Under the pieces are notes generated by a model. It ran no database searches and had not been told where the DNA came from. It saw only the letters and a program-made list of their open reading frames with translations. DNA of 64,000 nt from Caenorhabditis elegans (Eukaryota > Nematoda > Chromadorea > Rhabditida > Rhabditidae). The stretch is from the NCBI RefSeq assembly GCF_000002985.6, contig NC_003280.10, positions 11,094,501 to 11,158,500 of the forward strand, written 5' to 3'. Position 1 is the first letter of the stretch. The number at the start of each line of letters is the position of its first letter. This document shows, piece by piece, positions 1-64,000 of the stretch. Position numbers and translations under genes: made by a program.

Positions 1-651
1 AAAATTTCGCTTCTGCGCAATTTTCATTGATTTTTCGTAGTTAACTATAGTTTTATATTTTAAATAAAATGATCGATTTAAAAATTGCGCGGAAGCAAAA
101 GTTTTAAACTACAGTAATCTTTAAAGGTGCACACCTAATCGCATTTAACAAACAATTGTCGTGCCGAGACCTGAAGCCGTATTTTTGGTTCAAAAATTGT
201 GCAATGTTCGACAAATTTCGAATTTCAGCATGTATTGCAACAAAAAAAAGCGTGTAAATTCCCAAAAATTTTGGAAATGGGCTTGCCGTTACTCATTCAA
301 ACACGCGTACATTCTTCATTCATTTGTGGCGATGAGGGTTTGATTGAAACGAGAAGAGCCAAAAAAGAAGAGGCTCCCAGAAACCAAAAAGGCGCCTCTC
401 CATGTAGAGCGCTCCACCACTTTTTGATAGATAGCTCGTGTCCGGAGCAGTTGCCTCGTGCCCCGACTGTAATTGCCTGCTCTTTTGGAACTGGAAAGGA
501 ATGAAAAATGGCACACAAAGTATTGTGCGCTTGAAGAAGTGTGTTCTAAATAAAATAGTTTTTATTCACACGGTATATTGGGAGCATATGGGAATGTTTT
601 GAATACATGATCGATTTTTGTTAAAAAATAAAATAAAATAGAGATTCTGGT
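1..651. other. Gene-poor left edge with half of a palindromic repeat
   Basis: Positions 1-181 carry an inverted repeat cut by the window edge: TTCGCTTCTGCGCAATTTT near position 6 pairs with its complement near 80, followed by the worm repeat words CTTTAAAGGTGCACACC and TCGTGCCGAGACC. A plus-strand open frame from an acceptor near 228 to a stop at 502-504, followed by AATAAA near 548, could be the last exon of a plus-strand gene starting left of the window, but I do not recognise the protein. TTTATT near 559 is a possible poly(A) signal for the minus-strand nbs-1 gene. Confidence 0.5.
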
Positions 652-1975
652 TCAGTGCACAATTCTCGAGTCGACCATCGAAATTGTTGTGTTGCATGTC
701 GTCGTGCTGTGCATCGAAATGGCAGATGTTCTCCCATCTCTGAGTCCTTTTGGAACGAATCTTTTAAAATTCGGAACATTTGAGTCGAATGTTGTCTCGT
801 TCTTTTTGAAACTATTTGGTTGTTGAAAAATCAGATTACAATATTTGATGGTCTCGTTTAACGCGGCCGGTCCTCGATCGGAGAGATCCGAATCATCCGA
901 TTCCTCTTCTGGTTCCCGACTGACTGATGGAAGAGCTGCCACCTGGCTCACGATGGATTCCACGTCATCTGGCTCCACGGCGGAAGGGGCTTTCGGTCTG
1001 AAAAAACTGGAGAACATTGTATTTGAAATCTATTAATTTAAAAATCTTACTTCTTTATGAGACTTTGAGAAGCTTGAGGAGCTATCTTGGCTTTTTTCGC
1101 TGGAGCTTCCTCGTCGAAGACGCCACTTTTATCTGCTTTACGTGCTCTTGGGCCTCTACTTCCACGATTCTCCATTTCATCATCGAAATTCATACGCGGA
1201 CGATAGGAAATCGGTCCTCTTTTTCCACGTGGCCGATCTATGCTAAACACATCGCCTTCTGGTTTTCGTTTGCCTGGAAAAGAGCATTTAGATTATATTA
1301 CTAGTAGAATAGTACAGAACTTACGTATGCTACTTGGATTAAACTTGGTAATATTGAATGTGGAGATAGATGAAACATCGTCAAAACTGAAAATAAAATT
1401 AAAATTAATGGTTTAAATTATTTTAGCCGGATTACTCGTCGTCGGTCACCTCAACAGCTGGCATTTCTTTGATGCTAGAATTTGAATATCGAGATTCTTC
1501 ATAAACTGTTTCCGGAACAGTACTGGATTCATCGGGTTGTGGAGAATCTATGACCGTCTCTTCTAGCTCATCGCCGTCAACTTCCAGAGTCATAGAGATT
1601 CCACCAATCGCAAGCTGATACACTCCTTCGTGAAGCTCCTGACTAGATTGTTTCAATCGTGTTCCGTTGATTTCGGTTCCTTCTTTACTTTTATCGGTGA
1701 AAAATAGACCCTACAAAATTAATTATATTCTACGCTGTTTCACTCAATAATAATACCTCATCGCCCCATTCTATGCTCGCATGAATTCTTGAAACTCGAG
1801 CGGCATGAGGATCAAATGTGATGTGACAGACTTTCTTTTCCCGACCGAAGTTGACCACGGAGCCTTTCTCTTTCAACACATAAACCTCTAGAAGGAATTA
1901 ATACTGTAAACGCAGAGGAAATAAATCTATACCTTCGCCTGAGGAGTTTTTGATTTTTATGCCATTGATGGGCAT
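652..1975 (-). CDS. nbs-1: Nibrin (NBS1) homologue, FHA-domain subunit of the MRE11-RAD50-NBS1 complex
   Basis: Six exons: 1933-1975, 1757-1887, 1436-1710, 1325-1386, 1051-1273, 652-997; phases close to give 359 aa. Residues 1-95 form an FHA domain: NFGRE, the phosphopeptide-binding VSRIHASIEW and the INGTRL loop are all visible. The middle is low-complexity, acidic and basic (NLS-like KRKPEGD and PAKKAKI). Near the C terminus PNFKRFVPK matches the MRE11-binding NFKKF motif of NBS1. The protein is about half the length of human NBS1, and I see no BRCT repeats and no clear acidic C-terminal ATM-binding motif. Function is therefore inferred: double-strand-break sensing and repair with MRE-11 and RAD-50 in the nucleus. 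The start follows directly on a TTTTTTGTAG acceptor, 142 bp beyond the rpl-41 stop, so it is probably trans-spliced as an operon downstream gene. Identity as nbs-1 is recalled, supported by the two motifs. Confidence 0.8.
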
Positions 1976-2116
1976 CTACAAAAAAAAATTTGAAAAGACG
2001 TTCTGATTATACCCAGTTCTTAAATATAATATTCTGAAAGTAACAACATGGTTCTTTATAATCACAGGAAAAACCAAAAACGTTTATTTTTGGAATACAA
2101 CAACAAAGTTAACAGC

Positions 2117-2699
2117 TTAGAACTGGATGACTTGTCCGCGGGACTTCTTCTGTCCTCCGAGCTCGAAGTGTTTGCATCTGAAATTAAGAAATTATATAAA
2201 TGTAAGATCATCACATAATGCATTTTTTAATGTTTTTGAATAAAAGTCAAGAATGAACGCTTTTCAGGTGAAATCAGGTGAATTTCAGGTATAATTTTTA
2301 AATTGAAAATTCCTAAACAAGCTTTTAAAAAATACGACAAAACACACTTCATTTGAATTAATTTTTAATAAAACAAAATAAAAACGAACCTCTTGATTGG
2401 GAGTTGCTTCTTGTGCTTGCACTCGGTGCACTCCATTCTCAAGACGATTTTCTTGGTGGTCTTGGCCTTCTTTCTGAAGATTGGCTTGGTTTGTCCTCCG
2501 AATCCAGATTGTTTTCTGTCGTAACGACGACGTCCTAAAAAATAACGTTGAATTTTATGGTATTATTATTATTAATTTAAAACGTACCTTGAGCGAACTT
2601 GGATTCCTTTCCCTTCTTGTATTGGGTAACCTTGTGGTTGGTGTGCTTGCGGCACTTGCCGTCACAGAAGGTTCTTCTGGCTTTTGGCACGTTGACCAT
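2117..2699 (-). CDS. rpl-41: 60S ribosomal protein eL42 (RPL36A/RPL44 family)
   Basis: Three exons, 2588-2699, 2390-2534 and 2117-2177, give 105 aa, the normal length for eL42. The protein starts [12 protein letters not shown] and carries the two zinc-ribbon-like CxxC pairs of the family (FCDGKC and ECTECKHKK) and the conserved [10 protein letters not shown] segment near the ribosomal E site; it ends in SRGQVIQF. It is very basic and its codons are strongly biased, as in worm ribosomal genes. AATAAA on the minus strand lies near 2082, and the nbs-1 start follows about 100 bp further on, so this looks like the first gene of a two-gene operon. The divergent gene upstream is nuo-1. The symbol follows worm naming as I recall it (also called rpl-36A). 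Confidence 0.93.
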
Positions 2700-3344
2700 T
2701 TTACCTGGAAATTGTAAAAAAATTACTAGAAAATAGGAGATATAAGTGCAGATTGAATGAAGAGTGTGAGTAATGAAAAAATCAAGAGTTAAACGGCTGT
2801 AAAATAAGTTTCACCAACAAAAATTCGGTTTCACCAAAAAATTATTATTTCATCGAATTTTGAAGATAGATTTTCCAGGAACGAGCACAGAATTAATTGC
2901 AGATTTTTCTTCAGTCCAATTTATCAAAAAAATTCCGAAATTCTCGGGAAAAAACGTGAAAAAACCGTAGGCCAGCATTAAAATTCACAGGTTGCCTGAA
3001 AAGCCATACTGTCCCACTCGTTTGTTGTGTGCCACTTTCGTTGCGAGACGCCAAAAGCGAAAGTGCGTGCGCCTTTAAGTTTAGTAAACGACACTCCGAA
3101 ATTCCGACCGCTGGAACGTCGGTTTTATTTTATTTTCTATTTTTTGCCTGATTTTTCAACGAATCAACTGATTTTTTAATTGAAAAGCTTGATATATGCA
3201 AATAAAATAATACTTTTAAACAGCTTAATAGATATTTTTCAAATTTTCGTAGCATTATTGACTGGAAAGCTATTGTTTGAAATGTTTATTGTGCTTGCAG
3301 ATTTTCCATCGATCTTTCATTTATCTCAACTATTTTTTTCAGGG
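2700..3344. promoter_or_regulatory. Divergent intergenic region between rpl-41 and nuo-1
   Basis: This 645-bp stretch separates two divergently transcribed genes and must hold both promoters. It contains a GC-richer block at about 3005-3120 with the nested words ACTTTCGTTGCGAGACGCC and CGAAAGTGCGTGCGCC, the most promoter-like segment. A TATTTTTTTCAG acceptor ends at 3342, two bases before the nuo-1 ATG, and is probably the SL1 trans-splice site. No other gene is seen. Confidence 0.5.
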
Positions 3345-5489
3345 ATGGCTTCGGCAGCAGTCTCTCTTGGGGCTAGGCTAATTGGACAGAACGGTAGGAG
3401 CTTAAATTTCAATTTCAATTGTTTTAAGACTATTCTTTCAGTGCCGAAGGTGGCTGTGCGCGGAGTCGTGACATCAGCCCAGAATGCGAACGCTCAAGTG
3501 AAACAAGAGAAGACATCGTTCGGAAATTTGAAGGACAGTGATCGTATCTTCACCAATTTGTATGGTCGCCATGATTATCGATTGAAAGGAGCCATGGCTC
3601 GTGTGAGTATTTATTTGCCTATTTTCAAATAATCTATTCGACAATTTAAACGAATTTTATAATTTTTCAGGGAGACTGGCACAAGACGAAGGAAATCATT
3701 CTAAAAGGATCTGATTGGATTCTCGGAGAACTCAAAACTTCTGGTCTCCGTGGAAGAGGAGGAGCCGGTTTCCCATCCGGAATGAAGTGGGGATTCATGA
3801 ACAAACCATTCGATGGACGTCCGAAATATCTCGTTGTTAACGCTGATGAAGGAGAGCCAGGAACTTGTAAAGATCGTGAAATTATGCGTCACGACCCACA
3901 TAAGCTCATCGAAGGATGCTTGATCGGAGGAGTTGCAATGGGAGCTCGTGCCGCCTATATTTACATCCGTGGAGAGTTCTACAATGAAGCTTGTATTCTT
4001 CAAGAGGCCATCAACGAGGCCTACAAGGCCGGATATCTCGGAAAAGACTGCCTCGGAACTGGATACAACTTTGACGTCTTCGTTCATCGTGGAGCTGGAG
4101 CCTACATTTGCGGTGAAGAGACTGCTCTTATTGAATCGCTCGAAGGAAAGCAAGGAAAACCACGTCTGAAGCCTCCATTCCCAGCTGACATTGGACTTTT
4201 CGGTTGTCCAACAACTGTGACCAATGTTGAAACTGTAGCTGTGGCTCCAACAATTTGTCGTCGTGGTGGTGACTGGTTCGCTTCGTTTGGACGTGAGAGA
4301 AATCGCGGAACCAAGGTTAATAAATGTTGAATAATGATTCAAAAGTGGAGCATTCAACGTCAATTTTTAAATTCGATTCTTCACTTCTTTCTTTTAAAAT
4401 TTCAATTTTTGATTTAAAAAAAAAACCGAAATTTCAGCTTTTCTGCATCTCCGGTCAAGTCAACAATCCATGCACGGTCGAAGAAGAGATGTCCGTTCCA
4501 TTGAAAGATCTTATCGAGCGTCATTGTGGTGGAGTCATCGGTGGATGGGATAACCTTCTTGCCATCATTCCAGGAGGATCTTCTGTCCCACTTATGCCAA
4601 AGTAGGGGTTTTTTTTTTACTTTAAAAAAATTGTTAAAATTCTAATAAATCTTTTAGGAACGTTTGCGACACAGTTCTCATGGATTTCGATGCCCTGGTT
4701 GCTGCTCAATCTGGTCTTGGAACCGCCGCGGTTATTGTGATGAACAAGCAAACTGATATCGTTAAATGCATCGCCCGATTGTCACTTTTCTATAAACACG
4801 AATCTTGCGGACAGTGTACTCCATGCCGTGAGGGATGCAATTGGTTGAACAAGATGATGTGGCGTTTCGTTGATGGAAAAGCCAAGCCATCGGAGATCGA
4901 TATGATGTGGGAACTTAGTAAACAGATCGAGGGACACACTATTTGTGCTCTTGGAGACGCTGCTGCATGGCCAGTTCAGGTAAAACTATTAGTTTATTAA
5001 AAAAAAGGAAATTTTGAACAATTATTTAGAAATAAAATTTTTAAGCTTGACGTGCAAAATATCTCGTAGCGAAAACTACAGTAATTCTTTGAATGACTAC
5101 TGTAGCGCTTGTGTCGATTTACGGGTTCGATTTTTTGAAATTAAATTATTTTCGAATAGCAAGAGCTATATTTCATTTGCATTATTTTCTCATTTTCAGC
5201 TTAATTTTAATATTTTATCGATTAATCAATTATTCCATTGAAGCCCGTATATCGACACAAGCGCTACAGTAGCCATTTTAAGAATTACTGTAGTTTTCGC
5301 TACGAGATATGTTGCGCAATACTTATCCTCAGAATTTTATGTTCCCGTAGTATAATCATTTAAAAAAATTCAAATTCCATTTCTTTGCAGGGACTCATTC
5401 GCCACTTCCGACCAGAACTCGAACGCCGAATGGCCGAGTTCCACAAGCAAGTTTTGGCCGAGCAGGGAGCCAAGCAGATCAGTCAATGA
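3345..5489 (+). CDS. nuo-1: NADH:ubiquinone oxidoreductase 51-kDa subunit (NDUFV1)
   Basis: Six exons (3345-3393, 3442-3602, 3671-4315, 4438-4601, 4658-4979, 5391-5489) close in phase to 479 aa. NUO-1 binds FMN and NADH and carries the N3 [4Fe-4S] cluster at the tip of complex I in the mitochondrial matrix. The FMN/NADH glycine-rich loop GRGGAGF is at residues 98-104, followed by [13 protein letters not shown]. The cluster ligands are SCGQCTPC (Cys390, 393, 396) and the fourth Cys436 in [10 protein letters not shown], with the same spacing as the human protein. The first about 40 residues lack acidic residues and are rich in Ala, Val and Arg, as in a mitochondrial presequence. Intron 5 (4980-5390) holds a palindromic repeat. 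The poly(A) signal AATAAA is at about 5627. Confidence 0.96.
5053..5316. repeat. Palindromic repeat (MITE-like) in nuo-1 intron 5
   Basis: The left arm, reading AATATCTCGTAGCGAAAAC and then CTACAGTAATTC, is repeated inverted at about 5284-5312 (GTTTTCGCTACGAGATAT). A second pair inside (GCGCTTGTGTCGAT and ATCGACACAAGCGC) lies nearer the centre. The loop is about 100 bp of AT-rich DNA. It is a non-coding foldback element typical of worm introns. Confidence 0.8.
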
Positions 5490-5724
5490 AGGCCGTTTTA
5501 GTGTTTGTAGCGCTGACTTTTTAATACCTATTACTTTTTTTTTCATTGTATTTTTCATTTTTCGGCTCGATTTCGTCTCCTCCCCATTTTTTTAGATGTT
5601 CTATAGTAAAAGAATGAATGAAACGAATAAAATTTATATATGGTTGGTTGCCTAGTTGTGTTGCTAGGAGCTGCTCGGAAGCCGGCTCGCATTTTCAACT
5701 TGACTCCAGCTTCAGCTTCACGTT

Positions 5725-5962
5725 ATGGTTGGTTTCTTTATTTTAAATTCAATAGTTATATTATTATTTCCAGATTCCATTCACCTCTGCTCTCTTCGCA
5801 CTTCGTTGTCATGTCATTGACCTTCTGCCAACTGGACTGATGTTTCTTGGGATCTCATATGCTCTTGTCATCCGTGCAATGTTCACATCAGTCGTAGACA
5901 ACTCTTCGGATAATTCCACCTTGTCCGTAGAAGATCTGACCTACAATCTGTTCAATATTTAA
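5725..5962 (+). CDS. Small hydrophobic protein downstream of nuo-1 (hypothetical)
   Basis: A clean 62-codon frame runs from the acceptor at 5773 (TTATTTCCAG) to TAA at 5960-5962. It encodes a hydrophobic segment (SALFALRCHVIDLLPTGLMF and following residues) and an acidic, Ser/Asn-rich tail, so it is probably a small membrane protein. The start is uncertain. The in-frame solution is an ATG at 5725-5727 that is itself followed by a GTTGGT donor, placing the intron right after the start codon. The alternative is SL2 trans-splicing at 5773 and initiation at an internal Met, giving about 40 aa. The upstream frame that starts with an ATG at 5640 does not join in phase. The acceptor lies about 145 bp after the nuo-1 poly(A) signal, which fits an operon. 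Family not recognised. Confidence 0.4.
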
Positions 5963-6471
5963 ATTTTTCAACCTCGCTGAATGAATGAGGTTTTATTGTT
6001 TGACATGAATGAAAATTGAACAGAATTATAGAATAACACAGAGGAGGGCGAGAGGTATTTTTGGGCGAAACAAATAGAAACGAAGAACCCGCGTAGGTCT
6101 CAGGGGGGAGCCGACGATAGTTGATTCGAGGGAAGAGGGGAGAGGGAGAAAATACACGAATGGAAATGGAATTCTACAGGTAATATATGAAGGTTCACAT
6201 TATATTGAAAGGGCACTGGGTGTTATCTAGATGCAAAATTTTACGATTTTTGCGCCAAAAATACGGTAAGAGGTCTCGAAAAGACAAATTTCGATAATTT
6301 TTCAGTTTTTACCTCACTAGTCAATCTGTTAAAATTTGAGTGTTTCTAAAAAAAATTCCGAGACCTGGAACCATATTTTTTTAGCCAAAAATTCGAAATA
6401 ATTCTCATCTGGATAAATTAAAAGCAATAGCTGAAACTAGACGAGACTACACACTAATGGAATCTATTCTG

Positions 6472-8446
6472 TTAGAGGTGAAGACTGGTCCACTCTTTTC
6501 TCGTCATCTGATCGTACATGTAGTTGTCGAATTTCGTGTGATCTTCTACGACGACGTGAGCATCGCGAACGTTATTGTCATCCTTCAGTGAACAATTTGA
6601 GGCAAAGTTATGCCCGAGGTGATGGTATAATGAAGATCGACGATCCTCGAAGGCGCTCGTTGGGTCCAATCTGAAAAGAAACTCGTTAAAAAATATATTA
6701 ATTTGTCTTCAAATATTATACGGACGCGAGAATTTGCGGCAGGTCTTCTTGACACGACAAGTTTTCTGATAAATTCGAGAAAGTGTGTGCCTTTAAAGAC
6801 TGCTGTTTTATCGATTTGTCATAGTTTTTCTTGAATAAAAATACTCTTTAAAGGCACACACACCTTTTCGCATTTAACAAATTTGTCGTGGCGAGACCAG
6901 GTATCATGTAATAAAATAAAGCGAGATTTTCAAAGCTTTGATTTTCCGGAGAAAACATCAATTTTTAAATTGTTTTTTTTTTCGCATCCATGTAATATTG
7001 CCGTAATTACTAACAAATCCTTGACTCCTTCGAGAAATTCGACCTCTTCCCACAGAATATAGCTGGTATAATACTCTGTTATAGGCATATCCTTGACGGT
7101 GATGCACAACAAATTCATGAACATCGAGAATTGTTCTTGTGACGCCTTCGACATGTCCATTTTGACGAGATGCCGTTTCTCGAGCACGCGTCTCTGCAAA
7201 AAAAACGTTGGATTAATTTGGTGAGAGCACCCAGAAGCTGAGAGTGCATGACGGCTGGATATGCAATGTGCTGCTGCTCTAAACGCCTCATTTTTGCTAG
7301 TTTTTTTGTGCGAAACTTGCCATTTTTCTTCCTTCTTTTCAGTCGTTCATCGCAAAAATTGTCAGTATTTCAGACTTTTCTGTTCAGAAAAAAAGTCAAG
7401 ATGCGAAAATTCGACACTTTTAGGGTCGCAGATGGGTCTCACCGCGATCCAAAAGTTTTTGGTAGTATTTTTATGGTACTTTTGGAGTCCGATCCGTTTT
7501 TTTTGCATTTTGAAAGGATTTTTGAGCAAATTTCTGTTTTTCTGTGATTTTCAGATTTTTAATTAATATTTTTGAAAAGGAAAATTACAAATAACAGTTT
7601 TTCAGTAGCGAGATCACAGCCAGGGAAGTCGTTTAAAAAAAATGTGTTGCTCTAGTTGGTATGATGAAAAAAAAATTGTTTCTTTTTTTTTTGGTTTTGG
7701 AGATATTCAGTTTTTTGTTTTTAGTCCAAATAATTTTTTTTGGCAGATATTTTAAAAATGTGGTTTTAAATTTTTTTAAATGGTTTTTTAAAAGTTAAAA
7801 CTAAACCAAAATCGACATTATTATTTCGGTTTTTTTATCTCAATTTTTAATTTTTAGTTTTTTGATCCAAAAAATTTCGAGATCCATTCGAATAACCATA
7901 AGTTTGTTTCTCAGAAAATTTGAATTTTTCTACATAGTTTTGTGTTTTTCTCCGTATTATTTCTCACATACACCCCTTTTTTTCAATTTCCAGACCACAA
8001 AATAATTGGAATTTTTTTTGAGAAAAAGGAGAGCAGGGGAGCACACGAGAGACATATATCTCTAATTGTTATTGTCGTAGTCGTCTCGATTTTCAGCGCC
8101 GCAGACAGACGAGTAGGCGACGACGAAAACAAGGCAAAAATGGAGGCAAAAAGGATATATCCGCCCAGAGAACTGGAGTGAATCATGTATTTTTTGTGTT
8201 ATTTTGTGAAAAATTATTTCTTTTGTGACTAGAGGGCAATTTTCAAAAAAAAAATGAAACGAAACTTCTAAAAAAGCCATAAATTTAAAACCAAACAATG
8301 ACGATTAGGGGATATCCCTGGATAGTTTCCGGGCTCTAATCCAGGCGAGCACACAATTCATTGCTAACCTTTGCTTCTTCGGCTGGATTGGCTATCGCTG
8401 AGAACATGCAAGTTAGCAGGATAAAAGTGGTGGCCGGTAATCGCAT
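6472..8446 (-). CDS. Small secreted protein, family not recognised
   Basis: Three exons, 8369-8446, 7015-7193 and 6472-6670, join in phase to 151 aa. Exon 1 is essentially a signal peptide (MRLPATTFILLTCMFSAIA, cleavage probably after SAIA or SAIANP), followed by a dibasic KRR junction that could be a processing site. The mature part is charged and probably helical, with two cysteines (NLLCITV and SNCSLKDD) that could form one disulfide, and a His-rich stretch near HHLGHNF. The donor GTTAGT at 7009-7014 was chosen because it alone gives the phase needed by exon 3. Intron 1 is unusually long (about 1.2 kb). Codon use is ordinary. I cannot assign a function. Confidence 0.6.
6738..6901. repeat. 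CTTTAAAGGCGCACACC-family foldback repeat
   Basis: Lies in intron 2 of the small secreted gene. Inverted halves read GTGTGTGCCTTTAAAGACTG on one side and CTCTTTAAAGGCACACACAC on the other, bounded by GACACGACAA and TTGTCGTGGCGAGACC. It belongs to the same family as copies near 1-181, 8994, 9476, 24913 and 34858. Confidence 0.8.
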
Positions 8447-10017
8447 AACTCCAGCATCGACTGAAAATTTGAAATTTGCAATTTTTCATGAAAAATTATA
8501 ATTATTTTTGTTGGTAAGCAAAGAAAAGAGAATGAATTTTTATGAATTAATGAAAACAATTTTTTAAAAAGCCACAGGATTTTTAAATGAATGAATAATA
8601 ACCGATTACAGAGGAACTGAAAAAAAACTGAAAATGAGTGTCTGTCTGAGCTTCTGACACTGCTTCTTCCCTCTCTATGCCTCCCCCGGCAGCAAAACAA
8701 CTTGAAAAACAACAGCTGATTTGGCATTGGAGCGTCTATGCAACCGTATCGAGTCTCTGCGTCTCTCACTCTCGCTACGAATGTTCCAAAAAGGCCGCCG
8801 TGAAGAAAAATGAGAGAGAGAAGGTTCGTGTTGAGAGACGGAAGAGAGGGCAGAGAGAGTGGTTTCAATGGAAATTTATGATTTTGTTGGAGAATTTTCT
8901 TTAGTGAATAGTAAAATATCACGAAAAAATCTAAAGATACTTGGAAAATCTGAAAGCAATTTCTATTACAGAGTCGCGAAATTTTTAATTTTTGCGCCCG
9001 GCCTCGACACGGCAATTTTCGTCAGATACAAACAAGTGTGCGCCTTTAAAGAGTACTGTAACTTCAATTGTTGTGGAATTTTCATCGATTTTTCGTTAAA
9101 AATATTAAAACTTAAATAAAAAATAATGAAAATTCGATGAAAATTCCGCAACATGTGAAGCTACTCTTTAAAGGCGCACACCTGTTCATATTTAACAAAA
9201 AACATTTCGTGTCGAGACCGGGCGTCGTGTTTTTAAAAATTAGCACTCACCACGCATTTTTTGCATCAATTTCAGAATATTTGAGATTTCCAAAAGCTAC
9301 AGTGAAATATGAATACAACAAATATTACACAAAAAGAGATCTGAATGGGGTGAGAGCAACGAGAAAGACTGTCAAATCTCCAATTAGGGGCTGAAAACGA
9401 AAACAAAATTCTGAGTCGGGGCGGGCAGACGTGATATTATGTTGTTGAATTCTATAGGGAAGGAATCTACGTTACTAGGTCTCGAAGCGACCGGAAATTT
9501 TATAGAAAAGCTACGAAAAAGGGGTTGCGCCTTTAAAAAGTATTCCATTCAAGTCTCACTTTTTTGTTTCAGAAAATTATTCGATCTGCGAATTGTGGAA
9601 GGATATTCGTAGCAACTACAGTACTCCTTAAAGGCGCACACGCTTCATGCCTGCTCTACAATAAACATTTTCTATCGTGTCGAGACCGGCTACCGTATTC
9701 TTTTGTAGGAATTGAAACAATTTCGCATCTTGGCATCTGCAAAGGACTGGAAAAAATGTTTTAAAAACCAAAAATTTGCAGAAAATAGGTCATTATTTAA
9801 TTACGTCAAAACGCGTTGTTCTGAAACTGAAAAAAATTAATCTGGAAAATTAAAAAGCTGACGTGACCTTAGATTTGAAAAGAAAATGATATGCATAAAA
9901 CGTGGGACCTGTGGAAAACACGATGACGAACGAACCTTTGAAATCAAAGAAAAAACACATTATTTCGAGTTAGTCTAACAATTTCCTGTACGATTTTACA
10001 ATTTTCCCGACGAGCAA
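8447..10017. other. Intergenic region with two foldback repeats
   Basis: No gene is supported here. Two CTTTAAAGGCGCACACC-family palindromes are present: 8994-9224, whose ends CGCCCGGCCTCGACACG and its inverted copy CGTGTCGAGACCGGGCG are well matched, and a more diverged copy at 9476-9695. Between about 8640 and 8870 there is a purine/pyrimidine-biased stretch (TCTCTCACTCTCGC, GAGAGAGAAGG) resembling worm promoter DNA for the minus-strand secreted gene. Confidence 0.6.
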
Positions 10018-11462
10018 ATGCCTCGGAAGCGTTCTAGATCCGAAAACTACGAGGATCACATTGCGATTCATCATACGCTTCAACCAGTGACGTTCATTGA
10101 GGAAGAGGTAATTTGAAATTCTATGAGACTTTTTTTTTTTAAATCTCAATCTCATAATTTTCAGTTAATTCTGGTGTGGCGATTCCCAGTGGACATATCC
10201 CAATCTTCTATCGGTGGACGGACAACTTTATCAAATGCCTGTACCCTCATTGCTCTGAAAATTGCCGAGCTCGTCCATATTCATGACATCAAAATGCCAA
10301 TACCGTATCCAACTCGAAATGATCGTGTGGCGGCCGGTGCTGAGAGGACGCAGCGGAAACATTATATTCGTAGCTCTGCAGATGAGACGGTTGTGGATAA
10401 CAATGGTTTTGAAACTGTAAGACTTTTTAGATTAAGCTTAATTATTGGATTATAAATTTCTTAATTTCAGACTTGCCCACCGCGACTTATTGGTTGTCTG
10501 ATTAATGGGATTGTGGATGGAAATGACACTTATTCAAAGCACGCTGGTGACGAATCTACGAGAAATTACAACTTGCCAGATGCAATCAAAGCATGTGATC
10601 TTAGTTTTTCGGAAGTTGATTTCAAACTAACTACTGGATCAATCAAAGAATCTCTACCAAAACTAATCAAGATGGCTGTTCGGCAGTAGGTTCAAAATTT
10701 CAAATTCTATAAATTTCCGGCATTTTTCAGTCCATTATTTCAATCGGAAAGTCGCCTTGTCTTCATCATGATGAGCTGTGTTCGAACAGTTTCGATTATT
10801 TTCGATAGAAATCAGGACACGCTAACTCTATTCGACGCACACCAGCATTACTGGCCAGATAATAAAAGTAATATTTTATAGTTAAGCTTAATAGACCAAT
10901 TAAATATAATTTTCAGAAACTTATAAGCACGGCGCTCTCATTGGTACTTGTAGCTACAGTAACTTGCACTCATTTGCAAAATGGATAGAAAATTTTGTGT
11001 ATCCGGATGTCGCCGACCATGTTAATGTGAGGATCTACATTTTTTTTCACCTGTCATTACAAAATTTCAGGCATTTGAAATTTCGCTGATAAGAATTACG
11101 GAAGCCGGCACTAACAAAGCTCAAGGTGTATGTAAATATCCGGATAATAAATTCACAACGATCCGAACGCCAGTTTTCCAGGCTATGAATTTGCAGGAGG
11201 ACAAAGAAAGTAAGTTTGATAGTGATTAAACGAAATTCAACAAAAACTAGATTGCAGATCTGAAATTGTCGGACCATCCAGTTCTCCTCGGCATTCTCTC
11301 CAAACCCCCAATCGTAAAATGTGGAGTAAAACGACGACACGACTCAGAAAATGGGGAAAACGAATTTACAATAAAATTAAAGAAGGTATTGAAACACAGC
11401 AGTTAAACATAATTTTAATTTCTTTTCAGAAATCGCCTAAAACGACTTCTGAGCGGACTTAA
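10018..11462 (+). CDS. Uncharacterised protein with a papain-like Cys/His arrangement
   Basis: Eight exons (10018-10107, 10165-10416, 10471-10685, 10731-10867, 10917-11026, 11071-11209, 11258-11385, 11430-11462) close to 367 aa. The N terminus is basic (MPRKRSRSENYEDH). The core has GGRTTLSNACTLIALKIAE at residues 47-65 and, about 165 residues later, LTLFDAHQHYWPDN with His223, then HGALIG. A buried-helix Cys after SNA followed by a beta-strand FDxHxH is the layout of papain-fold deubiquitinases and related viral proteins, so Cys56 and His223 are candidate catalytic residues. This is inference from pattern only. The C terminus is lysine-rich (TIKLKKKSPKTTSERT). The poly(A) signal AATAAA is near 11535. 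I do not know a worm name for it. Confidence 0.8.
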
Positions 11463-12135
11463 TTACAACTTGGAAGATTCTCAACAATGTGCCATCGAGT
11501 TTTATGTGATATACAGTTTTTCTCTAGTATTTAGAATAAAAGTTTTTAATAAATTCATTTTGTTAAAGAACTAGAAGGAAAATAGGCAAAAGAAAATGCA
11601 AAAACAAAAAAGAAAAAATAAAGAAAACTCCAATTGCTCGTCATATGTGATGCGTTACAGTAATATCTGTGCGGCACGCAGACGCAACATTGCACAGCGC
11701 GGGAAAATTTGTTGTTGACAATTTAAGTTTATACTCCCAAAAAATTGTTTTTTCTCTTTTCAAATGAAAGTTTTGCTGAAGTATTGTGTTTATTTTTGTT
11801 TAATTAAAAGTTTTTAAGCGGCGGCAGTGTTAATAAGTGATTCAAGCTGGAATTATCAACTGAAATCAACCAAAAAATCGGCCTGTCGGTCTGTTCTAGC
11901 GGTAGAATTCTAAAAACATCATGAATACAGTTTATATGTTTGTTTAAAAACATTTATTGATAAACCTTTTCGAAACGTACTAATTCCCGCCGTATGGCCG
12001 GTTTTTAGTGGACTAGGCAACGCTCGGTTTCTAGGCTCTCCCGCGCTATTATACTCATTTGAATTTATCCGCTTTTTATTGAATTTTGAATATATATCGA
12101 ATAGTATTTATTTTCAGATATTAACAAATCAGAAA
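11463..12135. promoter_or_regulatory. Intergenic region and probable nasp-1/mat-2 promoter
   Basis: After the 3' UTR of the upstream gene, the block at about 11640-11710 is GC-rich and contains GCGCGGGAAAA at 11698-11708, a good match to the E2F/DP consensus (TTTSSCGC read in reverse). That fits an S-phase histone chaperone gene. A second GC-rich block lies at 11985-12050. No coding frame is supported. Confidence 0.45.
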
Positions 12136-13442
12136 ATGGACACTGAAAACATCGCCGACGCCTCTGATATTCGTGTGAAGGATGCTTCAGGAGATTCAGA
12201 TGAAAAAGGAAACGGGACTACTACAGAAGAAGAGACTGTCGAGCAGAAGTAAACTTTTGCTGCAGAATATCATCAATAAAATCACTTTTCGTATTCCAGA
12301 GAGAAGCGTCTCGCCGAGTTGCTTGCAGCTGGACGCCGTGCGTTGAAAGTTAACGATATCGACAAAGCATCGGATTCGTTGAGTGAGGCTACTGAACTGA
12401 GCTCCGAAATTTATGGAGAAAACCATGAAAACACGTTCGATTCTCTTTACTATTATGGCATGGCCACACTGGAATTGGCGAAGGAGGAGAGCCAACTTCT
12501 GAAAGGTCCAGGTGAGAAGGAAAGCGGAGATGAGGAGCAAGCTGGAAATTCTGATGACAAGACTGACGAAGAGAATGGAGAAACGGAGAAGGAGGACGGA
12601 GAGGAATCCGGTGAAGAAGAGGACGATGATGATGATACCATGAAATTATCATGGGAAATTCTTGAGGTTTCTTATTTTATTCAATGATTTTATGCTTAAT
12701 TGTGATTATTTTCAGACAGCTCGTTGTATTGCCGCTGCCAAAATCGAAGCTCTAGAAGCTGAGCAGAGTGGAATCAGTGCCATTGAGGAATGGAACCTGA
12801 AACTCGCTGATGTACTGGTTCTCCTCGGCGAGCACGGAATATCAGATGGAAAGTATACTCAGGCTTTTGAGGACTTGGATCGTGCCCTCAACATTCAGCG
12901 CAATGTTCTTCCACCGTCGTCGAGAAAAATCGCCCAAACCTACATTCTCATCGGAAACGCGTGTGCTAGCGATGCGAATTACGATGAAACCGTTCAGTAC
13001 TTCGGCAAAACCAAGGACGTACTCATCGCCAGGCAGACTGAGTTGAAGCATGAGCTGGAAAGAGGTGTTGATGATAAGGAAAAGAAGTCTGAATTTGAGA
13101 ATGAGCTGAAGGAGCTTGAAGAGATGATGCCAGGCGTTGAAGAAATGATTGCTGATGCTGTGCACTCTGCAGCACAAGTTGAGGAAACTAAGAAGGCCAT
13201 TAAAGCGCAATTCGAAGGATTCACACAAGTATTGGCAAAACTTCCACAAGAAGCCGGTGATCAGAAGGAAGCAAATGATATTTCTAGCTTGGTACGGTTT
13301 GAATTAACTTCCCGTAGACTTTTTAAATATTCAATTAACAAATTTCCAGGTTCGTCGTCCAGCAAAACGAGCAGTGGATGCTCCAACTGACAATCAAGCA
13401 GTGAAGAAAGAAAAGGAGGAGGAAGGAACAACTTCGATCTGA
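12136..13442 (+). CDS. nasp-1: NASP-family histone H3-H4 chaperone
   Basis: Four exons, 12136-12248, 12300-12666, 12716-13291 and 13350-13442, give 382 aa. The TPR architecture of NASP/Sim3/Hif1 is visible: a first TPR pair from about residue 40 (LLAAGRRALKVNDIDKASDS), interrupted by a long acidic tract (about 110-152, EEEDDDDD) that binds histones, then more TPRs (AFEDLDRALNIQRN; IAQTYILIGNACASDANYDE) and a long coiled coil (LKELEEMMPGVEEMIADAV). The C terminus has a basic NLS, VRRPAKRAV. NASP holds soluble H3-H4 in the nucleus and supplies it for nucleosome assembly. mat-2 begins 246 bp after this stop, with an acceptor at 13660, so nasp-1 is probably the first gene of an operon. No canonical AATAAA was found after the stop. 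Confidence 0.9.
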
Positions 13443-13687
13443 ATATTGATAACCTGTAATTCTAAATATTTCATCATGATCTGACCTACTGAACTACTGA
13501 TAATGTATCAATTAACATTTTATCTGTTATCCGAATTTAAGGATTCTAAAGTAAAACTTGTTCTGTATATATATATTCGCCATATATTCGTTTTTATAAT
13601 TTGTTTCAAATCTTTTTCATACTTCCAAAATAATTTTACTATTTAAAACAGGATTTTCAGCTTCATTCAAATTCGAATTATACTTGT

Positions 13688-16600
13688 ATGAGTGAAGAAT
13701 TTGATGATTGCCATTGGAAAAATATGATCTCTGCTAATAAACAGTTTGATATTCAGCTGGGAGATGAAATTGGAAAGGTAATTTTTTTTAGATAATTAAC
13801 AATTTAAAAAAAGTAAACTTAAATTTTCAGGATTTCTTCACCCAGGATACAGTGGTCTGCGCGTTTCGAAACAAGGAGAAGACCACGGATTTTGTCTTCA
13901 CATCGGGTCCAATTATTCTCATTTGTGATGGAACGACGCGACGGAAGATGATTAAACGACGGTTCAAAATGGAGTTTGATATCAAAAAAGTGTTCTTCCA
14001 CTCGTTCATTGTGACTCGAAACGCTGAAAAGTTGGCAACTGAGAATTGTGGTGGACCTGATACGAAGCATCGGGATTATTTGGTTGTGTGCGGTGAGCAT
14101 AAGCTCCAGTTCATATCGCTTCCCGACTATCATTTCTATCACTATGAAATTCCTTTTAAGGTGAGAATTTAGTTTGAAATTCTGATAATTTCAAATATTT
14201 CCAGCTTCGCAACGTGTTCTCCTGCTCGACAAGTCTTCTGGTCGAACGGTTCTACGATTCATCCAGCGAACAAACCTTCCACCATCACGACACATTTCAC
14301 CTCTACTCGCTATCCGGTCCATTCGGCGAGCTTCTCCCGGTTATCTACAAGACAAGCGGCTACCATCCACAATGGAAATTCTGTTGGCAATCGCATCGAG
14401 ACGAGGCTGGACTCGTTGACGCTCAGCAAAATTACGTTGTTGTCTATGATCAGAAGGAGAAGACGCATCGGATTTATATGGCACGAGAGACACAAGAACA
14501 GGAAGTTCACGCAGCGATTCGATACGTTGAAGCACTCAGAAGACCGTCTGATTCAACAATGTTCGCGTCGAGTTTGGCGCCGAATTCTGCCGGCAGAACT
14601 ACGCATTTTGATCCGACACTCAACTCTCCCGCCGGTAATTTTTGAAAACTTGAGCTTTTGGATAAATATATTATTCGTATTGTATCAGACATTCAAATCG
14701 TCAATATTTAGTTAATTTACAGTGATTTAAGTTAAAAACCAAAAAAACCTCGTTTCGAACAGGAAATAATTCGATTTTCCCCAAAAACTACTAAAAAAAT
14801 CAAATGTTAAATTAGAAAGAGTTGTGATTAAAAACTAAAAAATAAATATTTTCAATTATGATATAGTGTGGAAGTCCGAGTTAATTTATATTCAACAAAA
14901 AATCATAATTATTTTCCAGAAAATGTGCTCTCCGAAGTGATCAGCTCGGAAATTGATAGCCGCTCACCGTTCACTCCTCATCTGCGATCCGGTTTTGGAC
15001 ATTCTACTCCAAACAACCCGAACGCTCCAGGCTACCCTGCAACACTTCCAACACCGAATTTTGAAGGTAATTTTTTTTTTTAATTCATAAAAATTTATTA
15101 GCACCATTAACCTCAAGTCGTGGGCGATCGTGCACGATGATGATGATCAAAATTTAAAAGTGTTATGCTTCGCCGTTGCTGATGCGCTCGTCCTGGCACT
15201 CGATTCTGTTTGACTTGATCTTCGAGGGGGCTCAATTGAGACGTCAACTTGAGCAGTTGAATGTCGCAATTATTTAGAAGAATTGACGGGTTGTTGGGAG
15301 AAGACATACGGCGGTTTCTGAAAATACGTGAAGTGAGAATTATAGCTGATGTCCGTCAAATTGTTACATACCGTAGTGCTGTGAAGTCTTGGCTATTCCT
15401 TTGAAGAGCTCCACCCGCGCGGAACATACTTCTTCGTCGATATGGAGTAATTGGAGATGATGGCTGAGTTGTTGTAGTCGTCGAGTTGCTCTCTGTTGAG
15501 CCAAGAAGAGCACACATTGGAGCTAGATTTGAGTAAATTAGAATATGAATTTAGCCAACAGAAACCAACAACAAAAAAACTATAAAACGAAAAGCACACG
15601 GCACACAGCAAACCTAGAAGTTAGTGTATTTATTGTTATATATATATATATATATACGTGGTGAGAAGGAAAGTGTAGAAGCGAACAAAATCAACTGAAG
15701 AATATCGAGAAAACTATCTAAGTGATCTACGAGGTGGTGGTGGGCGGTGTTTAGATGATGGTGAGCTACGACACGAATGTGAATGATGAACTTGAGACGC
15801 ACCGATTGCCGGCGACATGTTCGGTTCGAGAAAATGGGAGGCGGATCGGGAACGTGATGAACGCATCGATGCCATTGAGATTATCGAGCTGGAATGTTTA
15901 GATTTTTTTGTGGAAGATATGGAAGAGCACTTACTTTGTAATGCTTAACCGAAGAGGTGTCTTTTCACTTGCACATCCCTCATATCCTCGTTTCATTGAT
16001 TCGATTAACATGCAGGAAAACTGTCTCCAAGACTCACAAACTTCTTCTTCTTCACTTTTCTCCGCTGCCCTAGACCTTATTCTCAATATTCGCCGAATTC
16101 TGAAAACCAGTTGATTTCCCACCCGTGATGTAAATTGTCAAAAAGTTACTTGCTATCCTCTGTGACAACCCGCATGTACATTTTGCTCATGGCGATCGGA
16201 AGTTGTTGGGCAAACGGAGCCCAAAAGCAGTTGTCATTTCCCTCATTCATATAATGTCTATAAACATTTTTGTGAGTGTTGTCCCACCCACGCATATGAC
16301 TAACCGATGGCGTGCTCCGAGACGGAAGGAAAGCGTCTTGATCATTTCTGGATCACATTTGTGAACTTTGATGAGTATGTTGAGAAAGTCACGAACTTGA
16401 TTGATGATGTTGAGAAATTGAGCATTTTCCTTATAGGTAGCGTGCATAGTCTCTGGTAGATCAACAAGAGCCCATACCCATGTGGGTGTTAACTCGGCGG
16501 ATTTGAGCCAAGCCTCACTGAAAACAATTGCTTTTCAGGAACAGTCTGAAAAAAGAGCTCACCTAATGGCATCACTCAGAAGCTGTGGATCGTGCGAGTT

Positions 16601-19600
16601 TATTGTATTCCACGTATGTACTACATGTTTTCGATGTGTAGATAGTTGACGAGCAGACTGATTGCCCATTTTGTTGCATAGTCCGGAAGATCTCTGATAC
16701 ACTGAAAATGAGCTTCATCATTAAGTATCTCATCTATCCTAACTGAGCCAATCGTAAAAGAACAGAATGAATCAAAGAATGGATTTTCTCTTTTCTATCT
16801 GTTTATAGCAACGGAAGCTTCAAAGAGAGTAGAAAGAGCACACAGTTGTTTAGCATGCTCTTTTCGCGAAGGTGAATAATGAATAATTATGGGTATTCGA
16901 ATATGTTATGATGAGCTCACGAGGACGTAACATTATTCAAAGAAATAGCTGAAGAAGTTGTTTTTCAGACATTCTCGTCGAAGATGCAATTTTCACAGAA
17001 AAAAATTGAGAAAGGAAGTGCGTCGATCTTCTCAAAGATGATTATATAAAGAGAAGAAGGTCACTCATGTGATAGGAGGTTCAAAACAATGAAAATGCAG
17101 AGCCGATTTCTTTTTAAAATCGAGTAAAACTTGGAGCGGCCGCCCGACTTAACTAATAGCGTCCGGAATATGATAAATGGGGCGGCGTCTTGGTGCTTCA
17201 GCATTGCAAGATGAGACCAGCAGCAGATGTAAAAACAAAATACGTCCTCGACTAAATAAGAAAAATGATTGACAACGACGTCCGATGTGTTCTGGCAGCT
17301 ATAAGGAAGAAAAAAGACGTGGGAGGGGAAGGAGGAGTCGAATTGCACACGATATTCTGAATTTCGTTCTGAAATTCGTCTCGAATGTGAACAAAAGTTC
17401 TACGATGAGAAAATCAAATTAGATTCGGGGGTGTCACCGCGACTGAACTCTGATTGACGAGAGAGCCTATTGACTAGAGAAGGAGATCTGTGAATGTGAA
17501 ATTTGAAATCGAAACAATTTGATTATCTTCTCTTCTACGTCAAAAAGGCGTCCGATAGGCGTGAGAAGCACTCATGAAAATTGGAGAGGGAGACCCCCTT
17601 TTTCAAAAAAACTGAATTAGACTTTTGAATGAAACGGATATCAGATGAAGCTTTGAAACTTTTCGTGGACTAACTCTATAGAGATCTACAACGAGATTAT
17701 TAGAGCAACAAGGCCTGATCTTGAAAACGGAGCTCTAAAGGAGCTCCAAACTAGATCAACCTAGCTGCTGCTGCTGCAAGAAATAGAGTCACACTTCCGG
17801 GCTGGAAATAGCAAAACTGGAAGAGTCGAGCAATTTGTTGTGTGGCGCCTCATATTCCACGTAAGGCCTGTTGAACATTGCCGCCGCCGAGTGTGCACAC
17901 CGACAAAAGAGACTTTGTGTTGCTGCACATGTGAAATTGTAGATATGTATAGCCCTGAGGGCGTAAATCACATTTGCATTCGGTGCTCTTTTCGTTGTCG
18001 TCGCATCGCCAAAAGAATCTCTCTTTTAGAAGAACAAGGCGTGTACAGGAAAGACACAGAGATTAGTGTGAGCCATTGAAAGAAAAAAAGAGTTTGCTTC
18101 TGTTTTCATCCTCCTCTAGGCTCAGTCGCTGACCAGTAAATTTGTGTGTGTGTGTGCCAGATGAACCCGTGAATAGGTGATGAGGCCAATGAAGGCACAA
18201 AAATAAAAATGAGGAAGAATGAGAAAGTATGTACTTTTTTTTATTTCAGGCAACAATGACTCTCAAATATGGGCAACTACTCCGAATACGCCACGAGTTA
18301 TTGCGAGAGGAGGTCTCGAACGGAATATACATACTAGGTACAGTTAATGAGAAATTTCGTTAAAGAAGGAGCACCTCGAAGGAAAAGAAAATTTCGGAAA
18401 AAAACCTGAATTTGCGAAGATCTAAAATATCGCCGAATTTTCTTCGATGCAGCAGCTGGAATATAGTTTTTTTACTAAGTTATCACTTTTCTTTGCATGT
18501 TTTGGTAATTTAATTCGCTTTAATTCCTTGATTTAAGCATAATTTAAGTCGCTAGAGCATCCAAAAATGACCGAAATTGGATGCCTATTGGCATAAATAT
18601 ATCCAAATCGACGAATTAACACAAGATAAATGACAAAAGTATGAAACTTGTTCGTCTAATGACGCCAAAAAACCAAAAAAAAAAATTTCGGTTGTTTTTG
18701 GGCCTATTTTAAGTTGTTTTTAGGGAAAAACCCACAAACTCTACCCATCTTTTTTTTTTTGAAGAAAAAATAACAAAAAGTAATAATATCGAATATAATC
18801 GAATATTCTTCTATTTCCAGAACACTCGCCAGAATGGTCAATGAGGATGCACCAGGAACAAGCACACCGGCTGCTCAGTCTAGACTCCAGACAACTGCTT
18901 CACCATTCCATCGAACTCATCTCACACAAATGTGCCGTCGCGGGGACACCAATGCATCGTTGCTTCGGGACTTTACCAGAATGATACGCGATACGCCAAG
19001 GAACTTCTCGAAGAATACACAGCATGGAAATGATCGTGATTTTGGAGATCTTGAACGAGATCCTGATGTTGATCTACTCTTGTCGAAAGTGTGTCTGGAA
19101 TGTGTTTATGTGGAACCGAAGGAAGGAGCAATACCGAAAGCCAACAAGATCTTCATCTCGAATTTCTTGTCAGATATGTACATTAATTTGGTCTCAGTCA
19201 CCGGAGAAGTTATGAAGATCATCCCAATATGGAAGAATGCGGAGACTACACGAAAAAATCTATTGGAGAAGGGAAAACACGAGCCGTGTGTTGTAGACTG
19301 TGTGGATGCGGCATTTGTTATGAAGAGTGGGATTACTGTAGTTCTTGGTTCGGATTTCACGACGGCAATGTTTGGAGGCAATGAACGGATTGCTCCGATT
19401 TTTATCAAAGAGGTAGCGATTTGAAGGAGGAGTAGCAGAGTTATCACGGCTGTTGCATAAAAAAATTTCGACCAAAAAATCGAATTTATCAAAAAAAAAA
19501 AAACCAAAAAGAAACAATAAAAAAATCAACTTTTGATTTTAAACGGGAGAAAACTCATATTTTTCAACGAAAAAAAGATTTTTGCTTTTCTTTTTTATGT

Positions 19601-22600
19601 TTTGCTGAATTAGTGTTGTAATTATTGTCAAAAACCCAGTTCCCAAAAAAAAATTACAGCCCTGCATGAAAAAAAAGAAAATTGCGAAAAACCAAATTGA
19701 ATTTATTTTGAAAAAATCTTGAATATATTTTTTAAAAAAACTAAAAAAGTGAGAATTTTTTGGTTTTGTTGCTCTAGAAAACCAAAAAAATTAATTTTTC
19801 GCTACAATACCAGAAAACCAGAAAAGTTCCAGTGATGTCGAAAAACAAAAAAAATTACATTTTCCCCTTTTCCTGAAAAAAAAAATTCACGGTTTTTTTA
19901 AAGCATTATTCGGCTTTTTTCTATATCGTCTATCAATATTACATGCTGATGACGAGAGACGCAGAGAAAATCCTAGAAAAATAATTTTAAAAAATATTTA
20001 AATTTTGCAGATGAGCAATCAACGCGTTGGTCGAAAATTCCGCCTGTTCAGTTTTGCTGAAAATCGAATTTTTGCTGTCAATGAGATGCGATGCATCGTT
20101 GTCGAAATCCCCGAGACTGTCACTTGTAAATCGGCAACCGAACTGATGAGAACATGCTTCTTGCACCTTGATCGAGATTTATCGAGAAAACTTTTAATTA
20201 AGTGGAGATCTGTAAAACGAGATGTGGATACGGAACGACTCGATTTGGATCGAAAAGAGATGATCGATGTCGCAATTTTTATGCTGGACAATGTTGGAGT
20301 TCGAGTTACAAATGTGGTGGCTCAGGAGAGAGCTGATAGTCCAGAAGGTCATGGAGGAAAGCAAATGAGGCCGAGAATGTCTGATTCGGAAGTTCTTTCA
20401 ATGATGAGACAATTCTTCGAAGAAATGACGTTTAGACCAAAATCTGAAGTTATAACCGAGGATGGTTATAAATGGTTCGTATCATGGCTGGATCAGAAAA
20501 AAAATCGAAAACGAAAAGCAATAAAACACTTTTTTTTTTGAAAAAAATGCACTTTAAATAGTTATAAGTTCGAATGTATTTTTTTTGGAGAAAAACAAAT
20601 TAACTTTTCAAAAATCTATGAGTCAATTTTCGAACAAAGCGAAAAGTTTCATTTGCCAATTTTTTTTATTAAAAAAATCAAATTTTTAAGGGTTTCCGAT
20701 CATTTGTCTCGGGAAACACTGAAAAATATATTTATTTTGGATAATAAGCACCGAATGTTTCGGTTTTCTTGAAATAAATAAAGAAATTATATTTTTCCCG
20801 CAAAAAATCTACAAATTTTCGATATTAAAATATAATTTTTAATTTTTTTGTCAAATTTACATCTTTTTTATCATCAAAATCGACAAATTTTCGATAATCT
20901 TATTTTTTGATTTTATAGTTTTCCCTGAAAAAGACCAAAATTTTTTTTAAAAATAACTGGCAACTAAAGTTTCGGTATTCTTAAAATAAATAAACCCATT
21001 CCCGCAAAAAATCGACAAATTTTTGATATTGAAATAAAATTATTTTGAACAAAAAAAAAAATTTTCAGTCATCTTTCCGTGGAACTTGATCCAAATGGTG
21101 AAGGATTCGTGCACACTCAAGATCTCCTTCACGCATTTCATTCACAATGTGAAGATTGGTCAATTAATACAATGATGCATTCCATTCTTCTGGAACTCAT
21201 CCCATACGCGTATCTTCTGGCTAAAGTTATGAATTATCGTGCATTCGAGGAATATTATGTTCAACTATTCAAGCATCTCCTCTCACAGATTGCTATCGAA
21301 TTCAAAATTCCGCCGGAAATTCATGAGAAATTTGTTGGCGCGATTCACATTCCGAAGCCGTGTTGGTCATTGAATAATGTGATTGCACATATTATTTGTG
21401 AAAGAACAACGCCTGAAACTATGGAATCAATTCCAAAATTTATATCAAAAAGTAGTGTTCGCCTATTAACAATCCTTGCTGTTGGAAGGAAGTTTATCGG
21501 TATGGGAACAAATATTGATATGGATTGTGAACGATGGTTGGGCAAAGATTGGAAACGTCGGATTGGATTGTCTGGAGATATTCTCAAATCATTCCGAAGA
21601 ATTATGAATGGAAAGAGTTCGAATTCTGCAGGACGTGCTAGCCAATTGATTGAACTATTCGAAATTGGATCAATTACTATCGACTTTATGGTTCTTGCGG
21701 TGAAAGTGCTGATGCTCAAGTTCCAGACAGACGCATTCGCTGGAGCACAGTCTATAGAACCGAAAAAATGTATCTATGCGACTGCAGATGAGATGATTAG
21801 TATTGCACATCTTCGATGGAAAAATGATATACGAATGCATAATGTTCAATTAATGCTCAATTCTTCTCGGCCAATTTTGATTGCCACCAATATTCTGTAC
21901 GTTTATTTTTTGACAGACTTGCCAGGAAAGCATCTGGAGGTTCCAATGGACTTAAAAGTCCAAGTTCTGAAAAAGAGAACTGAAAAATATGAATTTTTAA
22001 ATCGAAATTTCAGAACTGAGCTTCCAAAGTTGCTCGGAACAGGCACACTTTCAGTGGAGTTTTCAGATTTTTTTGGTTTTTCGATTTTTCGATTTTGCTC
22101 AAAAAAAAAACTGGAAAAAAAAATTTCGGCGGCACCGCTGGTGGTATCAGACAGAAATTATGATTTTCTTTTCTAAAGATATCACTAGTGATTTTTAAAA
22201 AAATTTGGAAGTTGATTTTTGAAAATAAAATTGTTTTTTTAGAAAAATTCCAATTAAATAAATCGCGAGTTATATTTATTGAGCAAACCATAATCCCTGC
22301 TTTCTGCCACCAGGCGGTTGCAAAAAAAAATTTCGGCCGAGAAACAATTAATTTCGATTTTTCATTATATCAACTGAAACAAAACGTTTTTGAAAAACAT
22401 TTTTTTTGGTCCGAAAAAACCCAAAAAATCCATTTTTGCCAAAAACACCAATAAAACGACATCCCCCAGAGCACCGGTAGTGAAACACTTAGAGCATCTT
22501 TGGGAGCTCACCGCAAGCTCAGATCTGAAATTTCGCAGCTCAACGTTCATATTACCACTTTTACACCGTTTTCTAGTAAGTAAAAACAAATAAAATTTGT

Positions 22601-25600
22601 TTTTCAGGCGAAAAAACGAGGATGACAACATGAAAGAGCTGCAAGATCGATTCCTCACCCAAACATCGTACCGCACATTCTCTCAACCATTCGGCCGAGC
22701 ATTCCTGGACTTCCGAACCGCTGTACCATCATTGCTCACGAGTATTTACATCCCTCGTTTGAATGTTGGTGGAATGATATATCCATCTCGTGTCACATGT
22801 GATCCACCAACAACTGAAATCTTCAAGCTCTGCACCGAATGGGGAAACTTCTACAATTCACTTGCGTCGGCTCTCCGAATCGGTTCCAGTGAGACAGTTC
22901 GAATCGATAACGAATGGATTGTGATGGTCTCGAAGAATATTAAATCGACTGCCGTGATTGGTGGAATGACGTTGGGATTCGGTTTGAATGGTCATCTGGC
23001 TCCATTCAATATGTATCATGCTCATCAGATGCTCTCCACGTTTGACAAGTTTCATTCGGTGGCGTTGCTCATCGGTCTTTCAGCCTCTAACTTCACAACA
23101 TGCGACGTCCAAATTCATAAGATTCTGGCAACATATCTCAGCTTTTTGATGGGTCCCACTCCGTTGGAAATCAAATTAGATTTCACTATTCAAACTGCTG
23201 CAATATCCGGATTGGGTCTTCTATTCGCCGATTCAGGGAACATGACAATCGCAAAGAAACTTGTAAACGAGATTGGAAGAGCACCGAATCGAGACGAAGA
23301 GCCAGTAACCGATCGGAATGCCTATAAGCTTTCTGCTGGATTCTCTCTTGGGCTTATCATGCTTGGGAAAGGAAATGGATCCGCGTCGACGGTGATACCA
23401 TTTAAACAGAATATTCCGCCAATGTCACAACGATTGATATACATGATGAATGGAATGCGACGAGTATGTTCGCAAAAATGTTGAAATTAAATTTTGAAAT
23501 TTTCCACTAAAATCTAGACCGCAAAAAATGATTTTTAAGTTTTGTTTTCTCTCAAGATAATTTTTATGGAAAACTGTCATCTGAAAACTGTGTTGATTTT
23601 TTTTTCAGAAAAAAAACTTTTTGAAAAAATTTAATTAAAATTTTGTTCATGTTAATGAAAATATAAAATTATTTTTTCTCCAAAAAAAATAAATAATGAC
23701 CAAAATTTTAGAAATATATTCGAAAAATCAATTATCTAAAAGAAGAAAAATTGTCAAAACTTGATTTTATGGAAATGTGAAAACTTGTTCGTGGCGAGAC
23801 CGGCTACCGTACTCTATGTGAAAAATCGCAGCAATTCGAAACTGTAATAAATTAAATTTTATAATTTTCAGGATAAATGTGTATTCCTTCCACAAGTGGC
23901 CCCTCCCGTAGTCAATGATGTTCCAAATTTACCATTTTCCAATGGCGGAATGATGACATCAAGTCAAGTTGCAAATCATGTCAAAGAGAGTGAATATATC
24001 AATATTCATCAATCAGCTGAACCTGCTGCAATTGCACTTGGAATGATGTTCATGAAGATGAATAATGAGTTTATCGCCAATGCTCTAGCTCTGCCTGGTA
24101 CAATAACCGAACTGGAACGTCTGAAGCCTGATTCCATGTATTCTCGAGTACTCGCACAGTGTCTAGTTATGTGGGATTCGATTGAGCCGACACATGATTT
24201 TGTGAAGAGTCTGATACCTCCAGTAATTAGAGAATATGCAACCGCAGCTCTTCACTTTGGAGTTCCGATTCGTCGTGATGAAGATGGAGAAGAGGTTCAT
24301 GAAGCAATCAATGATGCTGAGGAAAAGTATTGGGCAGAAATTGTAGACAAGGGAACTGTCTCTCAAACATTCCTTTATGCTGTTTCGGCTGCTTGCATGG
24401 CTATTGCTTTGAAATTTTCATCGTGTGGAGGACCTAATGAGAAGAATATTGTGAACACTGCATTCAGAATTATTGTGAGTCACAAATATTTTATATCTTC
24501 ATAATTTTGATAATTAAATTTCAGGAATACTACACAAAAATTGTGATGCCTGATGGAAAATCAAACAAAGACATGGGAAGTATCCGAATGTGTATCTACA
24601 GTGGCGCCTATACACGAACAAGTTGCCTGTCGATGCTTATTACGGCTATGGCAATTGTGAGGGATTTTTTATTACCCAGATTTAAAAATCGAAAAACGAA
24701 AACTTTTCAATTTTTGAATTTGAAAAAACGAAAATTTCAGTTTTTCGATTTTCCGATAAACAAAATTAGATTTTTAAAAATCATATTTTATGGTTAATTT
24801 TTTGACAATTTTTTCGATGTTTTGGAATATCGAGAAATCGAAAATTTTTGTTTTCCGATTTTTTAAAATTCGAAGAAAAAAATCTAAAACTTTCGTTTTT
24901 CGAGCAAAAAATACGGTACCCGGTCCCGACACGACAAATTTTGTTAATAATATACAGATGGGTGCGCACCTTTAAAGAGTACTGTAGTTTCAAAAAATTT
25001 GTTGGTGTGAAATTTTAGAAATAAATTTTTAAAAAAATCTATAATAACTCCAAACTAACGAAAGTTTGAGACTACAGTACTCCTTAAAGGCGCAAAGAAT
25101 TTTCGCATATGAATAATAACTTTTCATTTGAATTTTTCAGCTTCGCGTCGGAACTGGAGATCTAGAAGTGATGAGATACGCACGTCTCCTACGTCTTTGT
25201 GATAAACCTGAAAGTGATTGGATTGCCACTGGGAAGAAGCATTTCGAGCAAATGGTTGCTCATCAGGCACTTGGAATATTGATGCTCGGAGAAGGAAGAT
25301 ATGCATTTAAGAAGGACGATCTTTCAATTGCACTCACCATCATTTCAACGTTCCCAACCATTCCACAAAGCGTTTCGGATAATTCGTAAGCATATTTTTT
25401 TCAATTTTTCAAAATAAATTTGAAATATTCTTACAGACACTATCACCAGCCACTTCGTTTCCTGTGGAGCATGGCTGTTGAGCCGAGACTTCTCGTGCCA
25501 TTCGACATTGCCGAGAGCTGTGTGGTTGAAGTTGATGTGACGATTGTTATGAAGGTATTTCTAGATTATTGGATATTTTATTCAATTAATAAAAAAAATC

Positions 25601-26214
25601 TTCAGCCAAAAGATGGAAATGAGCCGATTGTCTACAAAGAGAAGGCTCCGTATCTTCTTCCACCACTCGAGGACCTTCAGTCAATTTCAATTGGAGGTGG
25701 CAACTATCAATTGGTGCATATCAGTCTACAATCAGAAGATCAGGTGAAAGTGATGAAGGATATTATGACAATTGGACAAGGACGCGTGATGCTCAAAAGA
25801 TATGGTGTAGATTCGTCGGAAATGAAGATAAAAGAAGCAACAACACTGTATGATGATACTCCTAGCTTGATGAGCATGTTTAATAATGAAGATACTGCTG
25901 TGGAACTTGACGAGTATGAGATTCAGTGTATGATGGAGAAGATTGACGAAGGGATTAACTTGAATAGCTCAGACGAGTATCCAAATGTTCAAATTGAATT
26001 GAGTTGTGTCAGAGATGTCACTGAACGAACAACTATGGATTTGGCACAATTACAGAAACGATCCTTGAAACTATTAAGTGAAAGTCTTGATCTGTAAGTT
26101 TTATTTGCTTGTTATGGAAAAAATAAAATTTATATTTTCAGCTGGCAGGATGAGGTCAACGTTTCAAACACAATCAACGGGTTGGCTGATGCGGTCCAGG
26201 ATATGCAGATCTAA
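13688..26214 (+). CDS. mat-2: APC1, largest scaffold subunit of the anaphase-promoting complex
   Basis: Sixteen exons close to 1916 aa: 13688-13777, 13831-14160, 14205-14634, 14920-15066, 18250-18337, 18821-19412, 20011-20474, 21069-22053, 22470-22579, 22608-23463, 23872-24474, 24525-24656, 25141-25385, 25437-25554, 25606-26093, 26142-26214. Residues about 1-290 match the APC1 beta-propeller; residues about 278-350 are a Pro/Ser/Thr loop rich in SP/TP sites; the rest is helical and includes the proteasome/cyclosome repeats (GMTLGFGLNGHL, SAGFSLGLIMLGKGN, HQALGILMLGEGRYAF) and the conserved EPRLLVPFDI near the C terminus. The APC/C ubiquitinates securin and cyclin B; worm mat-2 mutants arrest in meiotic metaphase I. 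Intron 4 (3.2 kb) contains an antisense globin gene. The piece at 21897-22013 could alternatively be an intron (GTACGT...TTTCAG, in phase); I kept it as exon. AATAAA is at 26281. Confidence 0.88.
15113..16669 (-). CDS. glb-4: Globin with N-myristoylation signal, nested in a mat-2 intron
   Basis: Seven exons (16563-16669, 16305-16517, 16150-16257, 15935-16099, 15731-15888, 15372-15522, 15113-15317) join in phase to 368 aa. Residues about 10-215 are a globin domain: WNTINSHDP in the A/B region and RLGARHRHY, where His106 aligns with the proximal F8 histidine of neuroglobin-type GRKH; then FWAPFAQQLPIAMSKMY and SWRQFSCMLIESMKRGYEG for helices G and H, with an acidic insert (EKSEEEEVCE) between. 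The start MGNQSARQ is a good N-myristoylation site, so membrane anchoring is likely. The C-terminal 150 residues are Ser/Arg/Pro-rich (RSSRSRSAS, HRPPPP, YRRRS) and unusual for globins. An acceptor at 16702 implies a 5' UTR exon. The E7 ligand is unclear. The symbol is recalled, moderately sure; the globin call is firmer. Confidence 0.75.
16670..18249. other. Remainder of mat-2 intron 4; probable globin promoter
   Basis: No coding frame is supported on either strand. The stretch begins with the candidate globin 5' UTR acceptor at 16702. It contains GA-rich blocks (17000-17060), paired AGCTCC words near 17733-17750, CTGCTGCTGCTG at 17764-17775 and a short GT run at 18142-18155. It is the natural place for globin control sequences. 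Confidence 0.5.
24913..25107. repeat. CTTTAAAGGCGCACACC-family foldback repeat in mat-2 intron 12
   Basis: The left half reads GGTCCCGACACGACAA and GTGCGCACCTTTAAAGAGTA; the right half reads GACTACAGTACTCCTTAAAGG inverted. A lone fragment of the same family (GTTCGTGGCGAGACCGGCTA) is in the previous large intron near 23786. Both are non-coding. Confidence 0.75.
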
Positions 26215-26381
26215 CGGGTTTCTGCGAATTTACCTTTTTTTAAATGTATTATTATGCTTTTTCAAATTGAACTATTTATGAATAAATTGATCGAAACTTG
26301 GTCATACTTTATTGGGTAAAATTTCTGATAAAATATTACAAGAAAGCGAAAACGCGGATATTCAAGAAATTATAAAAAGTT

Positions 26382-27480
26382 TTAGGAGTCGGCTGAAGAT
26401 CCTCGAGAGCTGGAAGAAGATATGGAGCCTTTTCCTTCTAAACAACTGGCTCATTTCTACTTTTTGAAGATTTCATTCAATTAAATAAAATATTCAATGA
26501 TCTAGGAGTAACTTCAACTTCAACCACATAGTTGCTCATTCGCCATTTATTTGAAACTTGCGAATGTTCAATAACATTTGATTGCTCATAAAACTTTATT
26601 TGATAAAAAAAAGAGTATGGAAAATAATTTGGATCAGGACGAGTGTATATTGAAGTTGAGAGGGAAAATGTTGAAGAGAAACCAGAGAAATTGATCGAGT
26701 AGATTCTTGGCAAGTTTTGAAATTATATGGTTTTAATAAGTTTTGAACATTTTTAAATACAACTAACCATGGAGCATTTAGTATATTTCGGAGTCTACGG
26801 TTCCACTGGATCCGATGCTCAATTCTCATGAAAGCGTCTGTGAGATTTGTCACAGGAATCACAAAGTCCAAGAATTCCTCTGGCACCTGATGAGTGTCTG
26901 CTGCACACATCATAAGCTTCTCTTTGCGGCCTGCCAAACACGCGTACAAACTGTCGACCACGTCATCAACCTGAAAATGTGCTCCCGTTATATTATGTAC
27001 TTAGTTTTTAAAACGTATGGATGCAAATTCTAAACGTTTTTCTCCGCTCTGTGGGTAAATTGCTTTAAAACACGCCCAAAGGGGGAACAAAAAAGGCATT
27101 TCAGGCAGTCTTCAGGTCCTGAAACTGAACTTTCCTCCTATGGAACCCCTAGGGCGGTGTTTTTTAAAATAAAAAATAAAAACTTACAGAGGTAACATTT
27201 CCCAAATGGTCCACGCCACCCGTGAATGCCCAATGATCAGGAACGGTCTTGTTAGTGATGGCGGCCCAGAAGACAACTGATGAAGCAAGCCCAGACGAAG
27301 TTCCTTCAAAGCGGTGGCGATCCCCGAAGTCGAGAACAATTCTTCTGACAATCGGCGGGAGCTCTACTCCATACAAAAGTCGAACAGAGTTGTACGCCAT
27401 TCTTGCTCTATTGACAACCAGCGAACTGACATCCCCGTAGACATGGAAGGATTCCCAGTGATCCTCGACCCAAGCATAGG
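26382..27480 (-). CDS. Degenerate Lon protease-like domain protein (5' end not found)
   Basis: Two firm exons, 27188-27480 and 26768-26970, and a tentative last exon 26382-26445. The encoded segment matches the C-terminal proteolytic domain of Lon: MAYNSVRLLYG, then FEGTSSGLASSVVFW aligned with Lon DGPSAGI around the catalytic Ser, then AFTGGVDHLGNV aligned with the AMTGE...GNV strand. Where Lon has the catalytic Lys in GGIKEK, this protein has DDVVDS, so the Lys is missing and the protein is probably not a working Lon peptidase. No AAA+ domain is present in the window. The first exon needs a donor in phase 1 upstream; the ORF at 30318-30635 may be part of it. The tentative last exon has a weak acceptor, but a minus-strand AATAAA at 26308-26313 fits that end. 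It could be a divergent functional gene or a decaying copy. Confidence 0.6.
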
Positions 27481-27531
27481 CTGAAAAAGTTCCCTTGACT
27501 TTCGACTATTGCAACTATAAGTTTTTTATGC

Positions 27532-27954
27532 CTAGACCAGAGATGGGCGGATATTTTTTCGGATATTTTCTAATAATGAATTTATCAATTAGTATTGATG
27601 TAGTTATTCTGGAAGAAATGTATCCGAACAAAAGAGTAACTATTAAGCAACATTTTAATATGATAAAACCTAGAAAAATTCTACAAGTTTTCCTTACCGA
27701 GACCTTAAAACTTATTAGCCGAGCAACATCGGATATCGGATATTACGGATATTACGGATATCGGATAATGGACTTGCATATCGTTTATACAGAAAACTTG
27801 TAGAATTTTTCTAGGTTTTATCATATTAAAATGTTGCTTAATAGTTACTCTTTTGTTCGGATACATTTCTTCCAGAATAACTACATCAATACTTATTTAT
27901 AAATTCATTATTAGAAAATATCCGAAAAAAATATCCGCCCACCTCTGGCCTAGA
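27532..27954. repeat. Long perfect-looking foldback element
   Basis: Arms of about 160 bp (27532-27693 and 27791-27954) are near-perfect inverted copies: CCAGAGATGGGCGGATATTT at the left end reappears inverted as AAATATCCGCCCACCTCTGG at the right. The 97-bp loop contains GGATATCGGATATTACGGAT, itself repetitive. It has no coding content and looks like a foldback transposable element. Confidence 0.9.
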
Positions 27955-28057
27955 CGCAGCTAACTTTGCGTAAAAATATCAAAAACTGGGGATTTATATA
28001 AGAAGCCTTAAAAATCTCACAAATCTTGACATGCCGAGGCCGTTGAACGCCGTCAGC

Positions 28058-28288
28058 AGTAATAAAAATAAAAATAAAAATAAAAATAAAAATAAAAATA
28101 AAAATAAAAATAAAAATAAAAATAAAAATAAAAATAAAAATAAAAATAAAAATAAAAATAAAAATAAAAATAAAAATAAAAATAAAAATAAAAATAAAAA
28201 TAAAAATAAAAATAAAAATAAAAATAAAAAAAATAATAAAAATAAAAATAAAAATAAAAATAAAAATAAAAATAAATTTTTATTTTTA

Positions 28289-28319
<31 letters not shown>

Positions 28320-28322
28320 TTT
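28058..28322. repeat. (TAAAAA)n microsatellite followed by its inverted (TTTTTA)n copy
   Basis: About 215 bp of TAAAAA units with one interruption (AAAAAAATAATAAA near 28230) is followed by about 45 bp of TTTTTA units. The open frames on both strands (Lys/Asn or Tyr/Phe repeats) are artefacts of the simple repeat. Confidence 0.97.
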
Positions 28323-28324
28323 AA

Positions 28325-29980
28325 ACATAAAATTTGCTACAAAATGGCTACGGGAATTTCTAAAAAATTTAGTTTGAAGAGATTTATGAATTTTCAAAGT
28401 TTGGAAAATCTATTAATTTTGCATATAATTTTTATAAATTCTGAAAGAACATAAAATTTGCTACAAAATGGCTACGGGAATTTCTAAAAAATTTAGTTTG
28501 AAGACAGAAATTAATTTTCAAAGTTTGGAAAATCTATTAATTTTACATATAAATTGTGGTCTACAAGGTATGACTGAAAATTCACTTTTTCTGCTTGAAC
28601 TTGGCGGTTTCAAAATTTTTTGAAATTCTGTTTTTAAATTTTGAAAGAACATAAAATTTGCTACAAAATGGCTCCGGGAATTTCTAAAAAATTTAGTTTG
28701 AAGCCAGAAATTAATTTTCAAAGTTTGGAAAATCTATTAATTTTGCATATAATTTTTATAAATTCTGAAAGAACATAAAATTTGCTACATAATGGCTACG
28801 GGAATTTCTAAAAAAGTTAGTTTGAAGCCAGAAATTAATTTTCAAAGTTTGGAAAATCTATTAATTTTGCATATAAATTGTGGTCTACAAGGTATGACTG
28901 AAAATTCACTTTTTCTGCTTGAACTTGGCGGTTTCGAATTTTTTTGAAATTCTGTTTTCAAATTCTGAAAGAACATAAAATTTGCTACAAAATGGTTACG
29001 GGAATTTTTGAAAAAGTTAGTTTGAAGCCAGAAATTAATTTTCAAAGTTTGGAAAATCTATTAATTTTGCATATAAATTGTGGTCTACAAGGTATGACTG
29101 AAAATTCACTTTTTCTGCTTGAACTTGGCGGTTTCAAAATCTTTTGAAATTCTGTTTTTAAATTTTGAAAGAACATAAAATTTGCTACAAAATGGCTACG
29201 GGAATTTCTAAAAAATTTAGTTTGAAGACAGAAATTAATTTTCAAAGTTTGGAAAATCTATTAATTTTGCATATAATTTTTATAAATTCTGAAAGAACAT
29301 AAAATTTGCTACAAAATGGCTACGGGAATTTCTAAAAAATTTAGTTTGAAGACAGAAATTAATTTTCAAAGTTTGGAAAATCTATTAATTTTGCATATAA
29401 TTTTTATAAATTCTGAAAGAACATAAAATTTGCTACAAAATGGCTACGGGAATTTCTAAAAAATTTAGTTTGAAGACAGAAATTAATTTTCAAAGTTTGG
29501 AAAATCTATTAATTTTGCATATAATTTTTATAAATTCTGAAAGAACATAAAATTTGCTACAAAATGGCTACGGGAATTTCTAAAAAATTTAGAAGACAGA
29601 AATTAATTTTCAAAGTTTGGAAAATCTATTAATTTTGCATATAATTTTTATAAATTCTGAAAGAACATAAAATTTGCTACAAAATGGCTACGGGAATTTC
29701 TAAAAAAGTTAGTTTGAAGCCAGAAATGAATTTTCAAAGTTTGGAAAATCTATTAATTTTGCATATAAATTGTGGTCTACAAGGTATGACTGAAAATTCA
29801 CTTTTTCTGCTTGAACTTGGCGGTTTCAAAATTTTTTGAAATTCTGTTTTTAAATTTTGAAAGAACATAAAATTTGCTACAAAATGGCTACGGGAATTTC
29901 TAAAAAAGTTAGTTTGAAGAGATTTATGAATTTTCAAAGTTTCGAAAATCCACCTATTTTTGCCTATTAATGGTAGTTTT
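28325..29980. repeat. Tandem array with two unit lengths, 124 bp and 200 bp
   Basis: The anchor ACATAAAATTTGCTAC recurs at 28325, 28449, 28649, 28773, 28973, 29173, 29297, 29421, 29545, 29665 and 29865. Spacings are therefore 124, 200, 124, 200, 200, 124, 124, 124, 120 and 200. The long unit equals the short one plus a 76-bp block containing GGTCTACAAGGTATGACTG; the 120-bp unit lacks four bases (TTTG). A diverged copy continues to about 30180. The short frames inside are repeat artefacts. Confidence 0.95.
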
Positions 29981-30317
29981 CATTAAATAATAAAATACGC
30001 ACTAAAAGGTAGGGCTGAAAATGTACTATTTCTGTAACTACGTGAAGCTTCTTGTACCTTCTGTAATATTGTTGTATATTCTAAAAGAGCTCAGAATTTA
30101 CTACAAAATTAAAAAAAAATTTCTTTCAAGATATTTATGAATTTTCAAAGTTACGAAAATCCATCTATTTTTGCCTATAAAAAAATGTTTGTTTGTTTTT
30201 TCTGGACCTTTTTTTTCCTTTTTTTTGGATGAAAAAATTCGCAAAAAATTTTCCCGTGGTGGAGAGTTGAACTCATCCCCTCCCCCCTCCCACCCCCCGG
30301 CCCAAGCAGTTAAACCG

Positions 30318-30635
30318 CTCCTAAACCGCTCCAAAAACCATTGCTGGCCACTTTTCTCCGTCATCCCGAGTCACGTTTTGTCCTTCTTCAGTACTTTCAA
30401 AGAGCATTTCCACAATCGGATCTCTTTTCATTTGTTCAAAATAAAATTTATGCCAAAGATCAATAGGCATAGCGGAAAATGCACTTGAAGCGCGCAGAGC
30501 TGCAGAAGAAAGAACCGGTTTCTGGCTATATTTCCCACGTGGCCAACGTGGAACGGATTGTTCATTTCTGTAAGCGCAGGAGCTCAATTCGTTAATAAGT
30601 TCCATGTATTGTGTTTGCTTGATCATCAGAATAAC
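30318..30635 (-). CDS. Unrecognised coding exon (hypothetical)
   Basis: An ATG-initiated frame of 101 codons (MIKQTQYMELINELSSCAYR at the start) with protein-like composition: a segment rich in Ser/Ala (SSAALRASSAFSAM), then a charged helix-like part (HKFYFEQMKRDPIVEMLFES). It ends at a TAG that is overlapped by possible donors (GCG followed by GTTTAG). There is no AATAAA downstream on this strand for several hundred bases, so it is probably a 5' exon spliced over the repeat block, conceivably to the Lon-like exons at 27480, although the obvious donor is in the wrong phase. A phase-1 alternative donor GTACTG lies inside the frame. No family recognised. Confidence 0.35.
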
Positions 30636-30960
30636 TTAATTTTGTGCCATTTTTTGTACAAAATCAATAGTTTTGGTCAAAAATGTATTGTTAAATTTTT
30701 GATGTGCGGAAAATCTACTTTTTTAAAAAAAATTTGCTGCACACCCCCGGCTTCCATGATTTTTATACTATTTCGATCAAGCCAGCGAAAGTTCTCCAGA
30801 AAAACCGCACTGGATTTTTTAAATTCAAATTTGCTCGGACGTGAACAACGGAATCGCACAATTGCTTGTAAAACTATTTCTTCCAAAAGGCTTTTTAAAA
30901 AATAAAACGAATCACTGGAAGACGTTATGTCCAACAATTTTATTTGTAACCAAAACAAAT

Positions 30961-31853
30961 TTATTCCTCGTCGTCGCCTCCGGCTCCATCTCCCTTTCTC
31001 AAGGTGCGTCGCTTGACGCGTCCTGGACGGCCACCTCCGTATGGAGATTGAAGAGAGAAGTCGATGTGCTTCTGGGAGTCCAAACGAACGATGAAGGATG
31101 GGACATCGACAACTTGTCTGCGGACACTGAAAGAGAAGAATTTGAAGTCGATACTAATCTTGTAATTTGTCATGTCATCTTTCAGTGAAATAAATTTTTT
31201 AATGAAATATTCCGGACAATGACTACTGGATCAGTCTTCAAAATAGCGCAGGAATACCTAACTGGTTTAAATCGAAAAACATTTGTAAAAAATTAACTGC
31301 CAGAACAATCAATTTTCCGAAAGATGAATTTAATGTTAAAATGATAGTTCTAAAAACTGTTTCATTTTTAAATATATTTTTATACAGAAACAAAAACTAA
31401 CCGGATGTGGTGCTGCTTGATCAAGATACGGGCGTGGTGGATAGACTTGGCAAGTCCGAGCTTGAAGACCTGGGTTTGGAGCCTGCGCTCAAGGAAGTCC
31501 TCGACCTTAAGACCGAGAACGTAATCGAGCTTCATCTTGGTCTCGTCGAGGACACCGATCTTGACAAGACGACGGAGAAGGGCATTTCCTTCGAAAAGAC
31601 GCTTTGGATCCTTGTCTTCAAGAGTAAGAAGCTCACGAGCCGCCTTACGGACCTTGGCGAGGGTGTACTTGACACGCCAGACCTCACGCTTGTTCTTGAG
31701 TCCGAAAGTTCCGATGAGCTTGAGCTCCTGTAAAACAAAATTTTAAAATATAAATTTTACTTTGACATTTCAAACCTGGTCAAGGCGCTCCTTCTCGAAC
31801 GGACGGCGTGGCGACTTTGTCACTTTAGATTGCACAGTCTTCAGACGTGCCAT
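30961..31853 (-). CDS. rps-9: 40S ribosomal protein uS4 (RPS9)
   Basis: Three exons, 31776-31853, 31402-31727 and 30961-31126, give 189 aa, typical for eukaryotic RPS9. It starts [20 protein letters not shown] and contains the S4 RNA-binding domain ([33 protein letters not shown]) and an acidic C-terminal tail ending GDDEE. uS4 binds 16S-like rRNA in the small-subunit body and shapes the mRNA entry and decoding fidelity. The stop codon TAA is embedded in AATAAA (minus strand 30965-30960), and a second AATAAA lies 21 bp further on, so the 3' UTR must be very short. It is transcribed divergently from lsm-1. Confidence 0.96.
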
Positions 31854-32452
31854 AGTTGAACCCTGAAAAAAATAAATAGAAAATTGAAGTTTGAGGCAGC
31901 AACAACGAAAACAGAGGGAAGCAAATTACAAATTAACGATAAAAATAACAATAATGTAATGAAAATTCATTTTTTTAATTAATTTTCTGACAATTTCATT
32001 CAAAAATTCAGCGATTTTCCCAAAAAATAATAGAAAAAAAGAAAAATTGTCAGGTTCGGCCTAAAAGAGTGGGGACGACTACGGTCGGTGGTCGTTGCGG
32101 GACCCACCCGCGTAAATCGGTGTGCCTTTACCAGAGAAAAAACACCCTCTCATGCATGCACAGTCTCTCGTTTCTTTTCCATTCGGTTCTTTTTAATATT
32201 TTCCTGCTAATTTTAACGAGTCTATAGCAGTTTTGAGCTTATATAAATCTTAAACTCATATAATTTCAATAAAAATTAGTAAAAATAACGTTTACCAACG
32301 AAAAACACTATCAGGAACTGGCATTCAATGTTAAATATTCATGATTTAAGCCTTTGCCCGTGTTTTTAACCGAAAATTCCACTTATTGTTTGAAATCTCT
32401 TCGAATTCAATGTTTTATTCGTATTTTAATCTAATTTTTTCGTTTTCAGATC
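31854..32452. promoter_or_regulatory. Divergent promoter region between rps-9 and lsm-1
   Basis: A 599-bp region. A GC-rich block at about 32055-32140 (GGGACGACTACGGTCGGTGG, CGCGTAAATCGG) and a pyrimidine tract at 32150-32190 (CTCTCATGCATGCACAGTCTCTCG) are the best promoter candidates, the latter resembling start regions of worm ribosomal-protein genes. A TTTTTTCGTTTTCAG acceptor ends at 32449, three bases before the lsm-1 ATG, and is probably its SL1 site. Confidence 0.5.
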
Positions 32453-32881
32453 ATGGACTTGCCCGATCCCTATTTACCCGGAGCAATAAGCTTGTTCGAG
32501 CAGCTTGACAAAAAATTATTAGTTGTTCTCCGCGACGGACGGAAATTGATTGGCTTCTTGAGATCGATAGATCAATTTGCCAATCTTATATTGGAAGATG
32601 TCGTAGAACGCACATTTGTTGAGAAATACTTCTGTGAAACGGGTCAAGGATTCATGCTTATTCGCGGAGAGAATGTTGAGCTTGCTGGAGAAATCGATGA
32701 TACCATTGAGACTGGACTTACGCAGGTTTTTAAATGATTTTTCTATAATCTATCTCTTAATAATTTATCCTTTCAGGTGTCTCCCGAAGAATTTCGTCGG
32801 CTGGAGGATGAGTATATTGCCAAAAATCCGCCAAAGTTCCTAAAACGACAAGCAGAGAAAACAGAAGAACACGATGCATGA
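32453..32881 (+). CDS. lsm-1: U6 snRNA-associated Sm-like protein LSm1
   Basis: Two exons, 32453-32725 and 32777-32881, give 125 aa. The Sm1 motif (LDKKLLVVLRDGRKLIGFLR, with the conserved GRKLIGFL strand and the following SIDQFANLILED) and the Sm2 motif (FMLIRGENVELAGEID) are complete. LSm1 is the subunit that distinguishes the cytoplasmic Lsm1-7 ring, which binds oligoadenylated mRNA 3' ends and promotes decapping in P-bodies. The start YLPGAISLFEQLDKK and the C-terminal basic helix (PPKFLKRQAEKTEE) fit LSm1 rather than LSm8. Start chosen at the ATG directly after the acceptor at 32449. No canonical AATAAA follows. Confidence 0.93.
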
Positions 32882-33987
32882 ATCTGTATTCTGAAAAAAG
32901 AAAACACGTCGCACGGGTTGATTCTACATCTCGATTTTCAATTTGAAATTTCCCTTTCTTGTGCTATGTTTGTTTGAAATTTTATGTAATTCCTTGATAT
33001 TCTGACGAGAAGTAAACTAATTTGATTCAATTTCAAAAATGTTTTGATTTCTTTTTTTTACTTGAAGGTGTTATGATCTGAATATATATCGGAGGATTGC
33101 TTTCAACTTCCAATTCCCATCGAAGCCGTATTTAGAAGATCCAAGGACTCGGGTTGCAACTGTATGCGTAAGTTTATTTGTTTTTGGGCAACGCATCAAA
33201 ATCTTACAGCTTCTGTTCATCTCAAATAAGTTGCTTGGCGCTCTAATCTGCTCGCAAATGCATGCCTAATGCAGCCAAATCTCCACAGAAAACGAGGAGA
33301 AATCGATAGAGCGGTGGTGCTTGCTTCTCTTTCCTCTCGCTTAACCAAAAAAGCTTGCATTTTCGTGCTAAAACGTGTCAGTTATGCATATTTTATACTT
33401 ACCGTATATTCTCTATTAGTGCTACATCTCCAGTAGTACTGCAGTCTCTAATAGTGCTGCATTCAAAAAGGGTCCGAAAAATAGTGCTGCAGTCTCTATT
33501 AGTGCTGCACCACATTTTCTATTGAAAGAGTCACTTGATAGTTTCGATATTTTTGGGTATTTTTTTGTATATTTTTGATGAATTTTTGATAATTTACGAG
33601 AGTAATTGAATTATGGGGTCTTTTTGTTACAAAAGTTCGCAATTTTTATGAATTTCTGCTAAAAAAAGAGCTTTTGTGTCTAAAAACTAGTGATCTAAAA
33701 TTGAAAATAGTTGTTCGAAAATTAATGCTGCAGTCTCCAGTAGTACTGCAGTCTCTAATAGTGCTACATTAAAAAAAGGGCCTGGAAATTAGTGTTGCAT
33801 GCAGCACTAATAGAGAATAGACGGTAATCGTTCCTCCCCCGCTCCCCCGAACAGTCAAATATTCTATCGAAACATTTCAGTTGCGTTCGCTCTCCACGCA
33901 CTTATCCGCTCTTCTCATCGTCTGAGTCTCTCCACTCTTCATTCAACCCGTCAGAGTGTTTCATTCGGCACGTTAACTCGAAACGAC
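32882..33987. other. Intergenic region with a palindromic AGTGCTGCA repeat
   Basis: The lsm-1 3' UTR is followed by an inverted-repeat element at 33401-33825 bounded by ACCGTATATTCTCTATTAGTG and CACTAATAGAGAATAGACGGT. Inside, the word AGTGCTGCA(G) recurs several times in both halves around a mostly AT loop (33535-33710). From 33840 to 33960 the sequence is CT-rich and probably belongs to the 5' part of the UMP-CMP kinase gene, with an acceptor at 33880. Confidence 0.65.
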
Positions 33988-34614
33988 ATGCACAACGTGG
34001 TTTTTGTTCTCGGGCCTCCTGGATCTGGAAAAGGAACTATTTGCGCTAAAATTCAAGAGGTGAGTTTTTCCTGACAAGTTCTTAATTCTTTTAAAACAAA
34101 AATGTTTCAGAATTTGAACTACGTCCACTTATCAGCCGGAGATTTGCTTCGAGCGGAACGTCAAAGAGAAGGAAGCGAGTTCGGAGCTCTCATCGAAAGT
34201 CATATCAAAAATGGGTCAATCGTTCCTGTTGAGATCACCTGTTCCCTCCTCGAGAATGCCATGAAAGCTTGTGGAGATGCTAAAGGCTTCCTGGTTGACG
34301 GATTCCCGAGAAACGAGGATAACCTTCAAGGATGGAACAAGCAGATGGATGGTAAAGCACTCGTCCAGTTCGTGCTTTTCCTTTCGTGTCCTGTTTCGAT
34401 TTGCATTGAAAGATGTCTGAATCGTGGCCAAGGGAGAACCGATGACAATGAGGAGTCTTTGAAGAAGCGTGTCGAGACCTACAATCAACAAACCTTCCCA
34501 ATCATCGAGCACTTTGAAAAATCCGGACTCGTCAGAGAAGTGAAGAGCGAACGTCCGGTGGATGTTGTGTATGCGGATGTGGAGAAGGTGTTCGACGCTG
34601 CCAACAAAAAATAA
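33988..34614 (+). CDS. UMP-CMP kinase
   Basis: Two exons, 33988-34059 and 34111-34614, give 191 aa, normal for eukaryotic UMP-CMP kinase. The P-loop GPPGSGKGT is at residues 9-17; [19 protein letters not shown] and GSIVPVEIT form the NMP-binding part; [13 protein letters not shown] is the conserved DGFPR motif; [17 protein letters not shown] is the short LID. It phosphorylates UMP, CMP and dCMP with ATP in the cytosol. Upstream, the frame stays open back to the acceptor at 33880 and would encode an Arg/Ser-rich stretch without acidic residues until RND, so a longer isoform with a mitochondrial presequence is possible if a further exon supplies the ATG. AATAAA is at about 34741. Confidence 0.93.
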
Positions 34615-34616
34615 AC

Positions 34617-35159
34617 GGTTCTCTCTCCGTACTTACCCCTAAAGCTTCTTAACTTATGTTTAGTGCAATCCTGATTTCTTTCGCTCTGTGTCGTTTATTT
34701 TATCTTGTTCTTGTTCACGGTGGTTTTTTTGTCAGTATAATAAATTCAATGAATAATTTGAAGAAAACTTGAATTAAACTTGCAAATAATGTCGAAGATT
34801 AAGAAGCTCTCCAAAAAATATTTTTCGTTGAAATTAAAGAATTTCTTTAAAGTAAGAAAAGGTGTGTGACTACTGTAGTTTTAGATTGTTGCTGCGGAAT
34901 TTTCACAGATTTTTCATGGTGTTTCTAGTGAATTTGTCAAAAAATCAAGTGATTATTATGCTATATTCAGTTGTGTTTTTAAATAAATCAATGAATTTTC
35001 ATCGAACAACTAAGAAAATTCGATAAATATTCAGAGTTTGAAATTACAGTAATCTTTAAAGGCGCACATCTTTTCTCCCGGGCTTTTATCGAAATATATC
35101 GCGCCTGGGAAATTAAAAATTACCTTTTAAATACGTTTTTTTAAATCGCAGAAAATAAA
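34617..35159. other. Intergenic region with foldback repeat
   Basis: It contains the kinase 3' UTR (AATAAA near 34741) and a CTTTAAAGGCGCACA-family palindrome at about 34858-35070 (GGTGTGTGACTACTGTAG on the left, TACAGTAATCTTTAAAGGCGCACA on the right). No coding frame is supported. Confidence 0.6.
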
Positions 35160-35623
35160 ATGGACAAAAGTCATGTTTTGGCTGCAGTCGCTGGAATGTG
35201 TGGCTCAATGGGAGCAGTTTCGGGGAAGCTCGCGTTCGATTGGGATCTCGAACAATACGCAGTAAGATTTACGGAAATTAGAGCTTTCTTTTAAACAGAA
35301 ATTTCAAATTGTTCAGAGATGCTCCTGTGTCGCCGTCTTTATTGGATCAAATATTGTAATGTGGGCCACCTACACACGAGCTCTGGCACTTTCCGATTGC
35401 ACCAGCACCCCTATGATCATCAATATGGCCTGCAATTTCGCTCTGACGGTATTGTAAAATATTTCGTGTATTTTTTTGAAAAAATTCTCGAATTCAGGGT
35501 ATTCTCGGAAGTCTCATATTCTCCGAATCGCATTCCTATCTGTGGTGGCTCCTGCTGATCATGCTCATCACCGGACTCACTATGCTGCTCAGCTCCAAAC
35601 ATGAGGACTTAAAAGAGGAATAG
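35160..35623 (+). CDS. TMEM42-like EamA-family membrane protein
   Basis: Three exons, 35160-35261, 35317-35448 and 35498-35623, give 119 aa. Four hydrophobic segments are visible: AAVAGMCGSMGAVSGKLAF, CVAVFIGSNIVMWATYTRAL, IINMACNFALTGILGSLIF and LWWLLLIMLITGLTMLLSS. The order and the motifs (KLAF, TRALALSDCTSTPMI, the second-half FSESHSYLWWLLL) match the half-size EamA/drug-metabolite-transporter family member TMEM42. The substrate is unknown; the location is an internal or plasma membrane. AATAAA at about 35669 is followed about 100 bp later by an acceptor for the next gene, so the two probably form an operon. Confidence 0.85.
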
Positions 35624-35779
35624 CTTCTTCTTTTTCTTTTGTTGGCTTTCCGTTTTATTCATTCTCCAATAAATTCGCTTTTGTATCCATGGTTGCATCG
35701 TTCGTGTCTCCTCGCAACTAGAATCTTCTATCCTTCAAAATTTTTCATTTAGTCCCTTTTCAAATTCTCGTTCAGCAGC

Positions 35780-36198
35780 ATGCAAACCTATATTCTACTT
35801 CTTCCATTTTTCAGTGAGTTTGAGAATATGAGAATATTTACATAATTTACAGCGTTTTTATTTAGTTATAACAATAATTTCCAGTAGCGTATTCTGTATG
35901 CCAATCTAGTTTTTCACACGCATCTTCTACTCCATCTGTCACAACTTCCAAGTATGCCAACTCTTCACCGACACCTTCCGACGCAGTCGACTCTAATCAG
36001 GATTCTTCAACTACAGATTCGGATGCATTGAACCTCGACGATGTTGAGAAGCTTGTCACCTATACGACGAAACAAAAAACTATTTTCATTGCGTGCTGTG
36101 GAGGAACATTCGTACTTCTCGTTGCCTTGGCCATTCTCTCTGGACTTTCGGATACAATTGCTCGTTCCCGTCAAAAAACAACAAGAACTCATGCTTGA
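35780..36198 (+). CDS. Small type I membrane protein, Ser/Thr-rich (hypothetical)
   Basis: Two exons, 35780-35813 and 35885-36198, give 115 aa. Residues 1-17 are a signal peptide (MQTYILLLPFFIAYSVC), followed by a Ser/Thr-rich ectodomain of about 50 residues likely to be O-glycosylated (SHASSTPSVTTSKYANSS), one transmembrane helix (TIFIACCGGTFVLLVALAIL) and a short basic tail (ARSRQKTTRTHA). The orientation is therefore lumenal or extracellular N terminus. The acceptor TTCTCGTTCAG ends at 35775, about 105 bp after the preceding gene's AATAAA, which is SL2-operon spacing. AATAAA at about 36225. No family recognised. Confidence 0.75.
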
Positions 36199-36347
36199 AA
36201 TTTTAATCGTTATAAGACTTTGAGAATAAAATTTGTTAACAAAAATAGCATTACAGTTTTGGATTTTTTTCAGAGAAATAATAAAACAAGTTGGACAATT
36301 GAGATCCAGATGGGATATTTCAGAAAATTTAATATTTTACAGTCGCT

Positions 36348-38084
36348 TCAGAAAGTGCCGATGCTCTTCGTGTCGGAGATGAATCCAAATTTCTGAAAAT
36401 AATAATTATTAATGAGCCATTAAAATAATTGCCTAACCGATGACGTGTCCATAGGCTCTGCTGGGGCGTTGTTGACTCTGAGAGCATTGAAAATCCTGGA
36501 CATATCGACAACCTGGATTTCTCCCGAGCTGATCTTCTGTCGTAACTGCATAAGAATCACTCCGAGAACGTTGCGTCCTTGTGCAAAAACTGGGCAGTGT
36601 TGAACTGTTGTCTTGTTAAGTGGGAAAGTAGCAGGAATTTTCAAATGTTTCACACCAGCTTTCGATAAATCATCCAACCATTTTTTAATCGCCGGGATCG
36701 TACATCCTGTTCCGTATATACTGTCACGAGCGAACGCATGGACCAGAATGTTATCTCCGCTTTCTTTGAGAGCTTCGCGCAAATGAGCAGACTGGGTGAC
36801 TTTCGCATGAAGAGCTTTTTGGATCGTCTCGAGACCTTTGCTGTTCCTCCATTCATCCACCTTCTCCTTGCTGATATTCGCTGCTTTGATTATATCCTTA
36901 GCTAGTGCGCTGTGCGACTTTTTCTCCGCATCTTCGATAGTTTCAACGATAGGTTTTCCGTTCTCATCACGAACACCTCTGTTCAATTTGTCGCTTGATA
37001 CTCCAGTCAAATCAGTGACTTTGCAAATTTGGTAGTAGTGGTCGCAGCTTCCATAGATCTTATTGTCGATGAGAACTGGGAACTGAAACAAAAAATTTAA
37101 AAGTAATTAATTAATCTTTTAAAAAATGTGTCCCTACATTGTGTTTAGTGGTGAAAACACTGTCGAATCCGTGGAAAGCTGTGATATTCTCGGAAGAAAC
37201 ATTCAGAGTGATGGCAGGAGAATCATCAGGAAGATGAACATATGGAATATCATCCTTATTGTTTGATGGTTTCGGAGCGCCATTGAATCGTCCTCCTCGA
37301 TTGAAACCTCCACGACCTCTTCCTCCGCTTCCTCTCCCGCGACCACGTCCACCTCCTCCTCCACGAGCAGTTTGATTTTGAAGTCCGTTGGTCTCCCAAC
37401 TGTTACCTTCCAATCGGTGGTTTGGCATCTTCTGAACGCCTTTTGTTCCTCTTTCTGAAAATTAACAATTTTTTTTCAGAAAGATACGGATGGAAAACTC
37501 ACTATTAACGGTCTTCACCGTTCCACGAGCCACTTTGAATATTGGTTTTGGAGCTGCCTCCGCGATTTTCGACACACTAGGTTTCTCGTGTGGTTTGCTC
37601 GGATCGATTGTGACCAAATGGAACTGCTGTGATCCTGACGACCAAGCTTTATTAGGCCTCTGATGATGTCTCCGATATGGTTTTTGCACTGGTTTTGACG
37701 TAGTTTTTGCTGCTGTGCTTTTTGCTGGATAGTACGGTGCCGCTTCGTACGCCTGAAAAATATAACAATTAGTAAACCAATAATGTGGGTAGGAGAAGAA
37801 GAGAAAGTAGAAAAGTGTTGGGTACTTTTTCTCCTCTTCCGCTCAAAATATTGGTAAAATATTAAAATATTCACCTGGGCAGAAGATGAGAAAAAGTTTG
37901 GTGTCCCACTGAGTGATGGATAAACTGGATTATACTGCTGAAAATTCAAATAATAGAAATTGTTTTTCGGAAGATTAATTAAAACCTCTTGAGATTGGGC
38001 CGATGGAGCCCAAGAGTCATTTCCAGAACTCTGCCCGTGGCTGTAATAGTTGTTATTCCAGGGATATGAACCCGAATATGCCAT
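36348..38084 (-). CDS. RGG-box protein with a NADAR (YbiA-like) domain
   Basis: Six exons (37986-38084, 37875-37937, 37503-37752, 37138-37454, 36438-37082, 36348-36392) give 472 aa. The N-terminal third is Tyr/Ser/Gln-rich and disordered; an RGG/RG tract lies near residues 169-195 (GRGRGRGSGGRGRGGFNRGG), suggesting RNA binding. The C-terminal half matches NADAR/YbiA: FHGFDSVFTTKHN, then YGSCDHYYQICK (aligning with the family's SxEHYxQ), RDSIYGTGC (DRIWGIG) and QGRNVLGVILMQLRQK (GxNxLGxxLMxVR). NADAR enzymes cleave N-glycosidic bonds, including ADP-ribose from guanine. Here the family Glu of EHYxQ is Asp. The last short intron (36393-36437) may be retained, giving a variant C terminus that ends at about 36420. 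It converges with the plus-strand gene ending at 36198. Confidence 0.85.
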
Positions 38085-38524
38085 TTTATACAATTCACTA
38101 AAATTTTTAGTAAATTTATCGGTTTTATAATTTATTTCTCGCTAAAAAACAAAGTAAATTCACAAAATAAAATGGAGAAAACCGCTGAATGTTCGAAAAT
38201 AAAAATAAGAATTATTTAGCAATGGGGCGCGATTGCAGTGTTCCAAAACCGGGGAAGTTCAAATCTATTTATTTGGAATTTCGAGTTAATTTGATGTGAT
38301 CTATTTATTTATTGTTATAACCGATTATTAATATCCTTCAAAAATATACAGAAATTAAAAATTTTATTCAATTATTCAATTCCACACCGAAACACAAACA
38401 CAAAGTTTTGAAGCATTTAGTAGGTAAGCATATAGACACGAATAATGCTCACAGATTGTGCACAAATTTAGCTATTTTGTTCTTTCTACAAGAAATTCGA
38501 ATGAAATTATTCATTTCCATATGG

Positions 38525-40427
38525 TTACAGCTTTCCGTAGCACTTGGATACTTGAGTCAAATATTCCGAGTATTTCTTGGCGCGGAGCTTCTGAAGAGCA
38601 AGAATATCGTCCTGTTGTTTTCCCTTTGGAAGATCTTCGTCTGGTAAACAGCTGAAAAGGAAGCCAATTGTGAGAAAGAAAGAAGAAACCAGAAATAATT
38701 ACATATTTTCGCGTTCACAATGCTTTGTGAACTTTGAGCTCATCGCGGAGAGCTGATCATGGCCAGCTGTAGAGCAGACAGTACGGCGGGAGCGAGAAGC
38801 AATCACTGAAATTTGGCTCTTAAATTTGATAAATTAATGAAAAATGTATTACCATGTCGCCTCTTGTGATTGTGTCCAGTATGGTCAACATTTGGGTCAT
38901 TTGGATCATGATCATCAGATCTACGACGACGATGATTGTGTCCAGTGTGGTCGATGGTAGTGTCACTCGGGTCATCTGAAATTAATTTACTTTGTCGACG
39001 AACACCTACACCACAATGGCTCACCATCCTGATCTCTCCTACGTCTATGATTATGTCCAGTGTGATCAACATTCGGATCATTCGGATCATGATCCTCTGA
39101 TCTACGACGACGGTGGTTATGCCCGGTGTGATCAATGGTAGTGTCACTTGGGTCATCTAAAAATAAGAATTTTTTAAGGTGAAGTTCTCATTCAGCACCA
39201 ACCATCATGGTTTCTCTTGCGTCTATGGTGGTTATGCCCAATGTGATCTACATTTGGATCGTTTGGGTCATGATCATCAGATCTGCGACGGCGGTGGTTA
39301 TGACCGGTGTGATCAATGGTAGTGTCACTTGGGTCATCTGAAAATCCACAGAATAATAAATCGTAGCTTGTCAAATGCTAAAGGACTTAAAAAACTATCT
39401 AACAGGAAATCAAGGTTAAGACTGCAGGTAAGGGTAGATGGAAATTCAAATTTTCGAGGTGGAGGTACAGAAAGCCTTACCATCATGGTTTCTCTTGCGT
39501 CTATGATTATGCCCTGTGTGATCTACATTGGGATCGTTTGGATCATGATCATCCGATCTACGACGGCGGTGATTGTGTCCAGTGTGGTCGATGGTTGTGT
39601 CAGTCGGATCATCTGAAAATAGATTTTGTTTAGGTATCGAAATTTTTGTTAACGAAGTCTTGCTCTGACTTAGTATGAACTATGATGCTCTTGGCATTGC
39701 CTGATCTTTAAAAATTTCCTTACCATCTTGGTTTCTCTTGCGTCTATGATTGTGTCTAGTGTGGTCGATGGTAGTGTCACTTGGGTCATCTGTAACTGAA
39801 CAGGTTGAACTTCAATAAATAATAAAAATCTTTTACCATCGATACTTCTCTTTACTCTATGGTTATGGCCAGTATGATCAACATTAGGATCATTCGGATC
39901 GTGATCTCCATTCCTTCGGACTCTTCCATGATGATCAACATGTGTTCCGTGCTTCTTACGATCCATATTTTCCCGATGCTTCATATCATTGCCATGATGA
40001 CCCTCATGATTGTGATGTCTTCTTCTTCTTGCATGATCATTAGTGTCCTCTTGATCCTCAGTAGGTTCTCCCATGTCACCATCGAGAACTGTTCCTGAAA
40101 AAATGACAGATTATTTTTTTGTTGGTTTTTTTATGCCTGAAATACTAAAAACTAACTCTTCGGCCTGCTCTTCTCCTCGACATACTTTCTGCAAGCAGTC
40201 ACAGCCTCCTTATACTCATTGGAAACCTTTTGGAAGTCCTTCCAGCTCTTTTCTAGCTCCTCCTTGGTCTCGCAGACAGCTTGCGAAGTTTTTTGTTCGT
40301 GGCATTCTCGTTCCAGCTGCTTCTCTCGTTTGTTGGTAGCCATACGGAGAATTGTATCAGGGGAGCATTCAAATGCGATGGTTGAGATGACCAGTAAACT
40401 GGCCAATAAGGAGATCCGAACAATCAT
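38525..40427 (-). CDS. Secreted His-rich repeat protein made of duplicated exons
   Basis: Nine exons (40157-40427, 39837-40094, 39724-39789, 39481-39612, 39203-39337, 39025-39156, 38853-38975, 38703-38805, 38525-38651) close to 448 aa. A signal peptide (MIVRISLLASLLVISTIAF) precedes a Cys-containing charged helical domain (ECSPDTILRM to VTACRKYVEE). Exons 2-7 encode repeats built from DPSDTTIDHTGHNH and DPNDPNVDHTGHNH, separated by RRRR, RRKR or KR. Full repeat exons are 132 or 135 bp, all phase 1-1. The C-terminal domain again has Cys (VCSTAG, HCERE, ICLPDED, KCYGKL), perhaps pairing with the N-terminal ones. The HxHxH clusters suggest Zn/Cu binding; the basic sites suggest proprotein-convertase cleavage. 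Family not recognised. An acceptor CATTTTAG lies one base before the ATG. Confidence 0.85.
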
Positions 40428-42847
40428 CCTAAAATGGAATGTCTTCAATTGAGTTGCAAGTTTAAGAGCTTATATCTACACCAGGGGAGGCAATTGCCGT
40501 TTGCAAATTTTTTGCCGACAAATTTGGTAAATCGGCAAATGGCGAATTGCCGATTTGCCGGAAAATTTCAACTCCTGCAAATTGCCGAATTGTCTTTTGC
40601 CGGATATCAGATTTGCCGGAAACACTTAAAACACGTACAATTTTGCCGATTGAAATTGAAATTCTGAAATTTTCAAAAAAAAAGTCCAAAACCCAAATTT
40701 GCCGAAAATATTGGGCAATTGCCGTTTTTCCGACAAATTCGACAAATCGGCATTTTATCGGCTTGCCGATTTGCCGGAAATTTCAATTCCGGCAATTCGC
40801 CGCCTACCTCTGATCTACACATATTTAAAGTTTAGTCAAAATGATTGGGAACTGAAAAAAAAAAATATAGAAGGTTTATTCAATCCCAGAGAGTACTGAT
40901 TTTGTTAAAAATTGGGCAACTTCAAACATAAACAAGCTTATCAACTGATAGAAAACGTTTTTTGATAAACGATCAAAAAGGGCTGGTCAAACATTTTTGA
41001 TTGATTTGAGAAACTCTAGCAAGTAACAGTAGTAAAAAAAGTAATTGAAAACAAATTTCGGCTGTTGGACACATGCGAGCATGCTTTTATTGCCCACCGG
41101 AAGAGCCCAGTAGTGGTTTTCAAGTTTTTTTCTTCATGAGAAATGAATGGGGGGGGGGGTATGAAGGAGTTAATTGATATTTTCAGGTCTAGAAGATTTA
41201 GGGAAAATAAAAAATAAATGAAATATAATTAGAATGATTCAAGTGTACTAGAATAATCTAAACTCGAAAAATAAGAAATTCCTATCTCGAATGCACTTTT
41301 TAAACGGCCTGAAAACCTGACAAGATATTGTCGGAAAATGACAGTTGGCACAATTTCGTGGAATGATGTAATTCAAAAGAGCAAAATGACATCGAAATTC
41401 GATTTTGATTGGCTCTCGAAAAACCCAAGACACAAGTGCTCAATCAATCAAAATCTGGCTCAATAGATCTTCTTCTTTTCTCGTGTAATTCAGTATTGCG
41501 GGAAAAAAAAGAGGAAGAGAGGTAGTTTGTTTTGGTTTTCGTTTGGACCAATTTGCTTGAGTTGTCAGGTCGAATCAACGGGAAAGAAGTGTGAGTTGAC
41601 AATATTAAAGAGCAAAAGGGAGAAGCATATCAACAAGTAGATGAGTCAATAGCATGTGATGATCATGATAGACGAATTATTTTGGGAGAGAAGATAAGAA
41701 ATTACAAGGTTCGAGGGTTTTCAAAAATTGATGGAAAGAATTCAAACAACAAACATTCTGGCAGATATTTTGGAAAATCTTGTTCTGAAAAAACCTGAAT
41801 TTATTTTTAATGGAGTTGCAAATTAACAACTTTTCGGTCTCGTAAAAAAGTGGCCTAAATTTGAGAAACATTTTGCAGAATTTTCTTAGAAACTCCAGGA
41901 TTTGGCTGAAGTAGTTTTATTTTAAGATTTTAAATTCTAAAAACGATAAAATATAAAATTTGAAACTGGGGTGGGCGGCAAACGATTTTTTTCTCGACAA
42001 ATCGGTGATTTTTGCCGGAATTGAAAACTTCCGGCAAATCGGCAGACCGGCAAATTGCCGATTTGCCTAGTTTGCCGAAAAAACGGCAAATGCCAAAAAT
42101 TTTCGGCAAATTGTGGTTTTTTACATTTTTGTTTTGGAAATTTCAGTATTTCAATTTTAATCGACAAAATTGTAGGCATCCTATGAACGTTCGTACATCT
42201 TTTGTGAAAAGTAAGCAAATTCAATGAAAATATCTACGGGAAAAAAAATTCAGAAAGGCACAGTTTTAAGTGGCCCCGAAAAAAATTCCTCAGAACATTT
42301 CCGGCAAATGAAAATTTTCGGCAAATCTGCAAACCGGCATTAGCCGATTTGCCGAGTTGTCCGACAAAAAAAATTCGGTATTCTGGTTTTGGTAAATTTT
42401 CAATTTTTTATAAACTTTTGTCAAAAAATGACCAAGTTGTCTAGATTCCAAATGAACACTTTAAGTTTTCAGGTTTCGCGAAAAAGTTTGGCGCATGCCA
42501 TTACCAAAAGGGTTTCCTATTAAAAACGGCAGAATTTTCAATTTCACCTGTTGGGACACATAAATTAATTCAAATTGAGAATTAATGTCGAACATTAAAG
42601 GTCGAAAATCAAATGTTTAGATTATAGGCACTCGGGCCTTCAAGGTGGCCTACGCCTGCCTCGCCGGAAGTATTGGAATTGGGACTGCTGAGAAAAATAG
42701 GTCGGCAGGCGCGGTCGCCTCAAGAAAATGTAAGAGCCTTCAAAAAACTTGTTCTAATGTGAAACTACATACTTTTTTTTCAAAATCTGATTTCTGTATA
42801 TTTTTGTTTTTAATAAAAATATGATAAGTCTTCAAACAAAAACCTTT
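40428..42847. repeat. Gene-free stretch with dispersed GCCGGCAAATCGGCAA repeats
   Basis: Three copies of one family: 40478-40815, 41965-42200 and 42290-42375, each rich in TTGCCGATTTGCCGGAA and its complement. A tract of 11 G lies at 41149-41159. At 42628-42730 begins another dispersed family with CCTACGCCTGCCTCGCC and GGCAGGCGCGG. Otherwise AT-rich with no supported gene. Confidence 0.6.
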
Positions 42848-43073
42848 ATGGTGCGTCCATAGTCTGCGGAAAAAAACAAGGAGTTTCTCGCTTTGTTATT
42901 GGTCAATTTCAAAATAGTGGGCGTGTTCAACCAATTAGAGGCTGTAAAATTTTAAGCTGAGCAATGGGAAAACAAGAAACAACAGCTGATTGGTTGGCCA
43001 CACCTACTTTTTTGAATTTTGAGGAAAAAAAAGCGAGGAACTCCGGTTTTTCCGCAGACTATGGACGCACCAT
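42848..43073. mobile_element. Non-autonomous DNA transposon (MITE) with 27-bp TIRs
   Basis: The left end ATGGTGCGTCCATAGTCTGC continues GGAAAAA and is matched exactly inverted at the right end (TTTTTCCGCAGACTATGGAC then GCACCAT). The interior of about 170 bp is partly self-complementary (ATTGGTC, CCAATTAGAGG, GATTGGTTGG) and has no transposase frame. Confidence 0.85.
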
Positions 43074-43130
43074 TAAAAAATGTAAAAACCTCAAAAAAAA
43101 GGAAAAAAGTCCAGAAAAAACAAACAAAGT

Positions 43131-43966
43131 AGGTCACGTCATGACCTACTTTTTTAGTAGGTCACGTTAAAAATTAGGTCATGACCTACTTTTTTAGTAG
43201 GTCACGTTAAAAATTAGGTCATGACCTACTTTTTTTAGTAGGTCACGTTAAAAATTAGGTCATGACCTACTTTTTTTAGTAGGTCACGTTAAAAAGTAGG
43301 TCATGACCTACTTTTTTTAGTAGGTCACGTTAAAAATTAGGTCATGACCTACTTTTTTTAGTAGGTCACGTTAAAAAGTAGGTCATGACCTACTTTTTTT
43401 AGTAGGTCACGTTAAAAAAAAGGTCATGACCTACTTTTTTTAGTAGGTCACGTTAAAAAAAAAGGTCATGACCTACTTTTTTTAGTAGGTCATGTTAAAA
43501 AAAGGTCATGACCTACTTTTTTAGTAGGTCACGTTAAAAATTAGGTCATGACCTACTTTTTTTAGTAGGTCACGTTAAAAATTAGGTCATGACCTACTTT
43601 TTTTAGTAGGTCACGTTAAAAATTAGGTCATGACCTACTTTTTTTAGTAGGTCACGTTAAAAAGTAGGTCATGACCTACTTTTTTTAGTAGGTCACGTTA
43701 AAAAAAAGGTCATGACCTACTTTTTTTAGTAGGTCACGTTAAAAAAAAAGGTCATGACCTACTTTTTTTAGTAGGTCATGTTAAAAAAAGGTCATGACCT
43801 ACTTTTTTTAGTAGGTCACGTTAAAAAGTAGGTCATGACCTACTTTTTTAGTAGGTCACGTTAAAAATTAGGTCATGACCTACTTTTTTTAGTAGGTCAC
43901 GTTAAAAAGTAGGTCATTACCTACTTTTTTTAAAAGTAGGTCACGTTAAAAAGTAGGTCATGACAA
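43131..43966. repeat. 41-bp satellite carrying palindromic AGGTCATGACCT sites
   Basis: About 20 tandem units of roughly 41 bp; each has AGGTCATGACCT within the larger palindrome GTAGGTCATGACCTAC, then TTTTTTTAGTAGGTCACGTT and an AAAAA spacer. Variants include TCATTACC in place of TCATGACC at about 43912. GACCTACT and AGTAGGTC are also inverted around the T run, so each unit can form a hairpin. Confidence 0.95.
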
Positions 43967-44942
43967 AAAAAAAATTCCGAAAAAAATTCCGAACAATTTT
44001 GAAAAATTTTCCAAAAAAAATTTCGGAAAATATCATAAGCATATCATAATATCATAAGGTCTTATGTTTTTCCCAAAGTGATCTCTACAATTTGCATATC
44101 GTTGACATTTCTGTAAGAAAAACATCTTATCATCAATAATCACCATAAATTAAAGTCCATACTGCAAGGGTTTCTATTGAGAAATTCGCTGGAAAATAAC
44201 TAGAAAACATAAAAATTAATTAGAACAAGCAAGGACGTCAATATAAAATGTTTTCTACGAGAACGAAAAATTTCCGGCTGATGACCTCAATGCTTTCGCT
44301 TGACCGGGTCGTGTTTGAATTGACTCTTCGAACAAAATTGAGCTAAAATTACATAGTGATTCATAGATTTTTCTGTTTATTTGAACTAATAAAACTGATA
44401 TCGAGTTTAAAAACTCCTGCCTCATACCTACCTACTTACTTTATTTTTGACACAAATTCACAAATTTTACCGTTTCAATTAGCTTGTGAAAAGATCATAT
44501 AAAATATGCACTTTGTATGTACGCACGTAGGCACACGGAAGGCCTAGGTTGCCTTGAAGGCAGGCGTGTAGGCATTTTTGTACCTACCCGGTTGTAGAGC
44601 AACAACCAACAGAAAACACTCTATGAATATTGTTAACCTGATTGCTTCGAAATACAAATGAATTAGCCCGAATATTTTAAAAGCAGACTTTTGCCAAAAG
44701 TTTGTAAAAATTCATATTTCGTACTATCAACACTACTTACTGGAAAAAAGGGTTCCTGGTCTAATTAACAAAACATGTGAGCACCCAAATTTTCTCAGAA
44801 TCTTGTTTTGTCATTTCATTAAAAACAAATGAAGTCTTTGTTTTCAGAGCAGACATACATCTGAGTACGATTGTAGTTTGTATGTAGGTGTTGGAAATTA
44901 AAAAAACACATATTTTCAATTTTATAAAAACCCAATTAAAAG
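43967..44942. other. AT-rich intergenic region
   Basis: No gene is seen. A copy of the TAGGCAGGC dispersed repeat lies at about 44520-44590 (GTAGGCACACGG, AAGGCAGGCGTGTAGGCA). Otherwise AT-rich. Confidence 0.5.
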
Positions 44943-45727
44943 TTAATACACAAGATTGAAATTCTCCACAGCCAAATATTGAGCGGCATCTTCCGTGGCG
45001 ATAGCCCAGTCTTCTTCAGTCATCGAGTACTTGACAGTGTCCATTATCTGGAATGGGATCAGTTTAAGGAGCTGATTATTAATCTTTCAATAATTGAATT
45101 AATTTTTTACAATTATCAGAAAATCTTACCTTTTGTCCGAACTCGATATTAAAGTATTGCCGGAAAACTTCATAGATCAACGCCAACTGCTCGTCCTCAG
45201 TCTTTCCCTTGGCATTAGCTGTAACTTCAGCCCGATCCTTATCCATTGCGTCTCCCATAAAATCTTGAACTGCGTCGAGTGCATGGAAGAAGATCACCTT
45301 CAACTGTTGGAATCCTCCGAAAGCCTTTTCAGCCTTTTGAATTGATTCCCAACTTTCAGACTTCTGATCCGCAGTCATTGTGCTCAATGTTGGCTCAATC
45401 ATTTCTAAAATTTGATGAAACCTTGTGTGTTGAAAATAATAAATGTTGAAAAAAGACAAACCTTTGCCAATTTGCTCCAGAGTTCTAGACTTACGGACAA
45501 CTTCAGACAACGCGCGGAATAACTGGAAAATTATATTTTCAAAAGTTCTTATTCTACCAAAAAATAGTGATAAATCTCACAGTACGAATCTGCGTCTTGC
45601 TCAAATAAGTAGAAATGTCTGGATAAATCTGATCAACGAGTAATTCCAACTGCTCATTGCTCTTCGATGCGGTTGGAAGAGCAACGGAGAATGCTGCGAG
45701 AAGCGGAAAAATGACAAGGTATTTCAT
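44943..45727 (-). CDS. Secreted helical protein, family not recognised
   Basis: Four exons, 45581-45727, 45462-45522, 45130-45404 and 44943-45047, close to 195 aa. A clear signal peptide (MKYLVIFPLLAAFSVALPT) is followed by an all-helical, cysteine-free, acidic protein: IYPDISTYLSKTQIRT, LSEVVRKSRTLEQIGK, MTADQKSESWESIQKAEKAF, FHALDAVQDFMGD, ALIYEVFRQYFNIEFGQ. The heptad-like patterns and lack of Cys resemble small nematode secreted lipid-binding or SXP/RAL-2-like proteins in general layout, but I see no diagnostic motif and do not assign a family. No AATAAA close to the stop was identified with confidence. Confidence 0.8.
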
Positions 45728-45933
45728 GGTCGACTGAATGAAAGTTTGTTCGAAAAAAAACTCGGGGAACAAAATATCGACACGGTGAACAGATTATCCG
45801 CCTACCGCTCATCAATAACATGAGATTGGAGCGGATTTAAAATTAAACTGAAAACTATTGATTTGTTGAAAAAAGCTAATGTGAAGTTTGATCATTTGAG
45901 TTCAAATTAAGTTGTAGTTGGTTTCAGAAAATA

Positions 45934-46102
45934 CAGGGTGCGCCAAAAGTATACATAGTAACACATTCAAAGTGAAGTAAGTTTCGCAAAATGACCCGTA
46001 TCAATAAGATAATTTGGAAAGAAGGTAATTAAAATATTCTGAAAACAATGGATATAAAACTATTGCACGAAAAATGCGTTACCATACTTTTGGCGCACCC
46101 TG
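45934..46102. mobile_element. Tc1/mariner-type MITE with TA target duplication
   Basis: TIRs of 19 bp (CAGGGTGCGCCAAAAGTAT) are exact and inverted, and TA dinucleotides flank both ends (45932-45933 and 46103-46104). The interior of about 130 bp has no coding capacity, so it is a non-autonomous element. Confidence 0.9.
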
Positions 46103-46104
46103 TA

Positions 46105-49100
46105 GTAATCTGGAGCCAGGGCTCTACTCATGTAAAATAGTTCCACTTAAAAAAAACACTACTAATAGAGACTTCAAGATTGTTAAATTTCTATTATGGA
46201 TCGATGAAGCCTCAAAGGGAGCTCCAAACTTCATGCTCAATACAACTTTTCGAGTTTTAAAAGCTCAATTCTGAGTTTGGATAGACATCATTCCCCAACT
46301 CTGAAAGTAAGGAAAAACATCCAATTGTTTAGTTTTCCCACCGGAAAATCAGAGCACTGGTCAGTCGGTTATGAATTACCCTCGTCCCTTGGCTTCCTCC
46401 ATCTCTATATCTTTTCGTGTCAAGTTCCAAGAGAAGAAGAAATAAGGAGAAGGAGCCTCTCCCCCTATGGGTAACCCTGATTGTGTCGAATTTTGTTCTT
46501 CCGTTACAGCTTTTTGGTCATCTTTTTTCTACCACAAAAAAGGAGGACAACCAATTTAGATAGAGACCCATGAAAACCGCCAATAAGAAGATCCATTTCC
46601 ATTTTCTTCTCGGCTCATTGTGCTTTTCTCTCCCAGTTTCTTTTTTTCTTCACCCTCATCAACCTTCTTCATCAATTTCTTGTCCTCACATTCTGCTTTT
46701 TCTATTCATTTTCTTTTATTTTCAACCCGAGCTCTACCCTCTTCTAATTTCCTGACCACTTTTGGACTCTCTGTGCACCTGACTTTCTCTTCCTCAGTCC
46801 CTCTCTCGTTTCTCAATTCCAATTTCCTTGATAACCAAGAATCTGTCAACCAAATCTTGAGATCTTTTGGTGTTGCCGACTTTGATTTTCTTATACATAT
46901 ATAGCTTTTTAGCAAATTGACTTCTTGGCTTTTTAAATATTTCAGCTCAAATTGTACATTTATATAATTGTCACATAAACTGGTTTCAAAAAGCTATAAG
47001 ACTAGGAGTTTGATAAACCTTATTTACACATTCCGAACTTGTCAAGTTGGAACGAGTGAGTAAGTGTATGGCATTTCATCAAGAAGCTTTTTTTTCCCTA
47101 ATGGCGTGGGTGGATGTGTTTTCTGACTAGAGGTTTTTAAAAAATAAGAGAACAACTTTTGATATTTATTCTAGACACTAACTGTGTTGTTTTTTTAAAA
47201 TGCATGTGTAGTCAAACATTTTAGAGGTTTATCCATGCGACATTTTTTAAATTTCTGAAAAACCACAGTTTCCAAATTTTGGTAATTTGCCAAAACTTTG
47301 TTCAACAAACTAGATACAATTTATAGAATTATAATATGATAGATTGTAATTTCTTCGATTATTTCATAAACATAAATAATTAAAATCGCAAGAGCATAAT
47401 TTTTTACATGTGAAAAAATTTTATTTGATATTCTTGCTTGTGATTTTTAGTGCCCTCAATTTTTTCGACCACATTTTTTTTCGGGCAATAGGTTTTTGTA
47501 ATTTTTTTCTTCACTTTTATACTTTTTTGCATTTTTTTGCAATTAACCTTATAGTATCAAACATAAATAACAGTTGTTAAAAATCAATTTTTCCATTTTT
47601 CAAATATTATAATACCTTTAATTTTTTATTTTCTTGTAAGCCCTGCTGGTTCTGTCAAACTTCAAATTTCAATCAAAAATTTTCCAATTCTCAAATGTGC
47701 GTGGGTTGTTGATGACAGAAGTTCTATGTCAGTCCACAAATCTAGTATGCAAAGAGTGCCAAATGCCAGAAATACATACATACAAATCACCAACCTTATC
47801 GGTTTAACATATCACCTGTCTAGGGCATATATAGGTTGAGGGCTTATTGAAATTCGGCGGCTATGCTATTTGAGTCGATTCGTAAATTTGAGTAGTTTTG
47901 AAATTATTTTAAACTACAAATTTCTCGAAACTTCAGCTCTAGATTTTGATCATCATCATTGTTTCCTTCTTTTCTTCTTTTTTTTAAGTTCAAAATGTCT
48001 CTCCTTGAGTTTTGGTAATTTGTGAAGTTATATCGATTACCATGGCTGCATCTACATACGTCATAAAATCATGCCAAAACACTTCCATTTTTTGATGATA
48101 CTTCTTCCTTCTTTTCTGCTTTTCAACTCCTCGTGCCTATCCTCCACGCGTGTGCCCATTGCTCCTCATTGCCGCGCTTTTTGCTCAATTTCCCACTGGG
48201 ACCATGGGGTCGAGTCCGAGTCGACATAAATCTCGAAGAGTGCTGTTTGCACTACATAGTCTCTTTTTTTGTTGCTCCTCCACACACTCCTTTTCACCCT
48301 ATTCGTCCCAAGAAGTACTCAATCTGATTAGAAAAAAGCCGGGTGAGAGCAAGCTGGAAATAGAGGCACACACGTGAAGGAAATCAGGAGGAGGATATGG
48401 CTGAAGAAAAGAAGGAAACAATGATCAGTACGCTACTCGAGAAGCACTATTTCCAGGTCAGATCCCAAGAGGAACGTTCATCAAATGAGCAAAAAGGGCA
48501 TTCTTTCCTGTTTCTCGTTCCAACCAATTTTTCATTCATTCTCGTGCATATTTTGTCTGTGAAAATTTTCGTTTTATTTCACACTATGTGAACTCAATTT
48601 TATTCGCAAAACTGCAAAACAAATCCGGTTTCTAATACTTGAAAAATCAAATTTTTAGTTCACTGTATTTTTCCGATTTGTCTTGTACCCTCACTTTTCG
48701 TTTTTGAGTGCTCATATCCTAGTTGCTATTGGTTTAATTTGAAAAGCAGATAATCAACTATAGTTAACTACGAAAGACTTCCTCAAATGTTTTAAAATCA
48801 ATTTTTGGAATTGTCTGAAATTTGAGAAAATTAATTAGTCTCAAATTGCACACAAATAGAAGATTCTGATAAATCACTATTATATAATTTTTTAAAGCTT
48901 TGGAGCAAAAGCCATTCAAATTTCAACTTTCTAAAATATTTTTAGATTCGATACTGTATGGAATTTTTTCTTTTGAACTTTTACACTTTTACAATAATTC
49001 TAATCCAGTTCAAACTTAGTTAATTAATTGAAAAAATCGCCTAATTTTTTTCAAGTTTTGGAACAAATTTTGATAAATTTTGACTGATTTTGATTGGCTT

Positions 49101-52100
49101 TCTTCAGAGAAAATTAAGGGAAATCTACTCAAAGAGTTGATCTTCATTTAAGTAATTTAGAACAGAATAACAATTTTCAAAATAAAAAAAAAGTTCGAAT
49201 GTTCGAAAGTTTCGAATTTAGTTCGAATTTTTAAACTTTCCCCCAAAAAGGGCTTACGTCGGTTTTTTCTTAATTTTTGAAAACTATGGAATAAAATAAT
49301 ATTTTCTAACAATCACTTGTTCCATCCCATCTTCCAAAAAAACATTTTTTCTTCCACTGTGCTCATTGACAATGAGTAATCACTATATGTTTACTGTGTT
49401 CATTATAAAATTCATTCATTCTTCGTCTTCATCTTATTTTTCGTCACACACATATACATGCTCTTCGGGTCTTTACAAATTGTATTCGACTCTATCTTTC
49501 TCTCTTTCAATTCTTCTATTTTTTTGTCGACTGGTTTTCCATCTCATCCTGACCGGGACATGTCTCATGAGATTTATCGCGTTGCCATGGATTTAGCTCT
49601 CTTTGCTTATTACATTTTCTATCGCAAAAACGAGAGAGAGAGAGAGAGAGAATGGGAGGAGGAGTCTGGTATGCATCCGGAAAATTTGATGTTTCCAGTT
49701 TTGAGCACCGACGTTGCGATTTTGTTGCATTTTTGAAAATTTCTTGTAAAATCGGAAAGACTTCCGAAATCGCAAAATCCAATAGCAACATAAATACTAG
49801 CGCACATTTTCTTAGAAGACCCAAGATTTCCCTTCAAAATAAAAGAGAAATCCCAGAAGAAAATTTTTAAAATAGTACAGTTACAGAATCCCAGAAACAA
49901 AATAATTGCCAGGAAAATACTAAAATATTTTCGGCGGACTTGATGCTTGCAAATTGATAAACTCATTGGTATTAGTTTCCAGATTGTAAACCGTGAAACT
50001 TTAAACTTTTTGTGTAGAAGTTCACAAAGGTCCTTGAGACCGATATTCAAACCAGGTAAACGATTTTTTTTTCGCAAATCGGCAAATCGGCCAATTGCCG
50101 GAATTGAACATTTCCAGCAAAGCAAACGGGCAAATTGTCGAACTGCCAAATTTGTCGACAAAAAAGTTTGCCAAACGTCTATTGCCGCCCACCCCTGCTT
50201 CAATCCCCATTTTTCTTTTCTGACCAGGCAAGTAGCAGAAGCCGACCGGTGCCTCAACACCTTTGAATCCGTTGAAACTCGTAATTCTAAAAAAAAAAGA
50301 AATTTTTAAAATGATTCCAAATATTATAGTTTTGTTACACAATGAATCAAGTCCCTGCAATTTCTGAAAACAAGTGATTTTACCCGTAAATACCCGCCAT
50401 TTGATAGTATCATGTAATCACTATAGAATAATCCGATAGATCTCTACCCATATATCCAGCTAATCTCCTTTATCCCAAAAACCCTTTTCTTCCACTTTTG
50501 TCAACCTTCTCTCTCGATCCACTCAAAGTAGTCGTTCTCCAGTATCATGTTACACAAGAAGCTGTCGTCGAGAGCTGTGCTGCTGCTCCAAAAAGTTTCG
50601 ACTTCATTTCACACATTTTGCCCAGGCTCTCCAACGCCTTCTGCCCTTTTTACCTGCTTCATTAATTGCCGGAAATAGTGTGCAAAAAGGCGGAGAGGGG
50701 GCTCTCAAACACCCAACAAGAGATATTGTGTTGCTTTCTCTTCTTTACGCCTTCTTCTTCTTTTCCATCTCATTCTATTGCTTTTTCGTTCCTCATTCAT
50801 ATGTACGTGTATATCCGCTCTGTCTCTATATATCTTGACCTAGCTATTTCCGTTTTTTTCCCTGACACTTTTTTTGGTAAATGAGCATTGGACCGAAGAA
50901 ATTTGGATTCAAATTCCAAGAGTTACCATTTCGCCTTTTGGTGAACCTCATGAGTTTCAGTTTTCAGTTTTGAACAGCCCAAAAAAACCAGAAAGTTCTA
51001 GGAGTTACTGTATAGCTGCTACTCAAATACAATTCAATTTTTCTTTAATTTTCCAATAATTTTTCCTCTCCCTATTTATCATTCTATTGACCTTCTATTC
51101 TGCATCCACCCTCACTGCCCGCAATTACAGAATCTTCAATTTATTTTTTTCGCGTTGCTCTTTTTTTCGGAGCATTGCAATTTCCTATCGGCGCGCATCT
51201 ATAATTCACGTCACCATAAACAAAGATGCACTTTTTTCCAAGTTTTCTATCGTTTTCAATCAAGTAGGAAATTGGGACTTCAGAACGAAGTCTGTCTTAT
51301 TTGGAAATTTTTGTATTCAATGGTTTAACACAAGTATTTAAGCTCTACCTCCTGAAAATTCAGTCTGAAATAACTTCAGTGCATTTTTTCTCAGGATTCG
51401 AATACAGCAGGTTCGTTCCAAAATCAGCATATTTTTGGTGAACTGGAAAATGTTAAGAAATATTTATTTATACCATTTAAAACATGTCTAAAATCAAATC
51501 TCAATTCCATAACAATCCTGAAGGTAAACCTTCACTTTTTGTCACCTGATAATAATTTCTCCCTTCTCTGGGAAAGCGTCTCGGAAATTTATTAAAATTC
51601 GTTTTGTGAATTTTTGATTTCTCTTGAGAAAAATTGGAGTTTCTGATTCAGCCTGTCTTGTGATATTTGGATATTTGATGAAGGGAATATTGTTCGTAGG
51701 TAGGCTGTGACTGAGCACGAGGACATTTTTTTCTGATTTTGTAGTGTTTTGACAGAATTTTATAGTGAGTTATGCAAAAAAAGATTATCAAAAATCCAAA
51801 ATATGATTTTTTGCGGAATGCTTACTGCTTACAGGGGCCAATTTTTATTGAAGTTTTGCAAATTATTTAAATGAGTATAATTTAAAAACCAAGAGCAAAG
51901 CAACAAGAATATTGCCATAATTCTGCGGCCGACATCTTAGAGACCCTTATTTGTTTCAGAAGCTGGCTTCCAAAATTTTGATAATAAATTAATCTTCAAG
52001 TTATTGTATTTTCTCAGGAATATTCCTAAAAATAATTTAATAATTACAGAATTTTTGTTGGTAACCTTTGTCCAAGTTTCCTATTTTTTGAAATGTGTAG

Positions 52101-53037
52101 AAACATCTAAAGTGCCAGTCACAATGATGGGACATGAACAGATTCTAAATATTTTTTAAAATATTTTTTCCCGCGGCTAAGTATGTAATGTGGGATTATA
52201 TCTCTATCTTTTTGTTTAGTTCTTCTTTCTTTTTCCTTTTTTTTCCTCCCATTCGTCCACATCTCCGACAGATACAATTCCAGAAGATTAGAGGAGAAAG
52301 AGAGATGAGGCATCAGAAGAACAATTCTTATTCTTCTAGCAAACTAGGACAGAGAGAGAGAGAGAAAGGTAGAGAAAGGAGAAGAAGCTCAAAGTTTTTT
52401 ATGGCTCTTCTTCTCCGATTAGAGAGTACTCAGCACCAGATACCGTGACTCTCATTTCCATTTCCGATTCGACTTTACGATGCTCCGTGCACCACAGAAA
52501 ACCTTTTCTTCTTCTTATTCTTCACTTTTTACGTCTTCTCTGAAGAAATTTCTAGATCTTATGCGTGCCATAATACCATTAATCTTCTTTTTTTTTCTCA
52601 CAATTTCCAGTTTTTTTTCAAAAACAAATTGTCAAAACACATTTTTTTCATATGACCTGATAAATATAATTAATTATCGTTGAAAATTCAAATTCAAATT
52701 ATTTCATTTTCCTGAGGCTTCAATGTAGGCACCGAAACCTACCTGCCTGTCTGGCCTTAAGGGGACCTACGCCTGCCTTGCGTCTCAACCGCGAGAGTGG
52801 CAGGTTTCAGGCAGGCGCCAGGCCCTGAAACTGTGCTTACCATCGAAATCCTAACAAAAAAACCTGTTTTAACCTAAAACGAAAACATTGAATATTTTGA
52901 ACATACCTGAACCATGCTTAATTCCTAGTGCGAGTTACTTTTTTCCTGAATGAAATTATTTTTGGTTTGTGCCCAAAAAGTGTTAATTTTCTAATTTTTA
53001 ATAAAAATACTTCCAGGTTGAGGAGCAGAAATCCGGC
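46105..53037. other. Long gene-poor region upstream of the arrestin-domain gene
   Basis: Nearly 7 kb without a firm gene. A pyrimidine-rich stretch lies at 46570-46760 and a short (GA)n run at 49631-49651. A copy of the GCCGGCAA repeat family is at 50050-50205 and a TAGGCAGGC-family copy at 52715-52830. The segment 48120-48456 is GC-richer and contains a possible 5' exon (listed separately). Another GA-rich block is at 52300-52390. The region may be largely the first intron and promoter of the arrestin-domain gene. Confidence 0.5.
48397..48456 (+). other. Candidate alternative first coding exon of the arrestin-domain gene
   Basis: ATG followed by 20 codons (MAEEKKETMISTLLEKHYFQ) ending in TTCCAG before a GTCAGA donor, phase 0. 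The exon at 53005 begins in phase 0 after a good acceptor with GTTGAGGAGCAG in frame with the arrestin start, so the join would give a 27-residue N-terminal extension. The intron would be 4.5 kb. It is supported only by phase and splice words. Confidence 0.3.
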
Positions 53038-55627
53038 ATGGACTACATATCCAGTTTCGACATTAGGCTCAATAAGGTTTGTCGCGCGAGAAAAAGTCCA
53101 AACAGCTGGAAAACACAAACAACAACAAAAATATTGCCTCCCCACACAACGTATGTATGTATGTATTTCAGGACGTCTACTACGCCGGCGAGACAATCAG
53201 TGGAAGTGTGCTGTTGGAGAACACGGAGAACATCAAAATACGTGGTATTCGGGTGTTGCTACGTGGCAAAGTGCATGCCACGTTGAAAGTGGTCAAGTCT
53301 GGTGAACGGAGGACGTTGAAAGACGATCAATATGTGCTGGATGAGAAACAGTTGCTATGGGGGAAAGGTGAGTGATAATGGACACTTCAACTTTGGCAGC
53401 CTATACATATGCCAGTTGTCGTTCGACCTATACAAAAATTGTCAACTAACTAAATATTTGTTTTTCCTCCTTCTATCGTTTTGTAGTTGATAACTTATTG
53501 ATATCTCAAAAATAAGCCCAGATGTATCCTTTCAAAGTGAAGTAGTGAAAAAGTACTTGAAAGGTTGTTTCAGATTACGTGACCAAATTTGTGAAAATCT
53601 GTAAAATTTATCTTGTTCATGAAAATTAATTTAAATCTGAATTCAAAATAATTATTGATTTTCTAGACGTTTCTTTTAACGTACACCAGAATTTCCAGAT
53701 AAAAGCGATGAATCAGACAGTGTCCCAATTCTTGCTCGCGGAGTTCATCAGTTTTCCTTCAACTTTGACCTCCCACAATCTTCATTACCGTGTTCATTGG
53801 AGAGTAGGCATTGTACAATTCGATATTATTTCAAGGTATTACATACATATTTCAGAAGTAGAATCAGTACAGTTAATTTTAAAATTCCAGGTAATAATTG
53901 ACATTCCATATGCATCATCTCCTCAGGGAATCAAATATTTTACGATAATCGGTCCACATATCGACAGTATGGAAGAGAAATATTTAAGCCCATTATCAGC
54001 TCAAGATCGAAAAGTGAACTGTTGCTGGTGTTGCCAGCGGGGCGCGCTCGCACTGCGAATAATTCTGGAGCGGACGGCGTACGTGTGCGGCGAGAACATT
54101 CGTGTCCGAGCCCAGATTGAGAACAGGCAATCCACGGCGCAAAGCCTCGTTATCCGTCTTGTGCAGCACGTCGAGGTGTTTGTCGAAAAGGGACTTTTGG
54201 GCGAGAACAAGATGATGTCATGTGTGGTGTTCGAGCACAAGTGAGTGAGCCGGTTTTAGAAATGTCATTTGCAGAGTCGTGCAGAGATTTTAATGTACAT
54301 ATACAATTTTAAGAATCTAAAATTTTTCATATTCTCAATTGAAGCTTAAAAAGAAAACATGTCATATTTTGTATATCTAGGTTTTTTTTGGTTTTGCAAA
54401 AAACTATCAAATGGCAAAATAAGTGCAAAATATTTTTTCAAATTTTTAGATTGAAGAATTTTCTGATAGAACTTAATACAATCGAAATATAAGCTGTCAA
54501 AGTAAAGCATGCATCAGTATGAGAAAAAGATTGTCCCTGAAAAAGATTGAACGTTTTCCAGGTCCCCCGCCATCGCTGCCAACTCTCAAGGAAAGTACGA
54601 TTCGACGCTGGAGCAGCCGATCCGATTGCCAGTGGTACCACCAACGCTAGTCGGTGTTTGCCGTCTTATTCAAATCTATTACGCTCTACGAGTTTGCATG
54701 GAAGATGAGAAAGGAAATGAGTGCTTGCATATTGACTTCCCTTTGACAGTTGCAACAATTCCGTACAGAATCCCAAATGCCCCACCGCCACCGGTTGATT
54801 ACGGTAAGTTGGGAAACGAACCACAATTAAAATTGTAGTCAAACGTTCCAGATTTCTGCTCGAACCACGTGGAAGGTGGTAAATACGTGTCGCCGGAGTT
54901 CCGATTGGGGCAGGTTTATGATGGAGAAGGCGAGGAAATCAATAAGGAAGAGGAGGTACGGAAGTGAAAATGGATTGATCAATTTAACAGCTAAATTTCA
55001 GATTGTTCTCTACCGACCGGTTTATGTAAAATTGGCGGATCGAAGGATTGGCTCGCCGCATGTGTCGAAAGATTTCAGATCGGGATCGGTAAGTTGAGCA
55101 TTTCAATGGGTCAGAACTGTTAAGGCTAACGGTGGCACCCCAACTTTTTTTTGAAATGTTTAATTAAAAGTTTCCAGCTTTATAACTTTGTTCGTATCAA
55201 AAATTCATGCCTCATGTTTTGTTTTAAAACGTACATGACAACTCAAGTCACCGAAAAATGTCCTTTTGTGACTACAGAACCTCGGAATTTTTCTTTATTT
55301 TTTACTTTATTTTTAGTTTAACTATCTATCACAGCTCCCAACTTTGCTTATTTTTGAAGATTTCCAGTCAATTTTATCTCAAAACAGCTGCTTATTCCGA
55401 ATTCCAAAAAATATATATCTAACACTGCCACACACCTAACCGACTTATTTCAGTTCACACGAATCGCCGACTCCAGCTTGGCGCTGGTAACCGAACCAAA
55501 CGGATCCCGACGTCGAAGTATTCTGGTCGCATCGAATCCATGTTTGGCAATGAGAGATGAGTCAATGGACGAGAAGCTGATGATGACAAATGGTTGTAAT
55601 TCTGAGGGTGATCCTCTTGTAGCATAA
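53038..55627 (+). CDS. Arrestin-domain-containing protein (alpha-arrestin, ARRDC family)
   Basis: Eight exons (53038-53076, 53172-53367, 53699-53835, 53891-54240, 54562-54803, 54852-54955, 55002-55088, 55454-55627) give 442 aa. The arrestin N domain starts MDYISSFDIRLNKDVYYAGE with GSVLLENTENIKIRGIRVLL, followed by VHQFSFNFDLP. The linker has the CCWCC cluster of this family (KVNCCWCCQRGALAL), and the arrestin C domain follows (TAYVCGENIRVRAQIENRQS to LVGVCRLIQIYYALRVCM). Alpha-arrestins act as adaptors that bring ubiquitin ligases or trafficking factors to membrane cargo. The tail has PPPPVDY but no exact PPxY. The frame is open 5' of the ATG back to the acceptor at 53004, so a longer N terminus is possible. 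I do not assign an arrd number. Confidence 0.9.
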
Positions 55628-56058
55628 TTTTAGAAATCGTTTCCACTTTTTTTGGAAATCTTTTCAAACCCCATATGATCCCAATGATTGATACTTTTGT
55701 TGTGATATTATGTTTTCTTGAAGATTTTCAAGTTTTACCGGAACTTTCTGTTTCGAAAGTTATTGACCAGAAAAAATTTCGAAACATCGAGAAAACATCT
55801 ACTTTTTTGTGTATTATTATTATTCCTTATTCTCTTTTTTTCAACTTCTTCCTCCACTTAACTGATAAAAAATTAATCGAAACGACAAATAAGGGTGAAA
55901 ATATTTGGAGACAGCAGAAATGACGTGGACAACAAGCAATCAAGTTCAACAATGAAATACCAAAAGTAAATTTTTTAAAGAGAAAATGCCTTCACACTAG
56001 TATATACATATAGCGATGTGATATGTACAATCAAACATTTTTTGGTGGGAAATTTAAA
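55628..56058. other. Convergent 3' intergenic region
   Basis: Lies between the tail-to-tail arrestin-domain gene (+) and zinc-finger gene (-). It holds the 3' UTRs; no canonical AATAAA close to the arrestin stop was found. No gene is seen. Confidence 0.5.
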
Positions 56059-58064
56059 TTACAAAGTACAGGATCGTGGCTTGGTTTCTATCGGGTCAAC
56101 TTCGGTTTCAGCCGGCTCGATTTCCATGGCTTCATCACAAATTGTAGAGGTTCTTTCACGAATTGCTTCATTGATATTTGATAAGCCATCTCTGTAAGAA
56201 ATAAATAATTTAGAAAATGTTTCTTAAAGGTATTGGTTCTCCATTGTGTGCTCAGAAAATCCAGCTTTCGTGCCTACTAAGCGACCTACGATTGCCTCGC
56301 CTCAAGCGACGGGAAGGTAGACCTAGGTAGTATTACTGGTAAGTTAGGTCTGCCTTGTAGGTAAGCATTCAGGTACGCCTTATAGTCACTCAGGCACGTT
56401 TGGCAGACAACCATACCTCGTGGGTAGCCATGTAGGTAGGCATTCAGGCATGCTTCGCAAGTAGGCAGGCAATTAGATTTTTCAAACCCAAAATTTTGCA
56501 ATTCAACATTCCCTAGATCTAATAGTTCCAGTCCCTCATATTCATTTCCAGAAACATTAACACGAATGTATTAAAGAACGGCACCCCTCTCCTTATCAGT
56601 GATAAGACACCCCATGACCCAGTGTACCCGTCCAAAAACTCACTTGATTTGATGCCTCCTGATATGTTTCTCGAGCATCGCCGGACTCTTTGACACGTGA
56701 CGACAGTGCGGACATTTTCGAGAACCTGTAACCGATTGATTTTTATCAAATATTTATCAAATTATTCCCAGAAAAACGGGAGAATCGAATCGAAAGTGAG
56801 CGTTTTCCTTGCGAGAGTTATCAGCGAATGGTTTGCACGAAAATGGAATGGAATTCGGTTTTTTTCGAGGAAAAGAGCAGAGACTGGTGACGTACTACTG
56901 TACTTTGAAGTTTTCTAAATTACTGGAATCTCTTGAAAGTTCAATAAGAAGATCTTCTACTATGTAAAACTGCTAAGCAGATTTTTCCAAATTTTCTTAA
57001 ATTTTTCCAAGAATTCATCTTTATAATCCAAGAGATTTGATGTACTTCGTCATACCTTGGTCGATACTCTCTGGAAGTGGAATTCCGTGCCGATAGTTCT
57101 TGTGGAAATGAATGTATCGAGCCTCGCGAGTTGTGAACTGACAGTTGGGAACGTTGCATCTGAAATGATAGATCCTTTAATATTATCTGTTGTAACTTTA
57201 CAGTAAGCTTGCAGCCGACAGTAGAAAAGCGCCGATCAATGTCGGCTGCTTGTTGCTCTGCACCTTTAAATGGGAGGCATAACTTTCCTTCCCTCACTTA
57301 CTTGATTGGAGGATTCCTATGGTAGATGGTAACGTGGTAAGACACCGAGTTGTATCTACCATAAACCTTTCGACAAACAGTACACATGTAACCGTTCTCC
57401 GTCTGTTCGATATACTTCTTGTTGCGACACCAACCTGAAAAAAGATAAGGGTCAAAGGGTCAAGACCTTTCATATACCAACCTTCTTTATCATTATTTGG
57501 AACAATCATGTCTCCATTGTTATCAAGTGTTATGGATGGTGGATCCTCTGTACTATCCATTGAAACACTCTTCAGCAGATCACCTCGTCGCATTTTTGGA
57601 TTGCAGGAAGGTCCTTCATCATCTCCCATGTTGGCGATACTAGCTAATACATTTGGTGTGTTAAAGCTCATCGCGATGAATTGTTGAATTATTTCTTGAC
57701 TGATTGCAGGGTTCAGATGGAGGAATGGGTTCAAGGGTAGGTTGGGGACTGGCAGAGGAATCTGGTTTTGCATCAGGTAGGGGTTCGGCTGCATTAGGTT
57801 TACTGAAAAATGATGAATGAATTATTAGAATAAAATTGTGATGTTTCGGTTTTTCGTTTATTCTGACTGAGTAATTACGGAGTAGCTATGTTTTTTGGTT
57901 ATTTACCAAACTATGCACATTTAAAATCCTCTACAGTAATCTACAGTACCTGTGGATGCACCAATATTGTTAAGCATATCTTGAATCGTCGGTAATTTAG
58001 GCATAGTAGTCGGCGGTGAACTGGTTGCCGGCGGACTGCCGAAATCATTATTCAAAAACGACAT
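56059..58064 (-). CDS. C2H2 zinc-finger protein with three fingers
   Basis: Six exons (57950-58064, 57482-57802, 57302-57434, 57056-57159, 56644-56725, 56059-56191) close to 295 aa. The N-terminal 140 residues are Pro/Asn/Leu-rich and low-complexity (PKLPTIQDMLNNIG, LPVPNLPLNPFLHLNP). Three fingers follow, one per exon: MCTVCRKVYGRYNSVSYHV (then TIYH), KCNVPNCQFTTREARYIHFH (then KNYRH) and KCPHCRHVSKSPAMLEKHI (then RRH). The linkers are long and not of the TGEKP type, so tandem DNA reading is not certain. The last exon is acidic (EIEPAETEVDPIET). It is probably a nuclear transcription factor; the target is unknown. Intron 5 (56192-56643) contains a TAGGCAGGC-family repeat. Confidence 0.85.
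56268..56470. repeat. TAGGCAGGC-family dispersed repeat in zinc-finger gene intron
   Basis: It is rich in GTAGGTA, GTAGGCA and CCTACGATTGCCTCGCC. Related copies lie at about 42628, 44520, 52715 and 62503. The frame overlapping it (56286-56501, minus) is an artefact of the repeat. Confidence 0.7.
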
Positions 58065-61000
58065 TCGGAAATGAGACTTGCTGAGAGCTATGCCTGCAAA
58101 ATTGAGGGTTGTTTTCCGAAAATAATGAGAGACGGAAGAAGTTACAAGAAACTTTTTTTTTGGGACATTTTGGGAGAGCAATTGGAGAGCACTATCAGTT
58201 TGCGAAACGAGGGTTTACGAGAATTAGCTGGAAAAGTGTAGATATCCGCATTAGAACAAGAACACAGCACTCTAAATGCAGAAGCTGATGAGAGTAGAGA
58301 TTGAATTTTTTTTCGGGGATTTGGGAATGGAAATTGGGAAATTCTACTAGGATAGAAGTTGAACCATTTGATCTAATTAGGATGGGAAGTGGGTTTGAAA
58401 GTTATTTTTAATGATTTCGTCTAATAATAATGACCGCGAGGTATATAGATGCCCAAAGTTCAAAAACAATTTGAGAATACTTTACTGATTAGGGATTTTA
58501 TTAAACCTTAAAAGCATACTGCAAAAATTCTGAAACGTGGGTACTCTACATTGTTGCGAATACGTGAAACTGTAAAAAAAGGCAAGGTAGTTTTTAGACA
58601 AGCGCCAAGGCCGGGCAGGGAAGTTTAACTCAAATATAAATACTCACAAACCCAAGAACTAATAAAACTGAAACAATTGCCCAAAAGCAACTAATAAAGA
58701 TGACGAAAAGTTGGGCGGCGAATTTCGTCAGTCGTGGAAAGCGCTGCTCGAATCGTTATCAGTTGACAACGTTTCACTTTCTTCGAAAACTTTTGGTTTG
58801 TATACGAAATTGGTGGAAACGCGCGTTATCACCGAGAGTGGGTGTATCTCTGAAACCAGCTGACTAGAGACTTGTAGAAGCTACTCCACTTTGATAGGTT
58901 AAATTTTGGTTTATTTTACAGATATCAAAAAAATTTAACTTCGACTTGTAGAAGAAGGAGCATCTTACACTTTGAAAAAAATAGATAAAAAACCAAAGCA
59001 TTCTAAAAAAAAGAAACACGGTATTTGATAAATTGGACTTATCATATTTCGTGCATTAATATTGCACCCGACTACTCAACTTTGAAATGTTATATTATCT
59101 CAGTTCATCTGAAAGATATCAATAAATAACCAACTACAAAACAGTAAAAAGGAAAAAGGAATTAACAAATATTTTGACAGTTGACAATTTTTATATAGAA
59201 CTGACGGCAATTGAGATATAAGCTGCCAAAGTTGAACTGTGGAGTGCAATACTACAATCAATCTCTCCTATCAATTTAAAACTAGCATTATTTTATATCT
59301 ATATTAAAAACAGAACAAGAACCTATCAAACAGTGAATCATTATTCAAAAATTTCAGAGCATTTTCCCTGACAACCGCTTGTTCAAGCACCGAAATATTT
59401 GACCGGAAGCTTTCTTAAAAATGTCAAATATTGAATCACAAGACACTTATTTTAAAATTCTCTTAAAAACAGTGAAAGTGATGAAATTGTAAAGAAAGAG
59501 GAAAAATCACCGAAAGAGTGATACTTATCAACTCTTATAGGTTGTCATACTCTTATCAGGTTTCTTTCCTCGAGGCAGAGAAGTGAGCCCACATTAAAAA
59601 AGGGGCGGGACGCTTCGTGGACACTGTAGCGTCCGTCCGGAAAGAGTTGGTATGCGGGAATTTTCGATGTTTTTCGAAGTTTTGTTATTTTGTTTTTTAG
59701 GAAGGTTATGGTAGCTTCCATTAAAGGGTGTGGTTCAATAGCAAAAAACAACTATAATACAAAAAATGCTCAAAAACCGGAAATGGTGAGGGTTCAGGCC
59801 GTTATCTTTAGTTGGAAAAGAAAACGTTCACTAAAACCTATTACGTTATTCTATATTTTTATGTGATGTCGAATTTTAAACCATGGAAATAGATAAAGAA
59901 TAATTCATTTCCTGTCGACAGTTGCCAAATTGTAAACGATAAATTTTCGTTCCCAAATCCATCAGGAAAATCGACGAGTTGAATAAGCGGAGCCATCTAG
60001 GAAATTATCCTGAAAATATACCTAGTTATAGCCCTGAAAAAAATTATTCAACAACTGAAATTTGTAATGCGGCAGCCTTAAGTTGACTTCGTTCATTGTT
60101 ATTAGATTCCAGGTTTTAACAGAACTTCTACAGTACCCCTACCTCTGCAGTAATCTAGTAGTATTCCACTTCATCGCATTTTGTACTCCTTGATTAGTAT
60201 GAGTTCTTGAAGTCGATTTGTCTGGAATTTTCTAGTTTCCATTCTGTGTGTGTTACCATTCCTACAGTAATAAATCAGCTTTCAGTCACACAGAACATTT
60301 TTGAAATAATTGGACTCTTGTAACTATAGGTGGATTTCGAATGTAGAAGTCACCGGTAGAAGTTTGTGTGATCTAAATAATTATAATTGGACACACGTTA
60401 ATAAAGTCAACACACCTTTTTTCCTATTGATTTTTTTATTCGTATTTTTTTAATCGTGAAGCAACTACCCGAAAAGTTTCATAGAATACTCAAAACTCAA
60501 AAAGTCGAAACTCATTTCCGGAAGTCACTCGGTAAAGTTGATTCTGTTCTTTCGATGCTTCTGACTGTTTCTAAAAATAGAAAAATTTTGATTTTTTGTT
60601 TTATTTGTTGTCATGTTTCTTGCCGCCTTCATTGAAATATTTTATCAGTTGAGGTGTTGGGAACACGTCATTGTTTCCCGACCCACGTGAAATAACTCGA
60701 AGAGCTCATAGATTCCATAAACATCTGAAAAATCTGGAACAATTAATTTCAAATAATAAGAAACAAAGTTAAGACATCAAGCATTAAGTCGAGGGTTTTT
60801 TTCAGATTGATGGGTGAGGGACTGTAGTTTGAAAAAAGGGTTTATTACAGAACACCATCCTGTAGTTTGTAGTGTAAGCAAAATCTCTATAGTCAGTCAA
60901 CTTTTAATAATATTCAGAAAGTTTCAGGGAACACATTTTTTTTTTCAATTATGGTGTTGACCATTACCTGTTGCAAGTTTTTAACTGCCGCAAATTGTCT

Positions 61001-62790
61001 ACTTTCTCTCGTAAGCTTTGAACTTTCTGTCGCAAGTTGTCTATCTTCTGCCGCAAATTCATAATTTTCTGCCGCAAGTTCTGTACTTTCTGTCGAAAAT
61101 TGCCACCTTTCTGTCATAAGTTGGCAACTTTCTGGCGTACTCTAAACTCTCGAAACAGTACACTTTTCATTTCGTGGCTCGCCGTCATTTTTACATTTCT
61201 TTCTACTGATAAACTCTGATTGCATGCCGATTTCTCTTGTTATTCACCTGAAAATTAACATTTTCCCGTGATATGATAAAAACCATTGTCTTTTTAGTTT
61301 TACCCGTCTTCTTTTTTTTTGAAAAAAAGAGGGAACAAAGTACGGGAAACGCGTGGGTTGGAGGAAAATTACTCAGAAATTTTTGTTTTTAATAAATTAA
61401 AAATAACATCTTGATAAAGATGCGGGACAACAAAAAATGCTGACAAGGATGATAAGAAAATTCCTGAAATTTTAAAGCAGCTTTTAGTTTTGAAATGATT
61501 TAAGATACGTCATGGTGGGGGTAAAATTATTGGAATTTTTTGAAAATTGAATGACATGAAACACATTATTTTTAAAATTTGAGTTGTTTTACCGGAAGAG
61601 CACTACTTTCTTCATATTAACTGAAAATACACCGATCGTGCTCCAATGTACCTCTCAGCCGAGGTCTCGACGCTTCAATAACTTTCTGATTGAGGTAAAT
61701 CTGAAAGTTCTGAAAATACTTCCTGCTCAATTTTAATTCCCTCTCAAGCAAAAAAAAAACTCTTACTTGATAAGGGGTTTTACATATGTTTTTCTTTCAT
61801 TTTCTCTTTCCAATTGTCAATACGAAGAAATACAATGATCAGTGTCTGATAATCTACGAGTTCACCATTTCCACGTCATGATTTCTGCTCTTTTTGTTTT
61901 CAGCTAGCAACAAAATGTAATCTTAAACAGTTTTTCGAAACATATGACTTTTCTGGACACACGAAACCAATTTTTTCGTTTGTTTTCAAATTCATCTTGT
62001 GATGGTATTTGTGGAGCTATTAAATATGTGCACAATGAGTCAGAAGAGAATTCTCGAGAATTCCATATAGTTGTTGCGGAAAACGTTATACGTATGGATT
62101 TTATTAATATTATTAACGGAAAAAGAAATAAAAAAGACAGAGGGGATCTCTAGTATTTACACACACAGTACCATATGAGGTGTTTGACAGACGATAAGGG
62201 AAGGGGAATTCGGAAAGCTACGCGTTATGGAGAATGGCTGAGAAAGAGAGGGGGAAAAGGGTAGCAGTAACTTTTTAGAGAACTTTAAATATATTAGCAG
62301 AAGATTTTTGGAAAATTGTCAAAAATTTTGTGAAGAAAAAATCATTAGAAGTCAATTTTTAAGACACCAAGAACGTAAAATTTTTGAGTTAAAATAATTT
62401 TTAATTTTTCTAGAAAGTTACTGGTACAACTATGAGGCACCGGGCTACAAAAAAAAGAAGATCTAAAACCGAAAAATATGTACAAAAGTTCAAAGAGAAC
62501 AAAGCCTTCAATGTAGGCACATAAATGCCTGCCTGGGCGCCTATAAGAAATTCATGGTTTGCACCAAAGGCTACCTATGCCTACTTTTATCGAGGTTACG
62601 CCTGGCTCGTAGGCAGGCAGGCAGGCAGGCATTTTTGGGCCTGCTCAGAGCGACTGAATAGCACTGAGAAAACTGAATAACCTGCACGGTTGAATATCCA
62701 GGATTAAAAAATAGATTCTCACCCGCACAGTTTCCTATATTTCTACACAACAAAAATTTTAGAAAAAAAAACGTTAAAAACCAAAACTCC
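58065..62790. other. Gene-free region with a 21-bp minisatellite and a dispersed repeat
   Basis: 4.7 kb without a supported gene. At 60966-61137 there are about eight imperfect 21-bp units of the form CTTTCTGTCGCAAGTTGTCTA. A TAGGCAGGC-family copy lies at 62503-62645, with GGCAGGCAGGCAGGCAGGC at 62621-62639. The rest is AT-rich DNA with scattered CTACAGTA words. It probably contains upstream control sequence for the zinc-finger gene on its left. Confidence 0.55.
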
Positions 62791-63840
62791 TCACTTTTCG
62801 TCTTCCACGAGAGATACAAGTGGTTGAGTACTTGGCGTGTAACTGGGAAGTGAGTGTTTTTGAGCATTTAGAGGAATGAAATAAAGAACAACTGGCAGGA
62901 AAAAGAGACCGTGTAGAAGCCCGAAACTGGTTACCAGGGTTACGGTTTTTGCAAACGATTGGATCATATAAACGGGTACGACGAACAATGGGGCCATGCA
63001 GAGTAATGTTGTCAGGGATGCCTGGAAGTCAAATATTCAAAACTATGTCTCAAATGCCTATTCCTACCTCTACAACGGGCCTTCCAACAGCTTGTAGGAC
63101 ACTTGTTATCACTTCATGCTTGGATCCTAGGTGTTGCTCCCTTGCACAATAATAATGATAACAGACATGAGCACTATAATCGACAGAGAATCCAATCGCC
63201 ATTATCACATCAATCATTGTTACAGGATCCAAGTTTTGACCCCAAATAGAGAGGAAACCGATTAGGCCTGCAAAATTAAATTTAAAAAATGCAAAAAGAT
63301 AAGCCCAATGCGGGGCTCGAACCCGCGACAACCAGATTAAGAGTCTGGTGCTCTACCGACTGAGCTAACCGGGCAGCGCTTCACATAGAAAAATGAGGGT
63401 TTATGTAGCCGTGGTCTCTCGCTGTCTTACAACTATTTTTCTGCGTCTCTACTGCAGCGGTGTCTCTCGTACCCAGCGCCCTTGACTTACAGAAGGAAAT
63501 AGAAACAGTGGCTACAGAGGCAATGGTTGGCGCCACAAACGAAGGCATTATAACGAAGCAAGCAATGGTCATACAGGTGAATGTAATTGCCAGGGATTTG
63601 ACGAGCTCGCCCTGAAAATCGAATTTAAAAACTCAAAGTTGATTCTTTAAATAGTTCCATACTTTAACAGTAATAATCAAATCATAAATCGTTCCATCAT
63701 AATCGAAAAGTGTGATGTTATAGTCTGAATAATCCACAAGAATCTGCCGCGTTTTTTCCACATTAACAGCTCGTTCCGCCCACTTTTCCCGACCCTGGCA
63801 CACAACCACAAAGTTAATCATATCTATGATTGTGTCGTTT
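62791..63840 (-). CDS. Patched-related (RND/sterol-sensing superfamily) protein, C-terminal part
   Basis: Four 3'-terminal exons, 63663-63840, 63491-63611, 63068-63267 and 62791-63021, are in phase with each other; the gene continues beyond the right edge. The sequence shows the second RND transmembrane bundle: KSLAITFTCMTIACFVIMPS, SFCLIGFLSIWGQNLDPVTM, then the hallmark DVIMAIGFSVDYSAHVCYHY (GFSVDYSAH is the signature of Patched/PTR TM10), QAVGRPVVEVASLTTLLCMA and SFGLLHGLFFLPVVLYFIPL. The cytoplasmic tail is short. PTR proteins in worms act in moulting, cytokinesis and lipid or hedgehog-related transport. The preceding extracellular piece (YSDYNITLFDYDGTIYD) fits too. Intron 63268-63490 contains a tRNA gene. 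I do not assign a ptr number. Confidence 0.9.
63303..63374 (-). tRNA. tRNA-Lys (anticodon CUU)
   Basis: The minus strand folds into a perfect 72-nt cloverleaf: acceptor GCCCGGT/ATTGGGC, D arm GCTCAGTCGGTAGAGC, anticodon arm CCAGA-CTCTTAA-TCTGG with CTT at 34-36, variable TTGTC, T arm GCGGGTTCGAGCCCCGC. The A box (TAGCTCAGTCGG) and B box (GGTTCGAGCCC) are intact, and a T-run (CTTTTTG) lies just downstream as a Pol III terminator. It has no intron. It lies in an intron of the Patched-related gene, on the same strand. Confidence 0.98.
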
Positions 63841-64000
63841 CTGCAAAATACCAAATTTTAAACAATAAAGCTAGAATTTGGAGCAAGAAACGTTCCGGGA
63901 TAGAGCGAGGAGACACAGAGAAGCTAGAGTGTCTGCTTCTCTGCGCTCTCTCACACTCAACCTTCAAACGTGTATATCTCATCAACGAGAGTAGCAATCA
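63841..64000. other. Right edge: intron of the Patched-related gene
   Basis: Upstream of the acceptor at 63841 (minus strand CAAAATTTGGTATTTTGCAG region) no further exon was recognised before the window ends. It contains CT-rich words (GAGGAGACACAGAGAAGC). Confidence 0.4.

Follow-up and report, generated by a model that had tools for sequence, protein, structure and literature searches.

A gene on chromosome II of C. elegans is predicted to encode a secreted, tandemly repetitive polyprotein that would release metal-binding, His-rich peptides, a reading to which we assign a probability of about 0.5. The gene is located on the minus strand of the window, i.e., the whole stretch of 64,000 nucleotides that was analyzed (C2:11094501-11158500, chromosome II), where it spans positions 40427 down to 38525. 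An open gene model, a tract of repeats, the placement of basic sites around these repeats and a codon pattern of purifying selection were observed in the analysis, and the order of domains in the encoded protein, namely a signal-peptide-like start, a domain with four cysteines, the repeat tract and a second domain with four cysteines, suggests a precursor that is exported and cut into pieces.

Gene Structure and Repeat Tract

Nine exons with ordinary splice signals can be joined into a single open frame of 448 residues plus a stop codon (Table 1). This predicted gene model is phase-consistent throughout, with exons 3-7 each starting and finishing in phase 1, and the gene looks real on the evidence of its sequence. 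The first-pass annotation had placed the gene at 38853..40094, a span that is too small because exon 1 and exons 8-9 lie outside it. By inspection, the N-terminus resembles a signal peptide, and the mean hydropathy of residues 5-19 is 2.41. The eight cysteines are divided equally between the two ends of the protein (positions 21, 42, 52, and 79, and positions 383, 402, 408, and 444). Inspection also identified TTTTAG one base ahead of the ATG as a possible trans-splice acceptor. An AATAAA signal starts approximately 160 bases past the stop codon in exon 9. In the 2,073 bp upstream of the gene there are two copies of TGATAA, the intestinal GATA word, a number that is not above that in shuffled sequences (mean 2.61).

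Table 1. Exons of the predicted repeat gene and the features that they carry (window positions).
Feature	Position	Strand	Content
Exon 1	40157..40427	-	Start codon, signal-peptide-like start, first four-Cys domain, most of RPKR site
Exon 2	39837..40094	-	Acidic linker, RRRR site, His-rich segment (39913-40017), RVRR site
Exon 2, end		-	Repeat unit 1 (B type, core 39859-39879), then RVKR
Exon 3 (66 bp)	39724..39789	-	Core DHTRHNH (39746-39766) and tail of repeat unit 2
Exon 4 (132 bp)	39481..39612	-	Cores of units 3 (A, 39569-39589) and 4 (B, 39503-39523)
Exon 5 (135 bp)	39203..39337	-	Cores of units 5 (A, 39294-39314) and 6 (B, 39228-39248)
Exon 6 (132 bp)	39025..39156	-	Cores of units 7 (A, 39113-39133) and 8 (B, 39047-39067)
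Exon 7 (123 bp)	38853..38975	-	Cores of units 9 (A, 38932-38952) and 10 (B, 38866-38886)
Exon 8	38703..38805	-	RSRR site, start of second four-Cys domain (Cys 383, 402)
Exon 9	38525..38651	-	Rest of second four-Cys domain (Cys 408, 444), stop codon

The repeat tract contains ten DHxxHNH cores, eight of which are exactly DHTGHNH (at aa 163, 207, 229, 251, 296, 318, 340, and 362), the variants being DHTRHNH at aa 185 and DHIGHNH at aa 273. When the residues of the protein were shuffled 2,000 times, DHTGHNH never appeared and GHNH appeared at most twice. Each core is followed by a basic tail (RVKR, RRKR, RRRR, HRRKR, or KRRH), so that the original count of ten copies, eight of them exact, with basic tails is borne out. 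The repeat units are 22 residues long (one is 23) and comprise two alternating types, A (xxDDDPSDTTIDHTGHNH) and B (SDDHDPNDPNVDHTGHNH), with five units each. Exons 4-7 each carry the cores of one A and B pair, i.e., two 22-aa units rather than the one repeat per exon that had been proposed, and a single core is found both in exon 3, which is half-length, and at the end of exon 2, where the unit is of the B type. Unit 2, in exon 3, combines an A-type head with an RRKR tail as in B units 4 and 6, and unit 6, in exon 5, has one His in addition to its variant core DHIGHNH. The description of the repeat exons as 132/135 bp and phase 1-1 applies to the lengths of exons 4-6 (132/135/132 bp) and to the phase of exons 3-7, but not to the lengths of exon 3 (66 bp) and exon 7 (123 bp).

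A second His-rich stretch (aa 117-151), which is unlike the repeats, is located on the same strand in the linker encoded by exon 2 and would form a separate cleavage product. A search of the genome with the back-translated GHNH+Arg pattern identified 24 exact places, seven of which are in the gene and the other 17 dispersed over the genome; the pattern in reverse, used as a control, occurs at eight places genome-wide. The exact 21-base DNA consensus of the core has no match in the genome, which is in line with codon drift between the copies.

Cleavage Sites and Predicted Peptides

The motif R-X-[K/R]-R occurs 13 times in the protein; among 2,000 shuffles of its residues, the average was 1.15 and no shuffle had more than 5. 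It follows nine of the ten units, in one case as RVKR with a non-basic residue inside, and is also located after the first Cys domain (RPKR), in the linker (RRRR and RVRR) and before the second Cys domain (RSRR). Thus, the sites stand after nine of the ten repeats and at both junctions between a Cys domain and the tract, a placement that strengthens, as a prediction, the idea of a polypeptide precursor advanced in the first-pass annotation. Many similar units and regular protease sites within a single precursor, the features of this general kind of protein, are both present. On the other hand, unit 10 is followed by KRRH, in which R-X-[K/R]-R is absent, and this copy without a site counts against the polyprotein view.

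Counted up to the final His of its core, each of the ten units is an 18-mer, and these predicted peptides carry a net charge of -4 to -6 (His excluded) and three to four His each. Cutting at the 13 sites, followed by removal of terminal K/R only, would yield seven 18-mers, together with a peptide of 19 residues from unit 6 (owing to its extra His), one of 20 residues from unit 1 (in which R and V stay) and one of 28 residues from unit 10. The calculated monoisotopic masses are 2026.800 for NHDDDPSDTTIDHTGHNH and 2021.785 for the B-type peptide, to which methyl-His would add 14.016. The peptide start predicted earlier, SDDHDPNDP, describes most of the B-type units, but the A type starts with xxDDDP. 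All units end with HNH, and a glycine that could serve for amidation precedes the basic site in none of the ten copies.

Divergence of the Copies and Purifying Selection

The DNA of the repeat exons had been described as nearly identical; however, exons 4-7 are only 74-85% identical in all six pairwise comparisons. The introns between the repeat-bearing exons (introns 2-6; 46-143 bp) are unmatched, in that none of their ten pairs aligned better than shuffled controls by the set margin. Among all eight introns, 3 of 28 pairs (1-5, 2-7, and 7-8) beat the shuffled controls, and each of these involves intron 1, 7, or 8. At the two-fold-degenerate codons of the core, 113 of 225 same-residue pairs differ (0.502), which corresponds to saturation, as the expectation for random pairs calculated from the codon use of the whole gene is 0.43-0.48. 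Recent exon duplication with near-identical DNA was rejected because of these saturated codons and unlike introns. Whole-exon duplication in itself fits the exon phases and the half-length exon 3, but the recent growth of the gene that had been deduced from it is unsupported, since the DNA is not near-identical.

Despite this divergence in DNA, 68 of the 70 core residues are unchanged, whereas neutral simulations (n = 20,000), in which each copy received its observed number of nucleotide changes at random positions, gave a mean of 20.3 changes and a minimum of 12; these figures are guides, because the shuffles and simulations assume a star-like null, ignore gene conversion and take the copies as independent, which they are not. 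The Asp, the three His and the Asn of the core are invariant in all ten copies. With the extra His codon of unit 6 removed ahead of the codon comparison, the pN/pS ratio (Nei-Gojobori) is 0.02 for the core. The ratio for whole units is 0.13 within type A, 0.12 within type B and 0.26 between the types; that for the spacer is 0.13 within types and 0.26 over all pairs. The basic tails are more variable than the core, with ratios of 0.42 within types and 0.51 over all pairs. As the two-fold codons are saturated and the introns are unlike, yet nearly all core residues have been kept, purifying selection seems to preserve the peptide in each copy.

Some columns of the spacer are unsaturated, the GAT codon at column 3 being identical in all ten copies, which suggests that some portions of the unit may be of more recent origin or may have undergone conversion. 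An alternative is a young array homogenized by exon duplication or gene conversion, in which identity of amino acids would exist without function; in its favor, exons 4-6 are alike in length and phase, and several spacer codons of the A type do not vary among the A copies. Nevertheless, such an origin is very improbable, because half of the two-fold pairs in the core differ while the core residues are retained and because introns 2-6 do not match in any pair.

Search for Relatives

Neither the whole protein nor either of its Cys domains has a Pfam match above the cut-off. Matches below the cut-off to LMBR1, TPD52, C2c1_helical, OATP, and T4_y05I_C (E 0.024-0.92) were dismissed as chance, and PDB sequence matches at E 0.2 and 0.39 were dismissed as unconvincing. 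The two four-Cys domains do not align to each other by BLASTP. An AlphaFold model of the N-terminal domain, calculated from the single sequence, comprises helices at residues 23-48 and 55-87 with low confidence (mean pLDDT 70.5, pTM 0.37).

Among the best candidates scored in genome searches, all eight matches to the whole protein are located in its own gene and the C-terminal domain likewise matches its own gene only, whereas the N-terminal domain has matches at four other places (E 0.12-1.85). The best of these (L012; C1:4020388-4020525, E 0.12) is ungapped and has the two middle cysteines (C-x9-C), a Trp and SNE in common with the N-terminal domain; the L012 open frame of 139 residues offers no partner for the outer two cysteines. 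L012 may be a distant relative of this domain, and no clear paralogue was found among the candidates scored. A search of viral contigs with aa 196-372 gave one pattern match and no relative by tblastn. DHTGHNH was not found in the literature searched, and no His-rich worm polyprotein is mentioned in the titles and abstract openings of that literature. The view that no such worm family has been described therefore stands insofar as no Pfam family exceeded the cut-off; however, the style of the precursor has a worm precedent in the nematode polyprotein allergens (PMC3079579).

Genomic Surroundings

An exon encoding a NADAR domain adjoins the gene downstream (window 36423-37461, minus strand; PF08719, E 1.2e-15), and a Gly/Arg-rich exon precedes it. 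F40F8.11 is described as a C. elegans gene with a NADAR domain, and the downstream neighbor fits F40F8.11 (PMC7853720). Genes named in the literature on F40F8 include pqm-1, F40F8.5 and F40F8.11; F40F8.5, which is included in lists related to longevity (PMC2872873, PMC3468884), could be the repeat gene or a different one. When nine open reading frames of the window were compared with Pfam, matches other than NADAR were to complex I 51K, ribosomal S4/S9, adenylate kinase, and the arrestin C-terminal domain; two frames had no match and two had matches only below the cut-off.

The window also contains several repetitive stretches. A 36-copy AATAAA array (98% matches) followed by approximately eight ATTTTT copies occupies positions 28061-28323 and reads as an open (KN)n frame. 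It is followed at positions 28324-29000, and perhaps beyond this end of the scan, by a nested tandem array with a period of 324 and 124-bp repeats inside (approximately 95% matches). Inverted-repeat arms with a high content of TTTGCCG/CGGCAAA words are located upstream of the repeat gene, at positions 40508-42371, and positions 40001-44000 contain 18 of the window's 21 words of this kind.

Proposed Function and Alternative Readings

In the proposed polyprotein, the signal peptide would direct the protein into the secretory pathway, and a furin-type proprotein convertase would cut after R-X-[K/R]-R, as suggested by the motif and its placement. The worm proprotein convertases are given as KPC-1, EGL-3, AEX-5, and BLI-4 (PMC4196577). 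Cleavage would free the N-terminal and C-terminal four-Cys domains and approximately ten peptides, alternating between types A and B, and trimming of the basic residues would leave 18-mers with four to six net negative charges (His excluded). Metal binding by the DHxxHxH cluster is plausible, and the terminal D-H-x-x-H-x-H may thus be a ligand for Zn(II)/Cu(II), ten copies of which, all encoded by one mRNA, would serve to buffer metal outside cells, to carry it or to withhold it. The variability of the tails is as expected if only R-X-[K/R]-R matters, and equally so if the tails are mere charge. The conserved spacers (pN/pS 0.13 within types) are not obviously needed by a pure metal buffer.

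The selection on the spacer would be accommodated by a neuropeptide-like or hormone precursor of the unamidated kind, in which the invariant C-terminal heptad would serve for receptor recognition and the His would not serve for metal. As in FLP precursors, multiple peptides share a C-terminal motif that hardly varies and differ more in their N-terminal part. We regard a receptor ligand of this kind as rather unlikely, because all ten copies lack a glycine ahead of the basic site, the peptides are strongly acidic and His-rich, two extra Cys domains are present, and the sites comprise three to four basic residues or RVKR, as opposed to the FLP table, in which flanks of KR, R, or K predominate (PMC4196577). 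In another explanation, an uncut His/Asp/Arg polyampholyte would function in, for example, the extracellular matrix or granules, its Arg clusters binding anionic polymers and its His clusters binding metal. Such a protein would explain why acidic and basic blocks alternate and why amino-acid changes are frequent in the basic tails. It too is unlikely in our judgment, because charge alone predicts neither the retention of R-X-[K/R]-R after nine of the ten copies, one of them as RVKR, nor the presence of RPKR and RSRR at the borders of the Cys domains.

A more doubtful proposal, which builds on the metal-binding polyprotein, is that the gene encodes a natural substrate array of METL-9. The ten GHNH/RHNH cores would be 1-methylated on the second His of the motif, tuning the hold of the 18-mers on zinc, and methylation would precede or follow the furin-type cut and take place within the secretory or the lysosomal system. 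Human METTL9 methylates the second His of HxH and favors A, N, G, S, or T at x, G, H, R, Q, N, K, F, or M at position -3, and G, Q, T, K, N, H, M, R, or S at position +1 (PMC13027442). All ten cores fit these human lists, with Gly (nine) or Arg (one) at -3, Asn at x (ten), and Arg (eight), His (one), or Lys (one) at +1; an eleventh HNH, at aa 118, falls outside the lists, its +1 residue being Glu. This agreement is no proof, because recombinant worm METL-9 was robust on ZIP7 fragments and inactive on ARMC6 and DNAJB12 (PMC12269839). METTL9-class motifs are also common, being found in about 11% of mouse proteins (PMC7873184). A DREV/METTL9 gene is located at one place in the genome (PF05219, three pieces, C6:5177882-5179001, best E 2.2e-54), as judged by a model that also matches 8 of 14 control genomes, over the cut-off in two.

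The requirement that enzyme and substrate occupy one compartment is the weak point of the METL-9 proposal. Worm METL-9 expressed in HEK293T cells was lysosomal and, on infection, became less so and more nuclear (PMC10397248), and mammalian METTL9 reaches ER-facing regions of SLC39A7 (PMC13027442). No clear signal peptide was seen in the METL-9 exons that were read; the first Met is directly preceded by an in-frame hydrophobic segment, for which the open stretch provides no Met. Worm METL-9 has been reported as a DNA 6mA enzyme (PMC10397248), whereas another group reported no DNA methylation and robust methylation of human ZIP7 fragments (PMC12269839); the available portions of these two reports name no natural worm substrate. 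If the METL-9 proposal is true, the gene would provide a secreted metallopeptide in which modification of a histidine determines the affinity for metal, as well as a candidate explanation at the protein level for the immune phenotype of METL-9, which has been attributed to DNA 6mA. Ten fitting sites in a single protein would make a direct assay easy and offer a concrete test in the METL-9 dispute.

Comparison with Known Precursors

Histatins, HRG, and the poly-His peptides of vipers are secreted, His-rich and likely to bind Zn or Cu. The predicted worm peptides differ from these in being acidic and in being arranged in a polyprotein layout. The METTL9 substrates SLC39A7/ZIP7 and S100A9 resemble the repeats in that HxH with a small x lies in flexible sequence (PMC13027442). 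By contrast, ZIP7 is a zinc transporter and the other substrate is S100A9, whereas here the motif occurs once per repeat of a predicted secreted precursor.

FLP precursors share with the repeat gene a signal peptide (predicted in the latter), related peptides with a common C-terminal motif, and basic sites (PMC4196577). They differ in that KR flanks prevail (108 of the 184 basic flanks in the FLP table, which lists no four-residue basic site) and in that the peptides are amidated (PMC4196577), whereas the gene described here has R-X-[K/R]-R and acidic, His-rich peptides. The combination of an amidation glycine and a C-terminal RF was found in none of the ten units, and in place of KR or single basic flanks the tract contains RRRR, RRKR, RVKR, HRRKR, and KRRH. 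The cleavage sites of the repeat gene thus resemble those of the nematode polyprotein allergens more than those of FLP neuropeptides.

Tandemly repetitive polyproteins have been called rare, the best-characterized being the filaggrins and the nematode allergens (PMC3079579). The latter (NPA/ABA-1) are nematode precursors of repeated units that are cut at regularly spaced K/R-X-K/R-R sites (PMC3079579), the same class of site as in the repeat gene. When the whole protein and its two end domains were compared with Pfam up to an E value of 10, no NPA family appeared. The repeat region of NPA/ABA-1 contains very small or no introns (PMC3079579), compared with 46-143 bp in the gene described here. 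Moreover, the NPA unit is a helical, lipid-binding protein, with seven helices in ABA-1A (PMC3079579), whereas the unit here is 22 aa long. If the repeat gene does encode a polyprotein, it would be one with very small units, in which a metal-ligand motif replaces the lipid-binding fold, in a genetic model animal.
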